In this document: positions 1 to 64,000 of the stretch, piece by piece
How positions within the stretch are numbered: the stretch's first letter is position 1
Layout: every line of letters starts with the position of its first letter
Assembly: GCF_001425665.1 (NCBI RefSeq)
Contig: NZ_LMCX01000002.1
Span: 1 to 64,000 of the forward strand
Length of the DNA stretch: 64,000 bases
Source of the DNA: Yonghaparkia sp. Root332
GTDB taxonomy: Bacteria; Actinomycetota; Actinomycetes; Actinomycetales; Microbacteriaceae
Direction of reading: 5' to 3'
Position numbers and translations under genes: made by a program
The notes under the pieces: generated by a model
The model's database searches: none
What the model was told of the DNA's origin: nothing
What the model saw: the letters and a program-made list of their open reading frames with translations, nothing else

Positions 1-12
1 TAAATCAATAGT

Positions 13-131
13 GTTTCGGCGGCCATAGCGAAGGGGAAACGCCCGGTTACATTCCGAACCCGGAAGCTAAGACCTTCTGCGCCGATGGTACTGCGAGGGC
101 GACCTCGTGGGAGAGTAGGACACCGCCGGAC
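13..131 (+). rRNA. rrf: 5S ribosomal RNA
   Basis: The segment has the actinobacterial 5S signature: a start GTTTCGGCGGCCATAGCG, the central CCGAACCCGGAAGCTAAG block, the GATGGTACTGC loop E/helix IV region and a 3' end GAGTAGGACACCGCCGGAC that pairs with the 5' end. About 119 nt is the normal length. The AT-rich dozen bases before it are probably the 23S-5S spacer, so this is the end of an rRNA operon whose 16S and 23S genes lie outside the window. The exact ends are uncertain by 1-3 nt. Confidence 0.96.
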
Positions 132-140
132 TTCTTTCGA

Positions 141-172
141 GAGAAGCCCCTCCATTCGTGGAGGGGCTTCTC
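141..172 (+). terminator. rRNA operon terminator
   Basis: A perfect 13-bp stem (GAGAAGCCCCTCC with GGAGGGGCTTCTC) around a 6-nt loop starts 10 nt after the 5S rRNA, and is followed by TCGTCGTTAA. It sits where an rRNA operon terminator is expected. Confidence 0.9.
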
Positions 173-246
173 GTCGTTAATGGGCCGGGGCGGCAGCGGC
201 CGTCGACGAGTGCACCCCCCTCGCCCGTGCCGGCTGTGCCGGCGCG

Positions 247-1110
247 TCAGCCCCGGTCGGGGAACCCGTGCGGGAGCGCCGCGAGCGTCGGCGCGAGCTG
301 CTCGAGCCGTGCGCGCTCCCGCTCGAGCGCCGTGGCCTCGCGCTCGCGCCGGAGGACGGCGACGGCGGCGAGGAAGAGCTCGGGATCGACGTCGGGCACG
401 GGGGAGACAGACAGGGCCGCATCGCGGGCGAGCGCGGCGGCGAGCCGCTGGCGGGTGGCGGGTGTGTGCCCGCCGGCCTGGGCGAGGAACTGGGCGATCC
501 GACGCGAGAGCGCGTCGGGCAGGCGGGCGACGTCGGCCGTCGACGCCCACTCGGCGAGCTCCGGGGGCACCCCGAAGGTCCGCTGCTGCGGTCGCGCCAG
601 TCGCTCGTACTGGCTGTAGGTGCCGGCGATCAGATCGCCCAGGCGCTTCGCGCGGGTGTTGAGCATCGCCACGATGACGGCGAGGCCGCCGGCGGTGAGG
701 ACGATCTCGAAGAGACCGACGAACGACCGGATGGCGGCGTGACGGAACGACACGGCGCCTCCGTCATCGCGCACGACCCGATCGCCGAGTGCCCAGCGGC
801 CGAGGGACTTCCCCTGGGAGGCCGTCTCCACCACGGCGGGGACGATGACGAGCCCGAGCACTGCGCTGGAGATCGCGACGGCGCCGTAGAGATTCTCGGG
901 GAGTCCGAGCGTCGGCGCCGTCTCGAGCAGAAGCCAGATGAGCAGCCCCGTGCCGATCCCGTAGACGAGGTAGTCGATCGCGGCCCCCGCCGCACGGAGG
1001 ATGACGCTCGTCGCACGGATCTGGAGGGCCACGGCCTCGCCCGTGAGCAGCTCCCGCTCGGCGTCGTAGTCCGTCCCGTTCGGGATCGGAGCCGCCGCGG
1101 AACCGGACAT
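247..1110 (-). CDS. RDD-family membrane protein
   Basis: 287 residues. After a hydrophilic N-terminus the RDD motif region (RAAGAAIDYLV, residues about 38-48) leads into the first of three or so hydrophobic segments (about 45-63, 74-97, 132-152). SLGRWALG and NTRAKRLGDLIAGT are typical of the family. The C-terminal 100 residues are soluble and helical. The start is placed at MSGSAAAP, because the 40 residues upstream in the same frame are arginine/serine-rich shadow sequence and overlap the divergent gene. That gene starts only 16 bp away, so both are probably leaderless. RDD and SpoIIM-type genes are a common divergent pair next to MoxR/DUF58 clusters in actinobacteria. The molecular function is unknown. 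Confidence 0.85.
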   Translation of the reverse strand: MSGSAAAPIPNGTDYDAERELLTGEAVALQIRATSVILRAAGAAIDYLVYGIGTGLLIWLLLETAPTLGLPENLYGAVAISSAVLGLVIVPAVVETASQGKSLGRWALGDRVVRDDGGAVSFRHAAIRSFVGLFEIVLTAGGLAVIVAMLNTRAKRLGDLIAGTYSQYERLARPQQRTFGVPPELAEWASTADVARLPDALSRRIAQFLAQAGGHTPATRQRLAAALARDAALSVSPVPDVDPELFLAAVAVLRREREATALERERARLEQLAPTLAALPHGFPDRG

Positions 1111-1126
1111 GTCATCATCTAAACAG

Positions 1127-2122
1127 ATGGACCTCGACGCGTACTCCGCCGCCCACGCCGACGAGTGGGATCGCCTCGACGCGCTCGCACGTCGCCGTCG
1201 CTTCGCCGGCCGCGACGCCGATGACCTCATCGACCACTACCAGGCCGCGGCGACGCACCTGTCCGCGATCTCGACGACCGCGGGCGAGGTTCCGCAGCGC
1301 GAGCGCCTCTCCGTGGCGCTGTCGCGGGCGCGCCTGCGGTTCACCGGCGCGCAGGCGGAGCCGCTCGCGCAGCTGGCGCGGTACGCGACGCGGGAGGTCC
1401 CGGCGGCGCTGCACCGCATCCGATATCTGACGCTCGTGATCGCCGTCGTCTTCGCGGTCGTCGCGACCCTCTACGCGCTGTGGATCGGGTCGACCCCCGA
1501 GGTTCTCGCGAGCCTCGGCGACTACGAGACGCTGCGGCGGTACGCCGAGCAGGACTTCGTCAACTACTACTCCGAGTCGTCTGAGGCCTCGTTCGCCGGG
1601 CAGGTCTGGGTCAACAACGCCTGGATCGCGGCGCAGTGCGTCGCCTTCGGCATCTCGGGCTTCTGGGTGCCGGTCGTGGTGCTGCAGAACGCCCAGGGCG
1701 TCGGCCAGAGCGCCGCGATCATGGCCGAGTTCGGGCGCCTCGACGTCTTCTTCCTCAACATCGCCCCGCACGGCCAGCTCGAGCTCTACTGCATCTTCGT
1801 CGCCGCGGCCGCGGGCCTCATGATCTTCTGGTCCTGGGTCGCCCCGGGCTCGCGCACGCGGCTGCAGGCCCTCGCCGAGGATGGCCGCGCCCTGTTCGCC
1901 GTGATCGGCGGACTCGTCGTCGGGCTCCTCGTGAGCGGCATCGTCGAGGGCTTCGTCACGCGGCAGGAGTGGCCCGACGTGATCCGCATCGGGATCGGCA
2001 GCCTCGCGCTCGCCTGGTTCCTGTGGCTGCAGTGGATCGTCGGCCGCGCCGCGGCGCGCGACGGCGAGACGGGCGACCTGGACCCGATCAGCCGGGGGGC
2101 TCGCGTCGTCGTCGCCGACTGA
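1127..2122 (+). CDS. Stage II sporulation protein M-like (SpoIIM/DUF95) membrane protein
   Basis: 331 residues. The N-terminal half is soluble and helical (residues 1-100). A hydrophobic segment follows (about 103-125), then an extracytoplasmic loop with QDFVNYY, and four more segments (about 165-185, 225-245, 265-285, 295-312). GISGFWVPVVVLQNAQGVGQSAAIM and IAPHGQLELYCIFVAAAAG are hallmark SpoIIM/DUF95 blocks. The start at MDLDAY is chosen over an ATG 18 bp upstream, because the upstream one would overlap the divergent RDD start. In non-sporulating actinobacteria this family has no established role. It normally travels with RDD, MoxR and DUF58 genes, whose counterparts lie 6.7 kb downstream here. 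Confidence 0.87.
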   Translation: MDLDAYSAAHADEWDRLDALARRRRFAGRDADDLIDHYQAAATHLSAISTTAGEVPQRERLSVALSRARLRFTGAQAEPLAQLARYATREVPAALHRIRYLTLVIAVVFAVVATLYALWIGSTPEVLASLGDYETLRRYAEQDFVNYYSESSEASFAGQVWVNNAWIAAQCVAFGISGFWVPVVVLQNAQGVGQSAAIMAEFGRLDVFFLNIAPHGQLELYCIFVAAAAGLMIFWSWVAPGSRTRLQALAEDGRALFAVIGGLVVGLLVSGIVEGFVTRQEWPDVIRIGIGSLALAWFLWLQWIVGRAAARDGETGDLDPISRGARVVVAD

Positions 2123-2148
2123 GCGGGCATCCTGAATCGATCGTATTT

Positions 2149-2176
2149 TTGACCTGTTCATGAAAACGAGTACGGT
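2149..2176 (+). promoter_or_regulatory. Promoter of the Fur-type gene with embedded palindrome
   Basis: TTGACC (2149-2154) and TACGGT (2171-2176) are separated by 16 bp and lie 6 bp before the GTG start, so the mRNA is probably leaderless. The spacer contains the perfect palindrome TTCATGAA (2157-2164) in an unusually AT-rich patch, a plausible site for autorepression by the Fur-family protein, as known for furA-katG in mycobacteria. Confidence 0.7.
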
Positions 2177-2182
2177 CGAGAA

Positions 2183-2596
2183 GTGCCCGTGACCGATGAG
2201 ACGCTGCTCCGCGAGGCCGGCCTGCGGGTGACCGCCGGTCGACTGGCGGTGCTGCGCGCTCTCGAGCGGATGCCGCACAGCGAGGCCGATCGCATCCACG
2301 CCGCCCTCGCGGCGGACGGCGCGAGGCTCACGCTGCAAGCGGTGCACAACGTGCTCGGCGACCTCACGGCAGCCGGCGTCCTGCGGCGCATCGAACCCGC
2401 GCGGAGCCCCGCGCGCTACGAGCGCCGCATCGGCGACAACCACCACCACGTCGTCTGCACGCAGTGCGGCGCCGTGGGCGACGTCGACTGCGTGGTCGGC
2501 GACGCGCCCTGCCTCGTGCCCTCGAGCACGGGCGGGTTCACGGTGACGACCGCCGAGGTGACGTTCTGGGGCCTGTGCCCCGCCTGCGCAGCCTGA
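2183..2596 (+). CDS. Fur-family (FurA/CatR-type) transcriptional regulator
   Basis: 137 residues, the normal family size. The N-terminal winged helix covers residues 8-75. It is followed by the metal-binding hinge [10 protein letters not shown] (His87-His89, Cys92, Cys95) and a second CxxC (Cys132, Cys135) for the structural zinc. GTG start, with its promoter 6 bp upstream and no Shine-Dalgarno. The catalase gene starts 86 bp downstream on the same strand. This arrangement is typical of peroxide-sensing FurA/CatR regulators that repress a neighbouring catalase until oxidised. Whether it senses peroxide (PerR-like) or iron cannot be decided from the sequence, but the neighbour favours peroxide. 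Confidence 0.9.
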
Positions 2597-2682
2597 ATCC
2601 AGCGCGGATGCCCGTGGCGAGCGGGCGCTCGTGCGTGCGCCGAGCACGATTCGTTCCCCCATCCCAGAAGGAGCTCCTCCGC

Positions 2683-4176
2683 GTGACCAGCCACACCACG
2701 ACCACCTCCGGCGCGCCCGTCGCGAGCGACCAGCACTCGCAGACCGTCGGCGCCGACGGCGTCATCCCCCTCACCGACCACTACCTGGTCGAGAAGCTCG
2801 CCCAGTTCAACCGCGAGCGCGTGCCGGAGCGCGTCGTCCACGCCAAGGGAGGCGGCGCCTTCGGCGTCTTCGAGACGACCCACGACGTGTCGGCGTACAC
2901 GCGCGCGGCGCTGTTCCAGCCCGGGGTCACGACCGAGACCCTCGCGCGCTTCTCGTCCGTCGCCGGCGAGCAGGGCAGCCCCGACACGTGGCGCGACCCG
3001 CGCGGCTTCGCGCTGAAGTTCTACACCTCCGAGGGCAACTACGACCTCGTGGGCAACAACACCCCCGTCTTCTTCATCAAGGACGGCATCACGTTCCCCG
3101 ACTTCATCCGCTCGCAGAAGCGTCTGCCGGGATCGGGGCTGCGCGACCACAACATGCAGTGGGACTTCTGGACCCTGCAGCCCGAGTCGTCGCACCAGGT
3201 GACGTGGCTCATGGGCGATCGGGGCATCCCGACCTCATGGCGCCACATGGATGGCTTCGGCTCGCACACCTACCAGTGGATCAACGCCGCGGGCGTGCGC
3301 TTCTGGGTGAAGTACCACTTCCGCACCGAGCAGGGGCACGAGACGCTCACGCAGGAGCAGGCCGACCGCATCGCCGGCGAGGACGCGGACCTGCACCGCC
3401 GCGACCTGTTCGAGGCGATCGAGCGCGGCGAGCACCCCTCGTGGCAGCTGTCGGTGCAGGTCATGCCGTACGAGGAGGCGAAGACCTACCGCTTCAACCC
3501 CTTCGATCTCACGAAGGTGTGGCCGAAGGCCGACTACCCGCTGATCCCGGTCGGGCGTCTGACGCTCACGCGGAACCCGGAGAACTTCTTCGCACAGATC
3601 GAGCAGGCGACCTTCGCGCCGTCGAACTTCGTGCCGGGCATCGCCGCGAGCCCCGACCGCATGCTGCAGGCGCGCATCTTCAGCTACGCCGACGCGCACC
3701 GCTACCGCGTGGGCACCAACCACGCGCAGCTGCCGGTCAACGCGCCGAAGAACGAGGCGCACGCGTACTCGAAGGAGGGGGCGATGACGTACTCCTTCCC
3801 GCCCGCGACCCAGCCGGTCTACGCGCCGAACTCGTTCGGCGGCCCGCACGCCGACGCCGAGGCCCACGGCCCCGACCGCGGCTGGGAGATGGATGGCGAG
3901 CTCCTGCGCACCTCGGCGACCGTGCACGCGGACGACGACGACTACGGCCAGGCGCGCGACCTCATCACGCGCGTCATGGACGATGCCCAGCGCGATCGTC
4001 TCGTCTCGACGATCATCGGGCACGTCTCAGGGGTCACGATCCCCGAGCTGCGTGAGCGCGTCATCCAGTACTGGACGGCGATCGAGCCGGGCATCGGTGC
4101 GCGCGTCGCGGCGGGCCTGCCCGAGATCGCCGCCCCGCGCGAGACCCTCGTGCCGGCGCCGACCGCCGCGAAGTAG
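2683..4176 (+). CDS. katA: Haem catalase (clade 3 type, small subunit)
   Basis: 497 residues, the small-subunit monofunctional catalase size. It dismutates hydrogen peroxide in the cytoplasm. Distal His53 lies in [12 protein letters not shown], the active-site Asn in [15 protein letters not shown], and the proximal haem ligand Tyr335 in [24 protein letters not shown] and QHSQTVG are also conserved. The GTG start at 2683 is set by AAGGAG 9 nt upstream (2668-2673). The same frame is open further upstream but is low-complexity shadow sequence. The gene follows the Fur-type regulator and is probably controlled by it. Confidence 0.97.
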
Positions 4177-4192
4177 GGCGCATCCGCCGCGG

Positions 4193-4226
4193 ACGGGCCG
4201 TCCCTCCTCCCGGAGGGGCGGCCCGT
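4193..4226 (+). terminator. Terminator after catalase
   Basis: A 15-bp stem (ACGGGCCGTCCCTCC with GGAGGGGCGGCCCGT, one G-T wobble) with a 4-nt loop begins 17 bp after the catalase stop codon. There is no T-tract, as is usual for high-GC actinobacterial hairpins. Confidence 0.8.
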
Positions 4227-4269
4227 TCCGCATGGACGCGACACGCCGTTCACGAGGACATCTCGACAC

Positions 4270-4299
4270 GCATGTCGGGAATGCATATGCTCGGCATGC
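4270..4299 (+). promoter_or_regulatory. Imperfect 30-bp palindrome, candidate PadR operator
   Basis: GCATG at 4270 and CATGC at 4299 bound an inverted repeat that matches in 10 of 15 positions per arm, centred on ATGCATAT-like sequence. It lies 44 bp before the padR start. PadR proteins commonly bind ATGT/ACAT-type palindromes and repress themselves, so this is the likely autoregulatory site for padR and the ABC exporter. Confidence 0.5.
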
Positions 4300-4342
4300 A
4301 GTCATCGATCGGATGCCCCGGTCGGCTGTCGAAGGAGTCTCC

Positions 4343-4966
4343 ATGTCGGTGCGTCACGGCCTGCTCGCTCTGCTCTCGCAGGGGCCGAGCTACGGCTACC
4401 AGCTCAAGGTCGAGTTCGAGCGGCGCACGGGCGACTCGTGGCCCGTGAACGTCGGCCAGGTCTACAACACGCTCGACCGCCTCGAGCGCGACGGCCTCAT
4501 CGAGCGCGGCGAGACCGACGGAGACGGCCACGTCTTCTACGCGATCACCGACGCCGGGGCGGCGGAGGCGCGATCCTGGCTCGAGGGGCCCGTGGTGCGC
4601 GGCGCGGCCGCGCGCGACGAGCTCGCGGTCAAGCTCGCTCTCGCCGTGACCCTGCCGGACGTCGACCCCGAGGCGATCATCCACGCTCAGAGGGTCGCGA
4701 CGATCCGATCGCTGCAGGAGCTCACGCGATCGAAGGCGGCCGGCGGCGACCCCGATTCACCGGAGGAGTTCGCCTGGCAGCTCGTCGTCGACGCGCTCAT
4801 CTTCCAGGCGGAGGCCGAGGTGCGGTGGCTCGAGCACTCGGAGGCGCGGATCCGGCGGCTGCGGGCGCGAACCGGGTCGGAAGGCGCGGCGCGCGGCGCC
4901 ACGGCGTCAGCACCGCGCACAGCGCCCGCCGAGCTTCCCGCCACGACGACGGCGAGCGCACGATGA
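4343..4966 (+). CDS. PadR-family transcriptional regulator
   Basis: 207 residues. An N-terminal winged helix (about residues 1-85) contains LLALLSQGPSYGYQLKVEFERRTG, VYNTLDRLERDGLIERG and the wing GHVFYAITDAG. The C-terminal half is helical (about 95-180), the dimerisation arm of the long PadR subclass, and ends in an Ala/Thr-rich tail. The ATG at 4343 has GAAGGAG 5 nt upstream. The stop overlaps the ABC ATPase start (ATGA), so the regulator is translationally coupled to the exporter it probably represses. The inducing ligand is unknown; such loci often answer to membrane-active drugs. Confidence 0.92.
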   Translation: MSVRHGLLALLSQGPSYGYQLKVEFERRTGDSWPVNVGQVYNTLDRLERDGLIERGETDGDGHVFYAITDAGAAEARSWLEGPVVRGAAARDELAVKLALAVTLPDVDPEAIIHAQRVATIRSLQELTRSKAAGGDPDSPEEFAWQLVVDALIFQAEAEVRWLEHSEARIRRLRARTGSEGAARGATASAPRTAPAELPATTTASAR

Positions 4967-5700
4967 GCCGCGAGCGGATCGGCGCGAGCGAGCTGCTGCG
5001 TCTCGACGCCGTCGCGATGCACTACGGCGCCGGCGAGAACTCGGTCACGGCCCTCGCGGGCGTCGACCTGTCGGTCAAGCGCGGCGAGCTCGTCGCGATC
5101 ATGGGGGCCTCCGGGTCGGGGAAGTCGACGCTGCTGACGATCGCCGGCGGGCTCGTGACGCCCACGAGCGGCGAGGTCGTCGTCGACGGGCAGTACCTGC
5201 GCGACGCGAAGCCCGCGCAGCTCGCGGCGATCCGCCGCCGCACGCTCGGCTTCGTCTTCCAGGACTTCAATCTCGTCCCCGCGCTCACCGCGGTCGAGAA
5301 CGTGAGCCTCCCGCTCGAGCTCGACGGCTGGAAGCGCTCGAAGGCCCGTCGCGCCGCCCTCGACGCGCTGCATCTCGTCGAGCTCGACGACCGCGCCGAC
5401 CACTTCCCCGATGACCTCTCCGGGGGTCAGCAGCAGCGCGTCGCGATCGCGCGCGCCGTCGTCGGCGGCCGCGCCCTCATCCTCGCCGACGAGCCGACCG
5501 GAGCCCTCGACTCGCAGACCGGCGAGCTCGTGCTCCGGATGCTGCGCTCGCGCATCGACGAAGGTGCGGGCGGCATCCTGGTCACCCATGACGCGCGGCA
5601 CGCCGCCTGGGCTGACCGCATCGTGTTCCTCCGCGACGGTCGCGTGGTCGACGAGAGCCGCCGCGACGACCCGAGCGCGCTCCTGGCGGCGGGCGCATGA
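4963..5700 (+). CDS. ABC transporter ATP-binding protein (MacB/LolD type)
   Basis: 245 residues. The cytoplasmic ATPase subunit has Walker A GASGSGKST (48-56), Q-loop FVFQDFNLVPALTAVENV, signature LSGGQ (152-156), Walker B ALILADEPTGALDS and the H-loop LVTHDARHAAWADRI. This motif set is characteristic of the 3.A.1.122-like MacB/LolD/BceA group, which pairs with FtsX-fold permeases. Such a permease gene follows with an ATGA overlap. The likely role is mechanotransmission or export of a lipid, peptide or drug across the membrane. The substrate is not predictable. Confidence 0.93.
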   Translation: MSRERIGASELLRLDAVAMHYGAGENSVTALAGVDLSVKRGELVAIMGASGSGKSTLLTIAGGLVTPTSGEVVVDGQYLRDAKPAQLAAIRRRTLGFVFQDFNLVPALTAVENVSLPLELDGWKRSKARRAALDALHLVELDDRADHFPDDLSGGQQQRVAIARAVVGGRALILADEPTGALDSQTGELVLRMLRSRIDEGAGGILVTHDARHAAWADRIVFLRDGRVVDESRRDDPSALLAAGA

Positions 5701-8576
5701 GCGGGCAGGCCTCGAGCGCGACGCGTCCCGGGCGGCCGCCGCGACGCCTGGCCCTGGTGCTCGCCGCCCGCAACGCGCGTCGGGCGCTCGGCCGGAGCAT
5801 CCTCATCGTTCTCATGATGGCCGTGCCGGTCGCGGGCATGGCGGCCACGGCGGTCGTCGTGGCCAGCTCGAACGCGACCGCGCAGGAGCTCGTCGACCTG
5901 CGGCTCGGTGAGGCGGCGTCCGTCGCGCAGGTCGTCGGGCCGCCCGGCTCGGTCGAGACGCAGGCGGCCGAGGGACCTCTGTTCGGCGGCTGGCAGTCGT
6001 CCGCCACGCCGATCGACCAGGGCGGGGAGCTCGTCGACCCCCGGCGCCTGCTCGACGGCCGGATCGTCGAGGCCGTGAGCACCGTCGCGACCATCGACAC
6101 CGACGGCCGACTTCGCCAGGTGCAGGCGACAGCGGGCGATGTGTTCGTCGACGAGCTCGCGGCGATCTACGTGCTGCGCGAGGGCTCCGCTCCATCGAGC
6201 TCGCGAGAGCTCGTCGTCTCGCCGGCGCTCGCCGACGATCTCGCGCTCGCCGTCGGCTCGATCGTCACCATGCAGCCCGACGGCGTCGATCGCACGGTGG
6301 TCGGCATCGGCCTCCTCGCGCACGACTCCAGCGACACCCTGCGCGTCTTCGGCACGATCGAGGGGCTCGGAGCCGGGGATGCCAGTGCGCAGGCCTTCGC
6401 CGCCACGTACTTCGCGCTCGACCACGAGCTCAGCTGGCGGGAGGTGCAGTCGCTCAACGAGCAGGGTGTCATCGCGACCTCGCGATCGATCGTGCTGGGC
6501 GCCGAGGAGACGCCCGGTGCGCTGCCGGTCGATCCGATCGCCTCGCTGTTCGGATTCCAGGGCCAGTTGCTCGCTCTCGCAGCGATGATCGCCGCGTTCC
6601 TGCTCCTGCAGGTCGTGCTGCTCGCGGGGGCCGCCTTCATGGTCGGGGCGCGCCAGCAGCAGCGCTCGCTCGCCGTGCTCGGCAGCGTGGGCGGCGATCA
6701 TCGCACCGTTCGCGCCGTCGTCTCGGCCGGCGGCCTCGTGCTCGGTCTCGTCGGCTCGCTCCTCGGACTCGCGCTCGGCATCGCGGGCGGCGCGATCTTC
6801 CTCGAGGTCACGCGCAACGGGTCCTCGCTGCAGTACCCGGGGTTCCACCTCGACCCGGTCGTGCTCGGCCTGACGGTGCTCGTCGCGACCGGTGCGGGCT
6901 GGCTCGCCGCCGCGATCCCGGCCCGCATCGCGACGCGGCTCGACATCGTCACCGCTCTCCGCGGTGCGCGACGCCCCGCCCGGCCGGGCCCGCGCGTCCG
7001 CCGGTCGGCCATCGGGCTGATCGCTCTCGGTGCCGGGGTGCTCGCGGCCGGCGGTGTCGCGCTCGTCGTGCTGCGCACGCTCGAGGAGTACCCGCCCGTC
7101 GCCGACGTGGTCGCGATCGGTGCGATCGCCGTCGGCGCGATCGTGCTCCAGGTCGGCGTCCTGCTCGCCCTGCCGGCCGCCCTCCGGGCCCTCGCCCGGG
7201 CGACCGCGGCGGCACGCACGCCGCTGCGGCTCGCCGCGCGCGACTCCGCGCGCAACGCGGCGCGCACGGTCCCCGTCGCCGCAGCCGTCATGACGACGGT
7301 GTTCCTCTCCAGCTTCCTGATGAGCGTGTTCGGTGCGGCGCAGCTCGAGAGCGAGCAGTGGTACACGCCGCAGGCGCCGCTCGGCTCCGTGATGATGTCC
7401 GCGCGCGACAACGACCCGCTGACCGACGAGATCGCGCCCATCGACGACCTCGATGCGCTCGTCGCGGGTGTCGCCGAGATCGCCGACGCGCCGGCGACGC
7501 TCCTGGACGGCGTGTACGTGCGCGACTACTGGTTCGATCCGCGGACGGGGGAGAACCTCGACCCGCCGCAAGGGGCGACCGTGCTGACGGTCGCTCTCGA
7601 CGAGGAGGTCGTCTGCCCCGACTACTTCGGCCCGCCTGTCGGGACCAGCGCGTCGGAGATCACCGCGTTCTACGAGGCGGTCGAGGATGATCCGCGGTGC
7701 GCGCCGGGCATCGATGGCGGGCTGATGTGGTCGAATCCTCTGCTCAGCGACAGCATCCGCGTCGGCGACGTCACCGAGCTGGAGGCGGCGACGGGTATGC
7801 GGCTCGACGCCGCCTCGCGCGAGGCGCTCGACGCGGGCGGTGTCGTTGCGCTCCACCCCGCGTACGCCATCGACGGAGAGGCCACGCTGCGCTGGATCGA
7901 CGCCGTGCGATTCACGACCGCCGGTCTTCACCCCCAGCGCATCGAGGCGGTGCGCTCCGCCGAGCTGCCTGCGGTGCTCCAGGAACCGCCGACCCCTGTC
8001 CGCGGCGCACTGCTCATGTCCGCGGAGACGGCGCGCGAGCTCGAGCTCGAGGTCACGCCCCTCGCGGCGATCGCCTATCCGGAGCAGATGCCCGGAGGTG
8101 CCGAGGAGAACGCGCTGCTCGAGCTCTCGCGCGAACTGACGGGAGACCCGTGGAGCCTGCAGAGCGTCGCCGAGTCGGGCCCCGACGACATCGTCGGTCC
8201 TGCCGCGTGGTCGCTCGTCGCCCTGAGCGGCGCGATCGCGCTCACGGCCTCCGCGATCGCCATCGGACTCGCCCGCATCGACGGGCGTCGCGACGAGGCG
8301 ATCCTCGGCGCGATAGGCGCGACCCGGCGGCTGCGGCGAGCGGTGAGCTTCTGGCAGGCCGTGCTGCTCGCGGGAATCGGAGCGCTCGTCGGAGCCGCAC
8401 TCGGCATCCTCACCGCGGGCGCACTCGCCCTGCCGGGCGGGCCGATGCTCTTCTCGCCCCCGCCGCTGCAGCTCGCGATCGCCGCCCTCGGCGTCCCGCT
8501 CGTCATCGCCGTCGGCGCCTGGCTCCTCGCGGGCCGTGCGACGGCGCTCCCGACCGATCGCTCGGCGATCGCCTGA
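5697..8576 (+). CDS. ABC transporter permease with FtsX-like domains
   Basis: 959 residues. A first transmembrane helix (about 33-57) is followed by a large extracytoplasmic region to about 280. A helix bundle (about 290-430, with VGARQQQRSLAVLGSVGG) and helices around 440-500 come next, then a second extracytoplasmic domain (about 535-830). The C-terminus is a three-helix FtsX block (about 835-955, with GRRDEAILGAIGATRRLRRAV). The duplicated FtsX arrangement suits a BceB/MacB-like exporter working as one long chain. ATG overlaps the ATPase stop. About 70 bp after the stop lies a strong nested palindrome that probably ends transcription. Confidence 0.9.
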   Translation: MSGQASSATRPGRPPRRLALVLAARNARRALGRSILIVLMMAVPVAGMAATAVVVASSNATAQELVDLRLGEAASVAQVVGPPGSVETQAAEGPLFGGWQSSATPIDQGGELVDPRRLLDGRIVEAVSTVATIDTDGRLRQVQATAGDVFVDELAAIYVLREGSAPSSSRELVVSPALADDLALAVGSIVTMQPDGVDRTVVGIGLLAHDSSDTLRVFGTIEGLGAGDASAQAFAATYFALDHELSWREVQSLNEQGVIATSRSIVLGAEETPGALPVDPIASLFGFQGQLLALAAMIAAFLLLQVVLLAGAAFMVGARQQQRSLAVLGSVGGDHRTVRAVVSAGGLVLGLVGSLLGLALGIAGGAIFLEVTRNGSSLQYPGFHLDPVVLGLTVLVATGAGWLAAAIPARIATRLDIVTALRGARRPARPGPRVRRSAIGLIALGAGVLAAGGVALVVLRTLEEYPPVADVVAIGAIAVGAIVLQVGVLLALPAALRALARATAAARTPLRLAARDSARNAARTVPVAAAVMTTVFLSSFLMSVFGAAQLESEQWYTPQAPLGSVMMSARDNDPLTDEIAPIDDLDALVAGVAEIADAPATLLDGVYVRDYWFDPRTGENLDPPQGATVLTVALDEEVVCPDYFGPPVGTSASEITAFYEAVEDDPRCAPGIDGGLMWSNPLLSDSIRVGDVTELEAATGMRLDAASREALDAGGVVALHPAYAIDGEATLRWIDAVRFTTAGLHPQRIEAVRSAELPAVLQEPPTPVRGALLMSAETARELELEVTPLAAIAYPEQMPGGAEENALLELSRELTGDPWSLQSVAESGPDDIVGPAAWSLVALSGAIALTASAIAIGLARIDGRRDEAILGAIGATRRLRRAVSFWQAVLLAGIGALVGAALGILTAGALALPGGPMLFSPPPLQLAIAALGVPLVIAVGAWLLAGRATALPTDRSAIA

Positions 8577-8647
8577 CCGTCGGGCGGCCGACCTTTCTTC
8601 GACGACCGGCGCGGCCGTCCGGCCCCTCCGCACCCCGCCGCTCGAGA

Positions 8648-8728
8648 CCAAATGAAGGGAGCGCGTCTCGCTCGCTCGGCGTGTCGGCGCCGACACGCCG
8701 TTAGGGGCGACGCGCTCCCTTCATTTGG
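8648..8728. repeat. Nested perfect palindromic element
   Basis: Two perfect 20-bp arms (8648-8667, starting CCAAATGAAGGGAGCG, and 8709-8728) flank an inner perfect 24-bp palindrome (8677-8700, centred on GGCGCC). The whole 81-bp unit can fold into a cruciform or a two-tier hairpin RNA. It sits between the ABC permease (plus strand, ending 8576) and DUF58 (minus strand, ending 8834), so it can act as a bidirectional terminator. Its perfection goes beyond what termination needs and suggests a dispersed repeat family. Confidence 0.85.
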
Positions 8729-8765
8729 GCGAGGGCGGCGGGCGAGGGCGGGCGAGGGCGGAGGG
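8727..8765 (+). repeat. G-rich tandem tract, G-quadruplex candidate
   Basis: Directly after the palindrome the unit GGGCGAGGGC occurs three times with short spacers, giving at least seven GGG runs separated by 1-4 nt. The rest of the gap to 8833 is low-complexity GGC/GCG sequence without coding signal. The run pattern fits an intramolecular G-quadruplex on the plus strand. Confidence 0.6.
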
Positions 8766-8833
8766 CAACGGGCGACGGCGGCGGCCGGGCGCGGGCGCGG
8801 GCGCGGGCCCGGGCGGCGGGCGGCCGCGCGCGG

Positions 8834-10159
8834 CTACAGCCGCCCGGCGGCCTTGTACACGAGGTACCGGTCGGCGACGGCGGGCGGCAGCTCGAGCGGC
8901 GCGGCCGTCACGACGTCGGCGCCGAGGCGCTGCACCGCCGCGGCCACGCGCTGAGCATCCAGCATCGCCCGCTCGGCCGCGGCGGCGCGGTAGACGGATG
9001 CCCGGTCCGAGCGATCTGCGGCCGCCTCGAGCAGCGCGGGGTCGGTGACGGCCGCGACGAGCACGAGGTGGGTGCGCGTCAGCTGCGGCAGCATCGCGAG
9101 CAGCTGGCGCGTCGAACCGGGCGACTCGAGCGGCGTGCACAGCACGACGAGCGAGCGCTGCGCGGTCATCGAACGAACGAGCGAGGGCACGGCCGTCCAG
9201 TCGGTCTCGAGCAGCTCGGGGTCGATGGGCGCCATGGTGTCGACGAGCTTCGCGAGCAGGTCGGCCCCGCGCGCGCCCTGCACCCGTCCGCGCACGCGCC
9301 GGTCGAACACGGCGACGTCGACGCGATCGCCCGCGCGGTCGGCGAGGGCCGAGAGCAGCAGCGTCGACTCGAACGCCGTGTCGATGCGCGTCTCGTCGGC
9401 GATGCGCGCCGCGGCGGTGCGCCCCGAGTCGACGATGACGACGACGTGCCGGTCGCGCTCGGGGCGCCACGTGCGCACCATGAGCGTCGGAGCGGGTGAC
9501 CCCGCAGGCCCCGGTCCCCCCGCGCGTCGCGCCGTCGCCCGCCAGTCGATCGAGCGCACGTCGTCGCCGCGCACGTACTCGCGGAGGCTGTCGAACTCGG
9601 TGCCCTGCCCGCGCACCATGAGCGAGGTGCGCCCGTCGAGCTCGCGCAGGCGCGCGAGGCGCGAGGGCAGGTGGCGCCGCGCGGCGAACTCGGGCAGCAC
9701 GCGAATGCCTCCGGGCACGAGGATGCTCGCCTGACGCCCCGCGAGCCGCATCGGCCCGATCGCGCGAATGGTCACCATCGCAGCCCTTCGCTCACCGCGT
9801 CGCCACGGCCTCAGCACGCTGCGCACCGCGCGGCGCTCGCCGGCGGGCACGTCGAGCTTCTGGCGTCGGGGGGTCGCTCCGGCCGAGGGCTCCCAGGCGT
9901 CGCGGATCACGCCGCGCAGGCGTCGCCGCGAGCCGTTCGTCACGAGCAGGGTCACCTCGGCCTGCTCGGTCAGACGCACGCGATCGGGGCCCGACCGCGC
10001 GAGCGACGCGGCGCGCGGGGAGGCCGCGAGCGCGGCATCCACCGCCAGGAGCACGAGGCAGAGACCGACCCAGCCGACGTACGCCCACCCGTTCGCGAGC
10101 AGCACGACGGGCACGACGCCGAGAGCGACGAGCGCGACGAACCACCCCGTGACGGCCAT
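8834..10159 (-). CDS. DUF58 domain protein (VWA-like) of a MoxR operon
   Basis: 441 residues. Two N-terminal transmembrane helices (about 5-20 and 24-45) precede a beta-rich region. The DUF58 signature GTEFDSLREYVRGDDVRSIDWRATAR lies at about 185-212, and a von Willebrand A-like domain starts near HVVVIVDSGRTAAARIADET (about 238). The start is MAVTGW, 2 nt after the moxR stop. The frame is open for hundreds of codons upstream, but that part is the shadow of moxR and DUF4350. DUF58 proteins partner with MoxR AAA+ ATPases in complex assembly or envelope maintenance. The exact role is unknown. Confidence 0.9.
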   Translation of the reverse strand: MAVTGWFVALVALGVVPVVLLANGWAYVGWVGLCLVLLAVDAALAASPRAASLARSGPDRVRLTEQAEVTLLVTNGSRRRLRGVIRDAWEPSAGATPRRQKLDVPAGERRAVRSVLRPWRRGERRAAMVTIRAIGPMRLAGRQASILVPGGIRVLPEFAARRHLPSRLARLRELDGRTSLMVRGQGTEFDSLREYVRGDDVRSIDWRATARRAGGPGPAGSPAPTLMVRTWRPERDRHVVVIVDSGRTAAARIADETRIDTAFESTLLLSALADRAGDRVDVAVFDRRVRGRVQGARGADLLAKLVDTMAPIDPELLETDWTAVPSLVRSMTAQRSLVVLCTPLESPGSTRQLLAMLPQLTRTHLVLVAAVTDPALLEAAADRSDRASVYRAAAAERAMLDAQRVAAAVQRLGADVVTAAPLELPPAVADRYLVYKAAGRL

Positions 10160-10161
10160 GG

Positions 10162-11115
10162 CTACAGCGGAACCTGGGTCTGCTGCACGACCGAGCGCAG
10201 GATGGTGTCGGCCGAGACGCCCTCGAGCTCCGCCTCCGGGCGCAGGCCGATGCGGTGGCGCCACACGGGAAGGATCATCTGCTGCACGTGGTCGGGCGTG
10301 ATCGCCTCGGCTCCCGAGAGCCACGCCCACGCCTTCGTCGCGGCGAGCAGGGCCGTCGTGCCGCGGGGGCTCACGCCGAGGCGCACCGACGGGCTCTGGC
10401 GGGTGCCGCGTGCGAGGTCGACGAGGTAGGCGAGCAGCTCGGGCGTCGCGCCCACCCGCGCGACGGCCGCCCGCGCGGCGACGATCTGCTCTGCGCCGAG
10501 CACGGGCCGCAGGCCCGCCGCGGTGAGGTCGCGGGCGCTGAAGCCGTCGGCGTGGCGCTGCAGCACCTCGATCTCGGAGTCGCGCGCGGGCAGGTCGAGC
10601 ACGAGCTTGAGCAGGAAGCGGTCGAGCTGCGCCTCGGGCAGCGTGTAGGTGCCCTCGTACTCGACGGGGTTCTGCGTGGCGGCGACGACGAACGGCTCGG
10701 GCAGGGGGTGGGTCGTGCCGTCGACGGTGACCTGGCGCTCCTCCATGGCCTCGAGCAGCGAGGACTGCGTCTTCGGCGGAGTTCGGTTGATCTCGTCGGC
10801 GAGCAGGATGTTCGTGAACACCGGCCCGCGCCGGAACTCGAAGTCGCCGTTCTTCGCGTCGTAGACGACCGAGCCCGTGACGTCGCCCGGCATGAGGTCG
10901 GGGGTGAACTGCACGCGCGTGGTGGTGAGGCTGAGGGCGTGGCTGAGCGAGCGCACGAGCAGCGTCTTCGCGACGCCGGGGACGCCCTCGAGCAGCACGT
11001 GCCCGTTCGCGAGCAGCGCGACCATGAGGCCGCTGACGGCCGCATCCTGACCGACGACGGCCTTGCCCACCTCGCTCCGCACGCTCGCGAAGGATGCCCG
11101 CAGGTCGCTGTCCAT
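10162..11115 (-). CDS. MoxR-family AAA+ ATPase
   Basis: 317 residues, the standard MoxR length. Walker A GVPGVAKT (44-51), Walker B ILLADEINR (103-111), sensor-type ATQNPVEYEGTYTLPEAQLDRF and the C-terminal lid are all intact. MoxR ATPases act as chaperones that insert cofactors or help fold partner proteins, usually VWA/DUF58 proteins encoded next door. The start ATG has AGAGGAG a few bases upstream. It lies in the middle of a five-gene minus-strand operon with 2-13 bp gaps. Confidence 0.95.
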   Translation of the reverse strand: MDSDLRASFASVRSEVGKAVVGQDAAVSGLMVALLANGHVLLEGVPGVAKTLLVRSLSHALSLTTTRVQFTPDLMPGDVTGSVVYDAKNGDFEFRRGPVFTNILLADEINRTPPKTQSSLLEAMEERQVTVDGTTHPLPEPFVVAATQNPVEYEGTYTLPEAQLDRFLLKLVLDLPARDSEIEVLQRHADGFSARDLTAAGLRPVLGAEQIVAARAAVARVGATPELLAYLVDLARGTRQSPSVRLGVSPRGTTALLAATKAWAWLSGAEAITPDHVQQMILPVWRHRIGLRPEAELEGVSADTILRSVVQQTQVPL

Positions 11116-11127
11116 GGTGTTCTCCTC

Positions 11128-12384
11128 TTATCGGGTGGTCGGGTCGGGTCGGTCGGCGGGGCGCTCGCCGGGTCCGTCGTCGGCGAGGGCGACGCGGCGC
11201 TGGACGAGGCGCTCGAGCTCGAGCAGCTCGTCCGAGAGGGCGACGAGCTCCCCGTCGTCGCGGGGCTCGCGGTCGACGAGCAGCGCGCGCAGGCCGGCGC
11301 GATCGCGACCGGTGATGCCCGAGACAGCGGTCACGATGTCGTCGAGCCCGGCCGCGCTGCCGAGCGCGAGCCCCTCGGCGAGGCGCCGCAGCGTGCCGAC
11401 CCGCAGCGCGTCGAGGGCGCGCAGCCGCGACCCCTCGCGGGCGTACAGGCGCGCGCGGCCCTCCATCGTCTCGGTCGTGCGCACGACGACGGGAAGGTTC
11501 TCGATCACGACGGGCCCGAGCCGGCGGCCGCGCCACACGGCGGCGGCGAGCCCGACGGTCAGGGCGAGCCACGCGACGGGATTCACCCAGCCGGGGTAGA
11601 GCTCCGACAGCGCGGTCGTGCCGCCCGCGATGTCGGCCGTCGACGCCACGTACCAGACCAGGCGCGGATGCTCTCCCGTGAGCCCGAGCGCGAGAGCGGC
11701 GTTGCCCTCCCGCCCGATGAGGCCGTTCTGCACGACGCCGCCCGCTCCGAGCAGGTGGAGGGTTCCGCCCGCCGGCTGGTCGAGCGACACGAGCGCCGCG
11801 CCGCCCTCGCCCTCCCCGCCGGGGAAGCAGAGCTGCACGCCGGCCGCGCCGAGGTCGGCCGCTGTCGCACCCGAGGCGTCGAGCCCCAGCCCGTCGGCGG
11901 TGATCGATCCGGCGCGCAGCGCGGCCGGGAGAGAGCATCCGGCCTCGTCGCGGACGCCGCCCAGGGAGGGGACGCCGGGCGCGATCGCCGGGGCGAGAGA
12001 GCCGACCGCGGGGGCGGGCGGCTCGACGAGGACGAGCGAGGCCGCCGCGCCGTCGAGCTCCCGCCACTGCTCGGCGGTCAGGACGGTGCGAGGGTCGGCG
12101 GCGACGAGCGTCGTGGTGGCAGGGTCGTCGATCGCGGCGAGGGCGTCGTCGAGCGTCTCAGCGGCGACGACGTCGATGCCCGCGTCGCCGAGCACCTGGA
12201 CGAGCGCGCGGGATCCGGCCGGGGCGGCTTCGTCGGCGGAGAACCGGTCCGCCTCGGTCGTCGATCGGGTGGTGAGCCCGTAGACGGCGGCGAAGGCGAG
12301 GAGGAGGGCGGCGAGGACGATCCAGAACAGCGCGCGGCGAAGCGTGCGGCGCACCGTGGGCGTCACGACCTCGCTGCTCGTCAT
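11128..12384 (-). CDS. DUF4350 domain membrane protein
   Basis: 418 residues. One transmembrane helix near the N-terminus (about 17-38) is followed by the DUF4350 extracytoplasmic domain (about 45-240; SRALVQVLGDAGIDVVAAETLDDALA). A second helix (about 262-285, VNPVAWLALTVGLAAAVW) leads to a cytoplasmic helical tail (about 300-418). The start is MTSSEVV, whose ATG overlaps the upstream stop (ATGA). This gene type is nearly always found between DUF4129 and moxR in actinobacteria. Its function is not known. An envelope role is inferred from topology. Confidence 0.87.
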   Translation of the reverse strand: MTSSEVVTPTVRRTLRRALFWIVLAALLLAFAAVYGLTTRSTTEADRFSADEAAPAGSRALVQVLGDAGIDVVAAETLDDALAAIDDPATTTLVAADPRTVLTAEQWRELDGAAASLVLVEPPAPAVGSLAPAIAPGVPSLGGVRDEAGCSLPAALRAGSITADGLGLDASGATAADLGAAGVQLCFPGGEGEGGAALVSLDQPAGGTLHLLGAGGVVQNGLIGREGNAALALGLTGEHPRLVWYVASTADIAGGTTALSELYPGWVNPVAWLALTVGLAAAVWRGRRLGPVVIENLPVVVRTTETMEGRARLYAREGSRLRALDALRVGTLRRLAEGLALGSAAGLDDIVTAVSGITGRDRAGLRALLVDREPRDDGELVALSDELLELERLVQRRVALADDGPGERPADRPDPTTR

Positions 12385-13064
12385 CGGGGAGCCTCGACGA
12401 GCTCGGAGGGCACCGTCGGCCGCTCGAGCAGCGGGGAGGAGCGGACGAGGCGGTCGTCGAGCACCCGGACGCGCTCGTAGCCGGCGCGGTCGCCCTCGTG
12501 GTCGAGGTACCGCACCCCGTCGAACAGATCGGCGGCGGCCTCGAGCTCGGCGGCGGCGTCGGGGAACTCTCGCGCGGCCTGCCGGGCCACGGCGTGCGCG
12601 GTCGTGCCGGGGAGGAGCGCGACGAGCGTCCGCTCGTCGAGGGAGCGCGCGATCGCCCGGTAGCGGTCGGCGATGGCCGTGCGCCAGTCGTCGCGCGCGG
12701 CCGCCGCCGCGGCATCCCGTCTCAGCTCGCGCGCCGTGCGCGCGTCGCTCTCGCCGAACAGGTCGGCGAGCACGGTCGAGCGGCGGCGCCAGCGGGGGAG
12801 GCCGTAGATGAGGAGAGCGGCGATGACGGCGAGCGCGATCAGGACGGCGCCGACGATGAGGACGCCGATGGGGAGCCCGCCCGTTCCGCCGAAGCGGAGC
12901 CCCGCGAACCACTCGACGATCGACTGCGTCAGCAGGTCGAACCAGGTCGGCTGCGCCTGCGCGTACTCGAGCTTCGCGAGCTCGTCGAGCAGCAGCTCGC
13001 GCGCCTCGTCGGCGTCGGGCTCGAGGGGCGCGGCGAGCACGGCAGCGGTGAGGCGGCGTGTCAC
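12381..13064 (-). CDS. DUF4129 domain membrane protein
   Basis: 227 residues. The N-terminus is acidic and faces the outside. One strong transmembrane helix lies at about 66-92 (GGLPIGVLIVGAVLIALAVIAALLIY). The cytoplasmic DUF4129 domain contains ARDDWRTAIADRYRAIARSLDERTLVALLPGTTAHAVARQAA. The start is the GTG at 13064, which overlaps the stop of the upstream gene (GTGA). The frame stays open far upstream but only as an arginine-rich shadow. It is a conserved component of the MoxR cluster with unknown function. Confidence 0.87.
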   Translation of the reverse strand: MTRRLTAAVLAAPLEPDADEARELLLDELAKLEYAQAQPTWFDLLTQSIVEWFAGLRFGGTGGLPIGVLIVGAVLIALAVIAALLIYGLPRWRRRSTVLADLFGESDARTARELRRDAAAAAARDDWRTAIADRYRAIARSLDERTLVALLPGTTAHAVARQAAREFPDAAAELEAAADLFDGVRYLDHEGDRAGYERVRVLDDRLVRSSPLLERPTVPSELVEAPR

Positions 13065-14197
13065 GACCGAGCGGGAAGGAACGGGTCGTCGGTGCTCGCG
13101 CCGGCCGCCCGGGCCTCGACCGTGCGCTGCAGATCGAGGTCGAGCCCCTCGTCGCGCATGCGGGCGTCGACGTAGAGCAGGGTCGAGCCCGCCGCGAGGA
13201 GCACGGCGCCGACTGCGCCCACGACGGCGCTGAGCGCGATCGCGATCGTGTTGATGCCGATGAGGAAGCCCAGGTCGGCGGTGATGTCGCCGGTCGGGTT
13301 CACGAGCGCTCCCGCGAAGCCGGAGGCGAGGCTGAACGGTGCGGTGACGACGCTCGCGGCGGTCTGGATCGCGACGGAGAGCAGGAGCATGACGCCGAAG
13401 GTGCGCCAGAAGCGACCGGCGATGAGCCGCCGGGATCGGGCGACCGCGTCGCGGAGGGATCGGCGCTCGAGCACGATCGCGGGCGGCACGAAGAGGAGCA
13501 CGATCCACAGCCAGGATGCGAGCACGGCCATTCCGAGCCCGCCGAGGATGCCGATGAGGACGCCCGCGACGATGCCGGCGACATCGCCGATCGAGACCAT
13601 GAGGACGATGATCGCCACGAGTATGGCGATCGCCGCGGTGAGCGCCGCGCTGAGCAGGAGCGACCAGCCGACCAGGGCACCCCATCGCCCCCGGCCGCGG
13701 GCCCACAGCTGCCGGAAGGTCAGTCGCTCGCCGAGGGTCGCGCTCGCGACCTCGGTCGCGATGACTCCCTGCAGCAGAGCGCCGGCGACGACCGTGAGCG
13801 CGGCGGTGAGCAGGGCCGAGAGCAGAACGACGGCGCCCGTGCCGAACGCGATGGCCTCCATGTCCTCCGGCGCGGCGCGCGCGATCCGATCGGTGCCGAG
13901 GAGGACGACGGCGGTGACGGCGGCGCCCGCGAGGAAGGTGACGAGAGTCGTCAGGCCGATCGCGACGCCGAACACGGGTCGCGGGTTCCGGCGCAGCACC
14001 CGGAAGGTGGTGCCGAAGACGGTGCCGAAGTCGAGGGGCCGCAGCGGGATGAGCCCGGGGCGGGGCGGCGGGGCCCAGCCCGCGGAGGGCGGCGCGGCGG
14101 CGGGGGCAGCCCCCGCCGCGTGCCACGGCGAGTCGCCGCCCGGCGGTGTCGGAGCCGCCGAGGCTCCGGGGGACTGCCACGTGGGGCTGTCGGTCAT
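13061..14197 (-). CDS. Polytopic membrane protein (GDPD membrane-domain/DUF975-like)
   Basis: 378 residues. A Pro/Ala-rich cytoplasmic N-terminus (1-48) leads into RPGLIPLRPLDFGTVFGTTFRVLRRNPRPVFG, the hallmark of proteins annotated as glycerophosphoryl diester phosphodiesterase membrane-domain proteins. About six transmembrane helices follow (between about 75 and 350) with the FWRTFGV and SLRDAVARSRRLI motifs. No phosphodiesterase catalytic domain is present, so enzyme activity should not be assumed. It is the first gene of the minus-strand MoxR operon and diverges from mtrA across 132 bp. Confidence 0.85.
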   Translation of the reverse strand: MTDSPTWQSPGASAAPTPPGGDSPWHAAGAAPAAAPPSAGWAPPPRPGLIPLRPLDFGTVFGTTFRVLRRNPRPVFGVAIGLTTLVTFLAGAAVTAVVLLGTDRIARAAPEDMEAIAFGTGAVVLLSALLTAALTVVAGALLQGVIATEVASATLGERLTFRQLWARGRGRWGALVGWSLLLSAALTAAIAILVAIIVLMVSIGDVAGIVAGVLIGILGGLGMAVLASWLWIVLLFVPPAIVLERRSLRDAVARSRRLIAGRFWRTFGVMLLLSVAIQTAASVVTAPFSLASGFAGALVNPTGDITADLGFLIGINTIAIALSAVVGAVGAVLLAAGSTLLYVDARMRDEGLDLDLQRTVEARAAGASTDDPFLPARS

Positions 14198-14329
14198 CGT
14201 CTCGCGTCCTCTGCGCCGTGGTCGTTCCCTGACGAAGGTATGCTGTCACACTCGTCTAGGCTGGAGCGCACACCCCTCGGGTTCGCTCGACAGGCGCCCC
14301 GGATCGGCCAAGGAGGGCCCGAGAGCACC
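14198..14329. promoter_or_regulatory. Divergent control region upstream of mtrA
   Basis: This 132-bp region separates the minus-strand membrane operon from mtrA. GTCACACTC (14245-14253) is followed at a 9-bp period by GTCTAGGCT (14254-14262). The first half matches the GTCACA motif reported for MtrA binding in mycobacteria. TAGGCT at 14257-14262 is a plausible -10 for mtrA. AGGAGG (14311-14316) lies 13 nt before the ATG, farther than ideal. No second open frame is present. Confidence 0.4.
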
Positions 14330-15010
14330 ATGACCCCGCGCATCCTCGTCGTCGATGACGACACGGCGCTCGCCGAGATGATCGGGATCGTGCTCCGCGG
14401 CGAGGGCTACGACACCTTCTTCTCCCACGACGGAGGCGAAGCGGTCGGCGCGTTCGAGCAGGTCAAGCCCGACCTCGTCCTTCTCGACCTCATGCTGCCG
14501 GGCATGGACGGCATCCAGGTGTGCCGCGCGATCCGCGAGCAGAGCGGGACGCCCATCATCATGCTGACCGCGAAGTCCGATACGGCGGATGTCGTGCAGG
14601 GCCTGGAGAGCGGAGCCGACGACTACGTCGTGAAGCCCTTCAATCCCAAGGAGCTCGTGGCCCGCATCAAGACGCGCCTGCGGCCCTCGCCCGAGGCCGC
14701 GGTCTCGACCCTGCCGATCGGCGACCTCGTCATCGACGTCACCGCCCACGAGGTCAAGCGCGGCGAGAAGGCGATCTCGCTCACGCCGCTGGAGTTCGAC
14801 CTCCTCCTCGCTCTCGCCATGAAGCCCAACCAGGTGTTCACGCGCGAGATGCTGCTCGAGCAGGTCTGGGGCTATCAGTACAAGGCGGACACGCGCCTGG
14901 TCAACGTCCACGTGCAGCGGCTGCGCGCGAAGGTCGAGCTCGACCCCGACGAGCCGCGCATCGTCATGACCGTGCGCGGCGTGGGCTACCGGGCCGGCGC
15001 GACGCTCTGA
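14330..15010 (+). CDS. mtrA: Two-component response regulator MtrA
   Basis: 226 residues, the normal MtrA length. The receiver domain (1-115) has the acid pocket VVDDD (Asp9-11), phospho-acceptor Asp53 in LVLLDLMLPGMDG, the Thr in IIMLTAKSD and the Lys in VVKPFNPKE. The OmpR-type winged helix (about 130-224) ends VMTVRGVGYRAG. MtrA is the essential actinobacterial regulator of cell division, cell-wall and replication genes, phosphorylated by MtrB. The ATG at 14330 fits the family start MTPRILVVDDD. Confidence 0.97.
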   Translation: MTPRILVVDDDTALAEMIGIVLRGEGYDTFFSHDGGEAVGAFEQVKPDLVLLDLMLPGMDGIQVCRAIREQSGTPIIMLTAKSDTADVVQGLESGADDYVVKPFNPKELVARIKTRLRPSPEAAVSTLPIGDLVIDVTAHEVKRGEKAISLTPLEFDLLLALAMKPNQVFTREMLLEQVWGYQYKADTRLVNVHVQRLRAKVELDPDEPRIVMTVRGVGYRAGATL

Positions 15011-15014
15011 TCCG

Positions 15015-16634
15015 ATGCCGCCCTTCGACTGGCGCGACTGGCTCGCCCGGGCCAGGCGGCTGTGGCGCACCTCCCTCCAGCTGCGCACCGTCGCGATCAC
15101 CGTCGCGCTGTCGACGGTCGCGGTGACGATCATCTCCGGCTACATGTCGCTGAGCATCGCCACGAACCTCTACGAGGCGCGCAAGCAGCAGGTGCTCGCC
15201 GAGGCGAGGCAGGCGACGGCGAGCGCGCAGCAGCTCTTCGACTCCTCGGTGACGCAGACCGGCACGATCGACCTCGAGACCGCGAACTCGGCCGCGCAGA
15301 CGACGATCCGCGCGGCCTCGTCGAACCCGGGCGGCACCCAGTACGCCATCCTCCGCAGCGACGGGCAGTCGACGGCCCAGATCATGCTCTCGGTGACGAG
15401 TCGCGAGCTCGACACCTCCGTCATCTCGCCCGAGCTCGAGGCGCAGGTGGCGCAGGGCGACGGCTCGGTCTACGCGCAGGCCGTCTCGCTCACGACGCCG
15501 TCCGGCGTCGACCCCGGGATCGTGGTCGGGGGCGCGATCGAGGTGCCGACGGCCGGCCAGTACGAGGTCTACCTCGTCTACAACGTCCGCGACGTGCAGC
15601 AGACCCTCGACTTCGTGCAGCAGACCCTGGTGATCGGCTCCCTCCTGCTCGTGCTGACGATCGGGCTCGTGACCTTCTTCGTCGTCCGTCTCGCGATCGC
15701 CCCGGTCAGAGTGGCCGCGGACACCGCGGAGAAGCTCGCCGCGGGGCAGCTCGAGGAGCGCATCCCCGAGAAGGGCGAGGACGTCATCGCGACGCTCGCC
15801 CGATCGTTCAACCGCATGGCCGACAGCCTCCAGCGCCAGATCACCCAGCTGGCCGACCTCTCGCGCGTGCAGCAGCGCTTCGTCTCCGACGTCTCGCACG
15901 AGCTGCGCACCCCGCTCACGACGATCCGCCTCGCCGGCGACGTCCTGTACGACCAGCGCGACCAGTTCGCGCCCGCCACCGCGCGCACCGCCGAGCTCCT
16001 GCACACCCAGGTCGAGCGCTTCGAGTCGATGCTCGGCGACCTGCTCGAGATGAGCCGGTTCGACGCCGGCGCGGCATCGCTCGACACCGAGCCGACGAAC
16101 CTCGTCCGGCTCGTGGAGGACTCGCTCGAGGGCATCCGGCCGCTCGCCGACGAGAAGGGCAGCGAGCTGCGGCTCGTGGCGCCGGGCGGATACTTCGAGG
16201 CGGATGTCGACGCGCGGCGTCTGCGCCGCATCCTTCAGAATCTGCTCGGCAACGCCGTCGATCACGGCGAGGGCCGCCCTGTGGTGGTCTACGTCGACTC
16301 CGACGCCGATGCGGTGGCCATCGCCGTGCGCGACTACGGGATCGGGATGAGCGCCGAGGAGCTCGAGCGCGTGTTCGACCGCTTCTGGCGCGCCGACCCC
16401 TCGCGTCAGCGCTCGACCGGCGGCACGGGGCTCGGCCTCGCCATCGCCACGGAGGACGCGCACCTGCACGGCGGCACGATCGACGTGTGGTCGGCGGAGG
16501 GGGAGGGCTCGTGCTTCCGTCTCACCCTGCCCCGCCGCCCCGGCCACCCCGTCACGGGGTCGCCGATCGAGCTCCCGCCCGTCGACCCCCTCGACGCGGC
16601 GCTCGCCGAGGCGGGAGGGGGAGCCGATGACTGA
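15015..16634 (+). CDS. mtrB: Sensor histidine kinase MtrB
   Basis: 539 residues. Two transmembrane helices (about 27-50 and 207-229) bracket an extracytoplasmic sensor region. HAMP (about 230-282) is followed by the H-box FVSDVSHELRTPLTTIRL with His295. The ATPase domain has N-box LQNLLGNAVDHGEG, G1 VRDYGIGM, F-box FWRADPSRQRS and G2 GGTGLGLAIA. It phosphorylates MtrA and lies 4 bp downstream of it. The C-terminal tail after about residue 500 is Pro/Asp-rich. lpqB overlaps its last 8 bp, so mtrA, mtrB and lpqB are coupled. Confidence 0.96.
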   Translation: MPPFDWRDWLARARRLWRTSLQLRTVAITVALSTVAVTIISGYMSLSIATNLYEARKQQVLAEARQATASAQQLFDSSVTQTGTIDLETANSAAQTTIRAASSNPGGTQYAILRSDGQSTAQIMLSVTSRELDTSVISPELEAQVAQGDGSVYAQAVSLTTPSGVDPGIVVGGAIEVPTAGQYEVYLVYNVRDVQQTLDFVQQTLVIGSLLLVLTIGLVTFFVVRLAIAPVRVAADTAEKLAAGQLEERIPEKGEDVIATLARSFNRMADSLQRQITQLADLSRVQQRFVSDVSHELRTPLTTIRLAGDVLYDQRDQFAPATARTAELLHTQVERFESMLGDLLEMSRFDAGAASLDTEPTNLVRLVEDSLEGIRPLADEKGSELRLVAPGGYFEADVDARRLRRILQNLLGNAVDHGEGRPVVVYVDSDADAVAIAVRDYGIGMSAEELERVFDRFWRADPSRQRSTGGTGLGLAIATEDAHLHGGTIDVWSAEGEGSCFRLTLPRRPGHPVTGSPIELPPVDPLDAALAEAGGGADD

Positions 16635-18324
16635 GGCGCGAGTCCGCGGAGGCCGCCGGCGCCGCTGGGCGGCGCTCGCCGCCGTCATCCCCGCACTGCT
16701 GCTCGCGGCGTGCGTGCAGGTCCCCTTCAGCGGCCCCGTCCAGCCGGGCGGGGAGGTCGAGGAGGACATCGCCGCCGAGTTCGACTTCCTGCCGTCGGGC
16801 CCCGCGGAGGGGGCGAGCCAGGAGGAGATCCTCGCCGGATTCCTCGCCGCCACGACCGCCTCGCAGAACAACTACCGCATCGCCCGCCAGTACCTGGCCG
16901 AGGGGGCGCAGCAGGTCTGGAACCCCTACGCCGGCACGCTCGTCCGCAGCCGCGAGGGCGTCGTCGCGCGCGTCGACGACACGACGCTCTCGTACACCGC
17001 CGCCGTCAGCGCGGAGGTCGACGGCCTCGGACGCTACAGCACGGCGGGCGAGGGCCCGCAGGAGCTCGCGCCGTTCCGCTTCGTCGAGGAGGACGGCGAG
17101 TGGCGCATCGCCGAGCTGCAGGACGGCATCCTGATCTCGCAGCAGGCCTTCCCCTCGGCCTTCAACCAGCACTCCGTCTACTACTACGACCCCGCTTTCC
17201 AGAACCTCGTGCCCGACCTGCGATGGTTCCCCACGCGGGCGGAGGTCGCCTCGCGGATCGTGCGCGCCGTCCTCGAGCCTCCGACGAGCTGGCTCGAGGG
17301 CGCCGTCGTCTCGGCCGTTCCGGAGGGGACCGCGCTCGCGGTCCCCGTCACCGTCGTCGGCGGCGTCGCGCAGGTCGATCTCACCGACGAGGTCCTGCTC
17401 ATCGACGACGCCCAGCGGCGCGCGCTCAAGCGGCAGCTCGAGGCGAGCCTGCGCAACGTCAGCAACGTCGCGAGCGTGCAGCTCACCGTCGACCAGAACC
17501 CCGTCCAGGTCGCCGACGGGCCGCTCGGGCTCGACGTGCCGCCGCAGGTGGATGCGCGACTCCTCCTCCGCACGGAGGAGACCTTCGGCTTCGCCGGCGC
17601 GTCGGGCGTCGAGCCGCTCGGCGACCTGACCGATCGCGTGATCGAGCTGGGCGCCACCGCGGTGACCCTCGGCCCCAGCGGGACCCTCGCCGCGGCCCTC
17701 ACCGAGGCGGGCGTCTGGTCGGTGCGCACGGGCGACATGCCGCCCGGGCTGCTCGACGCCCGCCCGGGACTCGTGGCGCCGAGCGTCGACGGCTACAGCT
17801 TCCTCTGGACGGCCACCGCGAGCGGCGCGGGCGGCATCCGAGCGACCGAGCTCGACGGCACCATCCACGCCGTCGAGGCCCCCATCGCCGAGGGCGACCG
17901 CGTCGTCTCCCTCGACGTCTCGCGCGACGACGCCCGAGTCCTCCTGCTGCTCGACGGCGGCAGCGGGCCGAGGCTCGTGGTCGCGGCGGTCATCCGCGAT
18001 CCCGCATCCAACGTGCCGGTGCGGCTCGGGCAGTTCCAGGAGCTCCCGGTCGACGACGGCACGCCGATCGACGCGGCCTGGGTCGACGAGGTCCGCGTCG
18101 CCGTGCTCACCTCCGACATCGACGGCGCCCTCGCCCAGCTGCTCGAGATCGGCGGGCGCTCGCGCTCGCTGGGCCGCCCGGCCGACGCCCTCCAGCTCGT
18201 CGGCGGCAACGGCGGCGTCGAGGGGCTCCGCGCGCTCACGATCGACGGCGTCGTGCTCGAGCCCCGCGGCTCGGGCTGGCAGAGCACCGGGACGCGCGCG
18301 GTGTTCCTCGGCGTGCAGCAGTAG
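16627..18324 (+). CDS. lpqB: Lipoprotein LpqB (MtrAB accessory)
   Basis: 565 residues. A twin-arginine-rich N-terminus and hydrophobic stretch end in the lipobox LLAAC, with Cys29 as the lipidation site. The GerMN-type sporulation/germination domain follows (roughly residues 195-300; FPTRAEVASRIVRAVLEPPTSWLEGAVVSAVP), and the rest is an LpqB beta-propeller domain. In mycobacteria LpqB interacts with the MtrB extracellular domain and tunes MtrA phosphorylation. ATG overlaps the mtrB stop. No clear terminator follows. Confidence 0.96.
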   Translation: MTEARVRGGRRRRWAALAAVIPALLLAACVQVPFSGPVQPGGEVEEDIAAEFDFLPSGPAEGASQEEILAGFLAATTASQNNYRIARQYLAEGAQQVWNPYAGTLVRSREGVVARVDDTTLSYTAAVSAEVDGLGRYSTAGEGPQELAPFRFVEEDGEWRIAELQDGILISQQAFPSAFNQHSVYYYDPAFQNLVPDLRWFPTRAEVASRIVRAVLEPPTSWLEGAVVSAVPEGTALAVPVTVVGGVAQVDLTDEVLLIDDAQRRALKRQLEASLRNVSNVASVQLTVDQNPVQVADGPLGLDVPPQVDARLLLRTEETFGFAGASGVEPLGDLTDRVIELGATAVTLGPSGTLAAALTEAGVWSVRTGDMPPGLLDARPGLVAPSVDGYSFLWTATASGAGGIRATELDGTIHAVEAPIAEGDRVVSLDVSRDDARVLLLLDGGSGPRLVVAAVIRDPASNVPVRLGQFQELPVDDGTPIDAAWVDEVRVAVLTSDIDGALAQLLEIGGRSRSLGRPADALQLVGGNGGVEGLRALTIDGVVLEPRGSGWQSTGTRAVFLGVQQ

Positions 18325-18418
18325 CGCCGCTCGTCCCCCGCCGCGCGCGCCGACGCTGTCACCCCGAACGCGCCGGGGGAGCGGCTCGCGCGTCGCCCGG
18401 GCGCCCCACACTGTCGGC

Positions 18419-19231
18419 GTGACCAGCCCCCTGCGCACCGCACTCCTCGGCTCCCTCCTCGACGCGGCCGCGCTCGTCGCGCCCGTCGACTGCGCGGGAT
18501 GCGGTGCCCCCGACCGCGCGCTGTGCCCCGCGTGCGCCGCGGGGCTGGCCCCCGCGCCCCGCACCGCGCTGCTCGACGTCGCACCCGGGTGGTCGGTCCC
18601 GCTCACGGCGGGGATCCCCTACGAGGGCGTCGCCCGCGCCGTGATCCTCGCCCTGAAGGAGGACGGCCGGACCGAGCTCGCCCGGCCCCTCCGCGCCCCG
18701 CTGCTCGCCGCGCTCGATCTCGCCTTCACGCCCCCGGCGGCCCGCGGCGCTCTGCTCGTCCCCGTCCCCGGCTCGCCCGCCGGCCTCGGCCGTCGAGGCT
18801 TCCAGCCCGTCGAGCTGCTCGCTCGGCGGGCCGGGCTCGCGACCACGCGGGCGCTCGCGGTCGTCCCGGAGGCCGGCTCGGGGGCCCAGAAGCACCGCAC
18901 TCTCGCCGCGCGCACACGGGAGCGCGCCGAGCCCCGAGTCGTGCGGCGGCTCCACGGGCGCTCCGTCGTGCTGCTCGACGACGTCGTGACCAGCGGGGCG
19001 ACCCTGCGCGCCGCGGCGCGCGCCCTCGCGCGAGCGGGAGCCGCGGTCGTGGGCTGCGCCGCGATCGCCGCGACGCCGCGTCGGGACGGGGAGTCGGCCA
19101 TCCCGTGGACCGTCGCCGCGGCGTCGCCGGCGACGGTCAGCACCTGCATAGGTGACGCAGGGTCGACCGCTATCGGCGCGCCGGTGACTTTGCGCGCGGG
19201 GAGGACTAGCGTGTCGTCATGGAAGGCGTGA
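18419..19231 (+). CDS. comF: ComF-family amidophosphoribosyltransferase-like protein
   Basis: 270 residues, GTG start. The N-terminal zinc ribbon has Cys25, Cys28, Cys36 and Cys39 (CAGC...CPAC). ALKEDGRTELA and VPVPGSPAGLGRRGFQPVELLAR are ComF hallmarks, and the PRPP-binding loop VVLLDDVVTSGAT lies at about 182-194. In naturally competent bacteria ComF aids DNA uptake. In actinobacteria the gene sits between lpqB and hpf and the role is unproven. CACACT 7 bp upstream could be a -10. The last 30 codons run over a probable hpf promoter and look non-conserved, so the tail may not be important. Confidence 0.9.
   Translation: MTSPLRTALLGSLLDAAALVAPVDCAGCGAPDRALCPACAAGLAPAPRTALLDVAPGWSVPLTAGIPYEGVARAVILALKEDGRTELARPLRAPLLAALDLAFTPPAARGALLVPVPGSPAGLGRRGFQPVELLARRAGLATTRALAVVPEAGSGAQKHRTLAARTRERAEPRVVRRLHGRSVVLLDDVVTSGATLRAAARALARAGAAVVGCAAIAATPRRDGESAIPWTVAAASPATVSTCIGDAGSTAIGAPVTLRAGRTSVSSWKA
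19184..19212 (+). promoter_or_regulatory. Promoter of the hpf leader
   Basis: GTGACT (19184-19189), a 17-bp spacer and TAGCGT (19207-19212) form a standard sigma-A-type actinobacterial promoter inside the 3' end of comF. The expected start point is 6-7 nt downstream, at the ATG of a seven-codon reading frame (19219). Confidence 0.6.
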
Positions 19232-19242
19232 TCACCGCCTGA
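19219..19242 (+). CDS. Possible leaderless leader peptide MEGVITA with overlapping hairpin
   Basis: ATG at 19219 lies 6 nt after the TAGCGT element and opens a frame of seven codons (MEGVITA) closed by TGA at 19240. A perfect 7-bp hairpin, CCGCCTG-ACCG-CAGGCGG (19235-19252), covers the last codons and the stop. The hpf Shine-Dalgarno begins 15 nt later. This geometry resembles a translation-coupled or attenuating leader. It is also possible that the mRNA simply begins here and the frame has no function. No residue enrichment (such as a run of one amino acid) points to a specific sensed signal. Confidence 0.35.
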   Translation: MEGVITA

Positions 19243-19278
19243 CCGCAGGCGGCACGCTCAACGGTCAAGGAGGTCGAC

Positions 19279-19959
19279 GTGGACATCAGCATCACGGGTC
19301 GGAACATCGGGATCACCGACAGGTTCCGGGACTACGCCACCGAGAAGGCGGAGAAGGTCTCCCACCTCGCCGATCGAGCGCTCGTGCTCGAGATCAAGGT
19401 CTCGCGCCACCACGAGAAGGCCGGCGGGCACGCAGGAGACGACCGTGTGGAGATGACCCTCGTGGGGCCGGGCCCGGTGGTGCGGGCCGAATCGGCCGGA
19501 AGCGACAAGTACGTGGCCTTCGACCTCGCGATCGACAAGCTCCTGGAGCGGCTCAGGCGGGCCAAGGACAAGAAGAAGGTGCATCGCGGCCAGCATCGGC
19601 CGGTCTCGCTGCGGGAGGCCTCGGCCGACGGATTCAGCGTCGTCGACATCACGCCGGCCGACGCCGAGATGATCGAGAAGGTCGCCACGGGCGCGAACCC
19701 GATCGTCGAGGAGCCCGCCGCCGAGGGCGAGGAGGCTTACTCGCCCGTCGTCGTCCGCGAGAAGGTGTTCCCCGCCGCGTCGATGACCGTCGACGAGGCG
19801 GTCGACCAGCTCGAGCTCGTCGGCCACGACTTCTTCCTCTTCATCGACGCGGCCTCCGACCGCCCGAGCGTCGTCTACCGGCGCACCGGCTGGAACTACG
19901 GCGTCATCGGCCTCGAGACGGAGGAGGAGGCCCCGGCGAAGAGCCGTCGTCGCGGCTGA
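19279..19959 (+). CDS. hpf: Long-form ribosome hibernation promoting factor
   Basis: 226 residues. The N-terminal S30AE/YfiA fold (about 1-100; MDISITGRNIGITDRFRDYATEKAEKV) binds the decoding centre. The C-terminal dimerisation domain (about 165-222; VREKVFPAASMTVDEAVDQLELVGHDFFLFIDAASDRPSVVYRRTGWNYGVI) joins two ribosomes into 100S particles. The two are joined by an acidic linker. GTG start with AAGGAGG 5 nt upstream (19267-19273). The gene order lpqB-comF-hpf-secA is conserved in actinobacteria. It probably has its own promoter (19184-19212). Confidence 0.97.
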   Translation: MDISITGRNIGITDRFRDYATEKAEKVSHLADRALVLEIKVSRHHEKAGGHAGDDRVEMTLVGPGPVVRAESAGSDKYVAFDLAIDKLLERLRRAKDKKKVHRGQHRPVSLREASADGFSVVDITPADAEMIEKVATGANPIVEEPAAEGEEAYSPVVVREKVFPAASMTVDEAVDQLELVGHDFFLFIDAASDRPSVVYRRTGWNYGVIGLETEEEAPAKSRRRG

Positions 19960-19991
19960 GCGCCGCGTCCGCCCCTGAGGCGGGATGCCCG

Positions 19992-20028
19992 GAGCGCCGG
20001 GTGCGCTCACGTCGCGCACCCGGCGCTC
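19992..20028 (+). terminator. Terminator after hpf
   Basis: A 15-bp perfect stem (GAGCGCCGGGTGCGC with GCGCACCCGGCGCTC) and a 7-nt loop lie 32 bp after the hpf stop and before the secA promoter. They separate the two transcription units. Confidence 0.85.
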
Positions 20029-20066
20029 TCGCGTCCGCCGCCCGGCACCCGCCGAGCGCACCTTGC

Positions 20067-20098
20067 TAGCATGGGCCCGCCGCACCTCGCGGTGGGCC
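20067..20098 (+). promoter_or_regulatory. secA -10 element and leader hairpin
   Basis: TAGCAT (20067-20072) is a plausible -10 for secA, giving an untranslated leader of roughly 105 nt. This is long for a genome where many mRNAs are leaderless. A 10-bp stem, GGCCCGCCGC with GCGGTGGGCC around a 5-nt loop (20074-20098), lies at the predicted 5' end. No -35 element is convincing. Confidence 0.45.
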
Positions 20099-20183
20099 GC
20101 CGCATGCCCGGGAACGATCCCTCGCGGCGACCCCGAGACCTGAGGGCCCGGATCACGCGGGCTCGATGAGTGGAGTTACCGAA

Positions 20184-22991
<2,808 letters not shown>

Positions 22992-23002
22992 TCCGCCCGG
23001 CC

Positions 23003-23042
23003 GCGCGCTCCGACTCCGCCGTCAGCGGAGGTCGGAGCGCGC
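23003..23042. terminator. Shared bidirectional terminator of secA and the MFS gene
   Basis: GCGCGCTCCGAC-TCCGC (23003-23019) pairs with GCGGA-G-GTCGGAGCGCGC (23025-23042), a 17-bp stem with one bulge. The loop contains the stop codon of the minus-strand MFS gene. It can stop transcription from both converging genes. Confidence 0.8.
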
Positions 23043-24227
23043 GACCGCGACCGATGTGCTGACGAGCAGCGCCGCCAGCACCACGAATACCGCGCCGGAG
23101 CCGGCGACGGCCGTCGCCGCGCCCACCGCCACGGGGATGACCGACTGGCCGAGCCGATTGCCGGTCAGGCGCGCGGCGAGCGCGGTGGCGCGCAGCCGCT
23201 CCGGCGCGGACCGCGAGACCCACGCCATCGTCACCGGCTGCCCGAGGCCGAGGACGAGCCCGATCACGGCCATCAGGATCACCGCCGACCACGTGGGGGA
23301 CGGCGGAGCCATGAGCAGCAGGGCGGCCGCCCCGATGGCGCACGCCGCCACGAGGAGCGTCCTGCGCCCGACCCGACGGACCAGCGGCGCGATCCCGACG
23401 CGCACGGCGAACGACATCCCCGCCCGCACGGCGAGCAGGATGCTCACGAGCGCGACCGACCAGCCGCGCTCGGCCCCGATCGCGGGCAGGTAGACCGTGA
23501 GGACGTCGGTCGCCGTGAGCACGATGGCGCTCGCCCACAGCGCCTTGCCCATGTGCGGGGCGCGGAGCACGGTGCCGAGACCCTCCGACCGAGCCGCATC
23601 CGTCTCCGTCTCCGCCACGCGGGCGGTGCGCGCACCGCCCGGGTGGCGCGGCAGACGGGCGGCGGCGACGGCGGCGATGAGGCACAGGGCCGCGGCGAGG
23701 ACGAAGGTCGGTGCTGTGCCGTAGCGGTCGTCGGCGGCGGTCAGGTCGAAGGCGACGGCGGCCTCGGCGAGACCGCCGGCGACGAGCGGCCCCAGCATCT
23801 GGCCGAGCGAGATGGTGGCTCCGAAGAGCCCGAATCGCGCATCCGCCCCCTCGGAGGGCCCCGCGTGGGCCACGATCGCCTGCAGGCCGACGACCGCGAA
23901 GATGAGGCCGAGGCCCAGAGCGGCGTGCGCGACGATGAGGCCGGTGATCGAGCCGGATCCCGCATGGGCGGCCGCGGCCCCGCCCATGAGGGCGATGCCG
24001 CCGATCGTCGTCGGCCGCGCGCCTCGGCGATCGACGTGCCGCCCGATCGGGATGGCGATGAGGATGGAGAGCGCCCCGAAGGCCAGGGCGAGGAGCCCGA
24101 GCTGCTCGACCGACGCGTCGAGCCCGAGTGCGCGATAGGAGGCCATCGGGCGGGTCGCGTGCTGGGCGAACTGCACCAGGAGGGCGACGGCGAGGGCGAG
24201 CAGGAGCGTCGGGCGCGCCGCGGCCAT
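23022..24227 (-). CDS. Major facilitator superfamily transporter
   Basis: 401 residues with about 12 transmembrane helices in two halves. GRHVDRRGARPTTIGG after helix 2 is the conserved MFS loop 2-3 motif, and GLILGLG-type repeats follow. The central loop (about 200-230) is basic. It resembles drug or metabolite exporters. The substrate cannot be named. The promoter region 46-76 bp upstream holds a near-perfect 10-3-10 inverted repeat over the -10 area, suggesting control by a TetR-like repressor that is not encoded next to it. Confidence 0.88.
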   Translation of the reverse strand: MAAARPTLLLALAVALLVQFAQHATRPMASYRALGLDASVEQLGLLALAFGALSILIAIPIGRHVDRRGARPTTIGGIALMGGAAAAHAGSGSITGLIVAHAALGLGLIFAVVGLQAIVAHAGPSEGADARFGLFGATISLGQMLGPLVAGGLAEAAVAFDLTAADDRYGTAPTFVLAAALCLIAAVAAARLPRHPGGARTARVAETETDAARSEGLGTVLRAPHMGKALWASAIVLTATDVLTVYLPAIGAERGWSVALVSILLAVRAGMSFAVRVGIAPLVRRVGRRTLLVAACAIGAAALLLMAPPSPTWSAVILMAVIGLVLGLGQPVTMAWVSRSAPERLRATALAARLTGNRLGQSVIPVAVGAATAVAGSGAVFVVLAALLVSTSVAVARSDLR

Positions 24228-24272
24228 TGCGTCCTCTCGCCGACTCGGGGCCGAGGCGACGGCCTGGCCGAT

Positions 24273-24303
24273 TGATTGAGACAGCGTCTCGATCAGCAGT
24301 CAA
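24273..24303 (-). promoter_or_regulatory. Promoter and operator candidate of the MFS gene
   Basis: On the minus strand TTGACT (24303-24298) precedes, by 17 bp, a weak -10 CTCAAT (24280-24275). Over the spacer and -10 lies the inverted repeat TGATTGAGAC-AGC-GTCTCGATCA (24273-24295), with one mismatch. A repressor bound here would block RNA polymerase. Confidence 0.5.
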
Positions 24304-24349
24304 GCAGGGGACGCGGCCGTGCGTCAAGGGGCGCGGCGCGCGGTGAGAG

Positions 24350-24844
24350 TCAGAGCACGTGGATGGCGCTCGCCCGCCAGCGGCGGTCGAGCCCTTCGAG
24401 ACGCACGGCGACGGCGCGCGACCGTGCGCGGGAGTTCACGACGACGACAGCCTCGATGATGCCGTCGCGGGGCTCGCAGATGATGGTGGAGCCGAGGGCG
24501 AAGGCGGGTCGCACAGCCGGGCGACCGCGAGCGGCGCGGGCGCGGGCCGAGATGACCTGGCGCTTCAAGAGCGTGGAGTACACGTCGTCGGTGACCCAGC
24601 GTGCGATCTGCTCGAGCTCGCGCGCACCGGCGAGGATCTCGATGACGCAGCGGGTGAGGTTCTCGACGAGGGGTCGAGGGTCCGGCAGGTCGGCCGTGGA
24701 GGTCGGCTGGTAGTCGAAGAACTCCTCGTGCGCGATCCGGGCGTGGATGGTGCGGCCGGAACGTGTGCGCGCTCGAGGCGCGGCGGCACCCTCGGTGCTC
24801 GACTCGACGACGGGGGACTCCGCGGATGCGGCGGCAGAGCTCAT
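24350..24844 (-). CDS. Rv3235-family conserved actinobacterial protein
   Basis: 164 residues. The Ala/Ser-rich N-terminus (1-40) is probably disordered. The conserved core (about 55-164) includes PRPLVENLTRCVIEILAGARELEQIARWVTDDVYSTLLKRQVIS and ends RLEGLDRRWRASAIHVL. This family is encoded near secA and hpf in many actinobacteria, including Mycobacterium tuberculosis Rv3235. No function is known. The ATG at 24844 is chosen because AGGAG lies 5 nt upstream. A GTG two codons earlier would overlap that site. Confidence 0.85.
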   Translation of the reverse strand: MSSAAASAESPVVESSTEGAAAPRARTRSGRTIHARIAHEEFFDYQPTSTADLPDPRPLVENLTRCVIEILAGARELEQIARWVTDDVYSTLLKRQVISARARAARGRPAVRPAFALGSTIICEPRDGIIEAVVVVNSRARSRAVAVRLEGLDRRWRASAIHVL

Positions 24845-25016
24845 TCCCACTCCTCTTCTCCGAGGGATCCAGGCGGCGCCGCTCGCGGGGCGGGTGGCAG
24901 ACCGTCGCGTTCACCCCCGTTCGGGGGGCTGGATCACTCAAGCAGAATGATTCCTCAGTGTCCAGGGGGTGGCGCGAACTGTGGAGAACCGTCCCGGGAC
25001 CGTCGGAGGCCCTGGC

Positions 25017-25022
25017 TAGCGT
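25017..25022 (+). promoter_or_regulatory. -10 element for a leaderless gene
   Basis: TAGCGT ends 7 nt before the ATG at 25030, the spacing that puts the transcription start on the start codon. No Shine-Dalgarno is present. Confidence 0.5.
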
Positions 25023-25029
25023 CGCCCGC

Positions 25030-25614
25030 ATGCGCTGGGACCACCTCTTCGACGACCTCGCCGGGCAGCTCGAGCACGAGCTCCGGGCGGAGGAGGCCGA
25101 TCTCCAGCACGAGGAGGAGCGACTGCGGCTCGGCCGGCTCACGATCCGCGATCGCATCGCGGCGCTGCAGCGCTCGGGCGATCCGGAGGCGCGTCGGGTC
25201 CGCTACCGCTCGCGCGCGGGCGAGGTCCACACCCTGCGACCCCTGACGGTCGGCCGGGACTGGATGGCGGGCGACCTCGATGATCGACCGGGAGCACAGG
25301 GCGTCGTGCCGTTCTCCGCGATCGAGGCGCTTCTGATCGATCGCGGGCAGGTCGCGGACTCGCTCACCGCGAGCCCGGAGGGTCCCGTGCTCGCCGCCCG
25401 GCTCGGCATCGCATTCCTGCTCCGCGACCTCTGCCGACGTCGCACCCCGCTCACGGTGGAGACGAGCACCACGCGCGTCACCGGGACGATCGACCGCGTG
25501 GGCCGCGATCACCTGGACGTGGCCGTGCACGAGCTCGACACCCCGCGCCGCGAGAGCGCCGTCGATCACATCCGCGTGATCGCGCTCGATCAGGTGCTCG
25601 TGCTGCGCCTCTGA
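25030..25614 (+). CDS. Conserved hypothetical protein, actinobacterial
   Basis: 194 residues. I do not recognise a named family. The N-terminus (about 10-50, DDLAGQLEHELRAEEADLQHEEERLRLGRL) should form a coiled coil. The rest alternates short strands and helices, including TIRDRIAALQ, a central GRDWMAGDL and a C-terminal TTRVTGTIDRVGRDHLDVAVHELD that looks like a small beta-barrel. There is no signal peptide or membrane helix. The last 25 bp overlap the convergent HTH gene. It lies in a run of actinobacterial conserved unknowns (Rv3235-like, HTH, SAF, P-loop), so a shared process is likely but unidentified. Confidence 0.75.
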   Translation: MRWDHLFDDLAGQLEHELRAEEADLQHEEERLRLGRLTIRDRIAALQRSGDPEARRVRYRSRAGEVHTLRPLTVGRDWMAGDLDDRPGAQGVVPFSAIEALLIDRGQVADSLTASPEGPVLAARLGIAFLLRDLCRRRTPLTVETSTTRVTGTIDRVGRDHLDVAVHELDTPRRESAVDHIRVIALDQVLVLRL

Positions 25615-25874
25615 TCGGGGAAGATCTCGGCCACGTCGGCGTACTCGGCCTCGTGCCAGAGCGCGAGGCGGCGGCTCTCGTCGTACTTGTCGGCGATGAA
25701 CGACTCGAGCACGGCGTGCTCGACGCGCCACTGGCCGATCGACCCGAGTCGGATGGCCGGGAGCTCGCCCGAGCGGACGAGGGCGAGGACCTCCGCCGCG
25801 GTGAGACTGAGCACCTCGGCGACGTCGGTGAGGGTGAGGAATCGCCCCATCGCGTCGGAGGTCGGGTCGGCCAT
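25590..25874 (-). CDS. Small helix-turn-helix (excisionase/MerR-like) DNA-binding protein
   Basis: 94 residues. FLTLTDVAEVLSLTAAEVLALVRSGELPAIRLGSIGQWRVEHAVLESFI is a classic HTH_17/excisionase-type winged helix (about residues 11-60). An acidic tail, LWHEAEYADVAEIFPDQ, follows. No integrase or attachment site is near, so it is a stand-alone regulator rather than a phage excisionase. The start MADPTSDAM is supported by the conserved length. The 3' end overlaps the convergent hypothetical gene by 25 bp. Confidence 0.8.
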   Translation of the reverse strand: MADPTSDAMGRFLTLTDVAEVLSLTAAEVLALVRSGELPAIRLGSIGQWRVEHAVLESFIADKYDESRRLALWHEAEYADVAEIFPDQRRSTST

Positions 25875-25913
25875 GCTCCGATCTTCGCACCACGCCCCTG
25901 GCACGCACGAGCG

Positions 25914-25922
25914 TGTGGATAA
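25914..25922 (-). promoter_or_regulatory. Single perfect DnaA box
   Basis: The minus strand reads TTATCCACA, the consensus DnaA box, in the 145-bp gap between the HTH gene and the SAF gene. No second box was seen nearby, so this is not an origin. It could titrate DnaA or tie transcription of the flanking genes to replication, or be a chance match. Confidence 0.4.
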
Positions 25923-26019
25923 CTGCGCTCGGCGACCGCGGGCATTGCTCATCATCGTTCGCGTCCTGCCGCGCTCCGCGACGTCGGGACGCCCCCGCCG
26001 CCCCCTGCCGAGGAGCCCC

Positions 26020-26658
26020 ATGAGCCAGCGCGATCGCGACGACCGTCCCGCCCGACGCCGTGCCCCGGATCCGCGTCTGCTCATCGGCCTCGCGCTCGTC
26101 GCGGCCTCGATCGCGGGCGTCGTCGGCATCGTCGCGGCCAACGACGACGGCATCGAGGTGTACGCCGCACCGCGCCTGCTGACCGCCGGCGAGCGCATCA
26201 CCGCCGACGATCTGGACGTGCGCCGCGTCTCTCTCGGCGCCGATTCCTCCGCCTACCTGGCCGTCGACTCCCTCCCCGCCTCCGGCGTCATCGTCGCGCG
26301 CACGATCGGGGAGGGGGAGCTGGTGCCCTCGGCCGCGGTCGGCGACGAGCGCGGCCCCTCGACCACGACGATCGTCGTGGCGCTCACGACCCCGCTCGGG
26401 GAGACGGTGCGCGCCGGCGATCAGCTCGATGTCTGGGCGTCGCCGCAGGAGGAGGCCGGTCGGTTCGGCGCCCCCGTCGTCATCAGCTCGGGGGCCCAGC
26501 TCGTGCGGGAGGTCGCCGAGGAGGGCCTGGTGGCGGGTGCGGAGGCCGCGCGCGTGGAGCTGCTCGTCCCTCGTCGCGACGTCGCGCGCATCCTCGACGC
26601 TCTGGCGAACGGCGACGCGCTCGCGGCCGTCCCCGTGTCGCTCGCGGTGGGTCGCTGA
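26020..26658 (+). CDS. SAF domain protein (CpaB/RcpC-like), membrane anchored
   Basis: 212 residues. A basic N-terminus (RARRRAPDPR) and one transmembrane helix (about 20-40) precede the SAF domain (about 46-110; VYAAPRLLTAGERITADDLDVRRVSL). A CpaB-like C-terminus follows (GETVRAGDQLDVWASP, ARVELLVPRRDVARILDALANGD). SAF proteins of this type belong to Flp/tad pilus assembly in other bacteria. No pilin, secretin or tad ATPase is visible here. ATG has AGGAG 5 nt upstream. The next gene starts 1 bp after its stop, so the two form an operon. Confidence 0.85.
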   Translation: MSQRDRDDRPARRRAPDPRLLIGLALVAASIAGVVGIVAANDDGIEVYAAPRLLTAGERITADDLDVRRVSLGADSSAYLAVDSLPASGVIVARTIGEGELVPSAAVGDERGPSTTTIVVALTTPLGETVRAGDQLDVWASPQEEAGRFGAPVVISSGAQLVREVAEEGLVAGAEAARVELLVPRRDVARILDALANGDALAAVPVSLAVGR

Positions 26659-26659
26659 C

Positions 26660-28303
26660 GTGCGGGTCGCGCTCGCGCTTCCCGGCTCGCTCTCCGATGC
26701 GGTCGAGCTGGAGCTGCTGCGCGCCGGCCACCGCATCGCGTGGCGGGCCGACGACCGCGAGTCGCTGCTCGCCCAGCTCGCGGAGGTGGTCCCCGACGTC
26801 GTCCTCGTCGCCGACGACCCCGCCGTCGCCACCACCGAGGTCGTGGGGGCGTGCGACCTCCTCGGGGTCCGCACCTGTCTCGTGCGCGCCGACGACGCGG
26901 TCTCGGCGACGGCCCGGCTGCTCGGCGTGCACGACATCCTCCGGGTCCTCCCGGGCCTACCGATCGACCTGAGGGTGCTCGCCCCTCCGTTCGACGCCCT
27001 CGATGGCGGCATCGCCGACGCCGCCGGAGCCCACCCCGGCTTCGCCGGTGCGCCCCCGTCCTCCGCACCCGCCGCTCCGATCGCTGCGGCGACGGATGCT
27101 CCGCCTCCCGCCGCGCCCCCTGCGACGGGCTCGGCCCCGCCGCCCGCCCTCCTCCCGCCGCACCGCATCGACCCATCGGCCTCGCCGACCGAGGCCGATG
27201 GGCGCCCCCGCCGGACCCCGCGCCAGCCGGGCGCGTCACGTCGCTGGCCGTGGTCCCGCGACCGCGATACGCGAGCCGACGCGACCCCCGAAGCGGCGGA
27301 GCCCGCCGGCGCGCACGCCTCGACCCCGCCCGCCGCACCCTCCTCGTCGGCCTCTACCCTGTCGCCACCCGACTCATCGGCACCGAGCGAGAAGCCCGCG
27401 GCGGAGCGGGCCGTTCCCCTCGCCACCCCGCCCGCGCAGCGCATCGTCGCGGTCTGGGGCCCGGCGGGCGCCCCCGGCCGGACGACTCTCGCGATCGCAC
27501 TCGCCGCCGAGCTCGCCGCCCGGGGCCTGCGGGTCTGCCTCGTCGACGCCGACACCTACGGCGGCACGGTCGCCCCCGCGCTCGGGCTCCTCGACGAGGC
27601 ACCGGGCTTCGCCGCCGCGTGCCGCCTCGCGGGGTCCGACGCGCTCACCGAGGGCGAGCTCGACCGGATCGCGCTGACCTACGGCGGCACGGCGGCACCC
27701 TTCCGCGTGCTCACCGGCATCGGCCGCCCGCATCGCTGGCCCGAGCTCTCGCGCGACCGGGTCGCCCGGGCTCTCGAGGCCGCGCGCGGGTGGAGCGACG
27801 TCGTGGTCGTGGACACCGGCTTCAATCTCGAGACCGACGAGGAGGTCTCGAGCGACATGCTCGCGCCTCGTCGCAACGCCGCGACGATCGCCGCCCTGCG
27901 CGCGGCGGACGAGGTGGTGGCGGTCGGCGCCGCCGACCCGGTCGGTCTCGCGCGCCTGCTGCGCACGCACGCCGACCTCCTGGAGACCGTGACGACCGAC
28001 CGCGTCCACGTCGTGGCCAACCGGATCCGCGCGAGCGTGCTCGGCATCGATCCGGGCGGTCAGGTGCGTCAGACGCTCGATCGCTTCGGCGGCATCGCCG
28101 ACCCGATCCTCATCGCCGATGATCCGAGCGCCGCCGACGCCGCGCTGCTGAGCGCCCGCACCGTGCTCGATGTCGCGCCGCGCTCCGCTCTGCGGCAGGG
28201 AGCCGCCGCTCTCGCCGACCGCCTCGGGTACGGCGCCGCCGCGTCGCGCGGCCGCGGGGCGGCGTCATCGCGCGGTCGAGGGATGCTCCGGCGGACGGGG
28301 TAG
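26660..28303 (+). CDS. CpaE/MinD-like P-loop protein with degenerate Walker A
   Basis: 547 residues, GTG start 1 bp after the SAF gene. Residues 1-110 form a receiver-like alpha/beta domain (VRVALALPGSLSDAVELELLRAGHRIAW). Residues 110-260 are a Pro/Ala/Ser-rich linker. The C-terminal ParA/MinD-type domain starts IVAVWGPAGAPGRTTLAIALAAELAARGLRVCLVDADTYGG. The P-loop GPAGAPGRTT (267-276) lacks both lysines of the deviant Walker A motif, with Arg in place of the phosphate-binding Lys. The CpaE-like architecture and SAF neighbour suggest membrane localisation or secretion. The locus has no other tad genes. Nucleotide hydrolysis is uncertain. Confidence 0.82.
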   Translation: MRVALALPGSLSDAVELELLRAGHRIAWRADDRESLLAQLAEVVPDVVLVADDPAVATTEVVGACDLLGVRTCLVRADDAVSATARLLGVHDILRVLPGLPIDLRVLAPPFDALDGGIADAAGAHPGFAGAPPSSAPAAPIAAATDAPPPAAPPATGSAPPPALLPPHRIDPSASPTEADGRPRRTPRQPGASRRWPWSRDRDTRADATPEAAEPAGAHASTPPAAPSSSASTLSPPDSSAPSEKPAAERAVPLATPPAQRIVAVWGPAGAPGRTTLAIALAAELAARGLRVCLVDADTYGGTVAPALGLLDEAPGFAAACRLAGSDALTEGELDRIALTYGGTAAPFRVLTGIGRPHRWPELSRDRVARALEAARGWSDVVVVDTGFNLETDEEVSSDMLAPRRNAATIAALRAADEVVAVGAADPVGLARLLRTHADLLETVTTDRVHVVANRIRASVLGIDPGGQVRQTLDRFGGIADPILIADDPSAADAALLSARTVLDVAPRSALRQGAAALADRLGYGAAASRGRGAASSRGRGMLRRTG

Positions 28304-28306
28304 CCT
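28301..28306 (+). promoter_or_regulatory. -10 element of pdtaS overlapping an upstream stop codon
   Basis: TAGCCT begins with the TAG stop of the upstream gene and ends 6 nt before the pdtaS GTG, giving a leaderless mRNA. No ribosome binding site is present. Confidence 0.5.
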
Positions 28307-28312
28307 TTCGGG

Positions 28313-29812
28313 GTGTCGACCCTCTCCGATCTCGTCCACGAGCACGCGGCTCTGAGCGACGCCGACATCGAGTGGCTCCACCTGCTGATCGCGGAGGGCC
28401 AGCTGCTCGCCGACCTCGCGTTCGCGGACATCGTGCTGTGGGTTCCGACCACCGGGGGCGGCTTCGTCGCCGTCGCGCACGCGCGCCCGTCGAGCTCGGC
28501 GACGCTGTTCTACCGTGACTTCGTCGGCCAGGAGATTAAGCCCGAGTGGCGCCGCCAGGTGACCCAGGCCTTCGAGACCGCCCGTATCGTCGACTCCAGC
28601 GCGCCCGACTGGTACGAGGAGACGCCCACGCGCGTGCGGGCCGTGCCCGTCGTGCGGCGGCTGTCGCCGGGCGGGAAGGCCGTGAGCGAGCATCCCATCG
28701 CGGTGATGACGCGCCACACCAACCTGAGCGAGGCGCGCATGCCGAGCCGCCAGGAGCTGACCTTCAACGAGTGCGCGAACGACCTGTTCGAGATGATCGC
28801 GAGCGCCGACTTCCCCGACATGGCCGCGCCGAGCGGCCCCCGCCGCGGTGCCCCGCGCGCCTCCGACGGGCTGATCCGTCTCGACGTCGACGGCACGGTG
28901 ACCTTCGCGAGCCCCAACGGACTGAGCGCCTTCAACCGCATGGGCTTCGCCGGCGAGCTCGAGGGCGAGTCGCTCGCCGACGTCACGACGCGACTGCTGC
29001 ACGGCAAGCTCGTCGTCGACGAGTCGCTGCCGCTCGTCGTCACCGGCCGCGCGCCGTGGCGCACCGACATCGACGCGCGCGGCGTGACGGTGAGCCTGCG
29101 GGCGATCCCGCTGCGGCTCGGCGGCGTGCGGATCGGCGCGATCGTGCTCGTGCGCGACGTCACCGAGGTGCGGCACCAGGAGCGCGAGCTCATCACCAAG
29201 GACGCGACGATCCGCGAGATCCACCACCGCGTGAAGAACAACCTGCAGACGGTCGCCTCGCTGCTGCGCATCCAGGCCCGCCGAACCCACAGCGAAGGGG
29301 CGAGGGATGCCCTGACGCAGGCCATGCGCCGCGTCGCCGCCATCGCGGTCGTGCACGACACACTCTCGGAGGGGCTCAACCAGAACGTCGACTTCGACGT
29401 CGTGTTCTCGCGCGTGCTCATGCTCATCGCCGAGGTCGCCTCGAGCCACAACACGGTGGTCCGTCCGAAGTCGACGGGCAGCTTCGGCACGCTGCCGAGC
29501 GAGTACGCGACGCCCCTCGCGCTCGCTCTGACGGAGCTGGTCACCAACGCGGTCGAGCACGGGCTGGTCGGCCGCTCGGACGGCGAGGTGGAGATCGTCG
29601 CGAGCCGCACCGACGACAGCCTCGCGGTGAAGGTGCGCGACAACGGCGGAGGGCTGCCCGAGGGCAAGGTCGGGTCCGGGCTCGGCACGCAGATCGTGCG
29701 CACGCTGATCCAGGGCGAGCTCGGCGGCACGATCGACTGGCACACGCTCGAGGGCGAGGGCACCGAGGTCACGATCGAGGTCCCGCTGCTCTACCTCAAG
29801 CGTCGCGCATAG
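28313..29812 (+). CDS. pdtaS: Sensor histidine kinase PdtaS
   Basis: 499 residues, soluble, no membrane helix. An N-terminal GAF-like domain (about 1-150) and a PAS domain (about 180-285) precede the HisKA_2 helix IREIHHRVKNNLQTVASLLRIQARR (His304/305). The ATPase domain has ALTELVTNAVEHG, VRDNGGGLP and GSGLGTQIVRTLI. PdtaS works with the RNA-binding antiterminator PdtaR in actinobacteria and senses nutrients or nitric oxide and copper in mycobacteria. The pdtaR gene is not in this window. A WhiB1-type gene follows convergently, as next to pdtaS (Rv3220c) in M. tuberculosis. Confidence 0.93.
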   Translation: MSTLSDLVHEHAALSDADIEWLHLLIAEGQLLADLAFADIVLWVPTTGGGFVAVAHARPSSSATLFYRDFVGQEIKPEWRRQVTQAFETARIVDSSAPDWYEETPTRVRAVPVVRRLSPGGKAVSEHPIAVMTRHTNLSEARMPSRQELTFNECANDLFEMIASADFPDMAAPSGPRRGAPRASDGLIRLDVDGTVTFASPNGLSAFNRMGFAGELEGESLADVTTRLLHGKLVVDESLPLVVTGRAPWRTDIDARGVTVSLRAIPLRLGGVRIGAIVLVRDVTEVRHQERELITKDATIREIHHRVKNNLQTVASLLRIQARRTHSEGARDALTQAMRRVAAIAVVHDTLSEGLNQNVDFDVVFSRVLMLIAEVASSHNTVVRPKSTGSFGTLPSEYATPLALALTELVTNAVEHGLVGRSDGEVEIVASRTDDSLAVKVRDNGGGLPEGKVGSGLGTQIVRTLIQGELGGTIDWHTLEGEGTEVTIEVPLLYLKRRA

Positions 29813-29915
29813 CGGCCGGAGCGCCCGGTCGGCGCTCGCGAGCACCGCACGGAGGGCAGAGGAACGCCCCGCCTCCGCGCGATGCTCGCAGCGACGACGG
29901 GGCGGTCGAGGGGAG

Positions 29916-30164
29916 CTACGAGGCGCGGCGGGCGCGAGCGGCGCGGCGCTTGAGCGCGCGGCGCTCATCCTCGCTGAGTCCGCCCCAGACGCCCGAGTCC
30001 TGGTTGGTCTCGAGGGCGTACTGCAGGCAGGTCTCCGTCACCGAGCAGCGACCGCACACCGTCTTCGCCTTCTCGATCTGGTCGACCGCGGGGCCGGTGT
30101 TGCCGACCGGGAAGAACAGCTCGGGGTCAGCGGTGAGGCAGGCTGCCTTGTCACGCCAGTCCAT
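29916..30164 (-). CDS. whiB1: WhiB1-type iron-sulfur transcriptional regulator
   Basis: 82 residues. The four cluster ligands Cys9, Cys37, Cys40 and Cys46 are present (C...CxxC...C), then the GVWGG turn (58-62) and the basic C-terminal DNA-binding tail KRRAARARRAS. MDWRDKAACLTADPELFFPVGNTGP follows WhiB1 of mycobacteria closely. WhiB1 binds sigma-A region 4 and its [4Fe-4S] cluster reacts with nitric oxide. ATG at 30164 has AGGAG 9 nt upstream. A leader of about 130 nt with repeats precedes it. Confidence 0.95.
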   Translation of the reverse strand: MDWRDKAACLTADPELFFPVGNTGPAVDQIEKAKTVCGRCSVTETCLQYALETNQDSGVWGGLSEDERRALKRRAARARRAS

Positions 30165-30198
30165 GGGACAGTGCTCCTAGGGTTGGGGTCGGGCGCCA

Positions 30199-30314
30199 GA
30201 GAAGTGCCGAGAAGTGCTTTGATTGGCGCACCGCGACCTCGTGCGAACGAGGTCTCTGAGTGGGGAGTGAAGAGGGATCTTCAGGACGGCCCACAGCGTT
30301 GTAGGCGGCACTTC
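30199..30314 (-). promoter_or_regulatory. whiB1 leader with tandem repeats, hairpin and candidate -10
   Basis: Read on the plus strand, GAGAAGTGC occurs at 30199-30207 and again at 30209-30217, one helical turn apart. An inverted partial copy (GCACTTC, 30308-30314) lies farther upstream of whiB1. GACCTCGT-GCGA-ACGAGGTC (30235-30254) is a perfect 8-bp hairpin. A minus-strand TACAAC at 30303-30298 could be the -10. Together they suggest a regulated promoter plus a structured leader. Confidence 0.45.
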
Positions 30315-30376
30315 AACCGCAACTAGGCTCGCACGTAACACGATCGAAATCAAGGGTTTCCGCGAGAGGGGTTTGC

Positions 30377-30784
30377 GTGCAGGACACCGGCCGGCCACCT
30401 CTCGTCATCCTTCTGGTCGTGATCCTGGGGGCGGAGGCGGCCCTCATGATCGGGGTCTCGCTCGTCCTCCTGGTCGAGCTCGTCACCGTTCCCGCGACCT
30501 CGATCGCCACGGCCGTCGCGCTCCTCGTCGCGTGCGCCATCGCGGCCATCTGGCTCGTGGTCATCACGATCGCCGCCTGGCGCGGTCGATCGTGGACGCG
30601 CGGCGGCGCCCTCGTGTGGCAGTTCCTCCAGGTCGCCGTGGGCGTCGGCAGCATCCAGGGCCTCGTTCCGCGCCCCGACATCGCGACGTGGCTGCTCGTT
30701 CCCGCGATCGTCGCGATCGTGCTGCTGCTCACCCCCTCGGTGAGCGAGCACCTCGCACGTCATGACGACGGGCCCGAGTCGTAG
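30377..30784 (+). CDS. Small four-helix membrane protein
   Basis: 135 residues, GTG start. Four hydrophobic segments (about 8-33, 42-66, 80-98, 102-118) fill most of the chain, with a short polar C-terminus. WRGRSWTRGGALVWQFLQVAVGVGSIQG between helices 2 and 3 is typical of uncharacterised actinobacterial membrane proteins next to whiB1. No enzyme motif is visible. It diverges from whiB1 and converges with bcp. Confidence 0.75.
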   Translation: MQDTGRPPLVILLVVILGAEAALMIGVSLVLLVELVTVPATSIATAVALLVACAIAAIWLVVITIAAWRGRSWTRGGALVWQFLQVAVGVGSIQGLVPRPDIATWLLVPAIVAIVLLLTPSVSEHLARHDDGPES

Positions 30785-30800
30785 CGACCCGAGCCCGTCG
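30766..30800. terminator. Convergent terminator of the small membrane gene and bcp
   Basis: A 16-bp stem with two mismatches (CGACGGGC-CCGAGTCG, 30766-30781, with 30785-30800) and a 3-nt loop spans the stop codon of the membrane gene and faces the bcp stop at 30817. Confidence 0.65.
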
Positions 30801-30816
30801 ACGATGAGGGGGAGGC

Positions 30817-31293
30817 CTACGCGTCGATGCCGAGCTTCTTGCGCAGGCTCGCGACGTGGCCGGTCGCCTTGACGTTGTAGAGCGGGTGCGTGACGACGCC
30901 GTTCTCGTCGATGACGAACGTCGAGCGGATCACGCCCGTCACGGTCTTCCCGTACATCGACTTCTCGCCGTACGCGCCGTACGCCTGGTGCACGGCGAGG
31001 TCCGGGTCGCTCAGCAGCGGGAAGGAGAGGTTCTCCTCCTCGGCGAACTTCTGCAGGGCCGCCCCGTGATCCTTCGAGACGCCGAGCACCTGGTAGCCGG
31101 CGGAGGCGAGCGAGTTCAGGCTGTCGCGGAAGTCGCACGCCTGCGTCGTGCAGCCGGGCGTCGAGGCGGCCGGGTAGAAGTACAGGACGACCTTCTTCCC
31201 GGCGTAGTCGGCGAGAGAGACGTGGTTGCCGTCCTTGTCGGGCAGGGTGAAGGCGGGGGCCGGCGTGCCGGCCTCGAGGCGGGCCTCGGTCAT
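30817..31293 (-). CDS. bcp: Thioredoxin-dependent thiol peroxidase (Bcp/PrxQ)
   Basis: 158 residues, the usual PrxQ length. The active-site motif is FYPAASTPGCTTQACDFRD, with peroxidatic Cys48 and resolving Cys53 five residues apart, the atypical 2-Cys arrangement. SVSKDHGAALQKFAEEENLSFPLLSDPD and STFVIDENG are family features. It reduces hydrogen and alkyl peroxides with thioredoxin in the cytoplasm. It converges with the small membrane gene and shares its terminator. With the catalase at 2683 it adds to peroxide defence. Confidence 0.95.
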   Translation of the reverse strand: MTEARLEAGTPAPAFTLPDKDGNHVSLADYAGKKVVLYFYPAASTPGCTTQACDFRDSLNSLASAGYQVLGVSKDHGAALQKFAEEENLSFPLLSDPDLAVHQAYGAYGEKSMYGKTVTGVIRSTFVIDENGVVTHPLYNVKATGHVASLRKKLGIDA

Positions 31294-31459
31294 GGGGGCT
31301 CCTTGGGAGTGAGGGGGTCAGCGCGCGCGTCGCCCTCCGGGCGCCGTCGCTTCGTGGTCAGTGTATGGATGCGCTCCCCGGGTCGCCTGGACGCCCGCCG
31401 TGTAGAACGCCCCCTTCGATCTCTGCTATCGTTGCCTCTCGGTTCGCTCGTCGAACTGC

Positions 31460-31532
<73 letters not shown>

Positions 31533-31534
31533 CG

Positions 31535-31570
31535 AAACCCCGGTTCGCTCTCGCCAGCTGCCGGGGTTTT
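31535..31570 (+). terminator. Terminator of tRNA-Lys
   Basis: AAACCCCGG (31535-31543) pairs with CCGGGGTTT (31561-31569), and the 3' arm continues as TTTT. The stem begins 2 nt after the tRNA. Confidence 0.85.
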
Positions 31571-31600
31571 CTCGTGCTCAGCGGCTCTATCGCGCGGCCC

Positions 31601-31606
31601 TAGCAT
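31601..31606 (+). promoter_or_regulatory. -10 element for a leaderless LysE-type gene
   Basis: TAGCAT ends 7 nt before the GTG start at 31614 and no Shine-Dalgarno is present, so the transcript should begin at the start codon. Confidence 0.5.
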
Positions 31607-31613
31607 CGGGAGC

Positions 31614-32246
31614 GTGGTGTTCGGTCCCGAGTTCGCGGCGTTCCTCCTGACGTCGATCGTCATCATCGTCGTGCCCGGCCCCGGCGTGCTGTTCGTCATC
31701 GGGCGCGCTCTCGCGCTCGGCACGCGCGCGGCCCTCCTGAGCGTCCTCGGCGGCGCGCTCGGCGTCGGCCTCCAGATCGCGTCGGTCGCGCTCGGCGTCG
31801 GGGTCGTGATCGCGCAGTCGGAGCTCCTGTTCACGATCCTGAAGATCGCCGGCGCACTCGTCCTCGTCTGGCTGGGCGTGCAGTCGATCCGGCACAGGAA
31901 CGAGTTCGGCGAGCAGGAGCTCGACCCCGTGACGCCGCGCACGACGACGATCGTGCGCGAGAGCGTCGTGGTCGGCATCACGAATCCGAAGACGATCGTC
32001 TTCTTCGTGGCCGCGCTGCCGCAGGCCGTCGTGCCGGGCGGTGCCGAGCCGGCGGTGCAGATGCTGCTCCTCGGCGCGATCTTCCTCGTCATCGGCATCG
32101 TGAGCGACGGGCTCTACGGCATCGCGGCCGGCACGGCGCGCGAGTGGTTCGCCTCCAATCGCAGCCGCATCGCCGCGGTGCGCGCGGCGGGGGGAGCGGC
32201 GCTCATCGTGCTCGGCATCGTCATGGCCTTCGCGGCGCGCTCCTGA
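31614..32246 (+). CDS. LysE/RhtB-family exporter
   Basis: 210 residues with six transmembrane helices. The N-terminal signature VPGPGVLFVIGRALALGTRAALLSVLGGALGVGLQ (about 20-55) is diagnostic for LysE/RhtB amino-acid and metabolite exporters. NPKTIVFFVAALPQAV is the second family motif. The substrate is unknown. It lies 69 bp upstream of the iron-box-linked ligase/acyltransferase gene. No terminator separates them, so it could export a related product, but the two probably have separate promoters. Confidence 0.9.
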   Translation: MVFGPEFAAFLLTSIVIIVVPGPGVLFVIGRALALGTRAALLSVLGGALGVGLQIASVALGVGVVIAQSELLFTILKIAGALVLVWLGVQSIRHRNEFGEQELDPVTPRTTTIVRESVVVGITNPKTIVFFVAALPQAVVPGGAEPAVQMLLLGAIFLVIGIVSDGLYGIAAGTAREWFASNRSRIAAVRAAGGAALIVLGIVMAFAARS

Positions 32247-32293
32247 TCGGTCGAGCGGCCCACCGGCCCTCCGCTCTCGCGGGACCGCCTCAC

Positions 32294-32312
32294 TTAGGCT
32301 AGCCTTACCTGC
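32294..32312 (+). promoter_or_regulatory. Iron box (DtxR/IdeR-type operator)
   Basis: TTAGGCTAGCCTTACCTGC matches the DtxR/IdeR consensus TTAGGTTAGSCTAACCTAA at 15 of 19 positions, with the core AGGCTAGCCT a perfect palindrome. It lies 3 nt before the ATG at 32316 and covers possible -10 elements (TAGGCT, TAGCCT). An iron-loaded DtxR-family repressor bound here would block transcription in iron-replete cells. Confidence 0.65.
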
Positions 32313-32315
32313 GCC

Positions 32316-35051
32316 ATGGCCTCCGTTCTCCCCGCCTCGATCGCGCGCTCGCGGGCGACCCCGGTCGCGCACCCGTTCCTCGGTGGGGGAGACGAGCAGG
32401 TCGCGCTCGTGGGGGAGCGCGGGGCGACCTCGTACGGGGAGCTCCGCGACCGCGTCGTGCAGCGCTCCGCGCTGCTCGGCGCCGACCGCCGGCTCGTCAT
32501 GCTCGCGGCCCGTCGGGACGAGGAGACGATCGTGAGCCTGCTCGCCGCGCTCGCGGGCGGGCATCCGGTCATCATGATCGACGGCGAGAGCGACGCGGGC
32601 GCCGCCGAGACGCTGCGCGCGGGCATCCTCGCCGAGTACGACCCCGACACGATCGTCTCGTCGGTCGACGGCGAGGCGCGCCTCGAGCATCGCCGCGACG
32701 CGAGCGCCCACGTGCTGCACCCCGACCTCGCGCTCCTTCTCAGCACCTCGGGCTCGACGGGCTCGCCGAAGCTCGTGCGCCTCTCGCGCGGCAATCTCGT
32801 GAGCAACGCGCGCAGCATCGCCGAGTACCTCGCGCTCACCCCCGCCGACCGCGGCGCCACGACCCTGCCGCCGCACTACTGCTACGGCCTCTCGATCATC
32901 ACGAGCCACCTCGCCGCCGGCGCGAGCGTGCTGCTCACCGACCGCTCGGTCGTCGAGCCCGCCTTCTGGAGCGAGGTCGAGGCGGCCGGCGTGACCTCGA
33001 TCGCGGGCGTGCCGCACTCGTTCGACCTCATCGAGGCCTCGGGAGCGCGCCCGCTCGAGCTGCCGGCGCTGCGCTGCCTCACGCAGGCGGGCGGGAAGCT
33101 CGGACCCGAGCGCGTGCGGCGCTGGGCGCGCGCGTCGGCCGCGCACGGCCTCGACTTCGTCGTCATGTACGGCGCGACCGAGGCGACCGCGCGCATGGCG
33201 TACCTGCCTCCCGCGCTCGCCGAGGAGCGCCCCGAGGCGATCGGCATCGCGATCCCCGGCGGCGCGCTGCGCATCGACGCGCCCGATGACGAGGGATGCG
33301 GCGAGCTCGTCTACTCCGGACCGAACGTCATGATGGGCTACGCCTCGACCGCGGCCGACCTCGCTCGCGGGCCCGAGCTCGACGAGCTGCGGACGGGCGA
33401 TCTCGCGCGGCTCGCCCCGGACGGCCTCGTCGAGATCGTCGGCCGCTCGAGCCGCTTCGTGAAGCTCTTCGGCCTGCGCGTCGACCTCGACCGGATCGAG
33501 TCGCTGCTCGCCGAGAAGGGAATCCCCGCCTACGCCGTCGACGCCGACGACGCCGTGCTCATCGGGTCGCCGTCGTTCGACGAGCTCGAGTGCGTGCCCG
33601 GGCTGCTCGCCTCGGCGACCGGGCTGCCGACCCGCAGCTTCCGCGTCGCCATGGTCCAGGAGCTCGCCGTGACCTCGAGCGGGAAGCCCGACCGGGCGGC
33701 GTTGCGGGCCATCGCCGAGCGCGCCGTCGAGAGCGCCGTCGAGAGCGCCCTCGTCACCGAGCCGGCGCCCGTCGGCGCGGTGAGGACCCTCGAGCGGGCC
33801 GCGACCGACGGGTCGGCGGCGCTCGCCGAGGCCGTCCGGAGTCTGTACGCGGTCGTCCTCGACCGACCGGACGCCGCCGTCGAGGACAGCTTCGTCGCGC
33901 TCGAGGGGGACTCTCTCGCGTACGTCGAGGCGGTCGTGCGGCTCGAGCGGCTCGTCGGCGAGCTGCCGCGCGACTGGCCGTCGCTCACGGCGGTCGAGCT
34001 CGGCGCGATCGCGAGCGAGCGCCGGGCATCCGCCTCATCGGGCGAGCGCCGCGCCGCCCATCGCGAGGCCGATCGCGGCGGCGGCCCGGCCGCACCCGCG
34101 CGCGCGTCGCGCTGGTCGACCGCGACGCTCGAGGCCCCCGTCGCGCTGCGCGCCCTCGCGATCATCCTCATCGTCGGCACGCACGCGAACCTGCTCGGGC
34201 TGCAGGGCGGTGCGCACGTGCTGCTCGCCGTGCTCGGCTACAACCTCGCGCGGTTCCAGCTCGCGGGCATCGACCGCGCCGCGCGCGTGCGCAGCCTCCT
34301 GCGCGCGACCGCGATGATCGCCGTTCCCGCGACTCTGTGGATCGGAGCCGTAGGCCTCACGACGGGAGCGTACGAGCCGACGACCGCCCTGCTGGTGAAC
34401 TCCTGGCTCGGCGAGCCCGCCGGCTGGGCGAGCGCGACGTGGTCGGAGCAGTGGCGGTTCTGGTTCATCGAGGCGGCCGTCGCCGGAGCGCTCCTGCTCG
34501 CGCTGCTCGTCGCCGTGCCCGCGCTCGACCGGCTCGAGCGTCGGCGGCCGTTCGCGCTCGCGCTCGGCGCCGTCGGCCTCGCCCTCGCCGCGCGGGTCGT
34601 GGCGACCGGCGGCATCACGTCGGGCGCGGTCGAGCGGTACGCCCCACCCGGGGTGCTCTGGCTGCTCGCCCTCGGCTGGCTCGTCGCGCGTGCCGGGTCC
34701 CGGTCGCAGAGGGTCGTCTCCTCCGTCGTCGCCGTCGTCGGCACCGTCGGCTTCTTCGGCGACGCGCAGCGCGAGGCCGTCGTGATCGCGGGCCTGCTCG
34801 CGCTCGTCTGGGTGCGCGCGGTGCGTCTGCCGCGCATCCTGATGCCGATGGTCACCGCGGTCGCCTCGGCGTCGCTGTTCGTCTACCTCGTGCACTGGGA
34901 GCTGTACCCGCTGCTGGAGGACGACGCCCCGCTCGCGGCGACCGCGGTGTCGTTCGCGGCGGGGATGCTCGTGTGGGCTCTCTGGCGCAGAGCGCTCCGC
35001 CTTCCCCGCTGGGGTCGACGGCTCGCGGTGCGCGCCCGATCGACGACCTAG
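32316..35051 (+). CDS. Adenylation - carrier - membrane acyltransferase (AT3) fusion protein
   Basis: 911 residues with three parts. Residues 1-470 are an AMP-forming adenylation domain: A3 motif STSGSTGSPK (143-152), YGATEAT, RTGDLARL (359-363), FVKLFGLRVDLDRIE and TSSGKPDR. Residues about 495-565 are an acyl/peptidyl carrier with phosphopantetheine Ser533 in ALEGDSLAYVE. Residues about 605-905 are an acyltransferase-3 domain with about ten transmembrane helices and the intact R-X10-H motif (Arg612, His623). One chain could therefore activate an acid, hold it as a thioester and pass it to an acceptor at the membrane, much as separate DltA, DltC and DltB do. The substrate and acceptor are unknown. 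The upstream iron box suggests induction under iron limitation. Confidence 0.88.
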   Translation: MASVLPASIARSRATPVAHPFLGGGDEQVALVGERGATSYGELRDRVVQRSALLGADRRLVMLAARRDEETIVSLLAALAGGHPVIMIDGESDAGAAETLRAGILAEYDPDTIVSSVDGEARLEHRRDASAHVLHPDLALLLSTSGSTGSPKLVRLSRGNLVSNARSIAEYLALTPADRGATTLPPHYCYGLSIITSHLAAGASVLLTDRSVVEPAFWSEVEAAGVTSIAGVPHSFDLIEASGARPLELPALRCLTQAGGKLGPERVRRWARASAAHGLDFVVMYGATEATARMAYLPPALAEERPEAIGIAIPGGALRIDAPDDEGCGELVYSGPNVMMGYASTAADLARGPELDELRTGDLARLAPDGLVEIVGRSSRFVKLFGLRVDLDRIESLLAEKGIPAYAVDADDAVLIGSPSFDELECVPGLLASATGLPTRSFRVAMVQELAVTSSGKPDRAALRAIAERAVESAVESALVTEPAPVGAVRTLERAATDGSAALAEAVRSLYAVVLDRPDAAVEDSFVALEGDSLAYVEAVVRLERLVGELPRDWPSLTAVELGAIASERRASASSGERRAAHREADRGGGPAAPARASRWSTATLEAPVALRALAIILIVGTHANLLGLQGGAHVLLAVLGYNLARFQLAGIDRAARVRSLLRATAMIAVPATLWIGAVGLTTGAYEPTTALLVNSWLGEPAGWASATWSEQWRFWFIEAAVAGALLLALLVAVPALDRLERRRPFALALGAVGLALAARVVATGGITSGAVERYAPPGVLWLLALGWLVARAGSRSQRVVSSVVAVVGTVGFFGDAQREAVVIAGLLALVWVRAVRLPRILMPMVTAVASASLFVYLVHWELYPLLEDDAPLAATAVSFAAGMLVWALWRRALRLPRWGRRLAVRARSTT

Positions 35052-35254
35052 CTGTCGACGAGCTGGAAGGCCGGGTCGCCCGGCGTCTTCTGGTCCTCGA
35101 TGATCGTGCCGACGGCGATCGCGACGCTGATGCCCCAGCTCGCCCACATGAGCGCGAGGCGCCAGTCGTGGGGGCCCTTGCGGGTGGCGTTGATGACGCT
35201 CACGGCCGACACCGCGGCGCTGATGATGGCTCCGTTGAACAGGTACTTGCGCAC
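35048..35254 (-). CDS. Small conserved membrane-associated protein
   Basis: 68 residues, two hydrophobic segments (about 6-22 and 34-50), RKYLFNGAIISAAVSAVSVINATRKGPHDWRLALMWASWGISVAIAVGTIIEDQK. Such short proteins are common in Microbacteriaceae and have no known function. GTG at 35254 is chosen because GGAGGT lies 6 nt upstream (35266-35261). A start 10 codons earlier in the same frame would have no ribosome binding site. The stop overlaps the convergent acyltransferase stop by 4 bp. Confidence 0.75.
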   Translation of the reverse strand: MRKYLFNGAIISAAVSAVSVINATRKGPHDWRLALMWASWGISVAIAVGTIIEDQKTPGDPAFQLVDS

Positions 35255-35336
35255 GAATGCACCTCCATTGGCTCGGTCGCCCACGCTACCGGGTGGCCTC
35301 GACCCGGTGCGGCCGGTGCTCAGGATCCGCCCAGCA

Positions 35337-35361
35337 ACCTGACCGATCGGTCAGGTATGGT
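35337..35361 (+). promoter_or_regulatory. TetR operator (perfect 20-bp palindrome) and -10
   Basis: ACCTGACCGATCGGTCAGGT (35337-35356) is its own reverse complement. Its last T begins TATGGT (35356-35361), a -10 that ends 6 nt before the tetR GTG. A dimer bound to the palindrome would block this leaderless promoter, so autorepression of the tetR-mmpL-yhgE operon is likely. Confidence 0.8.
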
Positions 35362-35367
35362 CGTGCG

Positions 35368-35928
35368 GTGTCCCGATCCGAAGATCTGCGCCTCATCGCG
35401 CTCGCCGAGTTCGCGAGCGCCGGGTACGCCGCGACCTCGCTGCAGCGCATCGCCGACCTCGTCGGCGCCTCCAAGGCGAGCGTCCTCTACCACTACGACT
35501 CGAAGGAGCAGCTGCTCGAAGCGGCCCTCGCTCCGGCCCTGGACGACCTCTCCGCGCTCATCGACGCCACGGCCGCCAGCGGCCTCGACCTCGCGCATCG
35601 CGCGGCGTTCGTCGAGCGCTTCGTCGACTACCTGCTCGAGCACCGCCAGGTCGTCCACCTCGTGATCAACCAGGGAGCCACGCTCGAGGACGTCCCCGTC
35701 ATGCAGAGCGCGCTCGTGCAGATGCGCCGCGTCGCCGACCTCTTCGACCTGGCCGCGGGCTCGCCCGTCGAGCGCCTGCGGTACGGCATCGCGCTCGGCG
35801 GCGCCGCGTACTGCCTCGCCGCCGCTCGTCAGCTCGACGTGGTCGAGGAGGAGCCGGAGATCCTCCGCGCCGGACTCCTCGCCGTCATCAGCGAGCTCCT
35901 CCTCCCCATCGCCGACCCCGCCCGCTAG
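35368..35928 (+). CDS. TetR-family repressor of the MMPL/YhgE operon
   Basis: 186 residues. The N-terminal HTH is LIALAEFASAGYAATSLQRIADLVGASKASVLYHYDSKEQLLEAAL (about 8-55). The C-terminal ligand domain is helical and not assignable to a known ligand group. The start is GTG at 35368, placed by the promoter. Frame upstream of it covers the operator and is not used. mmpL begins 10 bp after its stop, so the three genes form one transcript. An amphipathic drug or lipid is the usual inducer type, but this is inferred. Confidence 0.92.
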   Translation: MSRSEDLRLIALAEFASAGYAATSLQRIADLVGASKASVLYHYDSKEQLLEAALAPALDDLSALIDATAASGLDLAHRAAFVERFVDYLLEHRQVVHLVINQGATLEDVPVMQSALVQMRRVADLFDLAAGSPVERLRYGIALGGAAYCLAAARQLDVVEEEPEILRAGLLAVISELLLPIADPAR

Positions 35929-35938
35929 GAGCCCACCC

Positions 35939-38815
35939 GTGTCGACCCTGCTCTACCGCATCGGGCGCGTCGCCTACCGCCGCGCCTGGCTCGTCCTCGT
36001 CTCCTGGGTGCTCCTGCTCGCCGCCGCGCTCGGCGGCGGGCTCGCACTCGGCGGGCAGACGGAGGAGGCGTTCTCCATCCCCGGCACCGAGTCGCAGGAG
36101 GCGCTCGACCAGCTCCACGAGCTGTTCCCGGCCGTCGCGGGGGCGAGCGCGCAGGCCGTCGTGGTCGCTCCTGAAGGGTCCTCGGTGACGGATGCGGGCA
36201 TCCGCGCCGAGATCGACGACCTCGCGGCCGACCTCGCCCGCGTCGACGGCGTCGAGGCCGTGCTCGGCCCGTTCGACGAGTTCGCCGACGGGCAGGTGAG
36301 CGACGACGAGCGCGTCGCGATCGTGCAGGTGCAGCTCGCGGGCACCTCGGAGGAGGTCGGGGAGTCCACGCTCGACGCGCTCATCGCCACGGGGGACGAC
36401 CGCGCGTCGCGCGTCGAGTTCGCCGGTCAGGTGTTCCAGGACACGACGGTCGGCATCACCGCGAGCGAGGTCGTCGGCCTCCTCGTCGCCGGCCTCGTGC
36501 TCGTGGTGACCTTCGGCTCGCTCGCCGCGGCGGGGATGCCCCTGGTCACCGCCCTCATCGGCGTCGGCATCGTGATGGGCGGCATCCTCGCCCTCGCCGC
36601 GGCGATGCCCGTGTCGAGCTCGGCGCCCCTGCTGGCGCTCATGATCGGCCTCGCCGTCGGCATCGACTACGCGCTGTTCATCGTCTCGCGCCACCGCACC
36701 CAGCTCGGCCGCGGCATGGACCCGGCCGAGTCGGCCGCCGTCGCCGTCGGGACGGCCGGCAGCGCCGTCGTCTTCGCCGGGCTCACCGTCATCATCGCGC
36801 TGCTGGGCCTGCTCGTCGTCGGCATCCCGTTCCTCTCCGTCATGGGCGTCGGCGCGGCCTTCGCCGTGCTCGTCGCGATCGCGGGCGCGGTCACCCTGCT
36901 CCCCGCGCTGCTCGGCCTCGCCGGCTCGCGGCTCGTGCCGCGGACCGGCTCGCGCGCCTGGCGCCGCGCCCAGCCCGAGGCCGAGCACGCGCGCACGATG
37001 GGGCGCCGCTGGGTGCGCGGGGTCATGAAGCGCCCCGTGCTCACGACCGTCGCCGTCGTCGCCGTCCTCGGCACGCTGTCGATCCCGACCTTCTCGCTCG
37101 ACCTCAACCTGCCCGACGGCGGCAACGAGCCCGCGGGCTCGACCCAGCGCGAGGCCTACGACCTCATCGCCGACGCCTTCGGACCCGGCACCGCCGGCCC
37201 GCTGCTCGTGACCGCCGACATCACGCAGACGACCGACATCCTCGACGACCTCGCGGGCATCCGCTCCGAGCTCGAGCGGGTCGACGGCGTCGCGAGCGTC
37301 AGCCCGGGCATCCCCTCGCCGGGGCTCGAGCTCGCGATCTTCCGCGTCGCGCCCGAGACCGCGCCCGACGACCCCGCGACGAAGGTCGTCGTCGCCGAGC
37401 TGCGCGACGCCGCGGCCGGCATCGAGGCCGACTTCGGCACGCCCCTGTCGGTCACCGGCACGACCGCGGTCGGCATCGACATCTCCACCCGGCTGACGAA
37501 CGCGCTCGTGCCGTTCGTCCTGATCGTCATGGGCCTGTCGATCCTGCTGCTCATGGCGGTGTTCCGCTCGGTGCTCGTGCCCGTGAAGGCGGCGCTCGGC
37601 TTCATGCTGACCGTCGGCACGGGGCTCGGCGTCTCGGTCGCGGTCTTCCAGTGGGGCTGGGGGGCCGAGCTCCTGCACACCGAGGCGGGGCCGATCCTGA
37701 GCTTCATGCCGATCATCCTCATGGCCGTGCTCTTCGGTCTCGCGATGGACTACGAGGTCTTCCTCGTCTCCGGGATGCGCGAGGAGTACGTGCGAACGGG
37801 CGACGCGCGCGCCGCCATCGAGGACGGCTTCGCGCACGGCGCCCGCGTCGTGACGGCCGCCGCGCTCATCATGTTCTTCGTCTTCGCGGCGTTCGTGCCC
37901 GAGGGCTCGAACCTCATCAAGCCCATCGCGCTCGGCCTCGCCGTCGGCATCGCGGTCGACGCCTTCGTCGTGCGCATGACGCTCGGGCCGGCGATCATGA
38001 CCCTCCTCGGGCGCCGCGCCTGGTGGTTCCCGCGCGCGCTCGAGCGGGCGATGCCCGACCTCGACGTCGAGGGCGAGAGGCTGCGCCACCATCGCGAGCA
38101 CACCCTCTGGGCCGCCGAGCAGGGCGACGCGGTCGTCGTCGCCGACCGCCTCGAGCTCCAGGGCGCGGATGCCGTGCTCTCGCTGCGCGCGCACGCCGGC
38201 GACCGCGTCGCCCTCGTCGCCGATCCCGTCACGCGCCGCATCGCGGCGGCGACGCTCGCCGGCTACCTTCCGGCGCTCGGCGGTCGCGCCCTCGTCGCCG
38301 GCGCCGTCCTCCCGTCGGAGGCCGGGCGCGCTTCGCGCCGCGTGAGCCTCGTCGACCTCGGCGGCGCCCGCTTCGCGGCCACCGCGACCGCGGGCGAGCT
38401 CGTCGCCGAGCGCCTCGCGCTCGCGCCGCGCGCCGCGCGCCGCGGCGGCTCCTCCGGCCGCTCCTCCGGCCGCTGGCTCGACCGCCTCGCGACCCTCGCC
38501 GAGCGCCACGGCTCGACCGTGTCGCCGATCACGGCCGGCGAGCCCGTCTCGGCCCTGCCCGTCCCCGCCCGCGCGCTGCTGCTCGCCGCGGTCGCGACCA
38601 TCGACGGCACGCCCGTGCTCGTGCTCGATGGCTCGGACGGCGCGCTCGCCCCCGCCGACGTCGATGCGATCGACGCGGTGGTGCAGGCGCTCGCCGGCCC
38701 CGACGTCGTCCGCATCTGGGGCGTCGCACCGGAGACCGCGCACGACCTGGATCCGTCGGACGAGCTCGCGCTCCTGCTCGACACCGCCCTCTCGACCTCG
38801 GAGGCCCCCCGATGA
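35939..38815 (+). CDS. MMPL/RND transporter with C-terminal degenerate ABC-ATPase-like domain
   Basis: 958 residues, GTG start. Residues 1-705 are a full MMPL transporter: twelve transmembrane helices in two halves with MIGLAVGIDYALFIVSRHRTQL and LFGLAMDYEVFLVSGMREEY, plus two extracytoplasmic domains. Residues about 707-958 are a soluble extension that follows the ABC ATPase layout. RLELQGADAVLSLRAHAGDRVALVADPVTRR stands where Walker A should be, without the GxxGxGKS motif. VSALPVPARALLLAAVATIDGTPVLVLDGSDGALAPADVDAI resembles the signature-Walker B-D-loop region, without the catalytic Glu. It probably exports lipids or drugs by proton motive force. The extension may be structural or regulatory. 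Confidence 0.87.
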   Translation: MSTLLYRIGRVAYRRAWLVLVSWVLLLAAALGGGLALGGQTEEAFSIPGTESQEALDQLHELFPAVAGASAQAVVVAPEGSSVTDAGIRAEIDDLAADLARVDGVEAVLGPFDEFADGQVSDDERVAIVQVQLAGTSEEVGESTLDALIATGDDRASRVEFAGQVFQDTTVGITASEVVGLLVAGLVLVVTFGSLAAAGMPLVTALIGVGIVMGGILALAAAMPVSSSAPLLALMIGLAVGIDYALFIVSRHRTQLGRGMDPAESAAVAVGTAGSAVVFAGLTVIIALLGLLVVGIPFLSVMGVGAAFAVLVAIAGAVTLLPALLGLAGSRLVPRTGSRAWRRAQPEAEHARTMGRRWVRGVMKRPVLTTVAVVAVLGTLSIPTFSLDLNLPDGGNEPAGSTQREAYDLIADAFGPGTAGPLLVTADITQTTDILDDLAGIRSELERVDGVASVSPGIPSPGLELAIFRVAPETAPDDPATKVVVAELRDAAAGIEADFGTPLSVTGTTAVGIDISTRLTNALVPFVLIVMGLSILLLMAVFRSVLVPVKAALGFMLTVGTGLGVSVAVFQWGWGAELLHTEAGPILSFMPIILMAVLFGLAMDYEVFLVSGMREEYVRTGDARAAIEDGFAHGARVVTAAALIMFFVFAAFVPEGSNLIKPIALGLAVGIAVDAFVVRMTLGPAIMTLLGRRAWWFPRALERAMPDLDVEGERLRHHREHTLWAAEQGDAVVVADRLELQGADAVLSLRAHAGDRVALVADPVTRRIAAATLAGYLPALGGRALVAGAVLPSEAGRASRRVSLVDLGGARFAATATAGELVAERLALAPRAARRGGSSGRSSGRWLDRLATLAERHGSTVSPITAGEPVSALPVPARALLLAAVATIDGTPVLVLDGSDGALAPADVDAIDAVVQALAGPDVVRIWGVAPETAHDLDPSDELALLLDTALSTSEAPR

Positions 38816-40722
38816 GCACCTCGACCGCCGCCGCCGCGCCCCTCGCCGCGCCCCGCGCCCGCCGGCGCCGCCCGCGCCGCTGGGCGGGCATCATCGCCGC
38901 CGTCATCGTTCCGCTGGGGCTCGTGGGCGCCGCCCTCGCCGCCGTCGGCGACGCGGACGACGCGCTCGATCGCATCCCCGCCGCCGTCGTCAACAGCGAC
39001 GAGCTCGTCACGACGACCGGCCCGGACGGCGAGGAGCAGCCCGTCTTCGCGGGGCGTCAGCTCGTCACCGAGCTCACCGGCCCCGACGCGACGGGCTTCG
39101 ACTGGCGCGCCACGAGCGCCGAGCAGGCCGAGGCCGACCTCGCCTCGGGCGAGGTGCTCGCCGTGCTGACCATCCCCGAGGGCTTCTCGCGCTCGCTGCT
39201 CACCGTCGGCTCGCCCGACCAGGAGCTCGCCCCGCTCGCGATCGAGACCGACGACGCGCACAGCTACCTGGCCGGCACGATCGTGGAGTCCGTCGGCGCG
39301 AGCCTCGCTGAGCAGTTCGGCGACACGGTGACCGCGCAGTACCTCGCGGGCCTGCAGTCGGGCCTCGGCGAGCTCGGCTCGGCGCTCGGCGACGCCTCCG
39401 ACGGCGCCGCGCAGGTCGGCGACGGCGTCGGCGAGGTCGGAGCGGGCGTCGCCTCGCTCGGCGACGGCATCGCCGCGCTCGGCTCGGGTGCCGACGCCTC
39501 CGCCGCGGGAGCGCGCGACCTCGCCGCGGGACTCGCCCAGTACACGGGAGGGGTCTCGAGCCTCTCGAGCGGACTCGCCCAGCTCGACCGGGGCGCCGAT
39601 GGGCTCGACCAGCTCTCCGCCGCCGTCGCCTCGGCCGATGCCGCCGCGGTCTCGGCCGCCGGGCAGCTCGCCGCACTCGTCCCCGCCATCCAGGGATCGA
39701 GCCTCACCGACGCCGAGAAGCAGGCCTACATCGCCGCGCTCACGCAGGCCCAGATCGCGGCCGGCACGACGAGCGCCGTCGCGCCGCAGCTCCAGGGAGC
39801 GATCGACGGCATCCAGGGCGGCATCGCCATGAGCGCGACGGGTGCGGCCTCGCTCGCGGGCAGCGGCCCCTCCCTCGTGCAGGGCGCGGATGCTCTCGCC
39901 GACGGCCTCGGAGCCCTCGGGTCGGGCGCCGCCGAGGCCAGCGCCGGAGCCGGTGAGCTCGCCGCCGGAGCCGACGCCCTCGCCGCGGGCGCCGACGAGC
40001 TCGCCGCGGGCCTCGCCGACGGCGCCGCGCAGGTGCCCCAGTCCGGAGACGCCGAGCTCGCGAGCTCGCCCGTCGCCGTCGAGTCGACGCGCGCCAACGC
40101 CGTCGACGACATCGGGGGAGTGCTCGCCGCGACCCTCGCGCCGATCGGGCTCTGGCTCGGAGCGCTCGCGACGATGCTCGTCGTGCGCCCCGCGGCTCCG
40201 GCCGTGATCGGCACGGCCGCGACGGCCGGCGCGATCCTGCGCCGGGTGCTCGGGCGGGCATCCCTCGTCGCGGTCGGGCAGGCGGCGCTCGTCACGGTGC
40301 TGCTCGTCACGGCGGGCGGCGTCGACCTCGCCCTCGCGCCCGGAGTCTTCGCGCTCACGGCGCTCATCGCCCTCGCGCTCACGGCGCTGCATGCGGCGCT
40401 CGTGCTCGGGCTGGGGCGCGCGGGGCTCGTGGTGTCGATCCTCCTGCTCGGCGTGCAGCTCGTCGCCGTCGGCGGTCTCATCCCCGTCGCCGCGCTCGCC
40501 GAGCCGTTCCCGACGCTCAGCGCGGTGCTCCCGCTCTCGTACGCCGTCGACGGGCTGCAGGCGCTGCTCGCCGGCGGAGACGCGGCGCGCATCGCGGCCG
40601 CCGTGGGGGCGATGCTCGTCGTCGGCGTGCTGTCGCTCGTCGTCGCGCGGCTCTCGGTCGGCCGCGCGCGGCGTCGCGCGGCGCTCGCCGGGTTCGCGCC
40701 GCGCGCCCTCGCGCGGGCGTAG
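38812..40722 (+). CDS. YhgE/Pip-type membrane protein
   Basis: 636 residues. A basic N-terminus and first transmembrane helix (about 24-45) are followed by the YhgE domain (about 50-150; DRIPAAVVNSDELVTTTGPDGEEQPVFAGRQLVTELTG). A long Gly/Ala/Ser-rich repeat region of LGDGxxxLxxGAxxAxxGA heptads (about 180-440) comes next, then five C-terminal transmembrane helices (about 445-625). Such proteins accompany MMPL or ABC exporters and phage-infection-type genes, and their biochemical role is unknown. The repeats may span or stiffen the envelope. ATG overlaps the mmpL stop (ATGA). Confidence 0.88.
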   Translation: MSTSTAAAAPLAAPRARRRRPRRWAGIIAAVIVPLGLVGAALAAVGDADDALDRIPAAVVNSDELVTTTGPDGEEQPVFAGRQLVTELTGPDATGFDWRATSAEQAEADLASGEVLAVLTIPEGFSRSLLTVGSPDQELAPLAIETDDAHSYLAGTIVESVGASLAEQFGDTVTAQYLAGLQSGLGELGSALGDASDGAAQVGDGVGEVGAGVASLGDGIAALGSGADASAAGARDLAAGLAQYTGGVSSLSSGLAQLDRGADGLDQLSAAVASADAAAVSAAGQLAALVPAIQGSSLTDAEKQAYIAALTQAQIAAGTTSAVAPQLQGAIDGIQGGIAMSATGAASLAGSGPSLVQGADALADGLGALGSGAAEASAGAGELAAGADALAAGADELAAGLADGAAQVPQSGDAELASSPVAVESTRANAVDDIGGVLAATLAPIGLWLGALATMLVVRPAAPAVIGTAATAGAILRRVLGRASLVAVGQAALVTVLLVTAGGVDLALAPGVFALTALIALALTALHAALVLGLGRAGLVVSILLLGVQLVAVGGLIPVAALAEPFPTLSAVLPLSYAVDGLQALLAGGDAARIAAAVGAMLVVGVLSLVVARLSVGRARRRAALAGFAPRALARA

Positions 40723-40801
40723 CGCGGCTCATCGGGCCTGCGGGCCGGACCCGGTCTCCGCCCCGCCGGCCCGGCAGGCCTCGCCGGGCGTCGGCCGGCG
40801 T

Positions 40802-40924
40802 GCACGTTCTCCGGAGTTGCGGGACGACCGCACATCGCGGCGCGCCCGGGCGAGCGTCCCTCGCCGGATCTCCGGAGAACGTGCGCACCGCCGGTCGGCG
40901 ACGTGCGCACCGCGGGTCGGCGAC
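40802..40924. repeat. Inverted repeat followed by tandem 22-bp repeats
   Basis: Perfect 15-bp arms GCACGTTCTCCGGAG (40802-40816) and CTCCGGAGAACGTGC (40870-40884) flank a partly self-complementary 53-bp centre. Right after the second arm, a 22-bp unit beginning GTGCGCACCG (40881-40902) is repeated with one change (40903-40924) and starts a third time (GTGCGCC). It fills most of the 336-bp gap between yhgE and the permease gene; no coding signal is present. Confidence 0.8.
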
Positions 40925-40986
40925 GTGCGCCCGCGGACCCGTCATCCGCCTGACAACGGCGCGCGGAGGAACGGGAGTCGACGCGA

Positions 40987-41018
40987 ACGGGCCGCGGAGA
41001 TCGCTCCCCGCGGCCCGT
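40987..41018. terminator. Terminator hairpin before the permease gene's 3' end
   Basis: An 11-bp perfect stem (ACGGGCCGCGG with CCGCGGCCCGT) around a 10-nt loop lies 40 bp beyond the minus-strand permease stop. It fits termination of the permease transcript and could also stop yhgE read-through. Confidence 0.75.
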
Positions 41019-41058
41019 CGCGCAGTGCCGGTCGCTCACCCCGCGGTGAGCGGGTCGA

Positions 41059-42573
41059 TCACTCCTTCGTCAACTCGTGCGTCCCTCCGCTCATCGCGTA
41101 CTCCTCCTCGGGGGAGAGCACGAGCTGCGTGCGGTAGTGCACGGCGAACCCGATGAGGATGAGCGCGTACACGATGATGATCGCGACGATCGCCGCCTGG
41201 AACGCCGGGTTCACGAGGAGCCCGATGAAGACGAGCGCGGCGATCGCGGCGGCGCTGTAGGCGCCGAACAGACCCCACGGGCTCTTGTACGGGCGGTTGG
41301 CGTTCGGGAACTTCCGACGGAGGATGAGGAACGACACCATCTGCAGGAAGTACGCCACGACTGCGCCCCACACTGCGATGTTGAGGATGATCGCGCCGGC
41401 GACCGCGCCGACGCCCTCCGGGTCGAGGCGCGCGAGGAGGTCGAGTACCACGATCGCGATGAAGCCGACGACGGCGCCGACCGTGAGCGCGACCCACGGG
41501 GTCTGGTTCCTGCCGGTGAGCGACAGGAACTTCGGGTAGTACCCGGCCCGCGAGAGCGAGTACATGTTGCGCCCGTAGGCGAACATGATGCCCTGCAGCG
41601 ACGCGAGCAGGCCGATGAGCGCGAAGATCGCGAGCACGGCGGCGAGCTCGTCGCCCACGATCGCCCGGAACCCGTCGAGCAGGGGCTCGAGCGAGGTGCC
41701 CGTCGCCTCCGCCCCGAGGACGCCGGTGTTGAGGAAGAGGACCAGGACGCCCGTGACGATGAGCGTGCCGCGCGCGAGGACGCCGGCGCGCGGGATGTCC
41801 TTCTCCGGGGTGTGCGACTCCTCCGCCGCGAGCGGCAGCTCCTCGATGCCGAGGAAGAACCACATGGCGAACGGCAGTGCGAACAGGATCGGCACGATGC
41901 CCTCGGGGAGGAACACCGACGAGCCGGCCACGTCGGGGTTCGGCGCCATGTCCCACAGCTTGTCGAACGAGAACAGGCCGGAGGCGAGGGCCATCACCGA
42001 GAAGACGACGATGATGCCGATGGCGATGATCGAGACGACGATGGCGAAGCGGAACGAGATGTGCGCGCCGGCCGCGTTGAGCGCCACGAACGCGACGTAC
42101 AGCACGATCCACCAGATCCACATCATGTCGGCCTCGGCGAGCGAGAAGCCGAGCAGGCCGCTCGTGACGCCGTCGAGGTACTGCGCCGAGAAGAAGACGA
42201 TGACGGCGGTCGTCGCGACGTACTCGATCGTCTCCGCGGCCCCGGTGATGAGGCCGCCCCACGGCCCCATGGCCGAGCGGGCGAAGGAGTACGCGCCTCC
42301 GGTGTGGGGCATGGCCGCCGACATCTCGCTGATCGAGAAGGTCAGGCCGTAGTACATGACCACGAGCACGACGAAGGCGATGAGCATGCCGCCGAAGCCC
42401 GCGAAGTCGATGCCGAAGTTCCAGCCGGAGAAGTCGCCGGAGATGACCGCCGCGACGGCGAGGCCCCAGAGGCCCCACACTCCCGCTGTTCGGCGCAGGC
42501 CGCGCTTCTCGAAGTAGCCCTTGTCGACGCGGGTGTACGTGACACCGCCCGTCGCCTTGGTCGTTTCCGCCAT
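41059..42573 (-). CDS. eat: APC-family ethanolamine permease
   Basis: 504 residues with about 12 transmembrane helices. GYFEKRGLRRTAGVWGLWGLAVAAVISGDFSGWNFGIDFAGFGG, SISEMSAAMPHTGGAYSFARSAMGPWGGLITG and AMWFFLGIEELPLAAEESHTPEKDIPR are the block motifs of the ethanolamine permease subgroup within the amino acid-polyamine-organocation family. ATG at 42573 has AGGAGG 6 nt upstream. It diverges from a glutamine-synthetase-like operon, which makes ethanolamine or a close amine the likely substrate. Other small amines such as polyamines or GABA are less likely. Confidence 0.85.
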   Translation of the reverse strand: MAETTKATGGVTYTRVDKGYFEKRGLRRTAGVWGLWGLAVAAVISGDFSGWNFGIDFAGFGGMLIAFVVLVVMYYGLTFSISEMSAAMPHTGGAYSFARSAMGPWGGLITGAAETIEYVATTAVIVFFSAQYLDGVTSGLLGFSLAEADMMWIWWIVLYVAFVALNAAGAHISFRFAIVVSIIAIGIIVVFSVMALASGLFSFDKLWDMAPNPDVAGSSVFLPEGIVPILFALPFAMWFFLGIEELPLAAEESHTPEKDIPRAGVLARGTLIVTGVLVLFLNTGVLGAEATGTSLEPLLDGFRAIVGDELAAVLAIFALIGLLASLQGIMFAYGRNMYSLSRAGYYPKFLSLTGRNQTPWVALTVGAVVGFIAIVVLDLLARLDPEGVGAVAGAIILNIAVWGAVVAYFLQMVSFLILRRKFPNANRPYKSPWGLFGAYSAAAIAALVFIGLLVNPAFQAAIVAIIIVYALILIGFAVHYRTQLVLSPEEEYAMSGGTHELTKE

Positions 42574-42796
42574 GCATTCCTCCTGGGGGGATGGACATCG
42601 AGTCCGGGGTGGACAGGGGGTGGAGCAGTCATGCGCGTTCGATGGCACGGCGCCACGGTGCGCTTAGTGGGGAAGCATGCCGCTAAAGGTGGCCTGTGTC
42701 CACCATTGACGCGCGAGAAGCCCGCAGAACGGCCGAGGCTTGGGCGGGGTGTGTGGTACTAATGGTCGAAACCGTGCCAGTCGAAGGAGACGAGCC
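42574..42796. promoter_or_regulatory. Divergent promoter region between the permease and the gamma-glutamylation operon
   Basis: 223 bp without a gene. GGTGG-CCTGTGT-CCACC (42688-42704) is a 5-7-5 inverted repeat. TACTAATGG (42757-42765) is the most AT-rich patch and the best -10 area for the rightward operon. AAGGAG (42784-42789) serves the synthetase start. A FadR-type regulator is encoded at the end of that operon and could act here; no clear consensus FadR site was identified. Confidence 0.35.
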
Positions 42797-44176
42797 ATGT
42801 CCGCTGCACCCTCCGGAGTCCGCTCGGGGAACCTGAGCGCCCACGATCTCGAGAAGAGCATCCGCGCGGGGGAGATCGACACCGTCATCGTGGCCTTCAC
42901 CGACATGCAGGGCCGTCTGGTCGGCAAGCGCGTCTCGGCGCGGCTGTTCAGCGAGGAGGTCGGCGCGCACGGCGCCGAGTGCTGCAACTACCTGCTCGCC
43001 GTCGACGTGGAGATGAACACCGTCGACGGCTACGCGATCTCCAGCTGGGAGCGCGGCTACGGCGACATGGTCATGCAGCCCGACATGGACACGCTCCGGC
43101 TCATCCCGTGGCTGCCCGGCACCGCGATGGTGCTCGCCGACCTGCTGTTCCTCGACGGCACCCCCGTCGCGCCGAGCCCGCGCGCGATCCTCCGCCGCCA
43201 GATCGACCGCCTCGCCGAGCACGGGCTCGTGCCCTACGTCGGCACCGAGCTCGAGTTCATCGTCTTCGACGACGGCTACCGCGACGCCTGGCGCAAGGGC
43301 TACCGCGACCTCACCCCGGCGAGCGACTACAACATCGATTACGCGCTCATGGCCTCCACGCGCATGGAGCCGCTGCTGCGCGACATCCGCCTGAGCATGG
43401 ACGGCGCGGGCATGTACTGCGAGGGCGTCAAGGGCGAGTGCAACCTCGGCCAGCAGGAGATCGCCTTCCGCTACGCCCACGCTCTCGCGACGTGCGACAA
43501 CCACTCGATCTACAAGAACGGGGCGAAGGAGATCGCCGACCGCCACGGCAAGTCGCTGACGTTCATGGCGAAGTTCAACGAGCGCGAGGGCAACAGCTGC
43601 CACATCCACCTCAGCGTGCGCGGCGCCGATGGCACGCCCGTCATGGCCGGCGACCGCGAGCACGGCTTCTCGCCGCTCATGGAGCACTGGCTCGCGGGCC
43701 AGCTCGCCGCGATGCGCGAGCTCACCCTGTTCTTCGCGCCCGCGATCAACTCGTACAAGCGCTACGTCGAGGGCAGCTTCGCGCCGACCGCGATCGCGTG
43801 GGGCTTCGACAACCGCACGTGCGCGCTGCGCGTCGTCGGCCACGGGCAGAGCCTGCGCGTCGAGAACCGCGTGCCGGGCGGCGACGTCAACCAGTACCTC
43901 GCGACCGCCGCGATCATCGCCGCGGGCATCCACGGCATCGAGAACGAGCTCACCCTCGAGGAGGCCTTCGCCGGCAACGCCTACGGCTCCGACAAGCCGC
44001 GCGTGCCGTCGACCCTGCGCGAGGCCGCCGAGCTCTTCGCCGGCTCGGAGATCGCTCATGCGGCGTTCGGGCAGGATGTCGTGGACCACTACCTCAACAT
44101 GGCGCGCGTCGAGCAGAAGGCCTACGACGCGGCCGTCACCGACTGGGAGCGATTCCGTGGCTTCGAACGATTCTGA
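42797..44176 (+). CDS. Glutamine synthetase-like gamma-glutamyl-amine ligase (GlnA4/PuuA type)
   Basis: 459 residues. The N-terminal beta-grasp (about 10-110) has VIVAFTDMQGRLVGKRVSARLF. The catalytic domain has YVGTELEFIVFD, GECNLGQQEIAFRYAHAL, EGNSCHIHLSVRG, INSYKRYVEGSFAPTAIAWGFDNRT and NRVPGGDVNQYLATAAIIAAG. It lacks the adenylylation region of true GlnA and groups with GlnA3/GlnA4/PuuA enzymes, which join glutamate to an amine. The ethanolamine-type permease next door favours gamma-glutamylethanolamide synthetase (GlnA4 of Streptomyces coelicolor). Polyamines are the alternative substrate. ATG at 42797 has AAGGAG 7 nt upstream. Confidence 0.85.
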   Translation: MSAAPSGVRSGNLSAHDLEKSIRAGEIDTVIVAFTDMQGRLVGKRVSARLFSEEVGAHGAECCNYLLAVDVEMNTVDGYAISSWERGYGDMVMQPDMDTLRLIPWLPGTAMVLADLLFLDGTPVAPSPRAILRRQIDRLAEHGLVPYVGTELEFIVFDDGYRDAWRKGYRDLTPASDYNIDYALMASTRMEPLLRDIRLSMDGAGMYCEGVKGECNLGQQEIAFRYAHALATCDNHSIYKNGAKEIADRHGKSLTFMAKFNEREGNSCHIHLSVRGADGTPVMAGDREHGFSPLMEHWLAGQLAAMRELTLFFAPAINSYKRYVEGSFAPTAIAWGFDNRTCALRVVGHGQSLRVENRVPGGDVNQYLATAAIIAAGIHGIENELTLEEAFAGNAYGSDKPRVPSTLREAAELFAGSEIAHAAFGQDVVDHYLNMARVEQKAYDAAVTDWERFRGFERF

Positions 44177-44915
44177 CCGGCACCGCCGACCCGTCATCGG
44201 GCTGACGACCTACCTCGAGCAGGCGCACACGGGCGTGTGGGATGTCCCTGCCGCGTTCCTGCCCAAGGTCTACTTCGAGGCGGTCACGCGCGCCGGCGGG
44301 ACCGTCGTCCTGCTGCCTCCCCAGCCGGTCGACGAATCCGTCGCCGACAGCATCCTCGACGGACTCGACGGCCTCATCATCACGGGGGGCAAGGACGTCG
44401 AGTCGAGCCGGTACGGGCAGACCCCGCACCCGACGAACGATGCGCCGCGCACCGATCGCGACGACTTCGAGTTCGCGCTCCTGGAGCGCGCGATCGCCCG
44501 CGACATCCCCTTCTTCGGCATCTGCCGCGGGATGCAGGTGCTCAACGTGCTGCGCGGGGGCACGCTGATCCAGCACCTGCCGGAGGTCATCGGCAGCGAG
44601 CGGTACAACGCCGGTGGCGGGGTCTTCACCCCGAACCCGGCGATCACGGTGCCCGGCACGCGCCTGGCCGAGCTCGTCGGCGAGCAGGTGACGGCGCAGA
44701 GCTACCACCACCAGGCGCTCGACGAGGTCGGCGAGGGGCTGACGGTGAGCGCGCGCGGCGACGACGGCATCATCCAGGCGGTCGACGTCGACGGCATGAG
44801 CTTCGGCGTCGCGGTGCAGTGGCACCCCGAGATGTCGCCGGAGGATCTTCGCCTGTTCGCGGGCCTCGTCGACGCGGCCGTCGACTACGCCGAGAGCCGC
44901 CGGGTGCACGCGTGA
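44157..44915 (+). CDS. Class I glutamine amidotransferase-like gamma-glutamyl hydrolase (PuuD type)
   Basis: 252 residues. The catalytic triad is visible: Cys123 in FFGICRGMQVLN, and His223 and Glu225 in QWHPE. PVIGLTTYLEQ and GLIITGGKDVESSRYG are PuuD-family blocks. It should cleave the gamma-glutamyl bond of the final intermediate and release glutamate. The GTG at 44157 lies 20 bp inside the synthetase gene and has GGGAG 7 nt upstream. This overlap implies coupled translation. The stop overlaps the dehydrogenase start (GTGA). Confidence 0.9.
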   Translation: MASNDSDRHRRPVIGLTTYLEQAHTGVWDVPAAFLPKVYFEAVTRAGGTVVLLPPQPVDESVADSILDGLDGLIITGGKDVESSRYGQTPHPTNDAPRTDRDDFEFALLERAIARDIPFFGICRGMQVLNVLRGGTLIQHLPEVIGSERYNAGGGVFTPNPAITVPGTRLAELVGEQVTAQSYHHQALDEVGEGLTVSARGDDGIIQAVDVDGMSFGVAVQWHPEMSPEDLRLFAGLVDAAVDYAESRRVHA

Positions 44916-46270
44916 GCGAGACGACCCTCATCAACCCGGCCGACGAGTCCGTCATCGGCACGGTCCGGCACGCGACGCTCGAGGAGGTCGATGCGGCCGT
45001 CGCGCGCGCTGTCGTCGCCCAGCGCGCGTGGGCCGCGCTCGCGCCCGTCGACCGCGCCCGCGCCCTGCGCCGCTTCGCCGCGACCGTCGACGCCCACGTC
45101 GAGGAGCTCGCGCAGCTCGAGGTGCGCAACTCCGGCCACCCGATCGGCGCCGCCCGCTGGGAGGCGGGCAACGTGCGCGACGTGCTCGACTACTACAGCG
45201 GCGCGCCGGAGCGGCTCATCGGCCAGCAGATCCCCGTCGCCGGCGGGCTCGACGTCACCTTCCACGAGCCGCTCGGCGTCGTCGGCGTCATCGTGCCCTG
45301 GAACTTCCCCATGCCGATCGCCGGCTGGGGCTTCGCGCCCGCGCTCGCCGCCGGCAACGCGGTGCTGCTGAAGCCCGCCGACTGGACGCCCCTGACGGCG
45401 ATCCGCCTCGGCGAGCTCGCCCTCGAGTCGGGCCTGCCCGAGCACCTCTTCCAAGTGCTGCCCGGCCGCGGCTCGGTCGTCGGCGACCGCTTCGTCACCC
45501 ACCCGGCCGTGCGCAAGGTCGTCTTCACCGGATCCACCGAGGTCGGCAAGCACGTCATGGCCGGATGCGCGGCGCAGGTCAAGCCCGTGACGCTCGAGCT
45601 CGGCGGCAAGAGCGCGAACATCGTCTTCGCCGACGCCGACCTCGAGGCAGCGGCATCCGGCGCCCCCGGGTCGGTCTTCGACAACGCGGGGCAAGACTGC
45701 TGCGCGCGCTCGCGCCTGCTCGTGCAGCGCAGCGTGCTCGACCGGTTCCTCGAGCTGCTGGAGCCCGCCGTACGAGGCTTCCGCGTCGGCGACCCCACCG
45801 ACGAGGCGACCGAGATGGGGCCGCTCGTGTCGAAGAGCCACTTCGAGAACGTCGCGGCCTTCCTCGACGGCAGCGCGCCCGTCGCGTTCACGGGCACCGC
45901 GCCCGGGGGCCCCGGCTACTGGATGGCCCCGACCGTGCTGCTGCCGGACCGCACCGACCGCGTCGCGACGGAGGAGATCTTCGGCCCCGTCGTCTCGGTG
46001 CTGCCCTTCGACGACGAGGCCGATGCGATCGCGCTCGCGAACGACTCGATCTTCGGTCTGTCGGGCTCGATCTGGACGCGCGACCTCGGCCGCGGCATCC
46101 GCGTCGCCCGCGGGGTCGAGAGCGGCGCGCTGAGCGTCAACTCGCACTCCTCCGTGCGGTACGCGACCCCCTTCGGCGGGTTCAAGCAGTCGGGGCTCGG
46201 GCGCGAGCTCGGTCCGGATGCTCCGCTCGCCTTCACCGAGACCAAGAACGTCTTCTTCTCCCACGGCTAG
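44912..46270 (+). CDS. Aldehyde dehydrogenase (NAD(P)+)
   Basis: 452 residues, slightly short for the family because of a compact N-terminus. VPWNFPMPIAGWGFAPALAAGNAVLLKPADWTP forms the coenzyme pocket. General base Glu229 lies in VTLELGGKS. Catalytic Cys263 lies in NAGQDCCARSR. EEIFGPVVSVLPF and PFGGFKQSGLGRELG are also conserved. In this operon it should oxidise the gamma-glutamyl aldehyde (for ethanolamine, gamma-glutamylacetaldehyde) to the acid. GTG start overlaps the upstream stop. Confidence 0.92.
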   Translation: MSETTLINPADESVIGTVRHATLEEVDAAVARAVVAQRAWAALAPVDRARALRRFAATVDAHVEELAQLEVRNSGHPIGAARWEAGNVRDVLDYYSGAPERLIGQQIPVAGGLDVTFHEPLGVVGVIVPWNFPMPIAGWGFAPALAAGNAVLLKPADWTPLTAIRLGELALESGLPEHLFQVLPGRGSVVGDRFVTHPAVRKVVFTGSTEVGKHVMAGCAAQVKPVTLELGGKSANIVFADADLEAAASGAPGSVFDNAGQDCCARSRLLVQRSVLDRFLELLEPAVRGFRVGDPTDEATEMGPLVSKSHFENVAAFLDGSAPVAFTGTAPGGPGYWMAPTVLLPDRTDRVATEEIFGPVVSVLPFDDEADAIALANDSIFGLSGSIWTRDLGRGIRVARGVESGALSVNSHSSVRYATPFGGFKQSGLGRELGPDAPLAFTETKNVFFSHG

Positions 46271-46286
46271 GAACGGAGCCCGCACC

Positions 46287-47075
46287 ATGACCATCACCCC
46301 GATCGACCTCACCCAGCGACTCGCCGGGAAGGTCGCCGTCATCACGGGCGGCGCGAGCGGCATCGGCTTCGCGACCGCGAGGCGCTTCGCCGCGGAGGGC
46401 GCGCGCGTCGTCATCGGCGACATGAACCCGGAGGCCGGCGAGGCCGCCGCGGCCGAGGTCGACGGGCTCTTCGTGCAGGTCGACGTGACCGACGAGGCCC
46501 AGGTCAACGCACTCTTCGACACGGCGGTCGCGACCTACGGCTCGCTCGACATCGCCTTCAACAACGCGGGAATCTCGCCGCCCGACGACGACTCGATCGA
46601 GACGACCGAGCTGCCGGCATGGGACAGGGTGCAGGACGTCAATCTCAAGAGCGTCTACCTCTGCTCGCGAGCCGCGCTGCGCCACATGGTCGCCCAGCAG
46701 TCGGGCTCGATCATCAACACCGCGTCGTTCGTCGCCGTCATGGGCAGCGCCACCAGTCAGATCTCGTACACCGCATCGAAGGGCGGCGTGCTCGCCATGA
46801 CGCGCGAGCTCGGCGTGCAGTTCGCCCGCCAGGGCATCCGCGTCAACGCCCTGTGCCCGGGCCCCGTCAACACGCCCCTGCTGCAGGAGCTCTTCGCGAA
46901 GGACCCGGAGCGGGCGCAGCGCCGCCTCGTGCACATCCCCAAGGGCCGCTTCGCCGAGGCGGAGGAGCTCGCCGCCGCCGTCGCGTTCCTCGCGAGCGAC
47001 GACGCGTCGTTCATCACCGGCTCGACCTTCCTCGTCGACGGCGGCATCAGCGCCGCGTACGTCACCCCGCTGTAG
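46287..47075 (+). CDS. Short-chain dehydrogenase/reductase, candidate alcohol dehydrogenase of the pathway
   Basis: 262 residues, classical SDR. Cofactor motif TGGASGIG (20-27), NNAG (92-95) and the triad Ser147, Tyr161, Lys165 (SYTASK) are present. PGPVNTPL and the C-terminal FLVDGGISAAYVTPL complete the fold. Asp45 (GDMN) after strand 2 suggests NAD+ preference. In an ethanolamine route it would oxidise the hydroxyl of gamma-glutamylethanolamide to the aldehyde. That role is inferred from operon position. It lies 16 bp after the aldehyde dehydrogenase. Confidence 0.9.
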   Translation: MTITPIDLTQRLAGKVAVITGGASGIGFATARRFAAEGARVVIGDMNPEAGEAAAAEVDGLFVQVDVTDEAQVNALFDTAVATYGSLDIAFNNAGISPPDDDSIETTELPAWDRVQDVNLKSVYLCSRAALRHMVAQQSGSIINTASFVAVMGSATSQISYTASKGGVLAMTRELGVQFARQGIRVNALCPGPVNTPLLQELFAKDPERAQRRLVHIPKGRFAEAEELAAAVAFLASDDASFITGSTFLVDGGISAAYVTPL

Positions 47076-47087
47076 CGCCCGCCGATC

Positions 47088-47819
47088 ATGACCGACCCCG
47101 CCCCGCCGCCCGAAGGGCTCGCGCTCGAGGCCTTCAGCCGACCGGTGCGGGGCGGCAACGCCTTCGAGGAGACCCTCGCCCGCCTCCTGCAGCTCATCCG
47201 GCTGGGGGTCGTGCCGCCGGGGGAGGCCCTCGCTCCCGAGCGCGAGCTCGCCGCGCGGCTCGAGGTCAGTCGCGACACCGTGCGCGAGGCGATCCGGGCG
47301 CTCGCCGAGGCCGGCTACGTCGAGTCGCGGCGGGGCCGCTACGGCGGTACGTTCGTGCGCGAGCCGCTCCCGCACCCCGAGGACGGGCCGGGGGAGCGCG
47401 TGTCTGCCGACGAGGTGCGGGATGCCCTGCTCGTGCGCGACGTGCTCGAGGTCGGCGCGGCGAGGGCAGCGGCATCCACGCCTCTGACGGCGGCGCAGCG
47501 CGACGATCTGGCGACCCGCATGCGCGAGGTCGCCGCCGCGGAGGGCGCGGAGTACCGCCGGCTCGACTCGCGGCTGCACCTCACCCTCGGCGAGCTCGCC
47601 GGGAGCCCCACGCTCGTGTCGCTGCTCGCCGACAACCGGATGCGGGTCAACACCCTGCTCGATCGGATCCCGCTGCTGCCGCCCAACATCGCGCACTCCA
47701 ACGAGCAGCACGAGCGCATCGTGTGGGCCGTGCTGTCGGGCGACGCGGACGGCGCCGCGGCCGCGATGACCGAGCACCTCGAGGGCACGGCGTCGCTGCT
47801 GCGCGGGTTCCTGGCGTAG
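47088..47819 (+). CDS. FadR-subfamily GntR transcriptional regulator
   Basis: 243 residues. Winged HTH at about 30-95 (PGEALAPERELAARLEVSRDTVREAIRALAEAGYVESRRGRYGGTFV). The FCD ligand domain follows (RDVLEVGAARAAA, RLDSRLHLTLGELAGS, SNEQHERIVWAVLSGD), with Asp and His residues placed for metal and carboxylate binding. It is the last gene of the operon, 12 bp after the SDR, and probably senses an organic-acid intermediate and controls the divergent promoters at 42574-42796. Confidence 0.9.
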   Translation: MTDPAPPPEGLALEAFSRPVRGGNAFEETLARLLQLIRLGVVPPGEALAPERELAARLEVSRDTVREAIRALAEAGYVESRRGRYGGTFVREPLPHPEDGPGERVSADEVRDALLVRDVLEVGAARAAASTPLTAAQRDDLATRMREVAAAEGAEYRRLDSRLHLTLGELAGSPTLVSLLADNRMRVNTLLDRIPLLPPNIAHSNEQHERIVWAVLSGDADGAAAAMTEHLEGTASLLRGFLA

Positions 47820-47820
47820 G

Positions 47821-47854
47821 CGGCAGGCGCGTCGGCCCCCGGCAGGCGCGTCGG
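47821..47854. repeat. Direct repeat between convergent genes
   Basis: CGGCAGGCGCGTCGG occurs exactly twice, at 47821-47835 and 47840-47854, separated by CCCC. It lies between the fadR-type stop and the isomerase stop (47870) and has no hairpin of terminator strength. Confidence 0.7.
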
Positions 47855-47869
47855 TCCGTCGGGCGCGGC

Positions 47870-48661
47870 TCAGGCGAGGTGCGCGCGCGCGAACGCGACC
47901 GTCTCGCGCAGCTCGGCCAGGCGCGCGGCGTCGTCGCGGCCGCAGTGCCGCGTGTTGAGCTCGGCGACGACATCGCCCGCGAACCCGCTCGCCGCGAGGT
48001 GGCGCAGCAGCGCCGCGACCGGCTGTCCGCCGCGGCCCGGGACGAGGTGCGCGTCGACGAGCAGCCCCCCGGCGTCGGGCGCGGCGGCGTCGCACAGGTG
48101 CACATGATGAAGCCGGTCGCCCCACGCGCGCGCGAGATCGAGCGCCGAGACGCGCGCCATGCTCGCGTGCGAGACGTCGAGCACGAGGCGGTCGACGGCG
48201 AGCTCGCCCGGGTTCCAGTGCGGCGCGAACGCGTCGCGCGTGCGGCCGCCCGCCGCGACGGGGAACATGTTCTCGACCGCGACGGTCACCCCCGTCGCGG
48301 TGGCGGTCTCGGCGACGGCGTCCTCGAACGCGGCGGCCCACCGGCCCTGCCAGCGCCAGGGCGGGTGGGCGACGACCGTGGCCGCTCCCAGCTCGGCGGC
48401 GAGGGCGGCGGCGCGCTGCAGCTTCGTGCGCGGGTCGCGCCCGAAGACGAGGGTGCTGAAGAGCAGGACGGGGGCGTGGATGCTCAGCACGGGCATCCCG
48501 TACCGCGACGACAGCGCGCCGATCGCCCGGGCGCTCTGCGTGGCCGGGTCGCTCGTGATCATGATCTCGAGGCCGTCGAACCCGGCCTCGCGCGACAGAC
48601 GGAACGCGGGCTCGAGCCGCCGTGGGAGCACGCTCGTGGTGCCCATGCCGACGCGGATCAC
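47870..48661 (-). CDS. Xylose isomerase-like TIM-barrel protein (sugar phosphate isomerase/epimerase family)
   Basis: 263 residues. The AP-endonuclease-2/TIM-barrel layout is clear: GFDGLEIMITSD, LSIHAP, VVAHPPWRWQG, VAVENMFP with a metal-binding Glu, LVLDVSHASMA, HHVHLCDA, DAHLVPGRGGQPVAALL and DVVAELNTRHCG. The spacing of His and Glu residues fits a divalent metal site. The substrate is unknown: it could be a sugar epimerase, an inositol enzyme or an unrelated hydrolase. GTG start, with TAGGCT ending 6 nt upstream, overlapping the stop of the tetR gene, so it is probably leaderless. Confidence 0.85.
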   Translation of the reverse strand: MIRVGMGTTSVLPRRLEPAFRLSREAGFDGLEIMITSDPATQSARAIGALSSRYGMPVLSIHAPVLLFSTLVFGRDPRTKLQRAAALAAELGAATVVAHPPWRWQGRWAAAFEDAVAETATATGVTVAVENMFPVAAGGRTRDAFAPHWNPGELAVDRLVLDVSHASMARVSALDLARAWGDRLHHVHLCDAAAPDAGGLLVDAHLVPGRGGQPVAALLRHLAASGFAGDVVAELNTRHCGRDDAARLAELRETVAFARAHLA

Positions 48662-48667
48662 GCGGCC

Positions 48668-48673
48668 AGCCTA
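48668..48673 (-). promoter_or_regulatory. -10 element overlapping the tetR stop codon
   Basis: TAGGCT on the minus strand starts with the TAG stop codon of the upstream tetR gene and ends 6 nt before the GTG of the isomerase gene. Confidence 0.45.
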
Positions 48674-49270
48674 GGGCCGGTCGTCGAACGCTCGGCCTCC
48701 CGGGCCGTGCACGATCGCTGACTCGATGAGGTCGAGGGTCGACGCGAGGCGGGCGGAGCGCTCGTCGTCGGAGTACCGGCCGGAGCCGAGCAGTACCGCG
48801 AGACCGTGAACGGTGGACCAGGCGAAGGTGAACTGCGCCTGCAGCGTCGCGGCATCCGTCGCGGGCAGCACGGCGCGGTACAGCTCCCAGCCCGAGGGGG
48901 AGTCGGGCCGGGGTGGCGCGATCGAGACGGGGAGGAAGGCGGCGGAGAAGAGCTCGGGGTCATCGAGTGCGATCTCGACGTACGCGGCACCGAGCGCGCG
49001 CAGTCGGTCGAGGGGCGCGCCCTCCGCGACATCGGGGCGGTCGGCGATCTGCTGCGCGAACTCCTCCCTGGCGCGCTGGGAGACGACGGCCAGAAGCGCA
49101 TCGGCGGAAGGGTAATGGCGATAGGCGGCCATGGGCGAGACGCCGAGCTGCTTCGCGATGCGACGAACGCTCAGCCCGGCCGCTCCCTCGGCCCGTGCGA
49201 TCGCGAGGCCGGTGTCGGCGAGGGCTCGGGCGAGATCCCCATGGTGATACCTGCCGGGCTCCCGCATCAT
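48671..49270 (-). CDS. TetR-family regulator, divergent from an SDR gene
   Basis: 199 residues. HTH in GLSVRRIAKQLGVSPMAAYRHYPSADALLAVVSQRAREEF (about 32-72), preceded by the GRYHHGDLARAL helix typical of the TetR_C_33/WHG group. The C-terminal ligand domain is helical. Starts at 49270 and 49267 (two ATGs in tandem) are equally possible; the palindrome 49266-49285 covers both. It probably represses itself and the divergent SDR gene (49358). The ligand is unknown. Confidence 0.88.
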   Translation of the reverse strand: MMREPGRYHHGDLARALADTGLAIARAEGAAGLSVRRIAKQLGVSPMAAYRHYPSADALLAVVSQRAREEFAQQIADRPDVAEGAPLDRLRALGAAYVEIALDDPELFSAAFLPVSIAPPRPDSPSGWELYRAVLPATDAATLQAQFTFAWSTVHGLAVLLGSGRYSDDERSARLASTLDLIESAIVHGPGGRAFDDRP

Positions 49271-49285
49271 GTTTACATGATATAC
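49266..49285. promoter_or_regulatory. TetR operator candidate between tetR and the SDR gene
   Basis: ATCATG-TTTA-CATGAT (49266-49281) is a perfect 6-4-6 inverted repeat. It overlaps a second, GTTTA-CATGA-TATAC (49271-49285), in an AT-rich island within this GC-rich DNA. The position over the tetR start and upstream of the SDR fits dual repression. Confidence 0.6.
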
Positions 49286-49357
49286 ATAGCCCGATGTGTG
49301 CACCGCATACATTGGGTCGAGCGCCTCGCCTGCCCCGAATCGAGAAGAGAGAGCCCC

Positions 49358-50275
49358 ATGACCGCACCCGCTCGTAACCTCCTGCCGGCCCTCGGCCCCC
49401 GCCTCGACGGCACGACCGCTCTCATCACGGGAGGCACCGACGGCGTGGGCGCCGCGCTCGCCCTCCAGCTCCGTGATCGCGGCGCGCACGTCATCGTCAT
49501 CGGCCGCTCGGCCGAGAAGGCCCGTGCTCTCATCGACCGGTCGGATGCCGCGTCGAGCTCCGGCTCGCTGACGGCGCGCACGGTCGACTTCTCGCTCATG
49601 CGGTCGGTCGAGCAGGCGGTGGACGCTCTCGCCGACGACATCGATCGCATCGACATCCTCGTGCAGGGCGTCGGCGTCTTCCTCTCGCACGTCGAGCACA
49701 CCGCCGAGGGCGTCGAGCTCGATTTCGCGGTGAGCTACCTCGCGCGCTTCGTCCTCCTCGAGCGCGCCGCGACGCGCGGGCTCATCGGTCCGGGCACGAG
49801 GCTCCTCTCGCTCGCTGCGACGAGCCCCACGACGCCGGGATTCGCACGGGTGGAGTTCGACGACCTCGACGCGGTGACCGCTCGCACCGGTTTCCGCGGG
49901 CACGCAGCGGCGCAGACCGCGAACGACCTCCTCGTCGCCGCGGCTTCCGCGCGGTACGGGGTCGCGGCCATGGGGTACGGGCCCGGCAACGTGCGCACGG
50001 GCATCCTGCGCGCTCAGCCCTGGTGGTTCCGCACTCTCGTAGGACTCTTCCCGAAGCGCGAGCCGCAAGCGGTCGCCGAGCAGCTCGTCTCCCTGCTCAC
50101 CGACGCGAGCTGGAGCTCCGAGACGGCCGGATGGGCGGGCAGGCGCGGCCGCTTCGAGATCGCGCCGTTCATCGCGGACGAGCGCCGGCAGCGCGATCTC
50201 GTCGCCGCGAGCGAGGAGCTCCATCGCCGGGCCCTCGCCGCCCCGATCCCGGCGCCCGGGTCGACGCAATTCTGA
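49358..50275 (+). CDS. Atypical short-chain dehydrogenase-like protein
   Basis: 305 residues. TTALITGGTDGVGAALALQLRDRGAHVIVIGR is an intact Rossmann dinucleotide-binding motif, and ILVQGVGVFLS replaces the NNAG element. Where the catalytic YxxxK should be, the chain reads GFRGHAAAQTANDLL, so Tyr is replaced by His and Lys by Gln. The length (305) exceeds the classical 250. Redox activity of the usual type is doubtful; a binding role or an altered mechanism is possible. It diverges from a TetR gene that likely controls it. Confidence 0.8.
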   Translation: MTAPARNLLPALGPRLDGTTALITGGTDGVGAALALQLRDRGAHVIVIGRSAEKARALIDRSDAASSSGSLTARTVDFSLMRSVEQAVDALADDIDRIDILVQGVGVFLSHVEHTAEGVELDFAVSYLARFVLLERAATRGLIGPGTRLLSLAATSPTTPGFARVEFDDLDAVTARTGFRGHAAAQTANDLLVAAASARYGVAAMGYGPGNVRTGILRAQPWWFRTLVGLFPKREPQAVAEQLVSLLTDASWSSETAGWAGRRGRFEIAPFIADERRQRDLVAASEELHRRALAAPIPAPGSTQF

Positions 50276-50374
50276 GAGAACGGTGATATTCGGCTGATAC
50301 CGTAGCGAGCCGGCCGGGCGCGCGAGCGCCGGGGTCGTGATCGATACGGAACGAGCGTGCGGAAAGCGAGTGAC

Positions 50375-51796
50375 ATGAGCCAGCGAGAGGGCCGCTTCGA
50401 CTTCGTCGTCGTCTCCAACCGACTCCCCGTCGACCGGGTGATCGAGGCGGACGGGACGACGAGCTGGCAGCGCTCTCCCGGGGGCCTCGTGACCGCCCTC
50501 GAGCCCGTCATGCGCGCGGCCGACGGCGCCTGGGTGGGCTGGCCGGGCAAGCCCGACGTCGAGGTAGAGCCGTTCGAGGCCGACGACATGCATCTCGTGC
50601 CGGTCGCGCTCACCTCCGGCGAGGTCGAGCGCTACTACGAGGGCTTCAGCAACGACACGCTCTGGCCGCTCTACCACGACGTGATCTCCCCGCCCGCCTA
50701 TCACCGCGAGTGGTGGGAGACCTACAAGGAGGTCAACGAGCGCTTCGCCCGCGCGAGCGCCGAGGTCGCCGCACCGAACGCGACCGTCTGGGTGCAGGAC
50801 TACCAGCTGCAGCTCGTGCCCGCGCTGCTGCGGGCGATGCGCCCCGATCTCACGATCGGCTTCTTCAACCACATCCCCTTCCCGCCGTACGGCATCTACT
50901 CGCAGCTGCCGTGGCGTCGCGCGATCGCCGAGGGCCTCCTCGGCGCCGACGTCATCGGCTTCCAGCGCTCCTCAGACGCGGCCAACTTCTTCAGCGCCGT
51001 TCGCCGCCTGTTCGGCTACGGCACCCGCAGCCCCGAGATCCGCGTGCCCGACGGCGCGGGCGGCCACCGGTCGGTCATCGCGAAGGCCTTCCCGATCTCG
51101 ATCGACGTCGAGAGCTTCGAGGAGATCGCGCGGCGCCCCGAGGTCATCGAGCGGGCCCGGCAGATCCGCCAGGACCTCGGGAACCCGACGACGATCATGC
51201 TCGGCGTCGACCGCCTCGACTACACCAAGGGCATCGGCCACCGGCTCAAGGCGTTCGGCGAGCTGCTGCGCGACCGCTCCGTCAGCACGGAGAACGTCAC
51301 GCTCGTGCAGGTCGCGAGCCCGAGCCGTGAGCGCGTGGAGGCGTACATGCAGCTGCGCGACGAGATCGAGCTCACCGTCGGCCGGCTCAACGGCGACTTC
51401 TCCACCATCAGCCACCCGGCGATCGCATACCTCCACCACGGGTACCCGCGCGAGGAGATGGTGGCGCTCTACCTCGCCGCCGACGTCATGCTCGTCACGG
51501 CCCTGCGCGACGGCATGAACCTCGTCGCGAAGGAGTACGTCGCCTGCCGGCACGACGAGGACGGCGTGCTCATCCTCAGCGAGTTCGCCGGCGCGGCCGA
51601 CGAGCTGCGCAACGCCCTCCTGGTGAACCCCCACGACATCGAGGGCATCAAGGAGGCCATGCTGCAGGCGATCGAGATGCCCAAGCGCGAGCGCTCGACC
51701 CGCATGCGGGCGCTGCGCCGCCGCGTGCGCGAGAACGACGTCGCCCGCTGGTCGCAGACCTTCCTCGACACGCTCCGCCACGTCGGGCACCGCTGA
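50375..51796 (+). CDS. otsA: Trehalose-6-phosphate synthase
   Basis: 473 residues, GT20 family. VVVSNRLPVDR, WVGWPG, YHDVISPPAYHREWWETYKEVN, WVQDYQLQLVPALLR, GFFNHIPFPPYGIYSQLPWR, MLGVDRLDYTKGIGHRLKAF and TALRDGMNLVAKEYVACR are all present. It joins UDP- or GDP/ADP-glucose with glucose-6-phosphate to give trehalose-6-phosphate, for osmoprotection and stress. ATG at 50375 (MSQREGRFDFVVV) is preferred over an in-frame GTG 6 codons upstream. TACCGT (50298-50303) may be a -10 element. Confidence 0.96.
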   Translation: MSQREGRFDFVVVSNRLPVDRVIEADGTTSWQRSPGGLVTALEPVMRAADGAWVGWPGKPDVEVEPFEADDMHLVPVALTSGEVERYYEGFSNDTLWPLYHDVISPPAYHREWWETYKEVNERFARASAEVAAPNATVWVQDYQLQLVPALLRAMRPDLTIGFFNHIPFPPYGIYSQLPWRRAIAEGLLGADVIGFQRSSDAANFFSAVRRLFGYGTRSPEIRVPDGAGGHRSVIAKAFPISIDVESFEEIARRPEVIERARQIRQDLGNPTTIMLGVDRLDYTKGIGHRLKAFGELLRDRSVSTENVTLVQVASPSRERVEAYMQLRDEIELTVGRLNGDFSTISHPAIAYLHHGYPREEMVALYLAADVMLVTALRDGMNLVAKEYVACRHDEDGVLILSEFAGAADELRNALLVNPHDIEGIKEAMLQAIEMPKRERSTRMRALRRRVRENDVARWSQTFLDTLRHVGHR

Positions 51797-51799
51797 GCG

Positions 51800-52642
51800 A
51801 TGGGCGACCGCAGCGCAGTAGCCGGCTCGGCGGCCGGTCGCGACCTCGATCAGAACCTCGATCCGGACCTCATCAGCGCCCTCGAGCGCGTCGCCGAGGC
51901 CCCGACGCTCCTCATCGCGCTCGACTTCGACGGCACGCTCGCACCGCTCGTCGACGACCCTGACGACTCCCGCGCCCTCCCCGCCGCCCGCACCGCCCTC
52001 GACGCGCTGGGCGCGCTCCCCGGCACGATCGTCGCCCTGGTCTCGGGTCGGTCGCTCGAGAGCCTCGCGCGCGTCGCCGAGGCGCCCGACGACCAGCCGC
52101 TCGTCGGCTCGCACGGCCTGGAGGTGCGCTTCGCGGCGGCGGATGCCCGCCCCGCCGTCGACGACGCCGATGCCGCCCGCGTGGCCGCGCTCCGATCGCG
52201 GCTCGAGCCCCTCGTCGCCGCCGTGCCGGGGGCCTGGATCGAGCCGAAGCCCGCCGGCCTCGCCGTGCACTCCCGCCGCGTCGACGACCCCGACGCCGTG
52301 GGCGCCCTCGTCGAGGCGGTGCATGCCGAGGCGGTCGCCGTCGACGACGCCCTCACCGTCCGCGACGGCCGCGACGTGGTCGAGTTCGCCGTGCGGGACG
52401 CGACCAAGGGCGACGGCCTCCGCGCGCTCGTCGAGCGCTTCGCCCCCGACGCGGTGCTCTTCGCGGGGGATGACGTGACCGACGAGGACGCCCTCGCCGT
52501 GCTCGGCCCGCGGGACCTCGGGATCAAGGTGGGCGAGGCCGCGTCCAGCGCCCGGGCGCGCGTGGCCGACCCGGAGCAGCTGGCGGTCGCGCTCGCGCAC
52601 CTCCTCCGATCGCGTGAGAGCTTCTCAGGCGACGCTCGGTAA
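51800..52642 (+). CDS. otsB: Trehalose-6-phosphate phosphatase
   Basis: 280 residues, HAD superfamily. The nucleophile motif DFDGTLAPLVDDPD (about residues 42-55), Ser motif VALVSGRS, GSHGLE and the metal site AGDDVTDEDAL are intact. It removes phosphate from trehalose-6-phosphate made by OtsA, whose gene ends 3 bp upstream. The TAA stop is also the first half of a TAAACT -10 element for the Mrp operon. Confidence 0.95.
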   Translation: MGDRSAVAGSAAGRDLDQNLDPDLISALERVAEAPTLLIALDFDGTLAPLVDDPDDSRALPAARTALDALGALPGTIVALVSGRSLESLARVAEAPDDQPLVGSHGLEVRFAAADARPAVDDADAARVAALRSRLEPLVAAVPGAWIEPKPAGLAVHSRRVDDPDAVGALVEAVHAEAVAVDDALTVRDGRDVVEFAVRDATKGDGLRALVERFAPDAVLFAGDDVTDEDALAVLGPRDLGIKVGEAASSARARVADPEQLAVALAHLLRSRESFSGDAR

Positions 52643-52645
52643 ACT
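52640..52645 (+). promoter_or_regulatory. -10 element of the Mrp operon overlapping the otsB stop
   Basis: TAAACT begins with the otsB TAA stop. The predicted start, 6-7 nt downstream, gives a leader of about 65 nt before the ATG at 52718, which has GGGAGGA upstream. No strong -35 element was found. Confidence 0.4.
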
Positions 52646-52717
52646 GGGGGGCGAGAGCGCCGGAACCGACGCCAGCCCTCTCCCGCCCGTGCCGCACCGA
52701 CACTCGAGGGAGGACCC

Positions 52718-55699
52718 ATGCTCGTCCTCCTCGCGCTGTTCGGAATCGCGGCCCTCCTGCTCGCCCCGCTCACGCGAGCGCTCACGAACCGCGTGTTCCT
52801 CGTGGCGGCCCTCGTCCCGCTGGGGGCCTTCGGCCATGCGCTCGTCGTCGGCCCGGGCATCCTCTCGGGGGGCCCGCTCGTCGAGCGCGCCGCGTGGGTC
52901 CCGCAGCTGCAGCTGACCCTCGATCTCGTCATGGACCCGCTGTCGTGGGTCATGACGCTCGTCGTCACGGGCGTGGGCGCGCTCGTGCTGCTCTACTGCG
53001 CGGCGTACTTCCGCAGCGACAGCGAGGGCATCGGTCGCTTCGCGGCGACGCTCACCGCGTTCGCCGGCGCCATGTACGGGCTCGTGCTGTCGGAGGACGT
53101 CTTCCTGCTCTTCGTCTTCTGGGAGCTCACGAGCGTGCTCTCCTACCTCCTGATCGGCCACTACCAGGGCCGCAGGGCGAGCCGCGGCGCGGCCCTGCAG
53201 GCGCTCATCACGACGACGCTCGGCGGGCTCGTCATGCTCGTGGGCCTGGTCCTGCTCGCCCAGCAGGCCGGCAGCGCGAGCATCCCCGTCATCATCGCGG
53301 CGGCGCCCGAGGGGGCGCTCACGACGACGGCGATCATCCTCGTCCTCGTCGGCGCGCTGTCGAAGTCGGCGATCCTGCCCTTCCACTTCTGGCTGCCCGG
53401 CGCGATGGCCGCCCCGACGCCCGTGAGCGCCTACCTTCACGCCGCCGCGATGGTGAAGGCGGGCGTCTACCTCATCGCGCGCTTCGCGCCGGCCTTCGCC
53501 GAGACCCCCTCGTGGCGCGAGATCCTCGTCGTGCTCGGGCTCGCCACCATGATCCTCGGCGGCTGGGTCGCCCTCCGGCAGACCGACCTCAAGCTCCTGC
53601 TCGCCTACGGCACGGTCAGCCAGCTCGGCCTTCTCGTCGTGATCACCGGGTGGGGCACGCGCGACGCCGCGCTCGCCGCGCTCGCCCTGCTCGTCGCCCA
53701 CGCGCTGTTCAAGTCGACGCTCTTCCTCGTCGTCGGCATCATCGACCACGGCGCCGGCACCCGCGATCTGCGCGCGCTCTCCGGGCTCGGGCGGCGCGCC
53801 CCCGTGCTCGCCGCGATCGCGGCCCTCGCCCTCGCCTCGATGGCGGGCCTTCCGCCGCTGTTCGGCTTCGTCGCGAAGGAGGCGGTCCTGCACGCGCTGC
53901 TCGTCGACGCGCTCGGCGGCGCGGACCTCGCCGCGATCGCGGTCGCGGGCGTCGTCGCCGGGTCCGCGCTCACGGCGGCCTACAGCATCCGTTTCTTCTG
54001 GGGCGCCTTCGCGACGAAGGGCGGCGTCGACGACGTGGAGGATCTCGATCACGTCGGTCCGGGGTTCCTCCTCGCGCCCGCCGTGCTCGCGGTCGCCGGG
54101 CTCGCGCTCGGCCCGCTCGCCGCGCTCGCCGACGCCGGGGTCGCCCCCTCCGCCGATGGGCTCCCGGCCGGGGTCGCCCCGAGCGCCCCGAGCGCCCCGA
54201 GCGGATCGGGGGAGGTCTACCACCTCGCACTCTGGCACGGGCCGACGCTCGAGCTCGGGCTCTCCCTCCTCGCGATCCTCGCCGGCGTCGCGATCTTCCT
54301 GGCGCGCGAGCCGATCGCCCGACTGCACGCGCGCGTGCACAGCCCGGTCAGCGCGTCGGAGCTCTACTGGGACGTCGTGGGCGGCGTCGACCGCCTCGCC
54401 GTGCGCGTGACGAGCCTCACCCAGCGCGGCTCGCTGCCGTTCTACCTCGGCGTCATCCTCGTCGTGTTCGTCGCCGGCACGGGCGCCACCCTGCTCATCG
54501 GCTCGAGCGGGCCCGGCGAGGTGCGCCTGTGGGACACCCCCGCCCAGGTCGCGATCGCCGTCATCATGGTCGCCTCCGCGGTCGCGGCGACGCGCGCGCA
54601 GAAGCGCTTCACCGCCGTCCTCGTCGTCGGCGTCACCGGCTTCGGCATGTCGGCGCTCTTCTCGATCATGGGCGCGCCCGACCTCGCGATCACGCAGATC
54701 CTCGTCGAGCTCGTGACCCTCATCGCGTTCGTCCTCGTCCTGCGGCGTCTGCCGGCCCAGCTCGGCGACCGGCACGGCAGCACCCGGAAGGGCCTTCGCG
54801 CCCTCATCGCCGTCGCCGTCGGCGCGACGATGGGGGTCATCGCCCTCGTCGCCGCGGGTGCGCGCACCGAGGCGCCCATCTCGCTCGCCTGGCCCGAGCT
54901 CGCCTACGAGATCGGACACGGCCGCAACACCGTCAACGTGGCTCTCGTCGACCTCCGCGCGTGGGACACCCTCGGCGAGCTCGCCGTGGTCATCGCGGCG
55001 GCGACGGGCGTGGCGAGCCTGCTGTTCATCCGCGGCCGCGACGACGCCCTGCCGCGCCCGGCGCGCGGCCTCGTGCGTCGGCGCGTCGAGCAGCGGCTCG
55101 ACCGCGTGCGCGAGCAGGGCCGCCCGGGCGAGCTGCGCAACGCGTGGATCCTCGCCGGGCCCTCGCTCGACCCCCGCAACCGCTCGATCCTGCTCGAGGT
55201 CGTCGTGCGCCTGACCTTCCACGCCACGGTCGTCGTCTCGATCTACCTGCTCTTCGCCGGGCACAACCTGCCCGGCGGCGGCTTCGCGGGAGGGCTCGTC
55301 GCCGGCCTCGCGCTCGTCGGGCGCTACCTCGCCGGAGGCCGCTACGAGCTCGGCGCCGCGGCGCCCGTCGGCGCGGGCGCGGTGCTCGGCACGGGCATGC
55401 TCCTCGCGGCCAGTACGGCAGCGATGCCGCTGATGCTGGGGGCGGATGCCCTGACCTCCGCGTTCGTCGAGACCGAGCTCCCCGTCCTCGGCCATGTCGA
55501 GTTCGTCACCTCGACGATCTTCGACGTCGGCGTCTACCTCGTCGTCGTCGGGCTCGTGCTCGACGTCCTCCGCAGCCTCGGCGCGGAGGTCGACCGGCAG
55601 GCCGACCCGGTCGAGCGCGCCATCGCCGCCGCGGGCTCCGCTCCTGCGGCAGTCAGCCCCCCGGCCGCCGCGGGCCCGCAGTCGGAGGGCCGCGCATGA
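52718..55699 (+). CDS. mrpA: Mrp Na+/H+ antiporter subunit A (with fused B domain)
   Basis: 993 residues, the length of MrpA proteins that carry the MrpB domain. The proton-antiporter module (about 100-440) has FVFWELTSVLSYLLIG with the conserved Glu, KSAILPFHFWLPGAMAAPTPVSAYLHAAAMVKAGVYL and LLAYGTVSQLGLL. C-terminal helices include FGMSALFSIMGAPDLAITQILVELVTLIAFVLVLRRLP, and the MrpB part (about 830-960) has HNLPGGGFAGGLVAGLAL. No separate mrpB gene follows, which agrees with a fusion. It is the first gene of a six-gene, overlap-linked operon for sodium export and pH homeostasis. Confidence 0.95.
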   Translation: MLVLLALFGIAALLLAPLTRALTNRVFLVAALVPLGAFGHALVVGPGILSGGPLVERAAWVPQLQLTLDLVMDPLSWVMTLVVTGVGALVLLYCAAYFRSDSEGIGRFAATLTAFAGAMYGLVLSEDVFLLFVFWELTSVLSYLLIGHYQGRRASRGAALQALITTTLGGLVMLVGLVLLAQQAGSASIPVIIAAAPEGALTTTAIILVLVGALSKSAILPFHFWLPGAMAAPTPVSAYLHAAAMVKAGVYLIARFAPAFAETPSWREILVVLGLATMILGGWVALRQTDLKLLLAYGTVSQLGLLVVITGWGTRDAALAALALLVAHALFKSTLFLVVGIIDHGAGTRDLRALSGLGRRAPVLAAIAALALASMAGLPPLFGFVAKEAVLHALLVDALGGADLAAIAVAGVVAGSALTAAYSIRFFWGAFATKGGVDDVEDLDHVGPGFLLAPAVLAVAGLALGPLAALADAGVAPSADGLPAGVAPSAPSAPSGSGEVYHLALWHGPTLELGLSLLAILAGVAIFLAREPIARLHARVHSPVSASELYWDVVGGVDRLAVRVTSLTQRGSLPFYLGVILVVFVAGTGATLLIGSSGPGEVRLWDTPAQVAIAVIMVASAVAATRAQKRFTAVLVVGVTGFGMSALFSIMGAPDLAITQILVELVTLIAFVLVLRRLPAQLGDRHGSTRKGLRALIAVAVGATMGVIALVAAGARTEAPISLAWPELAYEIGHGRNTVNVALVDLRAWDTLGELAVVIAAATGVASLLFIRGRDDALPRPARGLVRRRVEQRLDRVREQGRPGELRNAWILAGPSLDPRNRSILLEVVVRLTFHATVVVSIYLLFAGHNLPGGGFAGGLVAGLALVGRYLAGGRYELGAAAPVGAGAVLGTGMLLAASTAAMPLMLGADALTSAFVETELPVLGHVEFVTSTIFDVGVYLVVVGLVLDVLRSLGAEVDRQADPVERAIAAAGSAPAAVSPPAAAGPQSEGRA

Positions 55700-56130
55700 C
55701 CGTCTCGCTCGTCCTCGTGATCGTCATGTCCGCGATGTACGCGTGCGCCGTGTATCTGCTGCTCGAGCGGAGCCTCACCCGCGTGCTCCTCGGATTCCTG
55801 CTCGCGGGCAACGCGACCAACCTGCTGATCCTCATCATGGTCGGCGAGGCGGGCGTCGCTCCGATCTTCGACGAGTCGATCGAGGCGTCCGAGTACACCG
55901 ATCCGCTGCCTCAGGCCCTCATCCTCACCGCGATCGTGATCACCTTCGCCGTCTCCTCCTTCCTGCTCGCGCTCATCTATCGCTCCTGGCGCCTGGCCAA
56001 CGCCGACGACGTCAGCGACGACGCCGACGACCTCGCCCTGCGCGGCGGCGCCGTGCTCATCGCGGCGGAGGAGACCCTGCCGGAGTCGTCGACCACCGAC
56101 TTCCCGCTCGAGGGCGAGGAGTCGCGATGA
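55696..56130 (+). CDS. mrpC: Mrp antiporter subunit C
   Basis: 144 residues with three transmembrane helices, related to NuoK/MnhC: YACAVYLLLERSLTRVLLGFLLAGNATNLLIL and DPLPQALILTAIVITFAVSSFLLAL. The acidic C-terminal tail (residues 110-144) is variable. ATG overlaps the mrpA stop (ATGA). Confidence 0.95.
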   Translation: MTVSLVLVIVMSAMYACAVYLLLERSLTRVLLGFLLAGNATNLLILIMVGEAGVAPIFDESIEASEYTDPLPQALILTAIVITFAVSSFLLALIYRSWRLANADDVSDDADDLALRGGAVLIAAEETLPESSTTDFPLEGEESR

Positions 56131-57704
56131 CCGCCCTCGTCCCGCTCGTCGTCCTCGTGCCCCTGCTCGGAGCGGCCCTCACGCTGGTCGCCGGTCGCCG
56201 CCCGCAACCGCAGCGGGTCATCGCGATCGGCGCGCTCGTCATCGAGCTCGTCATCGGCATCGTCCTGCTCATCCACGTCGACCAGGTCGAGCCGCTCGTC
56301 ATGGAGGTCGGAGGCTGGCAGGCGCCCTTCGGCATCGTGCTGGTCGTCGACCGACTCGCCGCGCTGATGATCGTCGTCTCCGCGATCGTGCTCCTCGCGG
56401 TCCTCGTCTTCTCGGTCGGGCAGGGTCTCGCCGACGGCGACGAGGAGACCCCCGTCTCGATCTACAACCCCACCTACCTGATCCTGACCACGGGCGTCAT
56501 GATCGCCTTCATCGCCGGCGACCTGTTCAACCTCTACGTGGGCTTCGAGATCCTGCTCGTCTCCAGCTACGTGCTCATCACCCTCGGCGGCACCGAGTCG
56601 CGGATCCGGGCCGGCGTCACGTACGTGGTGGTGAGCCTGCTCTCCTCGCTGCTCTTCCTCGCGTCGATCGCGATGATCTACGGCGCGCTCGGAACCGTGA
56701 CGATCGCGCAGATCGCGCAGCGCATCGGCGAGATCCCGGTCGACGTCCAGATCCTCCTGCACGTCATGCTGCTCGTCGCCTTCGGCATCAAGGCCGCCGT
56801 CTTCCCGCTGTCGTTCTGGCTGCCGGACTCCTATCCGACGGCGCCCGCACCGGTCACGGCGGCCTTCGCGGGCCTCCTCACCAAGATCGGCGTGTACGCG
56901 ATCATCCGCGTCGAGACCGTCATCTTCCCCGGCCCCGAGCTCAACCCCGCTCTCATGGTGCTCGCGCTGCTCACGATGGTCGTCGGGGCGCTCGGAGCGG
57001 TCGCGCAGGCCGACATCAAGCGGATCCTCTCGTTCACGCTCGTCAGCCACATCGGCTACATGATCCTCGGCGTCGCCCTGGGCACCGTCGAGGGCACGGC
57101 GGCGGCGATCTTCTACATCGTCCATCACATCGTCGTGCAGACGACGCTCTTCCTCGCCGCGGGCCTCATCGAGCGCGAGGCGGGCAGCACCTCGATCACG
57201 CGCATCGGAGGACTGCTGGCGAGCGCCCCGCTGGTCGCGGCGCTGTTCTTCATCCCCGCCCTCAATCTGGGCGGCATCCCGCCCTTCTCCGGCTTCCTCG
57301 GCAAGCTCGGCCTGTTCCAGGCCGCCGCCCAGCAGGGGGATGCCCTGGCCTACGCGCTCATCGGCGCCGGAGCCCTCGTCTCCCTCCTCACCCTCTACGC
57401 GCTCGTGCGCGTCTGGAACCTCGCGTTCTGGCGCTCGGCCGATGCGGTGGAGGGCGATGAATCGCGACTCCTGCGCTCGGTGGAGGAGGCGCCTCTGAAC
57501 ACCTCGACGGTCTCGGGCGCCCGAACCACCCCTCGGCTCATGACCCTGTCGACGGCGGGGATGGTCGCCGTCGGGCTCGCTCTGACGGTGTTCGCCGGGC
57601 CGGTCTACGGCGTCGCGAGCCGCGCGGGTGAGAATCTCGACGGCCCGGGCGCCTACATCCAGCTCGTCTTCCCCGGCTCCAGCGAGGGGGCCGAGCTCGA
57701 GTGA
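56127..57704 (+). CDS. mrpD: Mrp antiporter subunit D
   Basis: 525 residues, about 14 transmembrane helices, NuoN/NuoM-like. FNLYVGFEILLVSSYVLITLG carries the conserved Glu. GIKAAVFPLSFWLPDSYPTAPAPVTAAFAGLLTKIGVYAIIR carries the key Lys, and DIKRILSFTLVSHIGYMILG and GGIPPFSGFLGKLGLF complete the set. It forms one of the two proton-translocating channels of the complex. ATG overlaps the mrpC stop. Confidence 0.95.
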   Translation: MTALVPLVVLVPLLGAALTLVAGRRPQPQRVIAIGALVIELVIGIVLLIHVDQVEPLVMEVGGWQAPFGIVLVVDRLAALMIVVSAIVLLAVLVFSVGQGLADGDEETPVSIYNPTYLILTTGVMIAFIAGDLFNLYVGFEILLVSSYVLITLGGTESRIRAGVTYVVVSLLSSLLFLASIAMIYGALGTVTIAQIAQRIGEIPVDVQILLHVMLLVAFGIKAAVFPLSFWLPDSYPTAPAPVTAAFAGLLTKIGVYAIIRVETVIFPGPELNPALMVLALLTMVVGALGAVAQADIKRILSFTLVSHIGYMILGVALGTVEGTAAAIFYIVHHIVVQTTLFLAAGLIEREAGSTSITRIGGLLASAPLVAALFFIPALNLGGIPPFSGFLGKLGLFQAAAQQGDALAYALIGAGALVSLLTLYALVRVWNLAFWRSADAVEGDESRLLRSVEEAPLNTSTVSGARTTPRLMTLSTAGMVAVGLALTVFAGPVYGVASRAGENLDGPGAYIQLVFPGSSEGAELE

Positions 57705-58255
57705 CCGATCACGACTCCCGCGTGCTCGAGCGAGAGCGCGTGCCTCTGCGACAGCAGGTTCCGCTCCTCGTCGCGCTCGTCCTGCTCTGGATGATGCTGT
57801 GGGGCTCCGTGACGCCGCTCACGATCCTCACCGGGGTCGTCGTGGCTCTCGTCGTCACGCGCACGCTGTACCTTCCGCCGGTCGCGCTCTCCGGTCGCTT
57901 CCACCTCGGATGGGCGCTGGTCTTCCTCGCCCGCTTCGCCGTCGATCTCGTCGTCGCCTCGGTTCAGGTCGCCTGGTTCGCGTTCCGACCGCGCGGCGTG
58001 CGGCGCAACGCCGTCATCCGCGTCGATCTGACGACCCGCAGCGACCTCGTGCTGACGGGCACGGCGCTCGCCGTCTCGCTCGTCCCCGGATCCGTCGTGC
58101 TCGAGGTCGATCGACCGAACTCGGTGCTCTACGTGCACGCGCTCGGGGTCGACTCGACCGAGCGCGTGGAGCGCACGCGCGCGCACGTGCTCGACTGCGA
58201 GCGGCGGCTGCTGCGGGCGATCGGCTCGCACGAGGAATGGGAGGCGGTGCGATGA
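57701..58255 (+). CDS. mrpE: Mrp antiporter subunit E
   Basis: 184 residues. Two or three N-terminal transmembrane helices (about 19-60 and 70-92) precede the MnhE core ARFAVDLVVASVQVAWFAFRP. The cytoplasmic portion has LTGTALAVSLVPGSVVLEVD and the ALGVDSTERVERTRAHVLDCERRLLRAIG tail. GTG overlaps the mrpD stop (GTGA). Confidence 0.93.
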   Translation: MTDHDSRVLERERVPLRQQVPLLVALVLLWMMLWGSVTPLTILTGVVVALVVTRTLYLPPVALSGRFHLGWALVFLARFAVDLVVASVQVAWFAFRPRGVRRNAVIRVDLTTRSDLVLTGTALAVSLVPGSVVLEVDRPNSVLYVHALGVDSTERVERTRAHVLDCERRLLRAIGSHEEWEAVR

Positions 58256-58581
58256 GCGTCCTCATCATCATCGCGAGCGCGATCCTGTCCGTCGCCGCGA
58301 TCGTCGCCCTGTGGCGGGTCGTCCGCGGCCCGAGCACCGTCGACCGCGTCATCGGCTCCGACGTGCTGCTGACGACGCTCACCCTCGTCGTCGGGACCGA
58401 GATGGTCGCGACGGGCCACACGCGCACGATCCCGCTCATGGTCGTGCTGGCCGCGACCGCTCTCCTCGGCACGGTCGCCGTCGCCCGCTTCGTCACCCGA
58501 CCCGAGGGGACGGCCACGAGCACGGCGGCCACCGGGCCCGCCTCGGCGCAGCCCGACGACACCGAGAAGGGGATGAGCTGA
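58252..58581 (+). CDS. mrpF: Mrp antiporter subunit F
   Basis: 109 residues, three transmembrane helices, with WRVVRGPSTVDRVIGSDVLLTTLTLVVGTEM the MnhF signature. The polar C-terminal 20 residues are variable. ATG overlaps the mrpE stop. Confidence 0.93.
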   Translation: MSVLIIIASAILSVAAIVALWRVVRGPSTVDRVIGSDVLLTTLTLVVGTEMVATGHTRTIPLMVVLAATALLGTVAVARFVTRPEGTATSTAATGPASAQPDDTEKGMS

Positions 58582-59036
58582 TGGTCGACGCCGAGCCCTG
58601 GGCCAGCATCCTCGACATCGCCGCGGGCGTCCTGCTCGTCGGCGGGGCGATCCTGTCGCTCGCCGCTGCCGTCGGACTCGTCCGCTTCCCCGATGCCCTC
58701 AGCCGGCTGCACGCCGCGACGAAGCCGCAGATCCTCGGCCTCGTGCTCGTCGTCCTCGCTCTCGCCCTCAGCCAGCGCAGTTGGGCGGCGCTGCTCCTGC
58801 TCACCCCCGTGATCGTGCTGCAGATGCTCACCGCGCCGATCGCGGCGCACATGGTGGGCCGCGCCGGATACCGCACGGGTGACTTCGACGCCTCGACGCT
58901 CGTGGTCGACGAGCTGGCGGCGGATGTCGCGGACGCTGGCCGCTCGGACCTCCCCGGTTCGTCCGATCCGATCGATCGCCCGGTCGGGGATGCGGCCCGC
59001 CCCGGACCGTCAGAAGAGCCCCCCGCCGAGGCATAA
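58581..59036 (+). CDS. mrpG: Mrp antiporter subunit G
   Basis: 151 residues. Three transmembrane helices with GAILSLAAAVGLVRFPDALSRLHAATKPQILGLVLVVLALAL, the PhaG/MnhG signature, followed by a long acidic and Pro-rich tail (about 105-151). ATG overlaps the mrpF stop by one base. The TAA stop at 59034 is shared with the ilvD -10 element. Confidence 0.93.
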   Translation: MVDAEPWASILDIAAGVLLVGGAILSLAAAVGLVRFPDALSRLHAATKPQILGLVLVVLALALSQRSWAALLLLTPVIVLQMLTAPIAAHMVGRAGYRTGDFDASTLVVDELAADVADAGRSDLPGSSDPIDRPVGDAARPGPSEEPPAEA

Positions 59037-59039
59037 ACT
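59034..59039 (+). promoter_or_regulatory. -10 element of ilvD overlapping the mrpG stop codon
   Basis: TAAACT uses the mrpG TAA as its first half and ends 6 nt before the ilvD ATG at 59046, so ilvD should have a leaderless transcript. No Shine-Dalgarno is present. Confidence 0.5.
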
Positions 59040-59045
59040 CTGTCC

Positions 59046-60740
59046 ATGGCGGAGATCGATCACAAGCCCCGTTCGCGCGTCGTCACCGATGGGATCGAGG
59101 CGACCACCTCGCGCGGCATGCTGCGCGCCGTCGGCATGGGCGACGACGACTGGGACAAGGCGCAGGTCGGCATCGCGAGCTCGTGGAACGAGATCACGCC
59201 GTGCAACCTCTCGCTCGGCCGGCTCGCCCAGGCCGCCAAGGAGGGCGTGCATGCCGCCGGCGGCTACCCGCTGCAGTTCGGCACCGTGAGCGTCTCCGAC
59301 GGCATCTCGATGGGCCACGAGGGCATGCACTTCTCGCTCGTGAGCCGCGAGGTCATCGCCGACAGCGTCGAGACCGTCATGCAGGCAGAGCGCCTGGACG
59401 GCTCCGTCCTGCTCGCCGGCTGCGACAAGTCCATCCCCGGCATGCTCATGGCCGCCGCCCGCCTCGACCTCGCGAGCGTCTTCCTCTACGCGGGCTCCAT
59501 CGCGCCGGGCTGGGTCAAGCTCAGCGACGGCACCGAGAAGCCCATCACCATCATCGATTCCTTCGAGGCGGTCGGCGCGGTCAAGGCCGGCAAGATGAGC
59601 CCGGAGGACGCCCACCGCATCGAGTGCGCCTTCGCTCCGGGCGAGGGCGCGTGCGGCGGCATGTACACCGCGAACACCATGGCCTCCGTCGCCGAGGCGC
59701 TCGGCCTGAGCCTGCCCGGCTCGGCGAGCCCCGCGAGCTACGACCGCCGGCGCGACATGTACGCCCACCGCTCGGGCGAGGCCGTCGTGAACCTCCTGAA
59801 GAAGGGCATCACCGCCCGGCAGATCCTGACCAAGGAGGCGTTCGAGAACGCCGTGACCGTGGCGATGGCGCTCGGCGGCTCGACGAACGTCGTGCTGCAC
59901 ATCCTCGCCATCGCGAACGAGGCCGAGGTGCCCTTCACGCTCGACGACTTCAACCGCATCGGCAACCGCGTGCCCCACATCGGCGACCTCAAGCCCTTCG
60001 GCAAGTACGTCATGAACGACGTCGACCGCCAGGGCGGGCTGCCCGTGCTGCTGAAGGCGCTCCTCGACGCGGGCCTGCTGCACGGCGACGTCATGACCGT
60101 GACGGGCAGGACGATGGCCGAGAACCTCGCCGAGCTGAACCCGGACCCGCTCGACGGCGAGGTGCTCCGCTCGCTCGAGAACCCCATCCATGCCACGGGC
60201 GGCATCACGATCCTCCACGGGTCCTTCGCTCCCGAGGGTGCGGTCGTGAAGACGGCCGGATTCGACGCCGCCGTCTTCGAGGGCCCGGCCCGCGTCTTCG
60301 AGCGCGAGCGCGCCGCGATGGACGCCCTGACCAACGGCGAGATCTCCGCCGGGGATGTCGTCGTCATCCGCTACGAGGGACCCAAGGGCGGCCCCGGCAT
60401 GCGCGAGATGCTCGCGATCACGGCCGCCATCAAGGGGGCTGGGCTCGGAAAAGATGTACTACTCTTGACCGACGGTCGATTCTCAGGCGGCACAACCGGA
60501 CTGTGCATCGGCCACATAGCTCCCGAAGCGGTCGACGCTGGTCCGATCGCCTTCGTGCGCGATGGTGATCTCATACGGGTCGATATCGCTGCTCGCTCCC
60601 TCGACCTACTGGTCGACGCAGACGAGCTGGAGGCGCGCCGCACCGGCTGGGCGCCCCTGCCTCCGCGCTACACCCGTGGCGTTCTCGCCAAGTACTCGAA
60701 GCTCGTGCGCTCCGCTGCGGAGGGCGCGGTCACCGGGTAG
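59046..60740 (+). CDS. ilvD: Dihydroxy-acid dehydratase
   Basis: 564 residues. Third step of valine and isoleucine synthesis (dihydroxy acid to keto acid). Iron-sulfur ligand Cys residues lie in [20 protein letters not shown] and [23 protein letters not shown] and [22 protein letters not shown] are conserved. The start is set by the -10 element 6 nt upstream. Codons between about 60432 and 60632 (GGA AAA GAT GTA CTA CTC TTG, later TCA, ACA, ATA, CTA) are unlike the strongly GC-ending codons elsewhere in the gene, although the encoded protein is normal. Confidence 0.97.
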
Positions 60741-60783
60741 TCAGGCGCTCACCCTTCCTCGCACACGACCTCAGGACTCCTTC

Positions 60784-62583
60784 ATGCCTCCGGAATCGAC
60801 CCCCGTGCCGGGCCCGTCCGCGCCCTCCCGCTCCGAGCCGCCCGTGCTCACCGGGTCGGGCGCCATCCTCGCCTCGCTCGAGAAGCTCGGCGTCACCGAC
60901 GTGTTCGGCCTCCCCGGCGGCGCCATCATGCCGTTCTACGACGAGCTCATGGCCTCGACCGCCATCCGCCACATCCTCGTCCGGCACGAGCAGGGCGCCG
61001 GTCACGCCGCCGAGGGCTACGCCGCCGCGAGCGGCCGCCTCGGTGTCTGCATCGCGACCTCCGGCCCCGGCGCGACCAACCTCGTCACCGCGATCGCGGA
61101 CGCCTACATGGACTCCGTCCCGCTCCTCGCGATCACCGGCCAGGTCTTCTCGACCTCGATGGGGACGGACGCGTTCCAGGAGGTCGACATCACGGGCATC
61201 ACGATGCCCATCACGAAGCACTCCTTCCTCGTCACGAAGCCCGAGGACGTCCCCGGCGTGCTCGCCGCGGCCGTGCACATCGCCACGACGGGCCGCCCCG
61301 GCCCCGTGCTCGTCGACATCACGAAGGACGCCCAGCAGAAGTCGGCGCCGTTCCTCTGGCCGCCGAAGATCGACCTCCCCGGCTACCGCCCGGTGACGAA
61401 GGCGCACGGCAAGCAGATCAACGCCGCCGCCCAGCTCATCGCCGAGTCGCGCCGCCCCGTGCTCTACGTCGGCGGCGGCGTCATCCGCGCCGGCGCGCAC
61501 GCCGAGCTCCTGCGCTTCGCGGAGGAGACCGGCGCGCCCGTCGTCACGACGCTCATGGCGCGCGGCGCGTTCCCCGACTCGCACCAGCAGAACCTCGGCA
61601 TGCCCGGGATGCACGGCACCGTCCCCTCGGTGCTCGCCCTCCAGGAGAGTGACCTGCTCATCGCCCTCGGCGCCCGCTTCGACGACCGCGTCACCGGCAA
61701 GGTGAGCGAGTTCGCCCCGCACGCCAAGGTCATCCACGTCGACATCGACCCGGCCGAGATCGGCAAGATCCGCGCCGCGGACGTCCCGATCGTCGGCGAC
61801 GCCCGCGAGGTGCTGATCGACCTGCTGCCCGCCTACCGCGACGCGGCGAAGACGGCGAAGCCCGACTTCTCCGACTGGTGGAAGCGCATCGAGAGCCTCC
61901 GCACCCAGTACCCGCTCGGCTACACGATGCCCGACGACGGCCTCCTGTCGCCGCAGTGGGTGATCGAGAAGATCGGCGAGCTCTCCGGCCCCGAGGCCGT
62001 CTACGCCGCGGGCGTCGGCCAGCACCAGATGTGGGCCGCGCAGTTCATCAAGTACGAGCGACCCGGCGCGTGGCTGAACTCCGGCGGTGCCGGGACGATG
62101 GGCTACGCCGTACCCGCCGCGATGGGCGCGAAGGTCGCCCAGCCCGATCGCCTGGTGTGGGCGATCGACGGCGACGGCTGCTTCCAGATGACCAATCAGG
62201 AGCTCGCGACCTGCACGATCAACGAGATCCCGATCAAGGTCGCCGTCATCAACAACTCCTCGCTCGGCATGGTCCGCCAGTGGCAGACGCTGTTCTACGA
62301 CGGGCGCCACTCGTTCACCGACCTCAACACCGGGCACGACACGGCGATGGTGCCCGACTTCATCAAGCTCGCCGACGCGTACGGCGCCCTGGGCATCCGC
62401 GTCACGAAGCCGGAGGAGGTCGAGCCGGCCATCCGCCTCGCGATGGAGACCAACGACCGCCCCGTCGTCATCGACTTCGTCGTCAGCCGCGACGCCATGG
62501 TGTGGCCGATGGTGCCGCAGGGCGTCGGCAACTCGCAAGTGCAGTACGCGCGCGACCACGCGCCCGAGTGGGAGAGGGAGTAA
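60784..62583 (+). CDS. ilvB: Acetolactate synthase large subunit
   Basis: 599 residues. TPP-dependent first common enzyme of branched-chain amino acid synthesis. [73 protein letters not shown] and the TPP motif [39 protein letters not shown] are intact, as is the FAD-binding middle domain. ATG at 60784 follows a 43-bp gap after ilvD with a weak AGGA. Only the IlvN subunit gene follows, so this is the regulated, feedback-sensitive form. Confidence 0.97.
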
Positions 62584-62586
62584 CCC

Positions 62587-64000
<1,414 letters not shown>

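Follow-up and report, generated by a model that had tools for sequence, protein, structure and literature searches.

What does a bacterium gain from a single protein that carries a ligase, a carrier and a membrane acyltransferase, encoded directly behind a predicted iron-responsive operator? The gene in question lies in a 64,000-nucleotide stretch of DNA from Yonghaparkia sp. Root332, hereafter the window (Table 1), and full-text literature searches returned no description of such a protein. From comparisons of sequences and genomes, we propose, with a probability of roughly 0.6, that iron represses the gene and that its product, a transmembrane acyltransferase that loads itself, helps an FbpABC-type transporter to take up ferric iron.

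Table 1. Features of the acyltransferase locus in window coordinates
Feature	Coordinates	Strand	Basis
LysE gene, upstream of the box	31614-32246		
DtxR/IdeR-type operator, predicted, 15/19 consensus	32294..32312	+	Sequence, scan and background, sites at relatives
CDS, 911 aa, adenylation–carrier–AT3 membrane acyltransferase (start ATG at 32316, stop at 35051)	32316..35051	+	ORF, motifs, Pfam
Adenylation domain, residues ~27-470	32394..33725	+	Pfam PF00501, AF2 model and Foldseek, 76-protein counts
Carrier domain, residues ~500-560 (Ser533 codon, 33912-33914)	33813..33995	+	PF00550, Ser533 counts
AT3 (TmAT superfamily) membrane domain, residues ~602-895	34119..35000	+	PF01757, signature counts, AF2 helices

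Ligase, carrier and membrane acyltransferase in one chain

The preliminary description had read one 911-residue chain with three domains, and the open reading frame, with an in-frame stop codon immediately 5′ of its ATG, and Pfam agree on this. The residues it singled out are in the sequence as given: the A3 motif at 143–152 (STSGSTGSPK), Ser533 within EGDSL, Arg612 and His623. It had also suggested looking for the same three-domain order in homologues, and the order is kept: across 48 members, at E ≤ 0.01, Pfam matches AMP-binding in 48, AT3 (PF01757) in 42 and PP-binding (PF00550) in 39. Condensation, thioesterase and reductase domains were not found by Pfam in the window protein. Residue conservation, given below as counts out of 76, refers to 76 full-length proteins including that of the window.

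The AMP-binding match covers residues 27–342 (E 1.7e-38), and the A10 lysine, Lys457, is invariant (76/76). The adenylation fold and motifs are shared with NRPS-like adenylation–thiolation proteins and acyl-ACP ligases (MenE, oxalate ligase, PltF and AmcH), whereas the window protein ends in a membrane domain and has the specificity code CYSATAMARK. Arg293, which we take to be the equivalent of PheA 331, is kept in 76/76 proteins. By hand mapping onto PheA numbering, the position equivalent to PheA 235 is Cys189 here and Cys or Ser in 76/76, and Asp or Glu occurs at the nine code positions in 0/76. Because Asp235 is missing from the code, an amino-acid substrate is unlikely; catechol and salicylate are not favoured either, because the code does not look like that of aryl-acid ligases. 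The nearest structures among Foldseek matches of the AF2 model's adenylation domain (MenE, PltF, LgrA and oxalate ligase) are too mixed for the acid to be named. Across the 76 proteins the code is near-identical whether or not a relative has an iron link, which argues that the acid itself is probably no iron-specific speciality; it is probably one and the same throughout the family.

At residues 506–546 the carrier match (E 0.0021) reaches 18.7 bits, short of Pfam's gathering score of 20.8, and its Ser533 is serine in 76/76 proteins.

The membrane domain is matched by Acyl_transf_3 (PF01757, residues 610–886) with 34.9 bits against a cut-off of 31, and the AF2 model forms a helical bundle from residue 607 onward. 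Excerpts of PMC12423673 give the AT3 signature as Arg-x10-His, a Gly in TMH2, a Gly in TMH6 and SxxxY in TMH9, and list the TMH2 Phe as a highly conserved position, not a membership rule. The window protein shares PF01757 and this signature with the AT3/TmAT acyltransferases OafB, OatA, OacB and HGSNAT: it keeps Arg612-x10-His623 in TMH1 (each residue in 75/76), Gly641 in TMH2, Gly787 in TMH6 and Ser853xxxTyr857 in TMH9 (Tyr857 in 75/76). It differs from them in its fused ligase and carrier and in that three other positions are mostly missing, namely the Phe of FxxxxG in TMH2 (Leu636 in the window protein; Phe in 1/76), the TMH1 Asp (2/76) and the first Arg of RxxR in TMH3 (8/76, in an uncertain alignment). 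Under the same uncertainty of alignment, some RxxR lies near the TMH3 column in 34/43 actinobacterial and 10/33 other members. Alignment of the domain to two stand-alone AT3 proteins with hhalign was weak, and the best 50 Foldseek matches listed for the AF2 model were all adenylation-type structures. We classify the domain as a putative divergent AT3, in which the Pfam score argues for descent from AT3 and not, because the TMH2 Phe is missing, for a typical AT3 enzyme.

In excerpts of PMC9558356, the two commonest fusion partners of AT3 are SGNH and alanine racemase, and the acyl donor is argued to be acyl-CoA, not ACP. The loss of CoA-binding residues might be taken as proof of a carrier donor in the window protein. 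This argument is weakened because stand-alone AT3 neighbours vary too (by reading of the alignment, the TMH1 Asp is present in 2/4) and because RxxR-like motifs persist nearby.

Iron boxes at the gene and its relatives

The box, TTAGGCTAGCCTTACCTGC, agrees with the consensus, TTAGGTTAGSCTAACCTAA, at 15 of 19 positions and ends 3 nt 5′ of the ATG, confirming what had been claimed; because it lies so near the ATG, the message is probably leaderless or has a very short leader. The proposed check for boxes upstream of homologues found them in actinomycete relatives. In 27 of 36 loci from the class search (7 plus 29, the latter obtained from 46 other class-search matches), a site matching 14 or more of the 19 positions lies at the gene start, against 0.006 expected for each, and the boxes at these relatives span 12 of 13 family codes. 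The scan covered −250 to +40 of a script-chosen start codon, with the site of L119 at +7, and the background was 22 sites of at least 14/19 in 1,023,029 positions of the fetched loci, or about 0.006 per 270 bp. Since the relatives carry sites far above this background, the window box is more than chance. A box, or an Fbp gene within 1.5 kb, is present in 35 of the 36 loci.

In the set of 81 loci, boxes of at least 14/19 occur at 17, comprising the window, 15 further actinobacterial loci and L072, a MAG labelled Rubrivirga whose box is identical to that of L053; of the 45 actinobacterial-type loci, 16 have such a box. Some species may be represented in both locus sets, with and without species names, and related species do not count as independent. 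L016, L029, L031, L032 and L067 have neither a 14/19 box of their own nor Fbp genes in the locus DNA examined. Among 34 relatives outside actinobacteria, a DtxR box of at least 14/19 was found in none, and the best raw, background-uncorrected scores against the consensus sequences of other regulators were 12/19 for Fur, 10/12 for Irr and 12/16 for RirA; the Irr-like match, at L074, is the only possible near-consensus iron site in this group. A TGACT-n5-AGTCA palindrome occurs in 4/20 rhizobial loci.

Within the 2.63 Mb genome, a pattern tuned to the window's own box gave three matches, preceding FbpA, an FTR1 iron permease and, circularly, the acyltransferase gene itself, and its control gave none. 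With 3 mismatches the pattern returned 13 rows at 5 places, not above the control (14), and a fourth site is tentatively assigned to a DtxR-type gene by its position. The genome encodes a DtxR-family regulator, with two PF02742 matches over the cut-off.

Association with a ferric-iron transporter

The partner of the gene, overlooked in the preliminary description, is an FbpABC-type ferric-iron transporter. FbpA is found in 53 of 54 genomes that carry the gene, the exception being G326, and lies within 10 kb of it in 40. As 42 of the 54 belong to other parts of the class, the taxonomically balanced comparison is that within the window's family and order, where FbpA is present in 12/12 genomes with the gene and 6/26 without it (Fisher 7e-6; the 26, 18 from the family and 8 from the order, were picked from 40 listed negatives). 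The order alone gives 3/3 against 2/8 (p 0.06), and the comparison across the class, in which taxonomy is mixed in, gives 53/54 against 6/26 (Fisher 1.2e-12). FbpABC can work without the gene, since the three further genomes examined from this genus all have FbpA and lack it.

An Fbp substrate-binding protein (SBP) or permease is encoded in 30/45 actinobacterial-type loci, where the gene may stand last or first in the Fbp operon, or be convergent or divergent. In this genome, FbpABC (SBP, double permease and ATPase) is on another contig (C1). Its SBP is FbpA-like: by name, 27 of the 28 PDB matches are iron-binding or iron-transport proteins, counting YfuA and SfuA, which we take to be such. 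A Tyr-Tyr pair is present in all 32 SBPs compared.

The gene shares its neighbourhood and its iron-box control in actinobacteria with FbpABC/SfuABC systems such as msmeg_3633/3635/3636. PMC6684656 describes that transporter alike, as serving siderophore-independent growth in low iron, and gives its operon three genes; neither 'acyl-CoA synthetase' nor 'acyltransferase' appears in the main text. A figure legend in the same source names an msmeg_3630–3636 operon, so a fourth gene in it is possible.

Together with the boxes at relatives, the transporter link argues for the predicted iron control that had been read from the window. The suggested link to a LysE exporter is not supported: the gene is indeed present upstream, but besides the window a single one of 80 loci (L003) and none of the 36 class-search loci yielded a homologue at E ≤ 1e-6, and we reject LysE as a partner.

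A proposed role in iron uptake and its alternatives

The Fe3+ taken up by FbpABC-type transporters is free of siderophores. How such Fe3+ is delivered to the binding protein in Gram-positive cells is, to our knowledge, poorly understood, and a gene found with FbpA in 53/54 genomes offers a direct handle on this question. In many actinobacteria the gene lies behind predicted iron-starvation boxes and in most cases keeps company with a ferric-iron importer, which points to a so far undescribed step that helps iron uptake. Judging by the boxes at relatives, DtxR would leave the box upon iron shortage and the gene would be transcribed. The adenylation domain, going by its code, would activate a common small acid other than an alpha-amino acid, perhaps one whose second acidic or hydroxyl group would face Arg293, and the acid would be loaded onto a phosphopantetheine arm at Ser533 of the conserved carrier. 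With the arm and not free acyl-CoA as its donor, the fused AT3 would then pass the acyl group, at His623/Tyr857, to an acceptor outside the cytoplasm. In favour of this reading, relatives combine the adenylation module with other membrane acyltransferases: L076 has it alongside polysaccharide genes and two AT3 genes that are separate, and in L082 it occurs together with a GDSL domain fused to it and an adjoining MBOAT gene. The acylated product may be a small molecule that is exported, a membrane lipid, or a glycan of the wall or surface; it would help Fe3+ to reach the FbpA lipoprotein, a step suggested by the genome association. No acid- or acceptor-making gene was recognised in the fbpABC-plus-gene unit, so both acid and acceptor are probably housekeeping molecules.

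The Dlt pathway of D-alanylation uses the DltA ligase, the DltC carrier and the MBOAT protein DltB, and Asp235 is needed for amino acids. The predicted likeness lies in a ligase, a carrier and a membrane acyltransferase acting in series to bring an activated acid across the membrane. By contrast, the window system is one chain, its membrane domain is PF01757 by Pfam and not MBOAT as in DltB, Cys or Ser replaces Asp at 235, and an iron box is present.

The same enzyme could instead decorate surface glycans or lipids in general, akin to Dlt or O-acylation, and be induced in low iron as a wall-stress or iron-sparing response with no part in uptake. Relatives lacking an iron link have a near-identical specificity code, and glycan, AT3 or MBOAT genes adjoin the gene in some of the proteobacterial relatives sampled (outside actinobacteria, 10 of 131 listed ORFs were scanned, plus a few more). 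We nevertheless consider this reading improbable, since the co-occurrence of FbpA within family and order and its adjacency in 40/54 genomes point to the transporter and not to general stress.

The iron boxes and the FbpA association would also suit a small, secreted, siderophore-like chelator, formed when the acid is joined to a small acceptor on its way out of the cell, and imported by FbpA as its ferric complex. A carrier-bound acyl group is typical of siderophore assembly, and the absence of an IucA/IucC match from this genome leaves room for another chelator. However, FbpA-type proteins bind bare Fe3+, as the names of the PDB matches also indicate, no further biosynthetic gene was recognised in the conserved unit, although conserved ORF families, two representatives of which lacked a Pfam match, follow in about 14 mycobacterial loci, downstream of the gene, and the mycobacterial Fbp operon supports siderophore-free growth according to PMC6684656; we regard a chelator as unlikely. 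Acylation of the FbpA lipoprotein, or of another transporter component, is highly improbable: it would fit the pairing of the gene with FbpABC and the 28/32 SBPs in which a loose pattern picks up a motif resembling a lipobox, but two very different FbpA subtypes accompany the gene (about 32–38% and 50–81% identical to the query), and PMC9558356 describes AT3 enzymes as acting on glycans and small molecules.

Returning to assistance of FbpABC, one possible, still tentative, form is a surface-anchored iron trap, in which a membrane lipid or wall glycan, decorated with an acidic acyl group when iron is short, might hand Fe3+ to FbpA, the AT3 being fed by the carrier with no free CoA. It would be the only carrier-fed AT3 enzyme known to us. 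If true, the proposal would add a siderophore-independent layer of iron capture and a compact ligase-to-membrane system for studying extracytoplasmic acylation, and an AT3 fed by a covalent carrier would run contrary to the acyl-CoA-not-ACP view in excerpts of PMC9558356.

In the rhizobial loci L066, L069 and L071, an Fbp-like cassette lies beside the gene, with an SBP and permease 27–29% identical and an ATPase 40–43% identical.

Iron boxes before the gene and its orthologues

The start codon of the gene follows its DtxR/IdeR-type box so closely that the message is probably leaderless or almost so. We scored boxes as matches to 19 consensus positions and counted those of at least 14/19 near the start of the gene. 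The iron box reported in the preliminary description proved to be kept in orthologues: 27 of 36 further actinomycete loci, spanning 12 of 13 family codes, have a box of their own, against a background of 0.0058 per 270 bp (22 sites of at least 14/19 across 1,023,029 positions in the named loci described below), a rate that is generous because Fbp boxes are counted in it. An Fbp gene lies within 1.5 kb of the gene in 23 of these 36 loci, and one or the other feature is present in 35, the exception being L114 (best site, 12/19).

Among 81 loci (the window and the best 80, here called named loci, of at least 549 stretches encoding relatives), 17 have a box near the gene start. The actinobacterial-type loci number 46, one of them truncated at the 5′ side; in the remaining 45, the gene has its own box in 16, the neighbouring FbpA gene is preceded by one in 21, and either holds in 30. 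Outside the actinobacterial set, 0 of 34 loci among the best 80 have such a box, and no convincing iron site was found in these relatives.

In the window's own genome, we scanned with a pattern fitted to the box before the gene itself, allowing at most one mismatch; this found three places, before FbpA, an FTR1 permease and the gene (control, 0). The longest FbpA ORF starts 5′ of its box, and therefore the real start is probably later. A weaker site before a DtxR-family gene perhaps reflects autoregulation. For IucA/IucC this genome gave no match; PF13434 gave three weak matches, two above the cut-off, probably general oxidoreductases because the same search was positive in 12 of 14 control genomes.

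Features of the gene, its surroundings and related loci
Feature	Position	Strand	Remark
DtxR/IdeR-type box TTAGGCTAGCCTTACCTGC	window 32294–32312		ends 3 nt 5′ of ATG
Adenylation–carrier–AT3 gene	window 32316–35051	+	911 residues; in-frame stop precedes start
AMP-binding	residues 27–342		Pfam, E 1.7e-38
PP-binding	residues 506–546		Pfam, score below cut-off in window protein
Acyl_transf_3	residues 610–886		Pfam, score above cut-off
tRNA-Lys (CTT)	window 31460–31533		5′ of LysE-type exporter
PdtaS-type histidine kinase (GAF_PdtaS, HisKA_2)	window 28313–29812		nearby, without link to acyltransferase gene
FbpABC-type ferric transporter	L087:2670–6566		window's genome, other contig than gene; DtxR-like box before FbpA
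FTR1 iron permease	L088:3911–4831	−	window's genome
DtxR-like box of FTR1	L088:4866–4884		~35 nt upstream of longest ORF start
Weak DtxR-like site	L126/L127 (C1:997647–997670)		window's genome, before one of two DtxR-type genes
Adenylation–carrier protein without AT3	L076:3853–10111		adjoined by polysaccharide genes and a pair of separate AT3 genes
Adenylation protein with GDSL domain at end	L082:5983–10041		MBOAT gene adjoins

Association with an FbpABC-type transporter

Conserved beside the gene are a binding protein (SBP_bac_6), a double permease of 526 residues (BPD_transp_1) and a TOBE_2-containing ATPase, none scoring above cut-off with NCBIfam models; the LysE exporter, noted earlier as lying directly upstream, is incidental. 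In PDB sequence searches (E ≤ 1e-5), 27 of 28 matches to the binding protein of the window's genome and 29 of 31 to that of locus L015 bear the names of proteins that bind or transport iron; YfuA and SfuA are counted among these. The Tyr-Tyr pair typical of FbpA is present in all 32 binding proteins compared.

Fbp binding-protein or permease genes occur in 30 of the 45 actinobacterial-type loci (best 80 of 549 and the window). The gene closes the fbpABC unit in some loci, opens it in others, and elsewhere runs convergent to or divergent from it; the association has therefore survived rearrangement. Of 54 genomes that carry the gene, 53 also encode FbpA (genome-wide search, E ≤ 1e-25), at most 10 kb away in 40; the remaining one is without FbpA, and three same-genus genomes have FbpABC without the gene. 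In the balanced count, the window's family and order together, FbpA occurs in 12/12 genomes with the gene versus 6/26 chosen negatives (Fisher 7e-6), divided into 9/9 versus 4/18 for the family and 3/3 versus 2/8 for the rest of the order. Five named loci of the best 80 have neither their own box nor Fbp genes in the available DNA, and in three rhizobial loci (L066, L069 and L071) an Fbp-like ABC cassette adjoins the gene, its binding protein and permease being 27–29% identical.

The mycobacterial ferric ABC operon msmeg_3633/3635/3636 has been shown to support siderophore-independent low-iron growth (PMC6684656), and the word 'acyltransferase' is absent from that paper's main text. Full-text literature, including few subscription papers, searched for the fusion, donor, iron link and mycobacterial locus tags, gave no description of the fusion or iron link among the matches listed. 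The domains are known and the logic resembles the Dlt pathway, here in one chain; the regulatory and transport context is new.

Predicted substrate and acyl donor

Functional readings of the acyltransferase are predictions from sequence. In an AlphaFold2 model (48-sequence alignment; mean pLDDT 87.7, pTM 0.56) confidence is high within each domain but not for how the domains are placed relative to one another, and the 50 Foldseek matches listed, of 626 at E ≤ 0.001, are adenylation-type structures. The window's genome has one ACPS-type phosphopantetheinyl transferase match.

Residues were counted in 76 full-length proteins from the named loci (best 80 of 549 and the window), leaving out five shorter rows. 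All 76 share the catalytic Lys457, Ser533 of the carrier, and Arg293, and 75 have Arg612, His623 and Tyr857 each. The ten specificity positions, mapped by hand on an alignment with PheA numbering, read CYSATAMARK in 37 of the 76, the window's protein included, and most of the remaining proteins have Ser in place of Cys; Asp and Glu are absent from the first nine positions in all 76. From this code, an alpha-amino acid is an unlikely substrate, and the acid is probably one and the same across phyla. The pocket Arg may hint, as a guess, at a second polar or acidic group.

The window's AT3 domain retains Arg612, His623, Gly641, Gly787 and Tyr857. At the TMH2 Phe position nearly all members have Leu or Met, and the first TMH3 Arg is rare; as we mapped them, the counterparts are HGSNAT F313 and R345, which are reported to reorient upon acetyl-CoA binding (PMC12423673). 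These altered residues and the fused carrier fit a carrier-bound donor, a reading that is only suggestive because RxxR-like motifs remain near the TMH3 position in 34 of 43 actinobacterial members (best 80 of 549 and the window). A review of AT3 proteins favours acyl-CoA as donor and lists fusions to SGNH and to alanine racemase as the two commonest (PMC9558356), whereas here adenylation and carrier domains are fused.

Spread and relatives in other settings

The three-domain order noted earlier recurs in homologues: among 48 alignment members that we picked, Pfam (E ≤ 0.01) detects AMP-binding in 48, AT3 in 42 and PP-binding in 39. A quick tree places the 43 actinobacterial rows on one side of a single branch (SH-aLRT 99). 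Distribution is patchy: within the window's family 8 of 199 genomes have the gene (E ≤ 1e-100), within its class 47 of 296 (E ≤ 1e-80), the window's own genome included in each, and among other same-genus genomes drawn 0 of 3 (E ≤ 1e-100).

Judging by the pairings at L076 and L082, the adenylation–carrier part seems to be a module that can be reused to load acyl groups for extracytoplasmic acylation. In about 14 loci among L010–L030 and related mycobacterial loci, conserved ORF families lie 3′ of the gene; two representatives gave no Pfam match, and these are perhaps wrong-frame ORFs, or may include a further partner. A scan of 20 rhizobial loci found a TGACT-n5-AGTCA palindrome 50–65 nt before the gene in four of them (L050, L057, L058 and L059).
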